DNA of 33,104 nt from Pseudomonadota bacterium. GTDB taxonomy: Bacteria > Bdellovibrionota > Bdellovibrionia > Bdellovibrionales > Bdellovibrionaceae. The notes under the pieces are model-generated. The model made no database searches. It was not told the DNA's origin and saw only the letters and a program-made list of their open reading frames with translations. The stretch lies in assembly GCA_021300175.1 (NCBI GenBank), contig JAJTIC010000009.1, forward strand, positions 1-33,104, read 5' to 3'. Shown piece after piece: positions 1 to 33,104 of the stretch (within the stretch, counting starts at the first letter, position 1; the number at the start of each line of letters is the position of its first letter). Made by a program: the position numbers and the translations under genes.

Positions 1-2
1 GC

Positions 3-932
3 CAGTTCAAGTTCATCGACAGGACTTTTAATCTGAGCCCCTCCACGAGCACAAAAATTCTGCGCTTCTTTTTGGATCGGATTCACTTAAATCTGTTCCT
101 GCACTTTGAAATGGTTCCTGACCGTCTCCCCCAAGAACTGCGTGAACTCATCACTCAGTTTCCTCAAGGAAGCTTACAGTTTGAAATCGGCATTCAGACC
201 TTCAATCCAGAGGTCGCAAAAAATGTGTCACGCAAGAATGATCTCGTGAAAGTCCGTGAAAATTTCGAGTTTCTGAGAACCAAAACCGGAGTGCACACCC
301 ATGCAGATCTTATTGTCGGTCTTCCCGGCGAAAATCTGAGCTCCTTCGGGCAAGGCTTTGACGAACTCGTTCGTCTGGGGCCTCAGGAAATTCAAGTCGG
401 TATTTTAAAAAGGCTCAAAGGAACTCCGATTGTTCGTCATGAGAAAACTTTTCAGCTCAACTATTCCACAAAAGCTCCCTATCAGATCTTGAGCACGAAA
501 GATGTGTCAGCCTACGAAATTCAATTGATGGTTCGTTTTGCGAAGTACTGGGATCTGATTTCAAACAGTGGGCAATTTCCAAGAACTTCTAGCTTCTTGA
601 AAAACCAAGCTTCTGCATTTCAAGAATTTTCTCAGCTCACAGATTTCCTTTATCACCGTTTGGGTCGTATTCATGGAGTGCCGCTGCTGAAATATGCTGA
701 ACTGCTGTTTGAATATCTCAAATGTGTCCATCAGCTCAGTGAAGACAAAGCTCGAGAGATACTCTTCTTTGACTATTGTCAAATGGGAAGCAGGACCCCT
801 CCTCACTTTCTCAGATCTCCAAAGATCAAGACTAGCTTTCAAGAAGTCTCCAATCATAACCTGAACTTAGCAATACCTCCGCGACAACGGAGGCATTTAC
901 AAGGAGCTCAGAAAAATCATGGAGTGGACTAA
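3..932 (+). CDS. B12-binding-type radical SAM protein, 5'-truncated by window edge
   Basis: Partial gene: the frame is already open at base 3 and ends in TAA at 932, giving about 309 residues. The first visible residues read QFKFIDRTFN, matching the [KF]-[VF]-DRTFN segment of B12-binding radical SAM enzymes. Further on come an FEIGIQTFNPEV segment, typical of radical SAM barrels, and HADLIVGLPGE. The last ~120 residues, with KDVSAYEIQLMVRFAKYWD and an FPRTSSFL segment, resemble the DUF4080 tail of that family. The cobalamin-binding domain and the CxxxCxxC cluster motif would lie upstream, outside the window. The substrate is unknown. The end overlaps the next gene by 14 bases, suggesting translational coupling. 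Family assignment is good; exact function is not known. Confidence 0.85.
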   Translation, partial: QFKFIDRTFNLSPSTSTKILRFFLDRIHLNLFLHFEMVPDRLPQELRELITQFPQGSLQFEIGIQTFNPEVAKNVSRKNDLVKVRENFEFLRTKTGVHTHADLIVGLPGENLSSFGQGFDELVRLGPQEIQVGILKRLKGTPIVRHEKTFQLNYSTKAPYQILSTKDVSAYEIQLMVRFAKYWDLISNSGQFPRTSSFLKNQASAFQEFSQLTDFLYHRLGRIHGVPLLKYAELLFEYLKCVHQLSEDKAREILFFDYCQMGSRTPPHFLRSPKIKTSFQEVSNHNLNLAIPPRQRRHLQGAQKNHGVD

Positions 933-1713
933 TTTTCTTACACAGTTATTGCTGAGTCTGAGTGCTTGCTTTCTTGGGATGTCAGCCGTTTATGCCTGGG
1001 CCACTAAGTACAATTTCTACTCTTCTGTTGATGTAGCCTGGTCCTATGGGTTTAGCTTTTTGGCAATTCTTTACTTGATTCAAGCCCAAACTCAATCTTT
1101 GAAACTCATGGTCCTTTGCTCGATGATGATCCTGTGGAGCTGGCGTTTAGGCACCCATTTGATCATGCGCCTTGCCAAACATTATCCTGAGGAAGATGGC
1201 AGGTATCATGAGCTAAAACAGCGCTGGGCCACAAAGCTTCACTTCATGTTCTTTGGTTTCTTTATGCTTCAAGCGGCCAGCATTGCTATTTTGGGATCGC
1301 CTCTGATTTTTGTTTCAGCAGATCCTGAGCAAAGTCTTGGAGGTTTTGAAATTGCTGGTATGATTCTGTGGATATTGGGATGGATGGGGGAATCCATCGC
1401 CGATAGACAGCTGGCGCAGTTTAAAATGGATCCTTCTAACAAAAGCAAAGTGTGCCAGGTAGGGCTCTGGAGATATTCACGCCATCCTAATTACTTTTTT
1501 GAATGGGTGATTTGGGTCTCTTACTTTGTTTATGCTAGCGGATCTCCGTGGGGTTGGATCACGATTTGCTGCCCTCTGATCATGCTTTATTTACTTTTCA
1601 AAGTGACAGGAATTCCAGAAACCGAAAAGCAGTCTCTACGAAGTCGCCCTCTTGAATACAAAAAATATCAAGGGACGACTTCCGTCTTTGTGCCCTGGTT
1701 TACTAAAAAATAA
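919..1713 (+). CDS. DUF1295 / steroid 5-alpha-reductase-like membrane protein
   Basis: A 264-residue polytopic membrane protein with roughly six hydrophobic segments. The C-terminal part has the family signature GLWRYSRHPNYFFEW (about residues 183-197), which in isoprenylcysteine methyltransferase and steroid-reductase relatives forms the cofactor-binding region. DUF1295 members are predicted NAD(P)H-dependent reductases or methyltransferase-like enzymes acting on lipids; the substrate here is unknown. The ATG lies inside the 3' end of the radical SAM gene and is preceded by AAGGAGCTC at 900-908, so the two are probably one operon. The next gene converges on it with no spacer. Confidence 0.85.
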   Translation: MEWTNFLTQLLLSLSACFLGMSAVYAWATKYNFYSSVDVAWSYGFSFLAILYLIQAQTQSLKLMVLCSMMILWSWRLGTHLIMRLAKHYPEEDGRYHELKQRWATKLHFMFFGFFMLQAASIAILGSPLIFVSADPEQSLGGFEIAGMILWILGWMGESIADRQLAQFKMDPSNKSKVCQVGLWRYSRHPNYFFEWVIWVSYFVYASGSPWGWITICCPLIMLYLLFKVTGIPETEKQSLRSRPLEYKKYQGTTSVFVPWFTKK

Positions 1714-2412
1714 TTAGTTATAAGAGTACTCAATTTCGACGGCTTGGGTTTCACCTTTGTCCGTCTGAAGATTGGACAGACCTTTATAGTAAATCATTCG
1801 TTTACTTTTGATATCGTATCGAACATCTAATTTGGGTGCGAAAAGTCTCAAAAACCAATTTTTGATATGGACTTCAATGTAAGCAACCCCGTCAACTTCA
1901 CGCACGAGCTCCATTTCGAAATCGTAATATTCAAGTTTTCCAGGAATCATAAACTTCAGTGGGATTTTCTTTCTCTTCACCAGCTCATCGTAGTTCTGTT
2001 GAAGATAATAAAACAAACCCTGACAGCCTACTGTCAATGCTGGTGATGCTTTATCGATCGTTAAAGTCTTTGTTTCTTCAGATTTTCCTTTGTCCTGGCT
2101 AAATAGGACCAACTGACCATTTTCATATCTGATTCCATGTCGGTGACCTGTGCGCTTGTCCTCGAAGAAGTGTGCAGGAGCTGACAAGGAATCTTTAAAC
2201 TCGGAGTCAATCACGGCAATCACTTCACCCGACCTGCGGGTATACTCTGTTCTTGCTCGAACAATCTGCCCCCCGGCGCCGTAATCTGACATGTGGTTCT
2301 CTAGATAGACCACTTGCCCGTCTTTTTTGGCAACGGACTTAATAGAACTTTTAAGCTGAGCAGCACTGACTTGCCCAAAGCAGAGGATTAGAAAACCTAA
2401 ACCAATTTTCAT
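1714..2412 (-). CDS. Secreted protein of unknown function
   Basis: A 232-residue protein with an N-terminal signal peptide: Lys2, a hydrophobic core to about residue 16, then an A-A cleavage region after VSA. The mature part is rich in alternating polar and hydrophobic residues (for example YDFEMELVREVDGVAYIEVH), which suggests a beta-rich periplasmic fold resembling DUF3108/DUF6134-type proteins. That resemblance is an impression, not a match I can prove. A strong ribosome site GGGGAGG lies 7 bases before the ATG. It abuts the upstream convergent gene and diverges from the hydrolase gene that follows, so the 92-base gap from 2413 must hold promoters for both. No catalytic motif is visible. 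Confidence 0.75.
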   Translation of the reverse strand: MKIGLGFLILCFGQVSAAQLKSSIKSVAKKDGQVVYLENHMSDYGAGGQIVRARTEYTRRSGEVIAVIDSEFKDSLSAPAHFFEDKRTGHRHGIRYENGQLVLFSQDKGKSEETKTLTIDKASPALTVGCQGLFYYLQQNYDELVKRKKIPLKFMIPGKLEYYDFEMELVREVDGVAYIEVHIKNWFLRLFAPKLDVRYDIKSKRMIYYKGLSNLQTDKGETQAVEIEYSYN

Positions 2413-2504
2413 AAGAGGACCTCCCCTTGCAGAATATCAAAACCAGTCGGTGAATCCTAGATTTATCGTGACAACAAGTCATTCCACAAAAGATTCTATG
2501 GCGT

Positions 2505-3533
2505 ATGCTAGACTTCAAGAATCTTTTGCCATTGGAAAAGCCAGCCTGGGCCCCAACCGCTCATGCTCAAACAATTTTAGGGGAACTTCTCCCCACAAAG
2601 ATTTTCGAAAATCGAGGCCGCCAAATGATTGTCAATGTTGGGGCAACGGATCAAATCATTTGCAGACTCTACGAAAATGTCAGCCCCTATGTTTTTATTT
2701 TTGCTCACGGAATTTCAGGCAGTGCCGATAGCAACTATATGCAGAGAATCGGTCTTCAATTGCACCAAGCTGGACACACTGTGATTCTGATGAATCATAG
2801 AAATTGTGGAGAAAGTTTTGGTCTGTCAGTTGAACTCTATCACTCAGGCCGTTCTGATGACTTTGCCCGCCTTGTTTACGACACTCGCCTTCGCTATCCA
2901 AAAAAGAAGGTGGTCTTCATCGGCTTCTCGATGAGCGGGAATACGGTACTCTTGCTTCAGAGTAAAGTCATTCCAACTCAAAAGATCTGGGACCCTGACC
3001 ACTTCGACTCTGTTCAGCAGCAGAAAAAGTATTCAATTGCTGATGCTGCGATCTCGATCAATCCACCGGTCAATCTCTCAAAAAGCGCTAGCAATTTCCG
3101 TGATTTTAATCGATTTTATGAATTTTACTTCCTCGTCGCCATGACCAAAACTGCGAGAGAGCTTCAAAAAAAATGGGAGCTCCCAAAGAACCTCCAACTA
3201 AGTCCTGCAATGAAACTGAATGAATTTGATAACACATTCACTGGTCCCATGAGCGGCTTTGGGGACGCCATGAACTACTATGTTTCGTGCAGTGCGCAGC
3301 CCCATGTTCATAAGATTAATCGACCGACAGCTATACTCAGCGCCAATGATGATCCTTTCATTCTCTCAAAAGATCTTTGGGAGACTCGTTGGTCGGAGTT
3401 CTGCTCACTTCATCTCGAGAATTTTGGTGGACATCTTGGCTACCTTCATAAGTCCAAAATTGATCAGTTTGAGAATCGCTGGATGGATTATGCTATTCAT
3501 GAGATGACCAGCCAACTGATTTCTCAATTGTAA
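2505..3533 (+). CDS. YheT-family alpha/beta hydrolase
   Basis: A 342-residue alpha/beta hydrolase. After the N-terminal P-W-A-P-T-AHAQTI segment typical of YheT relatives come the oxyanion-side FAHGISG, the MNHRNCGES segment, the nucleophile elbow GFSMSGN (about residues 144-150, Ser146 as candidate nucleophile), the acid-loop ANDDPF and the final histidine in FGGHLGY. All three catalytic positions are present. YheT proteins are putative carboxylesterases with unknown substrates. The start is the ATG at 2505; a second ATG at 2498 is out of frame. No strong ribosome site is seen. The 3' end overlaps the opposite-strand methyltransferase gene by 41 bases. Confidence 0.85.
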   Translation: MLDFKNLLPLEKPAWAPTAHAQTILGELLPTKIFENRGRQMIVNVGATDQIICRLYENVSPYVFIFAHGISGSADSNYMQRIGLQLHQAGHTVILMNHRNCGESFGLSVELYHSGRSDDFARLVYDTRLRYPKKKVVFIGFSMSGNTVLLLQSKVIPTQKIWDPDHFDSVQQQKKYSIADAAISINPPVNLSKSASNFRDFNRFYEFYFLVAMTKTARELQKKWELPKNLQLSPAMKLNEFDNTFTGPMSGFGDAMNYYVSCSAQPHVHKINRPTAILSANDDPFILSKDLWETRWSEFCSLHLENFGGHLGYLHKSKIDQFENRWMDYAIHEMTSQLISQL

Positions 3534-4134
3534 TCTGATAGCAATTCTGGCTTCTCTTCAGGTACTTTCTTTCAAAATGAGTCCGCCCAATAAAGCCCGT
3601 TCCTGGATGAATTTCATGCCGATCGATGATCGAAAGTTTCCACTCCTTCTTGGAGTATTCTTGAACTTCTGAAATATATTCGGCCATGTTCGAAGCGAAA
3701 ATAATTTGACCATCATCTTTCAGTACTCTGAGAATCTCAGAAAAAAAGGGCATCCTAATCCATCGCTTGGCAGAATTTTGGGGCTCTGGATTGGGGTAAA
3801 GAAAGTAGATACATTTGAATTGTTTATCGGCAAACTCATGGGTCACCCAACTGATGGCGTTCCCATGAATGGCCGTGATGTTTGTCAGGTGAGAATGCCG
3901 CTCGAGTCTTCTAAAAAATTTTTCACATTTTTCTTGCGTGTGCTCAATGGCCACCAAATGCTCGTGGGGATGACTTTCTGCCCATTTGATAGGATGAAGT
4001 CCCACACCGCAACCAATCTCTAAACTGACGTCAAAGTCTAACGAGTTGAGAGAACCTCGAACTCTATCTTTGGATGGTTTTGGAACAGGATCTCTCTGAA
4101 AAGCTCTCACCATAAAATTCCAAAAATTGCCCAT
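3493..4134 (-). CDS. TrmB-like tRNA (guanine-N7) methyltransferase family protein
   Basis: A class I SAM methyltransferase. It shows the SAM-binding loop LEIGCGVGLHPIKWA, the acidic VAIEHT motif II position and the TrmB-type segment FLYPNPEPQNSAKRW. In standard TrmB the last is close to FPDPWPKxRHxKRR, so this copy keeps the shape but lacks the usual DPW. It may modify tRNA or another target. The start is uncertain: ATG 4134 (used here) and ATG 4113 each have a GGA 5 bases upstream. A longer frame to 4212 would overlap the upstream gene by over 100 bases and is unlikely. It probably follows the DoxX-like gene in one transcript, and its end overlaps the hydrolase gene on the other strand. Confidence 0.75.
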   Translation of the reverse strand: MGNFWNFMVRAFQRDPVPKPSKDRVRGSLNSLDFDVSLEIGCGVGLHPIKWAESHPHEHLVAIEHTQEKCEKFFRRLERHSHLTNITAIHGNAISWVTHEFADKQFKCIYFLYPNPEPQNSAKRWIRMPFFSEILRVLKDDGQIIFASNMAEYISEVQEYSKKEWKLSIIDRHEIHPGTGFIGRTHFERKYLKRSQNCYQITIEKSVGWSSHE

Positions 4135-4487
4135 TTTGTTCCAACAAGAATGAACCAAGGCAAAAAGATTTGCGGAATAAGGATCCAAAATTGCTTTTTC
4201 TGAAAAGTCCATTGAACTGTGAGGATCACAAAAATAACCGCTCCTAAAAATACCAGAGCTAAAGGAACGGCCTTATTGACAAGCAAAGCAAGTCCACAAA
4301 GAACTTGAATCACTTTCACCAGAGACATCAATGGACCAGCATTGTAGAGTCCAGCTAAGAACTGCTCCATGGCTGGTGTCGCTTTCGGCACCGGGAAAAA
4401 ATGGAAAAATCCATTGAGGCCAAAAACAACAAATTGGGCTCCAAGAACCCAGCGGATGACTAATTCAAAGATTTCGATCCAGCTCAT
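4107..4487 (-). CDS. DoxX-like small membrane protein
   Basis: A 126-residue membrane protein with four hydrophobic segments. It begins with WIEIFELVIRWVLGAQFVVFG and has an NGFFHFFP segment, the N-G-x-x-x-F pattern of DoxX/DoxD-like proteins, and a P-x-P-A-T motif typical of that group. DoxX relatives act with thiol oxidases or reductases or in quinone reduction, but this small type has no proven role. The start was set at ATG 4487 because it has GGAGCC 7 bases upstream. The open frame extends 33 codons further without a better signal. The upstream spacer holds two overlapping inverted repeats (4508-4540). The end overlaps the start of the TrmB-like gene. Confidence 0.75.
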   Translation of the reverse strand: MSWIEIFELVIRWVLGAQFVVFGLNGFFHFFPVPKATPAMEQFLAGLYNAGPLMSLVKVIQVLCGLALLVNKAVPLALVFLGAVIFVILTVQWTFQKKQFWILIPQIFLPWFILVGTKWAIFGILW

Positions 4488-4507
4488 GCTACAAGGCTCC
4501 CTGACTT

Positions 4508-4540
4508 TTGACTGAACAGTCAACACCCTCTGTGTTGACT
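4508..4540. promoter_or_regulatory. Overlapping inverted repeats upstream of the DoxX-like gene
   Basis: Two perfect dyads share a central arm. The first is TTGACTG-AA-CAGTCAA (4508-4523). The second is AGTCAACAC-CCTCT-GTGTTGACT (4518-4540, 9-bp arms). Only one of the two could pair in RNA at a time. On DNA they make three TTGACT/AGTCAA boxes in alternating orientation, 20-53 bases before the DoxX-like start. An operator or an RNA switch are both possible; this is inference from symmetry and position. Confidence 0.5.
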
Positions 4541-4615
4541 CTGATAACTTGCAGGTATCCTGGAAGAGTTCCCCAGGAGAGATCAAGATTCGACATTTTG
4601 TAATTTCATTGGTAG

Positions 4616-5173
4616 TTAGGACTTAAAGAGGATCCAGTGATCACTTTTAACTGGATCCTGATTGCAATAAAGCCACTGGTGGCTTTGATAAATCCAGTTG
4701 GTCACGCCTCGTCCTCGGGCGATCACGCAGATTGATTTCCTTTGTGCGATGGTCTTAAGTTTTTCAAGAACGACCTCCACATCTCGCCGAGAACCAAAAT
4801 CATAAATAAAGTAAATATCAGCTTCAGGAATAACAAACTGAGGATCTGAAAGATCCTTTTGCACAAGCTGAAAGCGAGAGCCCTGAAGTGCGAGGACACG
4901 ATTGGCCTCAGTCACTCTTTCTTGGACGAGCTCATATCCATAAAACTGATCTTGAGGTCGAAGTTGATGCAAACAAAGAGCAAGACGGCCATAGCCAGCG
5001 CCTAAATCGACCCAAGTGAGGGGGCCCTGCTCTGCAGGAAACAAATCAAACATTTCTTCAAATTCTGCATAAGGAGTCTGAAAGGACTGAGGATCAAGCC
5101 CCCTCCAGACTTCTTTTTGAGAATGCTCTGACTGAAAAATTTTGTCTTCAACGTCTTTGAGGCAAAACCCCAA
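4616..5173 (-). CDS. Class I SAM-dependent methyltransferase
   Basis: A Rossmann-fold methyltransferase with motif I VDLGAGYGRLAL, an acidic YGYELV at the end of strand 2, and IYFIYDFGSRRDVE as the motif IV region. The C-terminal half ends SDHWILFKS. The substrate is unknown. There is no ATG for this frame. The first usual start is TTG 5173, which has no clear ribosome site. The frame stays open upstream to a TGA at 5225-5227 and contains CTG at 5219-5221, overlapping the upstream gene's stop as CTGA with AAGGTG a few bases before it. The true N-terminus may therefore be 16 residues longer. It lies directly behind the AlkD-like gene and is likely in its operon. Confidence 0.75.
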   Translation of the reverse strand: MGFCLKDVEDKIFQSEHSQKEVWRGLDPQSFQTPYAEFEEMFDLFPAEQGPLTWVDLGAGYGRLALCLHQLRPQDQFYGYELVQERVTEANRVLALQGSRFQLVQKDLSDPQFVIPEADIYFIYDFGSRRDVEVVLEKLKTIAQRKSICVIARGRGVTNWIYQSHQWLYCNQDPVKSDHWILFKS

Positions 5174-5217
5174 TTCATCATCTTTGAGAGCCGAAGCTTG
5201 CTTGTCTTGGCTGTATT

Positions 5218-5985
5218 TCAGATATCACCTTTTCTGTTTTTCTTTCTTAAAAGAACTAGGCTTCGTCTTTGCTTCTCTGAATAAAGCTCAGATGTGGCAA
5301 ACCACGCGACGCTTGAAATTTTCATGAGATTTTTTTTCACAAAAGATCTCTGCTGTTGAGGACTCACTCGATCCACTTCTCGGAGTGACCATCCGACTCC
5401 CCTTTGCACAAAAAAATGAGAATCTTCGATAAGATTCTCAATCATTTTTAAAGCGAGAGAAGCTTTGACCTTCTTTTTCCGAAACCGAGCATAGTAATAA
5501 ATGGAAACTATTGAAAGCCTGCGCAGCCAAGGATTGGAAGATCGGTTCCATTTCTTAAGTACCGACAGGAAGCCCGGATTATTCTCAAGATAATCTGCAA
5601 AAATATCAGAGAGAGTATCACTATGAACCCAGTTGTCGATTTGACCTGATATTTTAAGGAGATCCTGAAGTCGATTCTTTGAGGGCTCCTCTCGAAACAA
5701 GTGAACGAGAGAATAGAGTGCTATCGACCGAACCTCGAAAATCTGTGAGGCTGACCACAAAAGCCTTGCCTCACTCCACGAAAGCTCAAGATCCTTTGCG
5801 ACTATTCTTACCCGTGGTACTGGGTGTCCCCAGAACTCCAAAGAAGACTGTTCGTCTTGCTTTCGAAGCGGATGCCCCTGTGCGCCAAGGTAATTCGCGA
5901 GCAGGCGCGCTTTGGGTGTTGGCCCCTTGAGCAAGACTTTGATGGCTGCGAGAAGCTGTTTTTTGTTTCTTGTCTCGTTTTGCAC
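5218..5985 (-). CDS. AlkD-like DNA alkylation repair protein
   Basis: A HEAT-repeat-like all-helical protein of about 255 residues. It resembles AlkD, a base-excision glycosylase for bulky or cationic alkylated purines. The three catalytic-surface positions known from Bacillus cereus AlkD have counterparts: W-x-x-x-D in NWVHSD (W119, D123), the arginine in NPWLRRLS (R155/R156) and the tryptophan in GVGWSLRE (W199). The N-terminal segment PTPKARLLANYLGAQG is also family-like. The start is set at GTG 5985; the frame extends to a TTG at 6051, but that would run over the ribosome site of the divergent OsmC gene. Function is inferred from conserved residues; similarity to the family is moderate overall. 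Confidence 0.75.
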   Translation of the reverse strand: MQNETRNKKQLLAAIKVLLKGPTPKARLLANYLGAQGHPLRKQDEQSSLEFWGHPVPRVRIVAKDLELSWSEARLLWSASQIFEVRSIALYSLVHLFREEPSKNRLQDLLKISGQIDNWVHSDTLSDIFADYLENNPGFLSVLKKWNRSSNPWLRRLSIVSIYYYARFRKKKVKASLALKMIENLIEDSHFFVQRGVGWSLREVDRVSPQQQRSFVKKNLMKISSVAWFATSELYSEKQRRSLVLLRKKNRKGDI

Positions 5986-6043
5986 ATTTTCGTTTATCTC
6001 TAAACTCTGAGTGTTGCAAACTTTTAACCTACGGGAGGTACAT

Positions 6044-6475
6044 GTGCTCAAGTTTCCTATGATTTTTCCTATTTCTTCGGAAAGTGCGTCTGGAATTCAA
6101 AGTTCCTGGGTCAGTGGAGTTCCCGGCCGTCAGGTTCAATGTGCAATCCCCCCTGAATTTTCAGGCCCTGGTGGCGGCTTTTCGCCGGAAGATCTGTATG
6201 GCATGGCCTTGAACAATTGTTTTGTTGCGACCTTCAAAGTCTATGCGGAAAGAAGTCGCCTGCAATATCAAAACATTAAAATTGATTCTCAGTTAACCGT
6301 GGACCGTGATGAAACGGGTGCCCCAATCATGAAGCATATTGATATGAGAGTTCTTCTTTCGGGGGCCGCGCCCCAGAAGGATTTAGCAGAAAGACTTCTT
6401 CAAAAAACGAGCGAAACTTGCATGGTGTTGAATTCGACGAAAACGACAAAAAAGTTTACTTTCGAACTGCTCTAA
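6044..6475 (+). CDS. OsmC-family protein
   Basis: A 143-residue OsmC/Ohr-fold protein. The FSPEDLYGMALNNCF segment carries the first redox cysteine (C59) and SETCMVLNSTK carries the second (C126), the spacing expected for peroxidatic and resolving cysteines in OsmC-like thiol peroxidases. Known members reduce organic hydroperoxides with lipoyl or thiol donors. The start is GTG 6044, because GGGAGG at 6033-6038 sits 5 bases upstream and an ATG at 6042 is out of frame. ATG 6059 is a less likely alternative. It heads a rightward run with the Nudix and aminopeptidase genes. Confidence 0.85.
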   Translation: MLKFPMIFPISSESASGIQSSWVSGVPGRQVQCAIPPEFSGPGGGFSPEDLYGMALNNCFVATFKVYAERSRLQYQNIKIDSQLTVDRDETGAPIMKHIDMRVLLSGAAPQKDLAERLLQKTSETCMVLNSTKTTKKFTFELL

Positions 6476-6492
6476 TGTGATAGCTTGTCTCA

Positions 6493-7038
6493 ATGGACAA
6501 GCTTCATGAAAAAACCAAAAGTTCTGAGGTCATTCTTAATGGCCGTTTCCTGAAAGTCTGGCGAGATGTTGTTGAGCTTCCCGACGGAAATACTTCCTTT
6601 AGAGAGTACATAAAACATCCAGGAGCAGCCTGCGTAGTTCCTGTTCTTGAAAATGGAAACTTAATTTTAGTTCGCCAATTTCGCTATTCAGTGAAACAAG
6701 TTTTTTACGAATTCCCAGCGGGAAAAAGGGACTTGAAAGAATCCACTTTTGAAACTGCTCATCGTGAGCTGGAAGAAGAAGTCGGATTTAAAGCAACTCA
6801 AATGGAATTTCTCACCAAAATTCATCCAGTGATTGGATACAGTAATGAAGAAATTGATCTGTACTTAGCCACAGGATTGAAGAAGACTCAGCAGCGATTA
6901 GATCCAGGGGAAAGACTGGAGGTCATCGAGATGTCGCCCAAAGAACTCAAACAGTTAATTTTTCAAGGACAAGTCAGTGATGTGAAGACCCAGATCGCTG
7001 CTTTCTGGTTTTTTGATCGCACTTCCATAAGTAGGTAG
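6493..7038 (+). CDS. Nudix hydrolase, ADP-ribose pyrophosphatase-like
   Basis: A 181-residue Nudix hydrolase. The Nudix box is complete: G-x5-E-x7-REL-x-EE-x-G-F, read from GKRDLKESTFETAHRELEEE followed by VGF. Upstream are the GAACVVPVLENGNLILVRQFR strand-turn-strand and an EFPAGK motif, which are typical of ADP-ribose and nucleoside-diphosphate-sugar pyrophosphatases. The GYSNEEIDLYLATGL segment downstream supplies the glutamate-rich region of that subgroup. Likely role: clearance of ADP-ribose or related metabolites in the cytosol. It lies 17 bases after osmC-like and 2 bases before the aminopeptidase gene. Confidence 0.88.
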   Translation: MDKLHEKTKSSEVILNGRFLKVWRDVVELPDGNTSFREYIKHPGAACVVPVLENGNLILVRQFRYSVKQVFYEFPAGKRDLKESTFETAHRELEEEVGFKATQMEFLTKIHPVIGYSNEEIDLYLATGLKKTQQRLDPGERLEVIEMSPKELKQLIFQGQVSDVKTQIAAFWFFDRTSISR

Positions 7039-7040
7039 TT

Positions 7041-8345
7041 ATGAATCATCTTTTGCACTTTAATTCCCAAGCCATTGAAAATCGCAAAAGGGTCTCAGCA
7101 CATCAACTGAGCTTTCTTCCACCAGAAATAGTCGTTCTTGTGAACGCGGGTTTCCCAATGACAAAGCCCGGAGGACTTGATCAGACTTATGATTTTCTGC
7201 CTTTGCCGGAAGCCTTCTGGCTCACGGGCAGTCGGAGGCATGGAAATGTCATTGCCTACTCCTCGGAAACAGGTTGGACTGAATTTGCCTTCCCAGTTTC
7301 AGAAGCAGAAATTATTTGGGAAGGTGAGCCCACTTTCACTTATCAGAAATCAAGAGACCAACTCGCCGCCTGGATCGCTCAGAATGGCTTCAGGTCCATG
7401 ATTGTGATTGGCCAATCAATTCCTGAAGCAACTTTGCCCTTGGCCTCCACTGATTGGTGTGATCGGGTTCGTCACGCTTTGGATCGAAGTCGTCGACCGA
7501 AAGATCTCGAGGAAATTGAACTGATGCGACTGTCTGCAGAAGCGGCAGAAGCCGGTTACAAAAAGGTAGCAAGCTTCCTCAAGCCCGGGATCACTGAACG
7601 ACAACTTCAAATCGAATATGAAGCTGAAACATTCAGAGCAGGATCTCACGGCACCCCTTACTCAACCATCATAGGTAGCGGAGTTCGCTCAGCAATACTG
7701 CACGGAATTCCCACTGAAAAGAAGATTCAAGCGCGGGAACTTGTCCTCATCGATGCTGGGGCTTCTCGCTCGGATTACTGTGTCGACATCACTCGAGTTT
7801 TTGCAGCGGATGGGGAGCTCACAACTCAGCAAAAGGATCTTTTCCTTGCCGTGAAAGGCGCGCAAATGAAATGCATTGCAGCCAGCACCCCTGGCACTGA
7901 GTGGCTGGAAGTTCATGCATTGGCAGCCAGGGAGCTTGCCAACTCGCTGATTGATTTTTCGATTTTGAACTGTTCACTTGATGAGGCTTTAGAAACAGAA
8001 GTTATTTCTCTGTTCTTTCCCCACGGAGTTGGGCACATGCTGGGTCAAAGAGTCAGAGATGTGGGCGGGCACAAAGAAGGACGCGCTCCAAGATCAAAAT
8101 TTGGAATTCGCGTCAGAGTTGACCTTTCTCTTGAGGAAAATTTTGTAATGACTGTTGAGCCAGGTCTTTATTTTATTCCTGCACTTTTGGATTTGCCTGC
8201 AAATCGCAAAAAGTATTCTCAGTCAGTGAATTGGGCTGAAGTAGAAAAGTGGAAGTCTGTGGGTGGAATTCGAATTGAAGATGATATTTGGATCAAAGGC
8301 TCTGGGCCTGTGAATCTGACAGAAAAGATCAGCAAAATTCTCTAG
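7041..8345 (+). CDS. Aminopeptidase P family protein (Xaa-Pro aminopeptidase)
   Basis: A 434-residue protein of the M24 pita-bread peptidase family, close to the usual PepP length. The N-terminal third is the AMP_N domain (PLPEAFWLTG). The C-terminal catalytic domain shows all five metal ligands: Asp in LIDAGASRS, Asp in VDITRVF, His in FPHGVGHMLG, Glu in TVEPGLYF and Glu in GGIRIEDD. It removes N-terminal residues preceding proline, using two Mn or similar metals. The gene starts 2 bases after the Nudix stop codon and its last 4 bases overlap the convergent zinc-protein gene. Confidence 0.92.
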   Translation: MNHLLHFNSQAIENRKRVSAHQLSFLPPEIVVLVNAGFPMTKPGGLDQTYDFLPLPEAFWLTGSRRHGNVIAYSSETGWTEFAFPVSEAEIIWEGEPTFTYQKSRDQLAAWIAQNGFRSMIVIGQSIPEATLPLASTDWCDRVRHALDRSRRPKDLEEIELMRLSAEAAEAGYKKVASFLKPGITERQLQIEYEAETFRAGSHGTPYSTIIGSGVRSAILHGIPTEKKIQARELVLIDAGASRSDYCVDITRVFAADGELTTQQKDLFLAVKGAQMKCIAASTPGTEWLEVHALAARELANSLIDFSILNCSLDEALETEVISLFFPHGVGHMLGQRVRDVGGHKEGRAPRSKFGIRVRVDLSLEENFVMTVEPGLYFIPALLDLPANRKKYSQSVNWAEVEKWKSVGGIRIEDDIWIKGSGPVNLTEKISKIL

Positions 8346-8806
8346 CGCTTCACTGGAATGCCTGATCCATTCCAGTGAATCAAAACATAACTGCCCTGAT
8401 GAGTCTTGAAGCTTTTCATTTCAACATCAACAACGGCATCGAAACCTTTGATGTAGGCTTGATAGGCCAGTTTCATAAAAATGTCCTCGCGGTCGCGAGC
8501 TTGCATAATTTGAATGGGCTTTTCTTTACGACTCATCAACCGAGTCTCTTTGGATTGAGACTTCTCATAAATCGGAAAGTCTTTCACCTGATTAACAGTG
8601 TCTTCATAAGTGGACATCTGGGGCCACACTTGGGCTTGATAGCAAGATTGGCAATACACTGAGCCCTTCAGCTCTGCTGGCACTGCCGGCATTAGATTGA
8701 AGTGTCCTTCCTCCAGAAACTCCACGCAATTCTTGCAAAAGTGGCCCTGACATAAGTGACAGGTATAATTGGCCTTAGAATGTCCGCACTGAGGAACTTC
8801 GCTCAT
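8342..8806 (-). CDS. Zinc-binding protein of unknown function
   Basis: A 154-residue protein. The first ~55 residues have a cysteine/histidine pattern (CGHSKANYTCHLCQGHFC, then KNC, H and CQSCYQ) like a B-box or treble-clef zinc finger. The last 50 residues (DREDIFMKLAYQAYIKGFDA then VVDVEM) resemble the YbjQ/heavy-metal-binding fold pattern of an alpha helix followed by a GxxAVV strand, but this is only suggestive. No enzyme motif is visible. The 3' end, coding for HWNGSGIP, contains a perfect 12-bp stem (8348-8378) at the junction with the convergent aminopeptidase gene. Confidence 0.7.
   Translation of the reverse strand: MSEVPQCGHSKANYTCHLCQGHFCKNCVEFLEEGHFNLMPAVPAELKGSVYCQSCYQAQVWPQMSTYEDTVNQVKDFPIYEKSQSKETRLMSRKEKPIQIMQARDREDIFMKLAYQAYIKGFDAVVDVEMKSFKTHQGSYVLIHWNGSGIPVKR
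8348..8378. terminator. Perfect hairpin at convergent gene ends
   Basis: TTCACTGGAATG (8348-8359) and CATTCCAGTGAA (8367-8378) are perfect reverse complements with a 7-base loop. The stem lies inside the 3' coding end of the zinc-protein gene and just past the aminopeptidase stop. Neither side has a T-run, so it is not a classical intrinsic terminator. It could stop or protect both transcripts. Confidence 0.45.
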
Positions 8807-8871
8807 ACTCTGGGTGTATCCCTATCAGCGGACTTTGTTGAGCCCCTTTGTAAATTTGACAAGATTCCCAG

Positions 8872-10275
8872 TCAAGTCCCGCAAAAAGTGACATAGTTTT
8901 TTGAGAAGTCTGGCTTAAGCTGACGGAACTTAAAATTATCGTTGGTCTCTTCATAAGGTGACTTCAGGGCTTGATGAAGTTCTTCGAAATGGGAGAGGTC
9001 GCCTTGAACTGCTTTCTCGAGAGCTTCTTCGACAAAATAATTCCTCGGAATCAAGGCAGGATTCACTGGTTGCATTTCAACTTGTGCTAGCTCTAACTGA
9101 GTTCCTTCATCTTGTAATCGCAAACTCCAATGATCAATAAACTTCTGAAAACTCTCGTGTTGAAAAAGAGGTTCTTTCTGAAAGTTGGGCTGGCCAAGTT
9201 GCCGGAATGTCCAGGTAAAATCTAATTTGTGGTGGTACATGCTTTCAAAGAGACTTTGAAAGAGCTCCGTGTCTTTGGGCTGACTCTGCCTAAGACCTAG
9301 TTTTCTCCTGAGACCAGTCAAATAACATCCAGAAAACAGATCTGAAAATTTGGAGAGCTCCTCTTGAGCAATCGCAATTCCTTGCTCTGTGCTTTCATGA
9401 AAAAGTGGCACTAAACATTCGGCCAATCGAGCTAAATTCCACTGCGCAATGCTAGGCTGAGCCCCGTACCGATATCGACCTTGGGAGTCAATGGAACTAA
9501 AAACCGTGTCAGGATCATATTCGTCCATAAAAGCACAAGGACCATAATCAATCGTTTCGCCTGAAATTGCCATGTTGTCGGTGTTCATCACGCCATGAAT
9601 AAAACCCAGGTTCATCCATTGGGCAATGAGCTTTGCTTGTCGGCTCATCACTGCTCTGAAAAAGCTCAGGGCATCTTTGAAATCCAGCTCTGGATAATGT
9701 CTCTGGATGGCTGTGGCCATCAACTCTTTCACAGCTTCAGTCCCAAACTTGTGGGCCACGTATTGAAAAGTCCCAACTCTGATGTGACTGCTGGCCACGC
9801 GAAAAAGTATTCCTCCAGGTTGAGGTCCTTCGCGGTAAACAGTTTCTCCCGTGGAAACCACGGATAAACTTCTCGTCGTTGGTACACCCAAAGCAAACAT
9901 CGCTTCAGAAATGAGGTATTCACGGAGCATTGGAGCCAGAGCACTTCGGCCATCACCTCGACGAGAAAAGGGCGTTTGACCCGATCCTTTTAATTGAAAG
10001 TCCCAGATTTTCCCTGAGCTGTCTCTGTATTCGTGAATTAAGTGCGCGCGACCATCGCCAAGAATATTGAAGTGACCAAACTGGTGACCTCCATAGGCCA
10101 AAGCCCACGACTTCCAACCTAGAGGAAGTCGATTCCCTGAAAGTACGTGCGGATCTCGAAGAGCAGTTAACTCCAGGCCAAGGCTCTCACACAAGTCAGT
10201 GTTAAAAACCAAAATTTTTGGATCATTGACCGGCACAGGATTAATTTCGATAGCTCCCCATTTATTACCGGTCAT
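8872..10275 (-). CDS. selO: Protein adenylyltransferase SelO (YdiU/UPF0061)
   Basis: A 467-residue member of the SelO pseudokinase family, close to the 478 residues of the E. coli protein. Family blocks are present: AYGGHQFGHF, LGDGRAHLI, LKGSGQTPFSRRGDGR, REYLISEAM, HGVMNTDNM with the catalytic-loop Asp, and IDYGPCAFMD with the metal-binding Asp. The C-terminus TFCGT carries the conserved near-terminal cysteine that is selenocysteine in many eukaryotes. SelO transfers AMP from inverted ATP to Ser/Thr/Tyr of target proteins in oxidative stress. The start is ATG 10275, which has TGAGGTGA just upstream; GTG 10281 would be inside that site. It follows the ArsC-like gene by 7 bases, so it is probably in the same operon. 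Confidence 0.93.
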   Translation of the reverse strand: MTGNKWGAIEINPVPVNDPKILVFNTDLCESLGLELTALRDPHVLSGNRLPLGWKSWALAYGGHQFGHFNILGDGRAHLIHEYRDSSGKIWDFQLKGSGQTPFSRRGDGRSALAPMLREYLISEAMFALGVPTTRSLSVVSTGETVYREGPQPGGILFRVASSHIRVGTFQYVAHKFGTEAVKELMATAIQRHYPELDFKDALSFFRAVMSRQAKLIAQWMNLGFIHGVMNTDNMAISGETIDYGPCAFMDEYDPDTVFSSIDSQGRYRYGAQPSIAQWNLARLAECLVPLFHESTEQGIAIAQEELSKFSDLFSGCYLTGLRRKLGLRQSQPKDTELFQSLFESMYHHKLDFTWTFRQLGQPNFQKEPLFQHESFQKFIDHWSLRLQDEGTQLELAQVEMQPVNPALIPRNYFVEEALEKAVQGDLSHFEELHQALKSPYEETNDNFKFRQLKPDFSKNYVTFCGT

Positions 10276-10282
10276 TTTCACC

Positions 10283-10711
10283 TCAAAAACTCTTTTCTTC
10301 TTTCATCTGGTAAATTTTTTTTAGTAATATCTCAGCACATTCGGCAAATGCCGCCGCTTGATCATTTTCACTTTGAGTTGCAGCAGGGTCTTTGAGCGGC
10401 CAATGAAGTCTTTCAGCTCTATTTAAAATCACTGGACAAACCTCCTCAGCACAAAGAGTGACAATCAAATCTAAGCTCTCGATTTGTTCCTGAGAAAGCT
10501 CATCAACAGATTTTGAATACAGTCCTTCAGTTTCTAATCCGCGACGTTGAAGCTCTCTGAGAGCACCATCATGGACCTTTCCCGACGGCTTCGAGCCCGC
10601 ACTCAAGACAGTGCAGGAATCTTTAAAAACGGATCGAGCCAGGGCCTCTGCCAGTTGGCTGCGCGCAGAATTAGCTACACAAAGAAACAGGACTGTGAAC
10701 TTATCTTTCAT
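10283..10711 (-). CDS. arsC: ArsC-like arsenate reductase (low-MW phosphatase type)
   Basis: A 142-residue protein of the low-molecular-weight tyrosine phosphatase/thioredoxin-coupled arsenate reductase family. The active-site loop is C11-VANSA-R17 (CX5R) followed by SQLAEAL. A cysteine pair, VTLCAEEVCP, occupies the place of the redox relay cysteines. The general-acid Asp is in WPLKDPA. No ArsR regulator or Acr3/ArsB pump is beside it. Its partners here are sulfur transport and persulfide genes, so it may act on arsenate, on phosphoprotein, or on a sulfur compound. The family call is firm; the substrate is not. Confidence 0.8.
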   Translation of the reverse strand: MKDKFTVLFLCVANSARSQLAEALARSVFKDSCTVLSAGSKPSGKVHDGALRELQRRGLETEGLYSKSVDELSQEQIESLDLIVTLCAEEVCPVILNRAERLHWPLKDPAATQSENDQAAAFAECAEILLKKIYQMKEEKSF

Positions 10712-10756
10712 TGCTCAAGAAGATCTCCAAAAGCTGACATCTTGGCAAGGTGAGAC

Positions 10757-11557
10757 TTACAAACGACGAAACTGGTCAATGAGAATGATGGTACCCATCA
10801 TTAAGACGAAATAGCCAAACCCTTTTTTCAAACTCTTTTCAGAGACATGACTGGAAAGCTTCATGCCTAGGAATAAACCCGTCATCGCAATGGCCGCAAT
10901 CGTGATTAAAAGCTGCCAATCAATACTGGTGTGCTGCTGAAGATCTCCGACAAAGCCGATCAAAGATTTTGCTGCTATGATAAACAAAGATGTTCCCACT
11001 GCAATCTTCATAGGAAGACCCACAAGAACGACGAGAGCTGGGATAATCAGGAATCCTCCACCTGCACCCACAAATCCTGTGACCCCTCCGACAAAAAGGC
11101 CTTCAAGTCCTATGACAAAAGCTCGCAGAGAAGATGACATCTCTAACTTTCTAGCCTGTCTGATTCTATTTTTGATCATAGAAACTGAAGCCAAAACCAT
11201 CAAGACTGCAAAAACAAGCATGATGAGCAGAGACTTTGAAACAAGCGTCTCCCCCATCGAAAAAACAGGATCAGGCAGACTAGGCAGCACGTAAGCTCGA
11301 GTGAGATAAACACCAATAAAGCTTGGCACCGCAAAGACAAAGCCAGTCTTAAGATCCACATCTCCTTTTTTTAAGTAGAACATTCCTCCGACGAGTGCTG
11401 TGAGACCTACAATAAAAAGAGAATAGGCTGTGGCCGTCACCGGGTTCACGGCAAACAAGTAAACCAGAATCGGAACTGTCAGAATAGAGCCACCACCACC
11501 GATCATCCCTAGAGACAGCCCCATAAGTATCGATGCAAAATATCCTAGTAGCTCCAT
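10757..11557 (-). CDS. TSUP-family (TauE/SafE) sulfite or organosulfur permease
   Basis: A 266-residue membrane protein with about eight hydrophobic segments in two repeats. It carries the TSUP family signature GGGGSILTVPILVY near the N-terminus (about residues 20-33) and the second-half equivalent GFVGAGGGFLIIPALV. TSUP proteins export or import sulfite, sulfonates or related anions through the inner membrane. In this operon, behind two YeeE/YedE genes and a persulfide dioxygenase, export of the sulfite made by the dioxygenase is a natural inference. It starts 6 bases after the stop codon of the preceding gene. Confidence 0.87.
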   Translation of the reverse strand: MELLGYFASILMGLSLGMIGGGGSILTVPILVYLFAVNPVTATAYSLFIVGLTALVGGMFYLKKGDVDLKTGFVFAVPSFIGVYLTRAYVLPSLPDPVFSMGETLVSKSLLIMLVFAVLMVLASVSMIKNRIRQARKLEMSSSLRAFVIGLEGLFVGGVTGFVGAGGGFLIIPALVVLVGLPMKIAVGTSLFIIAAKSLIGFVGDLQQHTSIDWQLLITIAAIAMTGLFLGMKLSSHVSEKSLKKGFGYFVLMMGTIILIDQFRRL

Positions 11558-11563
11558 AATAAC

Positions 11564-11992
11564 CTACCTTTGAAACTTCATTTTCTTGTCGAGAATTCTA
11601 AAAATGAACATTCCTAATAGCATGGAGATAACAAAGATCAGAGTTTGCTTTTGCCCCGCAGCCAGCGATGTGATCGCAGGACCCGGACAAAATCCACCTA
11701 AAGCCCAACCTGCACCAAACAGAAGAGAGCCAACAACCAGCGATGGCGTGATTTCTTTTTTTGCAGGGACATGCCACGTTTCATCAAGCAATGGAGACTT
11801 TCTTCGACGAATCAATCGGTAGGTCACAAAGTGAACGGCGATGGCTCCCACCATCACAAACATGAGAGAGGGATCCCATGATCCAAAAAGATCTAGAAAG
11901 CCAATCACTTTCTGAGGCTGAGTCATTCCAGAAATCACAAGTCCAATTGAAAACGTAAGACCGACCACAAAAGCAGCAATTGCGTTTTTCAT
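11564..11992 (-). CDS. YeeE/YedE-type transporter half (DUF6691-like)
   Basis: A 142-residue membrane protein with four hydrophobic segments. It has a G-M-x-x-P-x-K-V motif (GMTQPQKVIGFLDLFG) after the first helix and GFCPGPAITSLAAG near the end. The C-P-G-P motif is the counterpart of the thiosulfate-path cysteines in YeeE/YedE transporters. It overlaps the stop of its upstream partner by 4 bases (ATGA), so the two halves are translationally coupled and probably assemble together. Likely cargo is thiosulfate or another sulfane-sulfur compound; cargo is inferred. Confidence 0.85.
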   Translation of the reverse strand: MKNAIAAFVVGLTFSIGLVISGMTQPQKVIGFLDLFGSWDPSLMFVMVGAIAVHFVTYRLIRRRKSPLLDETWHVPAKKEITPSLVVGSLLFGAGWALGGFCPGPAITSLAAGQKQTLIFVISMLLGMFIFRILDKKMKFQR

Positions 11993-12414
11993 AAATAAAC
12001 CCCTAACTTTTTAAAGAGAACAACCGCCGCCACTCCGGCAGCAATGAAAGTGATTGTTGCAACGAAGGATCTTGGCGACAATCGGCTCATCCCGCAAACT
12101 CCGTGACCGCTCGTACAGCCACTCCCTAAGATTGTTCCAAACCCAACAAGGAGGCCGGCAATTGCTACCGTCAAATCACTCGTTGAGACAGTGTTCACAA
12201 AAGCTTCTGGTTTGAATGGCATCATGAAAACTCCACCCAGTACAAGGCCAGCAACAAAAAGGAGTCGCCAAAGACTGTCACCTTTTGTTGGCCCCAAAAG
12301 ACCATCAATAATTCCGCTAATACCTGTCACTCGGCCATTCATGAGCAGCATGATCGAAACCGATAATCCGATGATCACTCCTCCGATCAGTGCATTGATC
12401 CACTCTTGATTCAT
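11989..12414 (-). CDS. YeeE/YedE-type transporter half
   Basis: A 141-residue membrane protein with four hydrophobic segments. The GTILGSGCTSGHGVCGMSR motif (about residues 94-112) is the hallmark of YeeE/YedE proteins, with two cysteines that pass thiosulfate through the pore in characterised relatives. It lies 12 bases behind the persulfide dioxygenase gene and is coupled to the second half by a 4-base overlap. In larger family members both halves are fused. Here the split pair should form one transporter in the inner membrane. Confidence 0.87.
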   Translation of the reverse strand: MNQEWINALIGGVIIGLSVSIMLLMNGRVTGISGIIDGLLGPTKGDSLWRLLFVAGLVLGGVFMMPFKPEAFVNTVSTSDLTVAIAGLLVGFGTILGSGCTSGHGVCGMSRLSPRSFVATITFIAAGVAAVVLFKKLGVYL

Positions 12415-12426
12415 TGATCGACTCCT

Positions 12427-13491
12427 TTAATTCTTTTCTGTTGGTAAATTTTTTTCATTCCAGCGAATCATTCCACCAGACATATTGACCGAGAATTTGT
12501 ATCCCAAAGAAATACTCTCTTGGGTGGCTGTTCCAGAACGGCCACCACTGCGACAAACAAAAACGATCTCTTCAGTACGATCGCCTTTTTCTAAAAAGCG
12601 CGTCAGCTCTGGCCCTAAAGTAATGAGCTCTGCCCCTTTGATGTGTCCGAGTTCATTATTGAATTCTTCAGGCCGACGCACATCAATCACGCGAATCTTT
12701 TTGGAACGCACTTCCGTCATGTGTGAGTATAGATCCTCCACTGAAATTTCCGGAGTTCCGTCAACTTTTTGCGGATGCAGGGTTCGTGCATCTTTTGGCT
12801 TGCCACAGGCCAGATTGGCAGGAACTGCTTCATGGATCTTCTTGGGATTTGCAAGTTTCAGTTCAGACATGACCTTTTTAAAGTCCTCGACACTCATTCT
12901 TTCATTGAGTCGTGGATTGTGCTTTTTCTCGGTACCTATTGTCGAGGATGTGTGCCCTCGATAATCATGTCCTGGATAGATCACTGTTTCGTCAGGCAAT
13001 CGAAATAGTTTTTCGCGAACGCTTTTATAAAGCGTCTCTGAATTCCCCTGTTGAAAGTCTGTACGGCCACAGCCACGAATTAGCAGGGCATCCCCCGTAA
13101 AAATCAGGTCATTGAATTGATAGGTGAGGCAGGTGTTCGTGTGCCCCGGAGTTTCGATCACTTTGAGTTCGTGATTTCCAAATCGAATCACATCTCCTTC
13201 TTTGAGAGGCAGATCGACACAGTCGACTTCGGCATCGGCACTGACCGCAGTCTTAATGCCAAGGCGTCGTCGAATTTCGCCAGCGCCCGTGATGTGGTCC
13301 GCATGAATGTGGGTGTCTAAGGCATAAACAAGGCGAAGCCCAAGTTCTTCGATCAATTTCAAATCCCGGTCCACGGTTTCAAGCACTGGATCAATGATAA
13401 CTGCTTCTCTGGTCTCTGGATGTCCTAAAAGATATGTGTAAGTGGATGACTCTGCTTCAAAGAGCTGGTGAAAAATATAGTTTCGGCTCAT
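12427..13491 (-). CDS. Persulfide dioxygenase-rhodanese fusion
   Basis: A 354-residue two-domain protein. The N-terminal metallo-beta-lactamase domain has H61-x-H-x-D-H in THIHADH, then TPGHTNTC, FTGDALLIRGCGRTDFQQGN and YPGHDYRGH, the set found in ETHE1-type persulfide dioxygenases (Fe(II), oxidation of glutathione persulfide to sulfite). The C-terminal rhodanese domain has the active cysteine C313 in CRSGGRSG. The start is ATG 13491, which has GGAGG 5-6 bases before it; an upstream open extension has no signal. As the first gene of the leftward run it probably supplies sulfite to the TSUP exporter. No regulator gene is adjacent. Confidence 0.93.
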   Translation of the reverse strand: MSRNYIFHQLFEAESSTYTYLLGHPETREAVIIDPVLETVDRDLKLIEELGLRLVYALDTHIHADHITGAGEIRRRLGIKTAVSADAEVDCVDLPLKEGDVIRFGNHELKVIETPGHTNTCLTYQFNDLIFTGDALLIRGCGRTDFQQGNSETLYKSVREKLFRLPDETVIYPGHDYRGHTSSTIGTEKKHNPRLNERMSVEDFKKVMSELKLANPKKIHEAVPANLACGKPKDARTLHPQKVDGTPEISVEDLYSHMTEVRSKKIRVIDVRRPEEFNNELGHIKGAELITLGPELTRFLEKGDRTEEIVFVCRSGGRSGTATQESISLGYKFSVNMSGGMIRWNEKNLPTEKN

Positions 13492-13684
13492 AAAATTCCT
13501 CCAATACGATGGACAGGCCCAGTATGCCACAGTTTCGGGCTGAGACATTATGTCCTGAAGCATAACTCTTTGTTGTCATTCTTGGCTATTCTTGAGATGA
13601 CTTTTAGTGAAAGAAGGGGCCTATGCAGACTCTGACCACTGTGGCGAATCTTGAATTCGCAGCGCTTTTTGGAATGACAACGCC
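13492..13684. promoter_or_regulatory. Divergent intergenic region between sulfur and transporter operons
   Basis: The 193 bases separate the ribosome site of the persulfide dioxygenase (leftward) from the membrane-fusion gene (rightward). Both runs must have promoters here. I see no long inverted repeat. A short open frame (13623-13688) occupies the right third. Confidence 0.4.
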
Positions 13685-13688
13685 ATGA
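13623..13688 (+). CDS. Possible 21-residue leader peptide
   Basis: ATG 13623 opens a frame of 21 codons (MQTLTTVANLEFAALFGMTTP) ending in TGA 13686-13688, which overlaps the ATG of the membrane-fusion gene as ATGA. An AAGAAGGGG stretch lies just upstream at a workable spacing. It has no recognisable domain. The overlap and ribosome site suggest translational coupling, but a frame this short can arise by chance. Confidence 0.3.
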   Translation: MQTLTTVANLEFAALFGMTTP

Positions 13689-14482
13689 TTTTACATTTGA
13701 GCAAAAAAAAGTTGGGAATTGTGGTCTGTTTGATTGTGGTGCTGGGTGGGGGCTTGTCTTGGCTCTATTACTCGAACCAACAAAAAAAATCACAGTGGAT
13801 TCCTGTGGGACGCCAAAACATTACGGAAGCCGTGTACGGTGTCGGAACTGTCGTCTCGGATAAAATTTTTGAGCACCGTCAGGCCATTGTCGCTACCATT
13901 CGTGATATCAAAGTCAAAGAAGGCGATCAGGTTCAGCGAGGCCAGCCTCTGGTTGTTTTTGATGAAGGCCAAGTTATTAGGAGCGCCATCGATGGTGTCG
14001 TGACTTTTCTGCCTTACCATATCCTTGAAACAGTCACGCCTCAAAGTGTTGTCATTCGAGTTCAAGACCTGACTCACCGTCATATTGAAGTGGGACTCGA
14101 GCAAAGAGGTGCAATACGTGTCAGAGCTGGTCAAACAGTTCGCTTAAGTTTTGAAAATTTAAGAACAGAAAAATATTTAGGAGTTGTCGAATCCCTCTAT
14201 CCCTCACAAAATCAATTCACTGTCAGGGTCACACTGAAAGATCAGATTCCAACCACTCTCCTCCCTGGGATGACTGCAGATGTATCGATCGAGGTCAGTG
14301 AAGTAAAGAGTGCTCTGACGATTCCGATCGCTGCAGTGACATCAGGAAAAGTGATCAAAAAAGTGAATGGCCGAAAAGAAAAGATCTCCCTCGAACTTGG
14401 CTTACAAAATGGTTCTGAAGTTCAGGTTGTTCGTGGTGACCTCAATGAAGGAGATCTGATCTTCGTCCCCTCACAAAGGTAG
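13685..14482 (+). CDS. Membrane-fusion (periplasmic adaptor) protein of an ABC exporter
   Basis: A 265-residue HlyD/MacA-type adaptor. One N-terminal membrane anchor covers about residues 10-30. Then comes a short barrel-sandwich (lipoyl-like) domain, IKVKEGDQVQRGQPLVVFDE, whose second half (IRSAIDGVVTFLPYHILETV) follows almost directly. The usual helical hairpin between the two halves is therefore missing. A beta-barrel domain ends in LLPGMTADVSIEV. It probably links the permease below to periplasmic substrate or an outer-membrane partner, none of which is encoded nearby. It is 5 bases upstream of the permease gene. Confidence 0.85.
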   Translation: MILHLSKKKLGIVVCLIVVLGGGLSWLYYSNQQKKSQWIPVGRQNITEAVYGVGTVVSDKIFEHRQAIVATIRDIKVKEGDQVQRGQPLVVFDEGQVIRSAIDGVVTFLPYHILETVTPQSVVIRVQDLTHRHIEVGLEQRGAIRVRAGQTVRLSFENLRTEKYLGVVESLYPSQNQFTVRVTLKDQIPTTLLPGMTADVSIEVSEVKSALTIPIAAVTSGKVIKKVNGRKEKISLELGLQNGSEVQVVRGDLNEGDLIFVPSQR

Positions 14483-14487
14483 TTGAA

Positions 14488-15723
14488 GTGTTCGATTTAG
14501 CGCTCAAGCATCTCACGTCGAGAAAGAAGCAAACATTTTTGATCTTCTTAGGAATTGCTTTGGGAACTATGACGTTCGTCTTTATCGCTGCCATTCAGTT
14601 AGGATTTCGTGAATACATTGTTGAGCAGCTTGTCAATAACAATGGTCACATCGTCATTTCAGCTCGTGAAGAGATCATTACTGGGGAATCCGTCGAAGAA
14701 TATCTCGCCTATAAACATCTCGTTCACTGGGTTTCCCCCCCCAGTGGAAAAAGAAATGATGACAGTATTGAAAATCCTCACGCATGGATCCAAAGTTTAG
14801 AGCGAGAACCTGAAGTCTTTGCGTACTCACCAATCTATAGTACACAGACAATAGCGTCCCGAGGAAAATCGAAGTTGGCAGTGTCTTTGATTGGCGTGCA
14901 ACCGGAAAACCATATTCGAGTGACTGACTTTGTTCATTACTCTTCAAAAGATGTCTGGAATCAGATTCCGCAGGGCTCTCGTCGGCTGATTGTAGGAACT
15001 GGCGCTCTCAAAAAGCTCAGCGCTCAGGTGGGTGACACACTTTTTCTTTCTGTTGGCTCGGCAGCAGCACTCCCTTTTAAAATCGCCGGGACTTTTGAGC
15101 TCGGCGTTCAGCAGGTTGATGATACGACTTTTTTCTCTCACGTGATTGATGTTCAACAACTGGGGCAAGCTTCAGGAAAAATTTCATCTATTGCTGTTCG
15201 CTTGACCGATCCTTCAATAGCCACTTCAGTCGCAGATCGATTACGACTGACGGCCCCAGATAAAGTCCAAAGTTGGGAACAAATTAACGCCAACTTTTTT
15301 TCATTGTTTAGAATTCAGGACCTCACTCGGTATTTCATTACTGGAGGTATTCTTTTGGTCGCAGCTTTTGGCATCTATAATGTCCTGAGCATTGTGGTGA
15401 CTCAAAAAAGACGTGAAATTGCTATTCTCAGAGCCCTTGGATTTCCACCCAAAGATATTCTGCTTCTTTTTTTACAACAGGGAATCATCTTGGGTATCGC
15501 AGGAGCCATTGCCGGCCTCATTCTTGGATATATTTTCTGTTATGCTCTCGCCCATTCGAACATCGAAGTGATGGGCCGAAAAGGGCTGACAATGTCTTTC
15601 TCGCCGACAATTTACATCCAAGGTCTTTTCATGGCAATTTTTTCTGCGATCTTTGCAAGCTATCTCCCTGCCAGGATGGCTTCAAAACTATCGCCGATTG
15701 ATATCATCAGAATGGATTCATAG
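14488..15723 (+). CDS. FtsX/MacB-type ABC transporter permease
   Basis: A 411-residue permease with the MacB/LolC layout: one N-terminal helix (LIFLGIALGTMTFVFIAAIQ), a ~230-residue periplasmic MacB_PCD domain, then three C-terminal helices starting near residues 285, 330 and 370. The coupling segment TQKRREIAILRALGFPPKDI is the conserved FtsX motif contacting the ATPase. The start is GTG 14488; AAAGG lies upstream. It is the membrane part of a tripartite exporter with the adaptor before it and the ATPase right after it (no gap). Cargo could be a lipoprotein, peptide or small toxic molecule. Confidence 0.9.
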   Translation: MFDLALKHLTSRKKQTFLIFLGIALGTMTFVFIAAIQLGFREYIVEQLVNNNGHIVISAREEIITGESVEEYLAYKHLVHWVSPPSGKRNDDSIENPHAWIQSLEREPEVFAYSPIYSTQTIASRGKSKLAVSLIGVQPENHIRVTDFVHYSSKDVWNQIPQGSRRLIVGTGALKKLSAQVGDTLFLSVGSAAALPFKIAGTFELGVQQVDDTTFFSHVIDVQQLGQASGKISSIAVRLTDPSIATSVADRLRLTAPDKVQSWEQINANFFSLFRIQDLTRYFITGGILLVAAFGIYNVLSIVVTQKRREIAILRALGFPPKDILLLFLQQGIILGIAGAIAGLILGYIFCYALAHSNIEVMGRKGLTMSFSPTIYIQGLFMAIFSAIFASYLPARMASKLSPIDIIRMDS

Positions 15724-16371
15724 ATGGGAATTGCTGTAGAAAATATCTCAAAAAGTTTTGGATCGACCAAGGTTCTAAAAAATCTTTCTTTTACGATCAA
15801 TGAGGGTGAATTCCTTGCCATCAACGGAAAGTCGGGGTCCGGCAAAACGACCCTCCTTTATATTCTTAGTACACTGGACAAGCCTACTGAGGGACGAATT
15901 CTTATCGATCACCGGGATCCTCATGAGATGACCGTTGAAGAATTGCATTCTTTCAGAAATGAGAATCTTGGATTTATTTTTCAGTTTCATTATCTGCTGC
16001 CGGAACTGACCGCTTTAGAAAATATCACTCTCCCCGCGCGCAAAACCCGGCGGCAAGAGGAGTTCATTCAACGGGGAAAAGAGCTCCTGAAACAATTTGA
16101 CCTTGTTGGCAAAGAGTCAAGACTTGCCTCGGAACTCTCGGGCGGTGAGCAACAAAGAGTCGCTATAGCCCGCGCTCTGCTCTTAAAGCCCAAGTACATT
16201 TTTGCTGATGAGCCAACTGGCTCACTGGACACTGCAAATTCAGAGAAAGTTATTGATTCGCTCATTGAAATTAATAAAGAGCTAGGAACTACTATCATTT
16301 TGGTCACTCATGATCCTGATTATGCAGCACTCGCAAAACGAAAGCTCCATTTAGTGGACGGATCCCTGTGA
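15724..16371 (+). CDS. ABC transporter ATPase, LolD/MacB type
   Basis: A 215-residue ATPase with Walker A GKSGSGKT (35-42), Q-loop FQFHYLLPELTALEN, signature LSGGEQQR (138-145), Walker B YIFADEPTGSLD (D162, E163) and the switch histidine in LVTHDP. The LDxPTxG and TALEN segments are typical of the LolD/MacB subgroup. ATG directly follows the permease TAG. It powers the exporter built by the two preceding genes. Confidence 0.93.
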   Translation: MGIAVENISKSFGSTKVLKNLSFTINEGEFLAINGKSGSGKTTLLYILSTLDKPTEGRILIDHRDPHEMTVEELHSFRNENLGFIFQFHYLLPELTALENITLPARKTRRQEEFIQRGKELLKQFDLVGKESRLASELSGGEQQRVAIARALLLKPKYIFADEPTGSLDTANSEKVIDSLIEINKELGTTIILVTHDPDYAALAKRKLHLVDGSL

Positions 16372-16400
16372 ATTTAACCCTGCAGACCAAGGACTTATAA

Positions 16401-18932
16401 ATGCCCCAAATTTCCAATCAGCGGATCCAGCATCTTGGCCCCAGGAAATTGGGATTGGGACCACAGGAAATTGAGGACCAACGAAAAATTTATGGACTGA
16501 ATGAAATTCTAGAGGATTCAAAAAACAAGACTTTAGAGGTTCTCAAAGACACTCTGAAAGATCCGATGATTTGGTTTCTTCTAGGAATCGGTGTCGTTTT
16601 TACGCTCCTCGGACAATTAAGTGAATCCATTGTCCTCTTTCTCGCCATCATTCCTCTCGTCGTCATGGATGCCCTTCTGCACTGGAGAACTCAGTCTTCG
16701 GTCACTCTTTTGCGGAAAGAACTTTCAGAACCAGTCTCAGTTTTTCGAGGAGATCAGATTCAAAGTGTTGATGCGAGGATGCTTGTCCCCGGTGATCTCG
16801 TTGTTGTCCGCCCTGGTGGCTATGTCCCTGCTGACGGGATTTTTGAAATGGCTCAAGAGCTTCAGATCGACGAATCAACATTGACTGGAGAGTCATTGCC
16901 AATTTTCAAAAAAGCCTATTCAGGCAGCCTTCTTGGAACTCAGAACATTATTTTGCTCCCCACGCAAAATCTGACTGCAGGTTATGCAGGTACACGAATT
17001 CTCAGTGGCACGGGCCACCTGCGAGTGACCAACACAGGCACCGAGACGATGTATGGCCAAGTTCTTTTGAGTGTTGCTTCCGTAAAACATCAACAGACAC
17101 CTTTGCAGATCTCCATACAAAATCTTGTGAAGTTGCTGATCGGGGCAGCGGGCTTGTTGTGTGTGGTTCTCGCTTTCGTCCGGATTGTTCAAGGACATGG
17201 ATGGTTAGACGCAGTACTTAGCTCTGCCACTTTGGCGATCGCAGCATTTCCTGAAGAATTTCCTGTGGTTTTTTCATTTTTTCTTGGGGTCGGTGTTTAT
17301 CGCCTGGCTAAGCGACGTGCTCTTGTCCGGCGAGCTGTCTCTATCGAAAATATTGGAAGAGTCAGCGTGATTTGTACTGACAAAACGGGGACTCTCACCC
17401 GTGGTCTTCTTGAACTTTCTCATTTTGAATTCGCTCCCAGTCTGGATCCGAGAGAACTGCAAAATCTGATTGAGTCTGCCGTCGATCCGATGAGCAACGA
17501 TCCTATCGACTTGGCCCTTCGAAATCGATCTTCATCTCTGAACTTAGCGAATTGGACACGCATAAAAGTTTTTCCTTTCACAGAGGACAGAAAAAAGGAA
17601 ACTGTGATTCTGACTCTGCCGACGGGTGAAACCTTAGCCGTTGTCAAAGGATCTCCTGAAACACTTCTGAGAATGACTTCCCTGTCGACCCAGGAGCAAG
17701 AGGAATGGCTGAAGAAAGTGAGCAAGTGGGCCCGCGAGGGAAGCAAAGTCCTTGGATTCTCACGACGAAGATTAGTTTCTGGAAAATTAGAATTGAATCA
17801 CGAGCCGAACAGTGAATTTGAATTCTGTGGGCTGTTGATCTTCAAAGACGCCGTCCGCCCCGAAGTGCGCCCGGCTTTAAATTACTGCCGCTCTAGTGGA
17901 ATTCGCGTGCTCATGCTGACAGGCGACCATCTGGAGACAGCTCTTTCTGTGGCTCGCGATATTGGTTTGGGCGGAGATTCACCAAAAGGAATTTCCGCAT
18001 TTGATCGGTCGGAAATTTTCAACCGAGAGGATCTCGCATCCACGGCCAACCAACTGAGAGAGCTTGATCTCGTTGCCCGGTGCAGTCCTTTGGAAAAACT
18101 AAAAATCGTTGAGGCTCTCAAATCCGCAGGCGAAACTGTCGCAGTGACAGGAGATGGTGTCAACGATGTCCCAGCTCTGAAATCAGCAGATATCGGGATT
18201 GCCATGGGCGAGAGAGGTTCCACCAGTGCTAAAGAAGTCGCTTCTATTATTTTGATGGATGACAACTTCACAACGATTGTTGGCGCTATCCAAGAAGGCC
18301 GACAGCTCTTTCTGAACTTACAAAAAAGTTTTTCATACCTCCTGATGATACATGTGCCTTTTGTTGTGACGGCAGCTTTGATTCCTTTGATGGGCTACCC
18401 TCTGATTTATTTGCCTCTTCATATCGTTTGGCTAGAGCTTATTATTCATCCAACTGCCCTCTTTGGATTCCAGCAAGCAGCAGATCTCAAAGCACCGAGT
18501 TCTCGGCAAAGAAAGAACTTCTTTGATCGTCTGGAACTTGTTCGCACACTTGTTCCCTCCATACTGATGACTTTGATCATGGTTCTTCTCTTCACGCAGA
18601 CCATAGGTCCCGGTGGCTCCGTCAGCGAAGCTCGAACTATATCACTCGTACTGCTGATCTTCTGGAGCGCAGGCAGCTTAGCAGTCTTAACAAGTCTCAG
18701 AACCTTGGCTGCAAAGCTCATTTTCGGAATCACAATTTTTTCAACGATTCTTGTTGTCCAATGGTCTTTTCTCGCAGATTTACTTGGACTCAGCACCCTT
18801 CAGGTCCATCACTGGACTTCGATCATTTTATGGGCAGGATTTGGCTTGAGCGTGAACTGGTTCTTTCAGAGATTTTTTCATACATTGAAATGGCTCTATA
18901 CCCCTAACAACAATCCATCGAGAATTTTATGA
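16401..18932 (+). CDS. P2-like cation-transporting P-type ATPase of unusual specificity
   Basis: An 843-residue P-type ATPase. In order: an N-terminal cation-ATPase segment, the actuator domain with TLTGESLP, membrane helix 4 with PEEFP (284-288), the phosphorylation site CTDKTGTLTRG (D327), the KGSPE nucleotide-binding motif, MLTGDH and the hinge TGDGVNDVPALKSADIGIAMG. Helices 5-10 close the protein. Ca2+ pumps of this class normally have PEGLP in helix 4 and N-x-x-T-D in helix 6. Here the latter region reads WLELIIHPTALFGF, so the ion is probably not simply Ca2+. It follows the ABC genes by 29 bases with AGGA before its ATG. Confidence 0.88.
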   Translation: MPQISNQRIQHLGPRKLGLGPQEIEDQRKIYGLNEILEDSKNKTLEVLKDTLKDPMIWFLLGIGVVFTLLGQLSESIVLFLAIIPLVVMDALLHWRTQSSVTLLRKELSEPVSVFRGDQIQSVDARMLVPGDLVVVRPGGYVPADGIFEMAQELQIDESTLTGESLPIFKKAYSGSLLGTQNIILLPTQNLTAGYAGTRILSGTGHLRVTNTGTETMYGQVLLSVASVKHQQTPLQISIQNLVKLLIGAAGLLCVVLAFVRIVQGHGWLDAVLSSATLAIAAFPEEFPVVFSFFLGVGVYRLAKRRALVRRAVSIENIGRVSVICTDKTGTLTRGLLELSHFEFAPSLDPRELQNLIESAVDPMSNDPIDLALRNRSSSLNLANWTRIKVFPFTEDRKKETVILTLPTGETLAVVKGSPETLLRMTSLSTQEQEEWLKKVSKWAREGSKVLGFSRRRLVSGKLELNHEPNSEFEFCGLLIFKDAVRPEVRPALNYCRSSGIRVLMLTGDHLETALSVARDIGLGGDSPKGISAFDRSEIFNREDLASTANQLRELDLVARCSPLEKLKIVEALKSAGETVAVTGDGVNDVPALKSADIGIAMGERGSTSAKEVASIILMDDNFTTIVGAIQEGRQLFLNLQKSFSYLLMIHVPFVVTAALIPLMGYPLIYLPLHIVWLELIIHPTALFGFQQAADLKAPSSRQRKNFFDRLELVRTLVPSILMTLIMVLLFTQTIGPGGSVSEARTISLVLLIFWSAGSLAVLTSLRTLAAKLIFGITIFSTILVVQWSFLADLLGLSTLQVHHWTSIILWAGFGLSVNWFFQRFFHTLKWLYTPNNNPSRIL

Positions 18933-19348
18933 CCGAACAAAGACTTTACTGGCTCAAAATGCTTCGCTATGGCTGTCTCTTTATCTTGGTCACTGGGTTT
19001 TTGCCCTTGTTCGCAGTGTTGCCGACTACCGAAGGGCCTTGGAGACTCTTTTTTGATGTGCTGACTTGGCCAGTCGATAATTTTCCCAGCACTTTCACAG
19101 ATTCAGAACGACAACTGAGTGCCGTTCTCGGGGGCGTCCTTTGTGGTTGGGCTTGGCTTCTTTACAAACTAGCAGATCCAGCAGTCTTCACAGAAAAAAT
19201 CAGAAAGCTCATGGTTCAGTCGGGATGGGTTTGGTTCATTTTAGATAGCGGAGGGTCAATTCTGGCAGGCCTGCCGCTCAATGCGCTCAGCAATGTAAGT
19301 TTCGCTGTGATCTTGCTAGGCCCACTATGGAAGCTTCGTACAAACTGA
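18929..19348 (+). CDS. Small membrane protein of unknown function
   Basis: A 139-residue protein with about four hydrophobic segments, including CLFILVTGFLPLFAVLP, LGGVLCGWAWLLYKLA and a final LSNVSFAVILLGPLW. No family motif was recognised. Its ATG overlaps the P-type ATPase stop by 4 bases (ATGA), so it is very likely made with the pump. It could be an accessory subunit, but nothing in the sequence proves this. Confidence 0.75.
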   Translation: MTEQRLYWLKMLRYGCLFILVTGFLPLFAVLPTTEGPWRLFFDVLTWPVDNFPSTFTDSERQLSAVLGGVLCGWAWLLYKLADPAVFTEKIRKLMVQSGWVWFILDSGGSILAGLPLNALSNVSFAVILLGPLWKLRTN

Positions 19349-19567
19349 CAGCTCTTCGGCAGTGAGAGGTTCAAATAACATCATTCTGTATATCCGCGAT
19401 ATCTTAGACCATTTGTGATTTTCCTCGCAATATCCTAGCCTTAAGAAAATATATCCTTAGGGGAATGTACCAAACCATGGTACTTGTCTAGCAATAGCTC
19501 TCTTTAGGTTCATGTACATGGTGTTCATATTCCTCGAAAGTCAGCGCTCAAGACCTGAGGAGGTATT
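19349..19567 (+). promoter_or_regulatory. Long leader region of the RRM gene
   Basis: This 219-base gap has no plausible gene. It contains three ATATC-TAG-like repeats (19399-19407, 19430-19438, 19451-19460), a small perfect dyad GTACCA-AACCA-TGGTAC near 19467-19483 and the palindrome CATGTACATG near 19511-19520. A strong ribosome site, GAGGAGG, precedes the ATG. Genes for small RRM proteins in other bacteria often have long, structured 5' leaders; whether this one is transcribed is inference. Confidence 0.4.
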
Positions 19568-19846
19568 ATGAGTAAAAAACTGTATATTGGTAATTTGTCC
19601 TATTCGACCACTGATCAAACATTGGTAGATACTTTTTCACAGTGTGGAACTGTAGAATCAGCAAAAGTAATCATGGATCGCGAAACTGGCCGCAGCAAAG
19701 GCTTTGCTTTTGTTGAAATGTCTTCTGCTTCTGAAGCGCAAGCTTCAATTGCTAAGTTCAACGGCACAGACATGGGTGGACGTGCCATGAATGTCAGTGA
19801 GGCAAAACCTCAAGCCCCCCGAACTGGTTTCGGCAGCAGATACTAG
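19568..19846 (+). CDS. Small RRM-type RNA-binding protein
   Basis: A 92-residue protein made of one RNA-recognition motif. RNP2 is LYIGNLSY (5-12) and RNP1 is RSKGFAFVEM (43-52), with the aromatic residues for base stacking in place. The short tail SEAKPQAPRTGFGSRY is glycine/arginine-containing, like the cyanobacterial and proteobacterial Rbp proteins. These bind RNA and are often cold- or stress-regulated. GGAGG lies 5 bases before the ATG. An intrinsic terminator follows 20 bases after the stop. Confidence 0.93.
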   Translation: MSKKLYIGNLSYSTTDQTLVDTFSQCGTVESAKVIMDRETGRSKGFAFVEMSSASEAQASIAKFNGTDMGGRAMNVSEAKPQAPRTGFGSRY

Positions 19847-19865
19847 TTTCATTTCAAAAAATTGG

Positions 19866-19895
19866 AAAAGCCGGCTCATCAGAGTCGGCTTTTTT
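19866..19895 (+). terminator. Intrinsic terminator after the RRM gene
   Basis: AAAAGCCGGCTC (19866-19877) pairs with GAGTCGGCTTTT (19882-19893) across the loop ATCA, with one G-U pair, and runs into a T-tract (TTTTTT to 19895). This is a good Rho-independent terminator. The ribosome site of the next gene begins only 4 bases later. Confidence 0.88.
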
Positions 19896-19908
19896 GTTAA
19901 GGAGTTCC

Positions 19909-20382
19909 ATGGATGCCCAAGTGATCTCTTTTAAATGCACTCTTCGAAATGCTCTGGGCCAGTTCATTAGCAGCACTTATAACAAAGATGTACTGACCAT
20001 TGCAGATCCACCAATAAAAGGCCCACTCTCTGGATTAAACCGAAATCTTAAAGACCTCAAAAAAGGTGAAAGGCGGACTTTCAAAGTTTTAGCTCAAGAA
20101 GCTTATGGTCTTTATGATCCGAGTAAAGTAATTCTATTTCCAAAAAACAAGCTGCCGGACAATGTCAAAGTTGGAGAACGAGTCAAAATTTACGGGAAAA
20201 GCGGCAAGCTTCGAACTTACCTCGTCAGTGATTTGCGCCAAGATTTTGCCTCTTTAGACGAGAACCATCCCCTGGCTGGCCAAGATTTGATTTTTGAAGT
20301 TGAAGCACTGGCCGCACGGAAGGCCACTGATGATGAGATTGAGGAAGCCCTCAATCCCGTTCAGCAACAGCTTCTGCACTAA
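19909..20382 (+). CDS. SlyD-like FKBP-type peptidyl-prolyl isomerase
   Basis: A 157-residue FKBP/SlyD-fold protein. It begins with a strand-rich half (FKCTLRNALGQFISST, GLNRNLKDLKKGER), continues through an inserted-flap region and ends with LDENHPLAGQDLIFEVE, the SlyD hallmark LDxNHPLAGxxLxFxV. It likely speeds proline isomerisation and acts as a chaperone in the cytosol. A histidine-rich metal-binding tail, as in E. coli SlyD, is absent. The start is ATG 19909 with AAGGAG 4 bases upstream; a longer frame begins inside the terminator and is rejected. Confidence 0.88.
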   Translation: MDAQVISFKCTLRNALGQFISSTYNKDVLTIADPPIKGPLSGLNRNLKDLKKGERRTFKVLAQEAYGLYDPSKVILFPKNKLPDNVKVGERVKIYGKSGKLRTYLVSDLRQDFASLDENHPLAGQDLIFEVEALAARKATDDEIEEALNPVQQQLLH

Positions 20383-20490
20383 CTAGCCTTCTTCGATTTG
20401 GCGAAGAACCTCATTGATTGTAGCAGCGTCGATTTGAGCACGCCTCAAGAGCCGCCGGATTTGATCAAAAGCTCTCTCATTGCCAAGCAC
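20383..20490 (-). CDS. Possible 35-residue protein or gene remnant
   Basis: Between the FKBP and RadD genes a minus-strand frame runs from GTG 20490 to TAG 20383. It encodes LGNERAFDQIRRLLRRAQID followed by AATINEVLRQIEEG. The composition is helical and coding-like, but no ribosome site precedes the GTG and an in-frame stop lies two codons upstream of it. It could be the 3' remnant of a lost gene. No family was recognised. Confidence 0.25.
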   Translation of the reverse strand: MLGNERAFDQIRRLLRRAQIDAATINEVLRQIEEG

Positions 20491-20518
20491 AGACTAGTCA
20501 GCTAGTTTTCAAAGCACG

Positions 20519-22255
20519 ATGTATCAACTGCGACCCTATCAAAAAGAAGCTGTCGAAAGTACTTTACAATTCTTTCGTCGTCGGCGAGAGCCAGCTGTGA
20601 TAGTTCTTCCCACGGGTGCTGGGAAAAGCTTAGTGATCGCAGAGCTTGCTAAAATTGCGAAAGGCCGCGTGCTGGTGCTCGCTCATGTGAAAGAGCTCGT
20701 GGAGCAGAACCATCAAAAGTACACGAGCTATGGACTTGAAGCTGGAATTTTTTCGGCAAGCTTGGGTAAGAAAGAATCCCAGCAGAAAGCGATTTTCGGA
20801 AGTGTGCAATCGGTGGCAAGAGCCGATGATTCTTTTTTCGAAAACTTTAGTTTACTCGTCATCGACGAATGCCACCGAGTTGCCGAAGAAGGGTCCACCC
20901 AATATCAAGAGATCATTCAAAAGCTCACCGAAAAAAATCCACAACTCGCTATTCTAGGACTCACGGCGACTCCCTATCGACTGGGAATGGGCTGGATCTT
21001 TGAAGTGGGCTTCAATGGCGAAATTAAAACGGATCAAAAGCGATTCTTCAAACAGTGTGTTTATGAGCTCCCACTTTCTTACATGATTCAGAACCGTTTC
21101 CTCACGACACCAGTGAAAGTCGATATCCCGGTGACCTGCTATGATTTCTCACAGCTCTTCGAGAAAGGTGAATCTTACACGACAGCTCAAGTGGAAGAAG
21201 TTCTTAAAAACCAGAAGCGACTGACCCCTTTGATTGTGAACAACATTGTGGATATTGCTGAAAAGTATCACCGCAAAGGGGTGATGATTTTTTCAAGCAC
21301 AGTCAAACATGCTGAAGAAATTATGGAGTGCTTGCCCAAAGACCAATCCAGAGTCGTCTTAGGGGACACAGACATTCATGAACGCGATCAAATTGTGGAA
21401 GAATTTAAGCAGCGAAAATTTAAATACCTCGTGAACGTCTCAGTGCTCACCACGGGTTTTGATGCTCCCCATGTGGATGTCATCGCAATTATGCGGCCCA
21501 CAGAATCCAATGCCCTTTATCAGCAAATTATTGGCCGTGGCCTGCGCTTGAGCGAAGGGAAGAAAGATTGTTACATCCTCGATTATACGGGGATGAGCCA
21601 TGATATTTTTGCTCCGACTGTTAAAGACAAGAAACCAGCAAAGGACACTGTACCGGTCAGGATTCCTTGTCCTGAATGCGAGTTCGAGAATGACTTTTGG
21701 GGCTATGTGGATGACGAAGGGATGGTCATTGAACATTATGGCAGGCGCTGCCAAGGCGGGATTCGCGACTCCAAGACCTGGGAAGTCAGACCCTGCGGGT
21801 ATCTTTTTCGATTCAAAATCTGTCACATCTGTAGCGAGAAAAATGATGTGACGGCCAGGGAATGTGTAGGCTGTAAAGCCGTGCTGATAGATGCAGATGC
21901 CAAACTCAAACAAGCACGGCTCTCAAAAAAGGCTCATGTGATGGAACCCGATCGAATCGAGTTCAATGAAAAGACAGACAAAAATGGAAATCACTATTTG
22001 GAAGTTCGTTATTACGATTGGAATGGGCATTACTTGAGCGAAGCTTTCTTTTTTAATAATCCAACAGCCATTAAAAAGTTCAATATCAATTTCTTGCGTT
22101 CGCACTTGCGCAGGCCGGAACTTGCTATGGATATGAATTCACCAAAAGAGTTTTTGAAGTACCAGGTCCTGATGCGAAAGCCTTCGTACGTCATTGCTCG
22201 TAAGCAAGAGCAATTCTGGCGCATCACTGAGAAAATTTTTTCTGAAGAGCTTTGA
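20519..22255 (+). CDS. radD: RadD-family SF2 DEAD/DEAH-box ATPase
   Basis: A 578-residue protein that matches E. coli RadD (586 residues) along its whole length. The N-terminus is LRPYQKEAVEST; Walker A is PTGAGKS (31-37), motif II DECHR (116-120), motif III TATPYR, and motif VI QQIIGRGLRLS. The C-terminal third keeps the four-cysteine zinc segments (CPECEF, then CHICSEKNDVTARECVGC) and the FWRITEKIF end. RadD helps RecA-mediated strand exchange and double-strand break repair. The ATG at 20519 gives the same N-terminal length as RadD; its ribosome site is weak. Confidence 0.93.
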   Translation: MYQLRPYQKEAVESTLQFFRRRREPAVIVLPTGAGKSLVIAELAKIAKGRVLVLAHVKELVEQNHQKYTSYGLEAGIFSASLGKKESQQKAIFGSVQSVARADDSFFENFSLLVIDECHRVAEEGSTQYQEIIQKLTEKNPQLAILGLTATPYRLGMGWIFEVGFNGEIKTDQKRFFKQCVYELPLSYMIQNRFLTTPVKVDIPVTCYDFSQLFEKGESYTTAQVEEVLKNQKRLTPLIVNNIVDIAEKYHRKGVMIFSSTVKHAEEIMECLPKDQSRVVLGDTDIHERDQIVEEFKQRKFKYLVNVSVLTTGFDAPHVDVIAIMRPTESNALYQQIIGRGLRLSEGKKDCYILDYTGMSHDIFAPTVKDKKPAKDTVPVRIPCPECEFENDFWGYVDDEGMVIEHYGRRCQGGIRDSKTWEVRPCGYLFRFKICHICSEKNDVTARECVGCKAVLIDADAKLKQARLSKKAHVMEPDRIEFNEKTDKNGNHYLEVRYYDWNGHYLSEAFFFNNPTAIKKFNINFLRSHLRRPELAMDMNSPKEFLKYQVLMRKPSYVIARKQEQFWRITEKIFSEEL

Positions 22256-22263
22256 AGTTGACG

Positions 22264-22881
22264 CTAGTTACTAGGTCCTTTGTTTCCCGCGAGAGGAAGC
22301 TTCCAACCTCTGCGCACTGCTGATAATCGTAATCCAAAACACGCACTCGCTCCGGCCAAAGCGACGATTTCCTGAGGGAAACTTAATCCATGCCCAATCA
22401 CTACCACGACCGCTCCGATCAAAGCCGCAGTGGCATAGAAATCTCCCCGAAGGATTGCTGGTGTTTCATTGCTGAGCACATCCCTGAGAACTCCTCCGCC
22501 CACACCGCTGAGCATTCCCAAGATCGCCGCCGGAACGGGGCCAAGTCCCAGTTGAAGGGCCTTCAATGTTCCATTCACAGAAAAAAGTGCAAGGCCCGCT
22601 CCATCAAAAATCAGAACTGCGCTTCGAAGACGATCAACAAAATGATACTTATAGAATACCAAAACACCCGCAAGGACCGAGACTCCCAGGTAGCGCCAAT
22701 CTGCAATTGCAAGGGGTGGAACAGATCCCAGCAACAGATCTCTTAATACGCCCCCAGCATTACCGGCTGCAAAGGCCAATACGAAAACACCAAAAATATC
22801 AAGACGCCGTTGAACCCCAACCATCGCGCCACTGAGTGCAAAAACAAATGTTCCAAACAGATCGAGAATCAGTAAAGTCAT
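22264..22881 (-). CDS. TRIC-type cation channel family protein (YicG/UPF0126)
   Basis: A 205-residue membrane protein with seven hydrophobic segments and the two G-G-x-x-RD motifs of the family: GNAGGVLRDLLLG in the first repeat and GVGGGVLRDVL in the second. The first helix region FGTFVFALSGAMVGVQRRLDIFG is also typical. Characterised bacterial TRIC proteins form trimeric K+-permeable channels. It converges on radD with an 8-base gap. Confidence 0.9.
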   Translation of the reverse strand: MTLLILDLFGTFVFALSGAMVGVQRRLDIFGVFVLAFAAGNAGGVLRDLLLGSVPPLAIADWRYLGVSVLAGVLVFYKYHFVDRLRSAVLIFDGAGLALFSVNGTLKALQLGLGPVPAAILGMLSGVGGGVLRDVLSNETPAILRGDFYATAALIGAVVVVIGHGLSFPQEIVALAGASACFGLRLSAVRRGWKLPLAGNKGPSN

Positions 22882-22912
22882 TACTCAAAGTATCCTGGCA
22901 GCTTCAGCTGAG

Positions 22913-23218
22913 TCAAATCCCCATGTCGCTCGTTTGTCCACGCCATGCAGGTCGAACCTTTTGATGTCGGATCAATCGATTCACATCGGCTCGTGAGCCA
23001 TATTTAATCAAGGCTTTGTGAGTGATTTTTCCTTTGGCTGTCATCGAAGACACGCTGAACCCCAGAATCCTCCTTGAGGGAGTGGCAATAGCCAAGGTGA
23101 CTGAGAGGGGTTTACAATTGGAGTGTTCAAAAGTCTCAAGGTCATTGAATTCGATCATCTGTGAAGGAGGGTGATTGCGGTTGTGTCCCCGTAGCTTGAC
23201 TAACGAGAGAATTTGCAA
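22913..23218 (-). pseudogene. Truncated DDE-type transposase remnant
   Basis: A 101-codon fragment. The part IEFNDLETFEHSNCKPLSVT with LAIATPSRRILGFSVS resembles the first catalytic-Asp region of DDE transposases whose core reads FDDLETFEHTKCKPLS...TRRILGFEVS. The zinc-ribbon and HTH N-terminus is cut off by an in-frame TAG a few codons upstream of TTG 23218. The second half of the catalytic domain is missing after KYGSRADVN. I see no terminal inverted repeats. The family call is from memory of the motif, so it should be checked. Confidence 0.6.
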
Positions 23219-23385
23219 AAGAGAAAGAATCTATGTGATCAAGCTGACGCCACCTGACTCAGGATCGCTGACTCACAAAATCTTGGGAGAACCGCCCAGA
23301 CTGTCATTCAAGCTCGGCCTTTATCCGCAAATTTCAGTGCAAGTCCTGCGACAAGATCGTTGAGCTCGATCGAGGCAAGGGGATT
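23219..23385. other. Gap between the transposase remnant and the dehydrogenase gene
   Basis: I see no supported gene here. A plus-strand frame contains CHSSSAFIRKFQCKSCDK, which looks like a degenerate transposase zinc ribbon in the opposite orientation; a rearranged insertion-sequence scar would explain it. Confidence 0.3.
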
Positions 23386-24444
23386 CTACAAATCTTCTCG
23401 GCAGGTTCCCGGTATCGATAAAATAAGCTTATCGCCAAAAACTCCGGCTGGCGTTTGTAATCCCGCCTTCCAGACGCCGGCCAAAACTTCTCGAGCAATT
23501 GAAAGTGCAGCATGGTAGGTGACCTCGTACACCTCAGGGCAACTTATGATCGCCTGCCGTGATTCCCCAGAATAATTTCTGACTTGCCCCCAAACCACGG
23601 AAGAGCTTTGCGCTCTCTGGGCCCGCGATGGTCCTATGAGATTGTGCATAATCCACCGACGGCTAAGACTCTTAAACCAAGCCATGCGCAAGATCCAGTT
23701 AAAGAGAATTTGAAATTTCATCACGTAAAATATAGGACGGTTGGCCGCAACGTAGGTTTCAATATTAGGTATGTGTGTTGTTCGGTAAGCAGTCCAAAGG
23801 TCGCCCCAGGGGACGCTGATAGCAAAGACTTTTGAGACGCCGAAATCTATAATTCTACCCAGCTTCCCGATCGGTTGATTAACGATTTTTCCTTCTTTGC
23901 GGGACATTCCTGGCCAGCCCAGCTGCCCCAAGGTAGTCAGCGCTGTACCCCTTGACATCCTAGCCCGTGGGAAAGTTGCGAATGCGAGCTTCAAATCATT
24001 TGCATCAGGCAGCTGATTCTTCAAATAGAGAGCCAGGCAGTCGGATGGTACAACGTCAAATCCCACCGCCGGCAGAATCATGACTCCAGCATTTTGGGCT
24101 GATCGATCAAATTGCTGTGCTTTCTCAAAGCCGGCGAGCTCGCCATTCAAGTCCAGGTAGTGAGTTTTAGTTTGAATACATGCTCGTAAAAACGGCTCTA
24201 CGGTATCATCAAAAGGCCCGGCTGTATTTAGTACTAGCTCTACATCAGTAAGAGCCTGCACAATATCTTCAATTCTGTCGAGAGAGAAAATGCGATACTC
24301 AACACCAAGTTTCGTCGCAAGTTCGACAATCGAAGAACGTTCTCGACCTGCGAGAATTGGTTGCAAACCGTAGATGCTCGCATGTTCCGCCACCAATCGT
24401 CCCGAATATCCGCTCGCCCCATAAATCAGGAATGATTTTTTCAT
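23386..24444 (-). CDS. Saccharopine dehydrogenase-like NAD(P)-binding protein
   Basis: A 352-residue protein with an N-terminal Rossmann fold: FLIYGASGYSGRLVAEHA (GxxGxxG) and then LAGRERSS, LNTAGPFDD and THYLDLNGE. These are the marks of the saccharopine-dehydrogenase-like/trans-acting enoyl reductase group, which also holds many predicted short-chain reductases. The middle has VGFDVVPSDCLALYL, another group motif. The substrate is unknown. The start is ATG 24444; the TTG just before it is less likely. It lies 11 bases after the upstream secreted-protein gene on the same strand. Confidence 0.83.
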   Translation of the reverse strand: MKKSFLIYGASGYSGRLVAEHASIYGLQPILAGRERSSIVELATKLGVEYRIFSLDRIEDIVQALTDVELVLNTAGPFDDTVEPFLRACIQTKTHYLDLNGELAGFEKAQQFDRSAQNAGVMILPAVGFDVVPSDCLALYLKNQLPDANDLKLAFATFPRARMSRGTALTTLGQLGWPGMSRKEGKIVNQPIGKLGRIIDFGVSKVFAISVPWGDLWTAYRTTHIPNIETYVAANRPIFYVMKFQILFNWILRMAWFKSLSRRWIMHNLIGPSRAQRAQSSSVVWGQVRNYSGESRQAIISCPEVYEVTYHAALSIAREVLAGVWKAGLQTPAGVFGDKLILSIPGTCREDL

Positions 24445-24455
24445 CAATCACCGAT

Positions 24456-25040
24456 TTAGGGACCAGATACGCATCGAACTGCCAAAAGGTGCTGAAAGCG
24501 ATGGCCGATGCGAATCCCGCCATCAGCGCCATAGAAAACATACCTATTCACGAAGACATCAAAGCCAGACGCCGTCCCAGACCAAAAAAAATTGTCTGAC
24601 AAGCCTGATAGAAAATCTGTTTTTCCATCAGCCAAAAATGGACTGTACCCTAGTGATGTACCTTGACCTAAATATTCTGCGAGCCGCTCAAACTCTTCGG
24701 ACTCAGGAAGCCTTACCCCAGCTGCTTGACAATAATCTTCAGCGCGAACGCCGTTCATCAATTTCACCGCGTCTTGAGCCCTAACGATATCTCCCCAAAT
24801 AAGTCCCGAAGGATCCCGAAAAGCTTCTCCAAGAGCTGGTACAGAAGTGTCGCGAATAAAAACTGCTCCAGTATTAGAAACTCTTTTTTGGTTCGAGCTC
24901 GAGAGTCCATGGCTTTGGACTAGCACCTTGCTCATGGCATCCTGGCACTCAGAGCTCGATTCACAAACAGCTCTGCTACGAGCTTCAAGATTAAATGAAC
25001 AAAAAATAGCTACTGAGAAAAGTAAGATCTGAGTGACCAT
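24456..25040 (-). CDS. Secreted protein with DUF1566/Lcl-like C-terminal domain
   Basis: A 194-residue protein with a signal peptide (hydrophobic core to about residue 17, cleavage probably near LEA). The C-terminal ~110 residues contain GLIWGDIV, CQAAGVRLPESEEFERLAEY, FFWSGTAS and a final LLAVRCVS. This pattern (GLxW, C-x5-RLPxxxE, FWSS/GT, VRCV) belongs to the DUF1566/FGE-sulfatase-like fold common in secreted proteins of predatory deltaproteobacteria. No catalytic role is known. AAGGAG lies 7 bases before the ATG, and a perfect 12-bp palindrome lies 35 bases upstream. Confidence 0.75.
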   Translation of the reverse strand: MVTQILLFSVAIFCSFNLEARSRAVCESSSECQDAMSKVLVQSHGLSSSNQKRVSNTGAVFIRDTSVPALGEAFRDPSGLIWGDIVRAQDAVKLMNGVRAEDYCQAAGVRLPESEEFERLAEYLGQGTSLGYSPFLADGKTDFLSGLSDNFFWSGTASGFDVFVNRYVFYGADGGIRIGHRFQHLLAVRCVSGP

Positions 25041-25074
25041 CTGAGACTCCTTATATCGATGATTTTTGGATATG

Positions 25075-25086
25075 TTAGCGCGCTAA
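25075..25086. promoter_or_regulatory. 12-bp palindrome upstream of the secreted-protein gene
   Basis: TTAGCGCGCTAA is a perfect palindrome 35 bases before the ATG of the leftward secreted protein. Its place and symmetry suit a repressor or activator site. The protein that binds it is unknown. Confidence 0.35.
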
Positions 25087-25169
25087 AAATGTCAACCTTT
25101 ACGACCGCAACCCACTGCAGTACTAACTGATGAGAGTTTCTTGGGTCGAGATCGTCGCAACGACATCGT

Positions 25170-25355
25170 GTTTTTCACTGACATGAAGCTTTCAAAATAA
25201 GATAGGCAAGATCTCGCAAAAACTGCTGACTCAAACGCTAAGAGATATGGAGCGAGATGGCTCTTTTAGAGCGAAAAGTTTATCTCGAAGTTCCTCCACA
25301 GGTTGAGAAGAACTATCCCGAGATTGAAAGAAATCGATTAAAAAGAAAATTATAA
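25170..25355 (+). pseudogene. Frameshifted HxlR-family regulator remnant
   Basis: Two frames together give the 3' half of an HxlR (DUF24) winged-helix regulator. Frame one (25208-25261) reads KISQKLLTQTLRDMERDG, the recognition-helix region. Frame two (25263-25355) reads LLERKVYLEVPPQVEKNYPE, the wing, and ends in TAA. One extra base near 25260-25262 breaks the gene. An earlier break separates FFTDMKLSK, the part before the helix. The N-terminus, with the sensing cysteine of many HxlR proteins, is not found. The 3' end overlaps the MarR gene end by 6 bases. Confidence 0.75.
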
Positions 25356-25775
25356 ACGGCTTAGAAATGAATAGATCTGATCGTTTATTCCATCTGATTC
25401 AGCTTTGCCCCAATCTTTACAGTACTTCTTATAAAGATCATCCCAAGCTTTCTCAATTTTTATGAGCATTGCTTTTCCCGACCTCGTTAAAGTCACATTT
25501 ACAATTTTACCTTCCTTAACCTTATTAAGGAATCCTTTATTGTGAAGAACATCAAGGTGTCTCGTGACAGTCGATCGATCAAGTTCAAGAACATCCGCAA
25601 TTTCAGACGGTGTAAGGCTTTTACTTTCAGAAAGTGCCATTAAAACGAAGGCATGGATCGGTGCGACTCCAATATCTGAGAAGATAGAGCTTGCCATCCT
25701 CTCCATCCTTCGAAAAAGAGAGCCTGAAGTAAAATACAAACAATTTTTAAAATATGCGTTTAATTTGTGCTTCAA
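25350..25775 (-). CDS. MarR-family transcriptional regulator
   Basis: A 141-residue MarR protein. The winged helix is clear: LTPSEIADVLELDRSTVTRH for helices 3 and 4 (about residues 55-74), LDVLHNKGFLNKV, and the wing KEGKIVNVTLTRSGKAML. It is likely a homodimeric repressor. The start is TTG 25775, overlapping the reductase stop as TTGA, with GGGGAT 5 bases upstream; no nearby ATG fits. The two genes are therefore translationally coupled, and the double palindrome at 26363-26401 before the reductase gene is the expected operator. No conserved redox cysteine is in the usual position. Confidence 0.88.
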   Translation of the reverse strand: MKHKLNAYFKNCLYFTSGSLFRRMERMASSIFSDIGVAPIHAFVLMALSESKSLTPSEIADVLELDRSTVTRHLDVLHNKGFLNKVKEGKIVNVTLTRSGKAMLIKIEKAWDDLYKKYCKDWGKAESDGINDQIYSFLSRL

Positions 25776-26350
25776 CTAATCCCCATCGATTTAAAGATTC
25801 TTTTCTGTACACTCCATATATCAGAAATACTTGGATCTGTTAAATGTTGAACCATCTTTTTACCGTAGTCTTTAGCAATTTCTGGGGTTGCTATCACAGA
25901 ACTATGCATCCAAAAAGGTGTGCAGTAATTCAAACGACACAAAAATGCCGTTTGCTGAAAAGGCCTCAAGAGCTCAGGAACGGTAAAGTTATTATAGCCA
26001 CCTGGCACATACGAATCCTGAGGCCCCCCGACCGAAACTGAAAGGACAAGATCTTTACCTGCAAGTTTGAGCATTTCTTTAGGCCCATAAGCAAAGCCAA
26101 AGGTTAAGACATCATCGAGCCACTGCTTTAGTAGTGCCGGTGAACTGTACCAATAAAATGGGAATTGAAGAACAATCCGATCATGTTCGATGAGATCTCT
26201 CTGCTCTTTTTCCACATCAAACTTAAAGGTTGGATAAAGTGAATACATGTCCTTCACTGTGAAGCCTGCCTCACGGGCAGCTTGAGTCCAAGCAGAATTG
26301 ACTTTGGATTTAGTAAGATCAGGGTGAAACACGAGATATAGAACCTTCAT
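25772..26350 (-). CDS. NAD(P)H-dependent quinone/flavodoxin-fold oxidoreductase
   Basis: A 192-residue protein of the NQO1/MdaB/KefF group. It begins MKVLYLVFHPDLTKSKVN, the FMN-phosphate loop; then FDVEKEQRDLIEHDRIVLQF, PFYWYSSPALLKQWLDDVLTF, the flavin/quinone-site motif, and SVGGPQDSY. It should reduce quinones or related electrophiles by two electrons using NAD(P)H. AAGGAG is 7 bases before the ATG. Gene order (operator, reductase, MarR) resembles quinone- or phenol-sensing operons. Confidence 0.9.
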   Translation of the reverse strand: MKVLYLVFHPDLTKSKVNSAWTQAAREAGFTVKDMYSLYPTFKFDVEKEQRDLIEHDRIVLQFPFYWYSSPALLKQWLDDVLTFGFAYGPKEMLKLAGKDLVLSVSVGGPQDSYVPGGYNNFTVPELLRPFQQTAFLCRLNYCTPFWMHSSVIATPEIAKDYGKKMVQHLTDPSISDIWSVQKRIFKSMGIS

Positions 26351-26362
26351 TATTTACTCCTT

Positions 26363-26401
26363 GGTTGTATATGCAACAATAGCACAATTGCATATACAAC
26401 C
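26363..26401. promoter_or_regulatory. Double MarR-type operator
   Basis: GGTTGTATATGCAA (26363-26376) and TTGCATATACAACC (26388-26401) are perfect reverse complements around an 11-base spacer. Each arm also contains a near-palindromic box, TTGTATATGCAA and TTGCATATACAA (TTGyATATrCAA), typical of MarR operators. The box centres are 23 bp apart, about two turns, so two dimers could bind on one face. It lies 13 bases before the reductase ATG, over the probable promoter. Confidence 0.82.
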
Positions 26402-26420
26402 AAAGGATTTTTAAAAATTC

Positions 26421-26781
26421 TCAAGATCCGCGACCATGACTTAGAATCTTTTTGATAGTAATCGGGATTTTTCCCCGGAAGTAACCATCGTCACTCTTAA
26501 TCAAGTGGACTTTGTTTTCACATGGAGCAATTTTCTTTGTTTCGGGAACAACATCTATTTCTAGACCAGTCGTCTTAACATTGGCGTGAGAAACTCTTAA
26601 AAGAAAATGTATAGGATCCAGAAGGTGTTGTGTTCCAGAGCTCAACGAGTGCGCCAACAATTGGTAACCCTGACTCATCAAGAACAATGCCCTCAAGTTT
26701 TGTCATTTCTCCAGTTTGGGTTGGCTCCGTAAAACGGTAATCCCATTGGTTTCGGCGGGTAATAGGGTCCAAGCCCGTCAT
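26421..26781 (-). pseudogene. Decayed intradiol ring-cleavage dioxygenase-like gene
   Basis: Two overlapping frames make one broken gene. The first (26781 down) has KLEGIVLDESGLPIVGALVE and LWNTTPSGSY, matching the G-x-V-x-D-x-x-G-x-P-x-x-x-A-x-V-E-x-W start of intradiol dioxygenases. The second (to 26421) has DPIHFLLRVSHANVKT, like the PHIHFxVxxPGxK segment with two iron-ligand histidines. About 60 residues between them, including the usual tyrosine ligands, are missing. The gene therefore seems to have a deletion and a frameshift. The assignment is from motif resemblance, and other TTR-like folds are possible. Confidence 0.55.
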
Positions 26782-26870
26782 CTGGGTTGATACATGAGGA
26801 CGCTCCCGCTTTTACGTTTAAAAAAAGAGTGTTGTGAGCGCAAATATAAAAACGTCACTAGAATAGACTT

Positions 26871-27557
26871 TCATATTCCCCTCAATTCAACGAGCGAGAG
26901 TTTCAGAAAGTCTTTCTTAGAAATTTTGGTAACAATGTATTTTGCGATCGCCTTACGATTTATTTTAGCTAGTGGCGAAGGTGAGTTTCCTGGCTCGATT
27001 TCAACGGGCTCACAGTAGTCATTGCCATCCACCAGAATTACGGGTTTTAAAATCGTACTGGCGGTAGCGTGTTGGGAGATCACAGCTTCAGCCTTTCCAT
27101 GATCTCTGTATGCATGTTTGACATTACTCATATTAATGATGAGTCTCATCCACCAGGGAAGCTTGCCCCAGTCTCGACCTACTCCATAAGCACTGACATA
27201 AATGAATCTCGCGGCTTCGTTCGCATCCGCCACCTCCATGATGGCCTTCGCCGACCTCTCTAGGAGGTCGACTGGGGATTTCATGGCTGCCCAAGGACAT
27301 CGCGTCGCTCGATTCTGTCCAAGCGCACTAATGACAATGTCTCCCTTTTTGATGACCTGTTTGATAAAATTTAGGTCGGTCGGTGACCCTTGGACAATTT
27401 TCAGTCCAGGATAAGAGGAAAGCGCGGATTCACTTCCTGGTCGGACGACTGCTGTCACCGACACTGGCATCTTTGCAAGCTCCTCAAGAATTAGACGGCC
27501 AGTAGCACCAGAGGCACCAAAAACTACAATGCCCTGACCTGGATGTAACTGATTCAT
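26871..27557 (-). CDS. NmrA-like / atypical SDR NAD(P)-binding protein
   Basis: A 228-residue protein with the atypical SDR dinucleotide site IVVFGASGATGRLILEELA, then VTAVVRPGSES, IVQGSPTDLN and VISALGQN. The YVSAYGVGRDWG segment stands where classical SDRs have the Tyr. It is likely an NAD(P)H-binding reductase or redox sensor; substrate unknown. The start is ATG 27557 because GGAGG lies 5 bases upstream, while GTG 27563 would sit next to it. It is transcribed away from the LysR gene and is its likely target. Confidence 0.85.
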   Translation of the reverse strand: MNQLHPGQGIVVFGASGATGRLILEELAKMPVSVTAVVRPGSESALSSYPGLKIVQGSPTDLNFIKQVIKKGDIVISALGQNRATRCPWAAMKSPVDLLERSAKAIMEVADANEAARFIYVSAYGVGRDWGKLPWWMRLIINMSNVKHAYRDHGKAEAVISQHATASTILKPVILVDGNDYCEPVEIEPGNSPSPLAKINRKAIAKYIVTKISKKDFLKLSLVELRGI

Positions 27558-27609
27558 ACTCACCTCCTGACTGACTCAAATTATCGGGCAAAACGAAGAT
27601 CTTGATAAG

Positions 27610-27637
27610 ATAGGTCATATAGAACATAATGTCCTAT
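27610..27637. promoter_or_regulatory. Probable LysR-type binding dyad between SDR and lysR genes
   Basis: ATAGGTCAT (27610-27618) and ATGTCCTAT (27629-27637) pair at 8 of 9 positions across a 10-base AT-rich spacer. The dyad lies in the 82-base divergent spacer and ends 2 bases before the LysR start, as expected for autorepression and activation of the divergent gene. Confidence 0.6.
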
Positions 27638-27639
27638 GC

Positions 27640-28527
27640 ATGGGACGAATTAGAGATTTAAATAGTATTAGGTGCTTTCTTGCAGTCGCTAAGTCTGAGA
27701 ACTTCTCAGTCGCAGCAAAGAATCTTCAACAACCAAAATCCTTCGTCAGCCGCAAAGTCCAGGAACTTGAAGCCGATTTGAAAATGATCCTTTTTCGTCG
27801 CGGTACAAGAAAGACGACCTTGATTGAGTCAGCTCTTCCATTTTATGAGGCCTGCGCGTCGGCAATAACACAGATAGATGAGTCAGCGAAATCCCTCGCC
27901 GCTGGCGGACTCAAAAAAGTTAACATCAAAATAGGCGCAACGACTGATATTGGAAGCTTGGTTCTCGCTCCAATTATCGAAAAAAAACTGCCACATCGAG
28001 ATCGTCTTGAAATTGAATACTCCCTTAAAGATGAGGTCGAAGATGTTTTCGACTTTGCCATCGATTTTTCGATTCGAATGCTCAACATCAAAGATGATCG
28101 GTTAGTTGCAAAAGAGCTTGGACCAATTAAGGTGGGCTTATTCGCTAGTAGCAAATTGCCAAAAACTAAAACTGCCCAGTCAAATTCAAGATTAGCTTTG
28201 TTTAAAGGGAATTCATTTTCAGCGGAGGAGATCTATTTAAGGCAACCTAAATTGCAACAATTACTTGAGCATTCAGATATCACATTTACAAATAGCGTTG
28301 GTTTAATTCGTGAAATGGTGCTGAATCATGGCTGTCAAGCCTTCCTACCAATTGCCATCATTCGAGAAGACCTCAAAGCTGGAAGGATTGTTCAAGTTTC
28401 AAAGGATATTGAGTTTTCGATTGGCAAAGCCTATCTGGTCTATTCCAAGGAACGATTTGGCCATCCAGAAAAAATGCGCGTGCGCAGTTTCATAGAATCG
28501 GAGCTGCGCAAGGTCTTTCAAAGCTGA
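27640..28527 (+). CDS. LysR-family transcriptional regulator
   Basis: A 295-residue LysR protein of normal length. The N-terminal winged helix reads LNSIRCFLAVAKSENFSVAA with KNLQQPKSFVSRKVQELEAD, followed by the LFRRGTRKTTL wing. The C-terminal two-lobed sensor domain begins near residue 92 (NIKIGATTDIGSLVLAP). The inducer is unknown. It is divergent from the SDR gene and close to a clear dyad. No ribosome site is evident before ATG 27640. Confidence 0.9.
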   Translation: MGRIRDLNSIRCFLAVAKSENFSVAAKNLQQPKSFVSRKVQELEADLKMILFRRGTRKTTLIESALPFYEACASAITQIDESAKSLAAGGLKKVNIKIGATTDIGSLVLAPIIEKKLPHRDRLEIEYSLKDEVEDVFDFAIDFSIRMLNIKDDRLVAKELGPIKVGLFASSKLPKTKTAQSNSRLALFKGNSFSAEEIYLRQPKLQQLLEHSDITFTNSVGLIREMVLNHGCQAFLPIAIIREDLKAGRIVQVSKDIEFSIGKAYLVYSKERFGHPEKMRVRSFIESELRKVFQS

Positions 28528-28634
28528 CCTCCATAGCGTTTGCCTGTAAAAATTCGGCGGTTCTCCCCTAAAACTGTAAGCCTTGCCTCTTGAGTCATGG
28601 TGTGCCAAGTAGGACCTTTGTTCAAAGGGCTATA

Positions 28635-29072
28635 TTAGTTTCTTTTCATGCATATTGTTTTTGTTTCTCTTCCTAAGTATTGAGAATATCTCTCCTGCAA
28701 AAAACGAGGAGCGTTTTCTATGTCAATTTTATTAAATCCTATTTGTGAGTAAAAACTTTCAAGATGAGGGTAAGGCAAACAATATGCATTTTTTATATTA
28801 TTCAACTCTAGATGTTTGGCAAAGGAAGAAAGTAATTTAGACCCAATACCATTACGCCTACATTTAGAGTCGATCATCATCGTTCTAAGCATATATGTTT
28901 CTTCTTCTATACAAAACCTGACGGCACCAACGATTTCTAACCCGTGTAACGCTAACAAGTAAACATCGGTGTCACGTGCTTTGGCCCTACTTCCGTTTGT
29001 GGAGTAAAATAAGTCAATCTTTTCTCTTAAATCTGAACCAGGGACTTTTTTAATGACAATATCATCCTTCAT
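28635..29072 (-). CDS. GNAT-family N-acetyltransferase
   Basis: A 145-residue GNAT enzyme. Strand 4 and the acetyl-CoA loop are visible in TYMLRTMMIDSKCRRNGIGSKLLSSF, with the R-x-x-G-I-G-S/A pyrophosphate loop. FYSQIGFNK is the C-terminal motif. The acceptor is unknown. GAGGT is 5 bases before the ATG. The gene is AT-rich compared with the left half of the window, which fits recent acquisition. It is unclear whether it is in an operon with the GFA gene 22 bases upstream. Confidence 0.85.
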   Translation of the reverse strand: MKDDIVIKKVPGSDLREKIDLFYSTNGSRAKARDTDVYLLALHGLEIVGAVRFCIEEETYMLRTMMIDSKCRRNGIGSKLLSSFAKHLELNNIKNAYCLPYPHLESFYSQIGFNKIDIENAPRFLQERYSQYLGRETKTICMKRN

Positions 29073-29094
29073 TCTAATACCTCAAAATCCACTA

Positions 29095-29508
29095 TCAGCT
29101 TTTGGAAGTTACTGATCTTGGATCAGGAATTTGTGGAAGACCGTCAGTGATTTCATAGTAATCACCTTTTTCAGCCGTAAAGATGTGTTGTTTTATCTTC
29201 GTGTTGGTCGGAGTATCAAAAGCTCCCATCGATATGGCCGTCCAATTATGTTTTTCTTGATCTAACGGATCCCAAAATAACGATGATCCACACACAGCAC
29301 AAAAGCCCCTACGAACCTTATTAGAGGATTGATACCAAACCACTTTGTCGGCACCATTTACTTTCACCGCAGTTCGAGGCACATCGGCCGACACTTCATA
29401 GTGCCCTGTGTGCTTTCGACATTCACGACAATGACATGCGCTTGGCGGCGGTAGCTCGCACGAAACTTCAAATGTGATTTGTCCACACAGACAAGAACCT
29501 TTATGCAT
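29095..29508 (-). CDS. GFA-family zinc protein (CENP-V/GFA domain)
   Basis: A 137-residue protein with the GFA zinc fold: GSCLCGQITFEV (C-x-C), then SACHCRECRKHTGH (C-x-C-x2-C) and RRGFCAVCGSSLFWD (C-x2-C). The name comes from glutathione-dependent formaldehyde-activating enzyme, but most members have no tested function and may act on S-hydroxymethyl-glutathione-like adducts. AAGGGG is just upstream of the ATG. A second, partial member lies at the right edge of the window. Confidence 0.9.
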   Translation of the reverse strand: MHKGSCLCGQITFEVSCELPPPSACHCRECRKHTGHYEVSADVPRTAVKVNGADKVVWYQSSNKVRRGFCAVCGSSLFWDPLDQEKHNWTAISMGAFDTPTNTKIKQHIFTAEKGDYYEITDGLPQIPDPRSVTSKS

Positions 29509-29564
29509 AAAACCCCTTTAAGTATTGATTGGGCGTATCATAGACGTCGTGCTCTTGTCATTTC

Positions 29565-29933
29565 TCAACACACCATCGACTTAGCCACCGCCACCAGAGC
29601 TTTTATCTCATGCGGTCGCAAGCGATAAACCAGCTCCATCAATTCTTGCTCTGGTGTAATTTGCACCGCAAAGGTGCGGACACGTTCTCTGAATGTTCCA
29701 AGCTGAGTGCCGTAGACTTTTAACAATCGATTTAACTTTTCACCTTCAGGCACATCGATACGACCTGTTTCAACGTGGGCAATGTATGAATCAGACAAGC
29801 CCACAAGGTCCGCGACCTTTTTCATCGAGAGTTTTGATTCTGATCGCAGTATCTTCAGAACCCGAGCCTCATCGATCATTTCAATCCGATCACTGCGTTT
29901 TTTGGTTCTATATTTCTCGGCAACTAAGGCCAT
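29565..29933 (-). CDS. XRE-family helix-turn-helix regulator
   Basis: A 122-residue DNA-binding protein. The XRE/Cro HTH is in LSMKKVADLVGLSDSYIAHV followed by ETGRIDVP (about residues 35-62). The tail (ITPEQELMELVYRLRPHEIK) is helical and has no recognised domain; it may form a dimer contact. It may control its neighbours or a mobile element on either side. No operator was identified. Confidence 0.85.
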   Translation of the reverse strand: MALVAEKYRTKKRSDRIEMIDEARVLKILRSESKLSMKKVADLVGLSDSYIAHVETGRIDVPEGEKLNRLLKVYGTQLGTFRERVRTFAVQITPEQELMELVYRLRPHEIKALVAVAKSMVC

Positions 29934-30108
29934 AAAACGATCAACTCCCAGAAAAAATGTCTACACGTTTAGTTATCCCGCTGACTTCCGCCAGGACAAC
30001 GAAAATGAAGCCGTAAAACGCGGGCGGAACTGGTTTTTAGCGGTGACTTAGATTTGTTATGGGGTCAGGGGATCAGCGTTGTAACCGAATGTTAAGACGT
30101 TGTTTTAA
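29934..30108. other. Gap between the XRE gene and the recombinase-like frame
   Basis: No supported gene lies in this stretch. A short plus-strand frame ending near 30051 is a chance extension of the shadow of the XRE gene. The XRE promoter should lie in the left half. Confidence 0.3.
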
Positions 30109-30678
30109 TTCTTCATTCACCAGAAAACAAAACCCGAAATTCCATCAGCGGAATCCGGGTTCTCCTATTTAGGTAATGGTGGAGCTGAAGTATCAACAGA
30201 CGAACCTTTCTATCAACACGATTTCATTGAACTTTCCCCTCGAACACCCTCACGAATTTACGCAAAATGTGCCCCACTTTACGAGAACGGACTCTCGATT
30301 CGAGATATTGAAGAGCGAACAGGGATTCCCAAAACAACTGTTCGTGAAACTTTGAAAAAGAAAGGAATGTCACTTCGAAATCCACTCAATGGCAACGCAT
30401 CGAAGATTGATAGAACAAAAAACAAGCGTGGCGGTCACACGCCATATGGTTACGCTTACCTCGATGGCCAGCTTCTTCTTGACCCAAAAGAGCAGATCAT
30501 TGTCAGAAAAATCCTAAAGCTTCACCACTCAGGGCTCTCTGGAAATGCCATTACAAAGCAATTGAATAGTCAGAATATTCCTAGTCGAAATGGCAAATCG
30601 TGGAGTCCGTCAGTGGTTAGAGAAATTACAAAAAAAAACAAATCAATACAATCGAAACCTGGAGGCTCAAATGAATAA
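30109..30678 (+). CDS. Recombinase-like HTH protein without catalytic domain or canonical start
   Basis: An open frame of 189 codons. Residues about 56-85 form a resolvase-type HTH (ENGLSIRDIEERTGIPKTTV then RETLKKKG). The C-terminal part (GGHTPYGYAYLDGQLLLDPKEQ, then GNAITKQLNSQNIPSRNGKS) matches the Recombinase domain of large serine recombinases. The catalytic Ser resolvase domain is absent. From the TAA at 30106 to 30352 the frame has no ATG, GTG or TTG, although residues before the TTG (SPRTPSRIYAKCAPLYENG) look conserved. Either a rare start such as ATT is used or the 5' end is broken; TTG 30352 would delete most of the HTH. It overlaps the small downstream gene. Confidence 0.6.
   Translation, partial: FFIHQKTKPEIPSAESGFSYLGNGGAEVSTDEPFYQHDFIELSPRTPSRIYAKCAPLYENGLSIRDIEERTGIPKTTVRETLKKKGMSLRNPLNGNASKIDRTKNKRGGHTPYGYAYLDGQLLLDPKEQIIVRKILKLHHSGLSGNAITKQLNSQNIPSRNGKSWSPSVVREITKKNKSIQSKPGGSNE
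30121..30161 (-). terminator. Leftward intrinsic terminator next to a tRNA 3'-end fragment
   Basis: Read on the minus strand, AACCCG and ATTCC arms (30131-30161) fold with a 6-base loop and a small internal bulge, then continue as TTGTTTTCTG. This suits a Rho-independent terminator for leftward transcription. It begins 15 bases past the CCA of the tRNA-end fragment, the usual distance for a tRNA gene. Confidence 0.6.
30177..30190 (-). other. tRNA 3'-end-like fragment (possible attachment-site half)
   Basis: On the minus strand CTTCAGCTCCACCA looks like the last 14 bases of a tRNA gene (acceptor 3' strand plus encoded CCA), followed by a terminator. The T-arm and the rest of a tRNA are not there: rightward the sequence is the recombinase-like frame. 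This is what a tRNA-targeting element leaves at its far end. The fragment is short and could be chance. Confidence 0.4.
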
Positions 30679-30841
30679 TCTGATCAAAATTGCAACCGTA
30701 TTGGCATTAGCGGCCGTTGCCAGTGGCAATCTTCCTACAGTTCTATTCTACGTCAAGAAAGCCCAGTTACAACTCATTCAAGACTCAAAGGCATCAAAAT
30801 GGCCTAAGGTCATGACGTTACCAGAAAATAGAAAAGATTAA
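30671..30841 (+). CDS. Small (56-residue) membrane or secreted protein coupled to the recombinase-like gene
   Basis: ATG 30671 has GGAGG 5 bases upstream and overlaps the end of the recombinase-like frame by 8 bases. The product, MNNLIKIATVLALAAVASGN then LPTVLFYVKKAQLQLIQDSK and a basic tail, has one hydrophobic segment (residues 4-18) that could be a signal peptide or a single membrane anchor. No family is known to me. The strong ribosome site and the overlap make a two-gene cassette likely. Confidence 0.65.
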   Translation: MNNLIKIATVLALAAVASGNLPTVLFYVKKAQLQLIQDSKASKWPKVMTLPENRKD

Positions 30842-30851
30842 GCCACGGACA

Positions 30852-31226
30852 CTAGTCTAACAAACGATTCATCACAATTTTTTGGGATTTGGGGCTAAGC
30901 TTTTTGAAGAAAGGACTATTGATCTCGACTACTCTCCAAAATGGCGGAGTACTCTTCGTGACACCATTGGCAACCGAATCTTCGATTGCTATCCGAAAAA
31001 ACATTGAGGTCGTAACTGGGCAAGCCACATCTGCTTTCAATTTTTTTGCCAGCGCAATTCTTAAATCCTTCATCGTCCAGCGCTCACCTTTAGGTATTAT
31101 CTTTGTAAGTTCAAGAATCATCTCCGGCGTTCCGATAGCCATTTTCTGGCCAATTTTCATATCTGCAAAGTTCACCTCAAGAACCTTGAGCTTAGGCTGA
31201 TACTCCTTTACGGCCTTTTTCTTCAT
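30852..31226 (-). CDS. Conserved protein of unknown function, MGMT-like pattern
   Basis: A 124-residue protein. MAIGTPEMILELTKIIPKGE and WTMKDLRIALAKKLKADVACP, then PFWRVVEINS recall the DNA-binding domain of O6-alkylguanine transferases (IPxGxxxTYxxLA ... PFWRVI), and I recall similar stand-alone proteins in Bacteroidetes. The PCHR active-site motif is absent; CPVTTSMF lies in a different place. DNA-binding without alkyl transfer is possible but unproven. It overlaps the SRPBCC gene by 4 bases (ATGA) and is third in an AraC-led operon. Confidence 0.7.
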   Translation of the reverse strand: MKKKAVKEYQPKLKVLEVNFADMKIGQKMAIGTPEMILELTKIIPKGERWTMKDLRIALAKKLKADVACPVTTSMFFRIAIEDSVANGVTKSTPPFWRVVEINSPFFKKLSPKSQKIVMNRLLD

Positions 31227-31717
31227 GGCTTCTCCGCATGAGTCTTTAAATCAGCGACGTACTGATCGACTGTTTTCTCAATATTAAAAAAAACATAAGA
31301 AAACAACTTCGAAGTAAAACCATTTAACGAAACTGATTCAGTAAATTCAATCTGTGTTGTTCCATCTTCTTTTGAAGAAAATTTTCCAGTCCACATACCG
31401 CCAAACTGTGGGTTATCGATAACTTCAATGACAAATAAATGAGGAGCAGATTTGATCTTTGTCCGAAACTTTATCTCAGGTCCATGCTTCGGCTTTTCAA
31501 TCCAAACCTCCGCTCCAGAAGTCTTATCTTGAATCTGAATATTAGGTGAATCTAGTCGCCAGTCCTGAGCTTCTAGATTTGTAACGATTGCAAACACTTT
31601 CTCAATATTCGCATTGATGATCTCCGTTTTCGTATAGCTTCTCTCTGGTGGTAAAAGCGCCACAATCACACTTAAAAGAATTATAATTGTTAGAACCACA
31701 AATATTGCTGCTTTCAT
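31223..31717 (-). CDS. SRPBCC-family protein with N-terminal membrane anchor
   Basis: A 164-residue protein. An N-terminal hydrophobic helix (IFVVLTIIILLSVIVALLP) anchors a START/Bet v1-like ligand-binding domain: ERSYTKTEIINANIEKVFAI then VTNLEAQDWR, with FTESVSLNGF near the end of the fold. This group includes polyketide cyclase-like and ligand-binding proteins. The ligand is unknown. Start and stop overlap both neighbours, so the three-gene operon is translationally coupled. Confidence 0.85.
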   Translation of the reverse strand: MKAAIFVVLTIIILLSVIVALLPPERSYTKTEIINANIEKVFAIVTNLEAQDWRLDSPNIQIQDKTSGAEVWIEKPKHGPEIKFRTKIKSAPHLFVIEVIDNPQFGGMWTGKFSSKEDGTTQIEFTESVSLNGFTSKLFSYVFFNIEKTVDQYVADLKTHAEKP

Positions 31718-32601
31718 TATGATCTCTCTTTCAATGGGATATAGATTTCTGTTAAAAGATTACTCTCGCGCTTCACAGTTCTTGGATCATTTAAATAAAG
31801 TTCAAATGGGTAATTCTCACCAAGATCGTACTGGGACAACGGGAGCCAGTTTCTATACGCCAAATTCCAGGTTTGCCAGAGATTTTTATAACTCCCCCTG
31901 TGAAGAAAAACTGCCCAGAGCGATGGATTTAATTTAAAAAGATCAAGATTTGAGGTTTGTGGTTTTTCAGATTGAAACCATTCAAAACCACCAAAGTAAG
32001 TCATTGAATCCGAAAAACTTAAGTCAGGATCATCAAAAAAAATGGCATGAGGCTTTCCAACTTGGGTCAATAATTCACAAGCCTCTAGATCACTGATGAC
32101 CTTTTTGAAACATTTTTGAGCAGCCTTTTCAAATGAGCGTGTCTCATAACCTTTAATTGCCGTCCCTAAAAGGGAAAACCCCGCTCGCTGCTCTATCCGA
32201 TTGGGTGCTTGCTGTTGATTTTTAGAATCAGATTTTTGAGATTGCCAAAGGCGAAGAGTAGAACCGTTGAAATCCCGATTTTTCTTTGGTGTAATCCCGA
32301 ATCTTTTTTTGAAAGCACGAATGAAGGCTGATGTATTTTCATAACCAAGATCTATCGCAATCTCAATCACCGACCGAGAAGACCCATGCGCAATTTCTTT
32401 CATCCCGCGGGAGACTCTTTGTCGACGGAGATAGCCAGCAAGTGGCTCACCGGTATAAAGTTGAAACAATCGATGGAGATGAAAAACTGAAATACCCGAC
32501 ACTCTCGATAAATCATTCAAGGTAAGGTTCTGGGATAAATTCTCATCAATGTAACTCGCAACTCGATTGATTCGATTGCGGTATTCTTCTTCAAACTCCA
32601 T
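31717..32601 (-). CDS. AraC-family regulator with GyrI-like effector domain
   Basis: A 294-residue regulator. The N-terminal AraC domain has both HTH motifs: LTLNDLSRVSGISVFHLHRL (about 27-46) and IEIAIDLGYENTSAFIRAFK with KRFGITPKKNR. After a Q-rich linker, the C-terminal ~150 residues form a GyrI-like domain (FSLLGTAIKGYET, MTYFGGFEWF, WLPLSQYDLGENYPFELYLN) that binds small molecules, as in Rob and BmrR. It probably responds to a drug or metabolite and drives the SRPBCC and MGMT-like genes, with which it overlaps. Confidence 0.9.
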   Translation of the reverse strand: MEFEEEYRNRINRVASYIDENLSQNLTLNDLSRVSGISVFHLHRLFQLYTGEPLAGYLRRQRVSRGMKEIAHGSSRSVIEIAIDLGYENTSAFIRAFKKRFGITPKKNRDFNGSTLRLWQSQKSDSKNQQQAPNRIEQRAGFSLLGTAIKGYETRSFEKAAQKCFKKVISDLEACELLTQVGKPHAIFFDDPDLSFSDSMTYFGGFEWFQSEKPQTSNLDLFKLNPSLWAVFLHRGSYKNLWQTWNLAYRNWLPLSQYDLGENYPFELYLNDPRTVKRESNLLTEIYIPLKERS

Positions 32602-32865
32602 GAAATCATTATACTAATTTTGAAATTTTTTGATATGCAGAGTTTGCTATCCTGGTTCAATCCCCGCCACCAACTTGGTGACGTAACAACAGACGAACCA
32701 ATTTCTGTGACAAAAAAGATGAGTGAATTTACGGCTTTGCGAACCACCACTGGACGGTGGTTCGCCTAGACATTTGGTGGAGGTGATGCAAACACCCTGT
32801 ATTCAATAACTTATACCGTTTGGGCATCACTTGGGCAACAAACCGTTATTAATTAATATCAAAAA
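32602..32865. other. Scar-like region with tRNA-end fragments and hairpin, no clear gene
   Basis: No supported gene. It holds the AraC promoter side, a plus-strand sequence GGTTCAATCCCCGCCACCA (32654-32672) like a T-arm plus acceptor end of a tRNA or tmRNA, a 17-base repeat of the recombinase-frame 5' end (32683-32699), a perfect hairpin (32739-32765), and a minus-strand CACCTCCACCA (32775-32785). A 44-codon frame at 32636-32770 lacks a ribosome site and is probably a remnant. Bases 32790-32865 are AT-rich and featureless. Confidence 0.4.
32739..32765. repeat. Perfect 10-bp inverted repeat
   Basis: GCGAACCACC (32739-32748) and GGTGGTTCGC (32756-32765) are exact reverse complements with a 7-base loop. 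No T-run follows on either side, so this is a stable hairpin rather than a clear terminator. It lies 9 bases past the CCA of the minus-strand tRNA-end-like fragment. Confidence 0.65.
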
Positions 32866-33104
32866 CTATGGAGAAGAATATTTTGCCAGTACTTCTGCTT
32901 CCGTCATGGTCTCAGTTTTTTCTGCAAAACTATAATTCTTAGGTTTCATGTCTATAAAGATTTGTGTGTGAAATTTCAAACTTTCTGTGTTCTCAAGCAA
33001 TCCAAGGGGGAGATTGCAGAATTCAGATTCTTTAAGGCGGTAAAATAGGTGGGTTCCGCATTGTTTGCAGAAACCTCGCTCCGCCCAGTCAGAAGAGTTG
33101 TAGA
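32866..33104 (-). CDS. GFA-family zinc protein, 5'-truncated by window edge
   Basis: Partial gene of 78 visible codons, open to the right edge, with TAG at 32866-32868. It reads YNSSDWAERGFCKQCGTHLF, the C-x2-C zinc site of the GFA fold, then YRLKESEFCNLPLGLLENTE and HTQIFIDMKPKNYSF, the typical family tail (HIFVxxKPxWY). The first zinc-ligand cysteines would be outside the window. Differs in sequence from the member at 29095-29508. Confidence 0.8.
   Translation of the reverse strand, partial: YNSSDWAERGFCKQCGTHLFYRLKESEFCNLPLGLLENTESLKFHTQIFIDMKPKNYSFAEKTETMTEAEVLAKYSSP

Follow-up and report, generated by a model that had tools for sequence, protein, structure and literature searches.

SSV elements target tRNA genes. 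Self-splitting integrases, there tyrosine recombinases, have been stated to be exclusive to archaea (PMC8371274). In mycobacteriophage BPs, attP lies within the repressor gene and immunity is integration-dependent (PMC4557955), and for large serine recombinases (LSRs) a shift of the zinc-ribbon motif by 5 bp between attP and attB is the rule (PMC3783163). In the open-access literature we found no serine or bacterial integrase that is split by its own attP; an earlier description elsewhere is possible. Here, we analysed a pair of overlapping reading frames, ORF1 and ORF2, in a stretch of 33,104 nucleotides of Bdellovibrionota DNA (the window), and we put a probability of about 0.85 on this pair being the left end of a Bdellovibrionota integrative element with an LSR gene that is split by integration.

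The open frame from 30109 to 30678 codes for an HTH and, after it, a Recombinase-domain segment. Specifically, PF07508 (Recombinase) matches ORF1 residues 126-175 (E 2.4e-7), HTH families match weakly at residues ~51-91, and the Pfam search gave no match to the PF00239 catalytic domain in the window ORF1, bearing out a sequence-only reading that had described a resolvase-type HTH and a Recombinase segment with no catalytic domain. By itself, ORF1 lies outside the LSRs, comprising the PF07508 segment and the HTH only. That reading was also right that the second ORF starts within the 3' end of the first behind a strong ribosome-binding site (GGAGG) and has one hydrophobic segment (Kyte-Doolittle 1.77 over 19 residues). 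It had let the pair begin at 30109; the frame is indeed open from there, but this position is just after a stop codon and is not a start codon, the true left boundary of this copy is the TGG at 30177, and the earliest in-frame ATG/GTG/TTG lies 59 codons past the boundary. Profile and fold comparisons match ORF1 to the att-DNA-bound recombinase domain of LSRs (9y66, 4kis, 9iu9) and to bipartite HTH domains; the model is moderately confident (pLDDT 73), and none of the fold matches reaches E 0.001. On these comparisons, ORF1 would read as a second, C-terminal DNA-binding module of an LSR.

Table 1 Positions of predicted features around ORF1 and ORF2 in the window.
Feature	Position	Strand	Basis or remark
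Intrinsic terminator	30119..30171	-	Hairpin of -19 kcal/mol, then TTTTGTTTTC
Putative left attachment half-site (attL, P' arm)	30177..30206	+	Homology boundary; inverted-repeat centre TGGT[NN]
attL core TGGT[GG]	30177-30182	+	
attL outer motif CGAACC	30201-30206	+	30-nt arm, as in attP
ORF1, predicted start-less C-terminal part of LSR gene	30175..30678	+	
Resolvase-type HTH in ORF1	30247..30360	+	Predicted helices 25-37, 42-49, 53-62; HTH family matches
Recombinase-domain-like segment in ORF1	30484..30636	+	PF07508; A118/LI integrase RD matches
ORF2 ribosome-binding site GGAGG	30661..30665	+	Similar sites before ORF2 in most copies
ORF2, 56 aa, one hydrophobic helix	30671..30841	+	Conserved family
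Three genes (124, 164, 294 aa)	30852..32601	-	ORF list; right of left end
Second outer att arm copy	32679..32699	.	Direct repeat D1, 19/21 to 30186-30206

ORF1 relatives are present in 56 of 100 related genomes, and of the roughly 115 copies nearly all have no in-frame catalytic domain; phylum-wide, 129 of 291 Bdellovibrionota genomes, belonging to 82 of 163 genera, have ORF1, the genomes compared being mostly MAGs. A strict pattern finds an ORF2-type ORF right after the ORF1 stop in 49 of 64 copies, and inspection of the translations raises this to about 56; at a minority of left ends, no ORF2 was found. The family is marked by a hydrophobic helix and a motif like AQxxLIxxSxxSxW. A collection scan with the ORF2 peptide as query (the ORF1 alignment, A1, was too diverse) matched Bdellovibrionota MAGs and one MAG labelled Deltaproteobacteria. 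Because of this recurrence across genomes, we regard the ORF1-ORF2 pair as both conserved and real. The expectation that the pair would recur held, with order and overlap conserved, several copies per genome and a tie to tRNA genes in a larger element. Of the loci L001-L030, none has an intact tRNA beside the pair; the tRNA sits at the far end of the element.

Alignment of the copies revealed that the DNA left of ORF1 is unrelated between them up to a sharp point, TGG(T/A), and that ~45 nt to the right of this point are conserved and run into ORF1; terminator-like hairpins often finish just left of it. A stretch of 14,179 bp is 99.8% identical in two species, in which its flanks and places differ (G053:C1:2065678-2079856 and G058:C1:1087618-1101795); it carries metal-efflux genes, starts at the TGG boundary with ORF1 and ends at GGAAATGGATG. 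Because the boundary is sharp and this near-identical stretch begins there, ORF1 is the gene at the left terminus of a mobile element. The LSR of the 14-kb element is without a catalytic domain, and this element is perhaps mobilised in trans. Members of the family are integrative elements of 14-41 kb that sit at the CCA end of a tRNA or tmRNA gene. At an empty tRNA-Pro site in G058, the same left flank runs on into TGGTCGGGG, and the same site in G053 is occupied by 41,110 bp. We note that G058:C1:1057512-1155940 contains three left ends in ~100 kb, with the last LSR ending at tRNA-Gln; this region could have arisen by repeated insertion, in tandem, at a single tRNA and would then hold a hybrid LSR-ORF1 junction.

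The first view of the other end came from a contig (G005:C46) on which the ORF1 frame extends back into a complete LSR with PF00239, PF07508 and zinc ribbon, and an earlier candidate, an intron or IS-type left end, was dropped after the LSR was found. A search seeded with this LSR gave about 100 relatives, many of which lie on the same strand as an ORF1, 12-45 kb away. These LSR ORFs are not closed by a stop inside the element: where an intact tRNA lies at the end, the frame of 48 of 49 LSRs crosses TGG, the reverse complement of the tRNA CCA, into the antisense tRNA and ends 21-294 nt after TGG, in or past it. Among the targets are tRNAs for Leu, Ser, Arg, Met, Pro, Gln, Ala and Val, and by our own reading of four right ends (L127, L130, L140, L176) the tmRNA 3' end appears to be a target as well. 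Based on its domains, the whole gene at the related loci can be classed as an LSR: L069 (769 aa) matches PF00239 (E 1.7e-31), PF07508 (3.4e-19) and the zinc ribbon (2.7e-8), and the G075 LSR likewise has all three. A small ORF of ~126-180 aa precedes the LSR at L239:10723-11103, with similar ones in L235, L243 and L258; it looks ribbon-helix-helix-like by eye, has no Pfam match, and is a candidate regulator.

Several comparisons connect the two ends. In each of 16 same-contig pairs, the T of TGG occupies one and the same codon position at the left and the right end; 14 pairs share one common phase (third position), G038:C81 has the second (2,2) and G075:C1 the first (1,1), and for the L086-L126 pair the phase was read from the continuous frame. 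An element-specific inverted repeat appears when the two ends are joined; its centre falls exactly on TGGT[NN], where 270 of 480 positions pair versus 83-138 at other centres, and re-pairing the ends did equally well or better in 0 of 20,000 cases, a permutation count that is not a strict probability as the end pairs are related by descent. In the G053 element, this repeat includes a perfect 14-nt inverted repeat, GGTTCGCATAATAC/GTATTATGCGAACC. When closed in silico, circles of 25,618, 27,482, 32,827 and 41,110 bp each have one ORF of 724-741 aa across the junction, and ORF1 distances correlate with LSR distances (rho 0.45, 9 of 5002 permutations). Contiguous LSR-ORF1 genes also occur in nature, namely in G005:C46 (784 aa), in G181:C42 (752 aa, with a relative of the window ORF2 behind it) and in G181:C159 (730 aa); these may be tandem junctions. 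Palindrome scans of these three, at the settings used, found no strong symmetric attP, which fits hybrid junctions or divergence; in G181:C42, GGTTC is visible by eye 20 nt before TGGGG, and GAACC ends at 30 nt. The contig with the 730-aa LSR (L257) also has a family-A-like DNA polymerase and is possibly a phage or plasmid. In the viral contigs, phages and plasmids searched for a free form, nothing covered the ORF1 part, and no element was seen in circular form.

The half-sites have the geometry of an LSR system. The distance from the T to the end of GAACC is 25 nt in 49 of 49 tRNAs (the attB half) and 30 nt (29-30 by pattern) at left ends with a recognisable motif (the attP half), so that the two differ by the 5-bp zinc-ribbon shift known from LSRs; the inverted-repeat attP and the central dinucleotide are likewise found. 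Together, these comparisons show at the level of sequence that attP lies inside the LSR gene, that integration therefore cuts this gene in two, which would remove its C-terminal DNA-binding domain, and that both parts are conserved. The catalytic domain was thus not lost in the window alone, as had been considered; it belongs to the same split gene and lies at the opposite element end. The boundary and frame results also rule out a stand-alone cassette, and a self-contained mini-element is likewise unsupported.

We also considered that ORF1 is an independent DNA-binding protein, such as a directionality factor, made from a non-canonical start at the left end, and that att geometry merely happens to put it in frame with the LSR. 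Near the boundary, 13 of 55 ORF1 copies do have an ATG/GTG/TTG in frame, and an unusual start codon is possible; moreover, integrated elements conserve ORF1, and ORF2 follows with a good ribosome-binding site. However, a start codon is missing from the first 28 codons in 42 of the 55 copies, and the boundary phase varies between elements and tracks the LSR phase. Because the flank left of TGG is chromosomal and variable, no ribosome-binding site could be conserved there, and we consider an independent ORF1 improbable. Among the earlier proposals, that of a directionality factor of a larger element nevertheless came closest, with the difference that the factor would be a domain of the integrase, attached or detached according to the state of the DNA.

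A further explanation is that the left-end copies are decaying, functionless footprints of old LSR insertions, as might be suspected from stops or frameshifts in some ORF1 copies, from the 14-kb element's defective LSR and from the window MAG, in which no LSR with PF07508 was found. Against this, dN/dS is 0.15 for ORF1 of the window versus its relatives and 0.08-0.24 for the ORF1 family (16 pairs), which places ORF1 under purifying selection; ORF2 is conserved, complete two-ended elements are present on many contigs, and two species have near-identical copies. We therefore give general decay little credence, and for individual copies such as that of the window it may hold. That the pair is a toxin-like or addiction module on mobile elements, as also suggested earlier for a small membrane peptide overlapping a DNA-binding protein, is highly implausible, as the DNA-binding part is the 3' end of the LSR gene and lacks a start of its own, the pair is not the independent two-gene operon of a toxin-antitoxin system, and comparison with Pfam, NCBIfam and PHROGs revealed no known toxin family.

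Returning to the window with the split LSR gene as the preferred reading, TGGTGGAGCTGA at 30177 is an attachment core imitating the antisense of a tRNA 3' end. The tRNA-end fragment noticed earlier next to the pair thus stands as an att core of this kind and not as an intact tRNA, none of which is present within the window; nor did Rfam give anything relevant there. Our own reading of TGGTGGAGCTGA points to tRNA-Ala as the probable target of the window copy, and no tRNA-Ala pattern was found in the window's own genome. The terminator left of the core is read as chromosomal flank, the end of a former tRNA operon, and terminators occur at the matching place left of many other copies. From their position right of the left end, the three genes following ORF2 are possible cargo; the 294-aa gene seems AraC-like by eye. 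Further right, the second att-like arm adjoins a tRNA-3'-end-like remnant at 32654-32672, and the two probably form a decayed junction. We also observed a hairpin, GCGAACCACC...GGTGGTTCGC, at 32739-32768, which carries the GGTTCG/CGAACC motif and adjoins the decayed att arm, and GFA-type-looking genes that flank the pair on both sides (29095-29508 and 32866-33102). The contig stops at 33104, and the only candidate conjugation gene for this copy is a distant TraC relative (27% identity) on contig C85 of the same MAG. Because no LSR with PF07508 turned up in this MAG, the full element is not seen there and the window copy may be a remnant; we keep both readings, whole element and remnant.

With respect to the type of element, genes of the VirB4/TraC, VirB6, VirB9, VirB10 and coupling-protein families lie beside the LSR in the G075 element, and the same conjugation gene order is visible by eye in three more; no relaxase was identified in the four elements read. 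Having a conjugation apparatus and an integrase between att sites, at least some family members are ICE-like. Cargo varies between elements, and metal efflux is also recognisable by eye in the 41-kb element.

These observations suggest a model in which the split-gene architecture is well supported and the direction of the switch is our working hypothesis. Integration leaves the LSR, with its catalytic, RD and zinc-ribbon domains, at the right end, reading into the antisense tRNA, and leaves start-less ORF1, followed by ORF2, at the left end. In the circle, the LSR promoter would drive LSR-ORF1-ORF2, and the long LSR-ORF1 enzyme would be the integrating form. Integration would then strip off the ORF1 DNA-binding domain and sever ORF1 and ORF2 from the promoter, so that the state of the DNA would set the activity of the enzyme. 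The ORF2 product would be a small membrane protein, produced mainly in the circular state of the element. The short LSR retains all canonical domains and may therefore be the excising form or, just as likely, may be inactive, as proposed for archaeal suicidal integrases; we give each of the two rather less than even odds, the remainder falling to other roles. We speculate, with some doubt, that the LSR is self-switching, the long form made from the circle integrating and the short form excising, which would replace a separate directionality factor and confine ORF2 to the circle.

If correct, this arrangement would provide a naturally occurring LSR that is directed to tRNA genes and carries a removable control domain, and would make the direction control of LSRs directly testable by adding or removing one domain. 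It would also account for odd gene predictions in Bdellovibrionota, namely LSRs whose tails are antisense tRNA and recombinase fragments that lack a start. A serine version present throughout a bacterial phylum would mean that the self-splitting solution arose independently.

The related loci share with A118/LI integrase, Bxb1, phiC31, CcrB and XisF the catalytic, RD and zinc-ribbon domains, the inverted-repeat attP and the 5-bp zinc-ribbon shift between attP and attB; unlike in these systems, attP lies within the gene, an extra HTH and a second RD-like domain are present, and the targets are the CCA ends of many tRNAs and of tmRNA. As in BPs, attP in a gene would let integration shorten the C-terminus of the product and alter its activity, but the BPs repressor loses a degradation tag, whereas here the recombinase would lose a DNA-binding domain. 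The elements described here share tRNA genes as targets with SSV elements. A close parallel is with the SSV-type (suicidal) tyrosine integrases of archaeal viruses and plasmids, in which the att site likewise lies in the integrase gene and the gene is split to the two element ends on integration (PMC8371274), as our sequence comparisons indicate for the related loci. Unlike these archaeal tyrosine recombinases, the enzyme described here has serine recombinase domains and belongs to bacteria, the Bdellovibrionota, and its split keeps all canonical LSR domains together and severs an added C-terminal DNA-binding domain.
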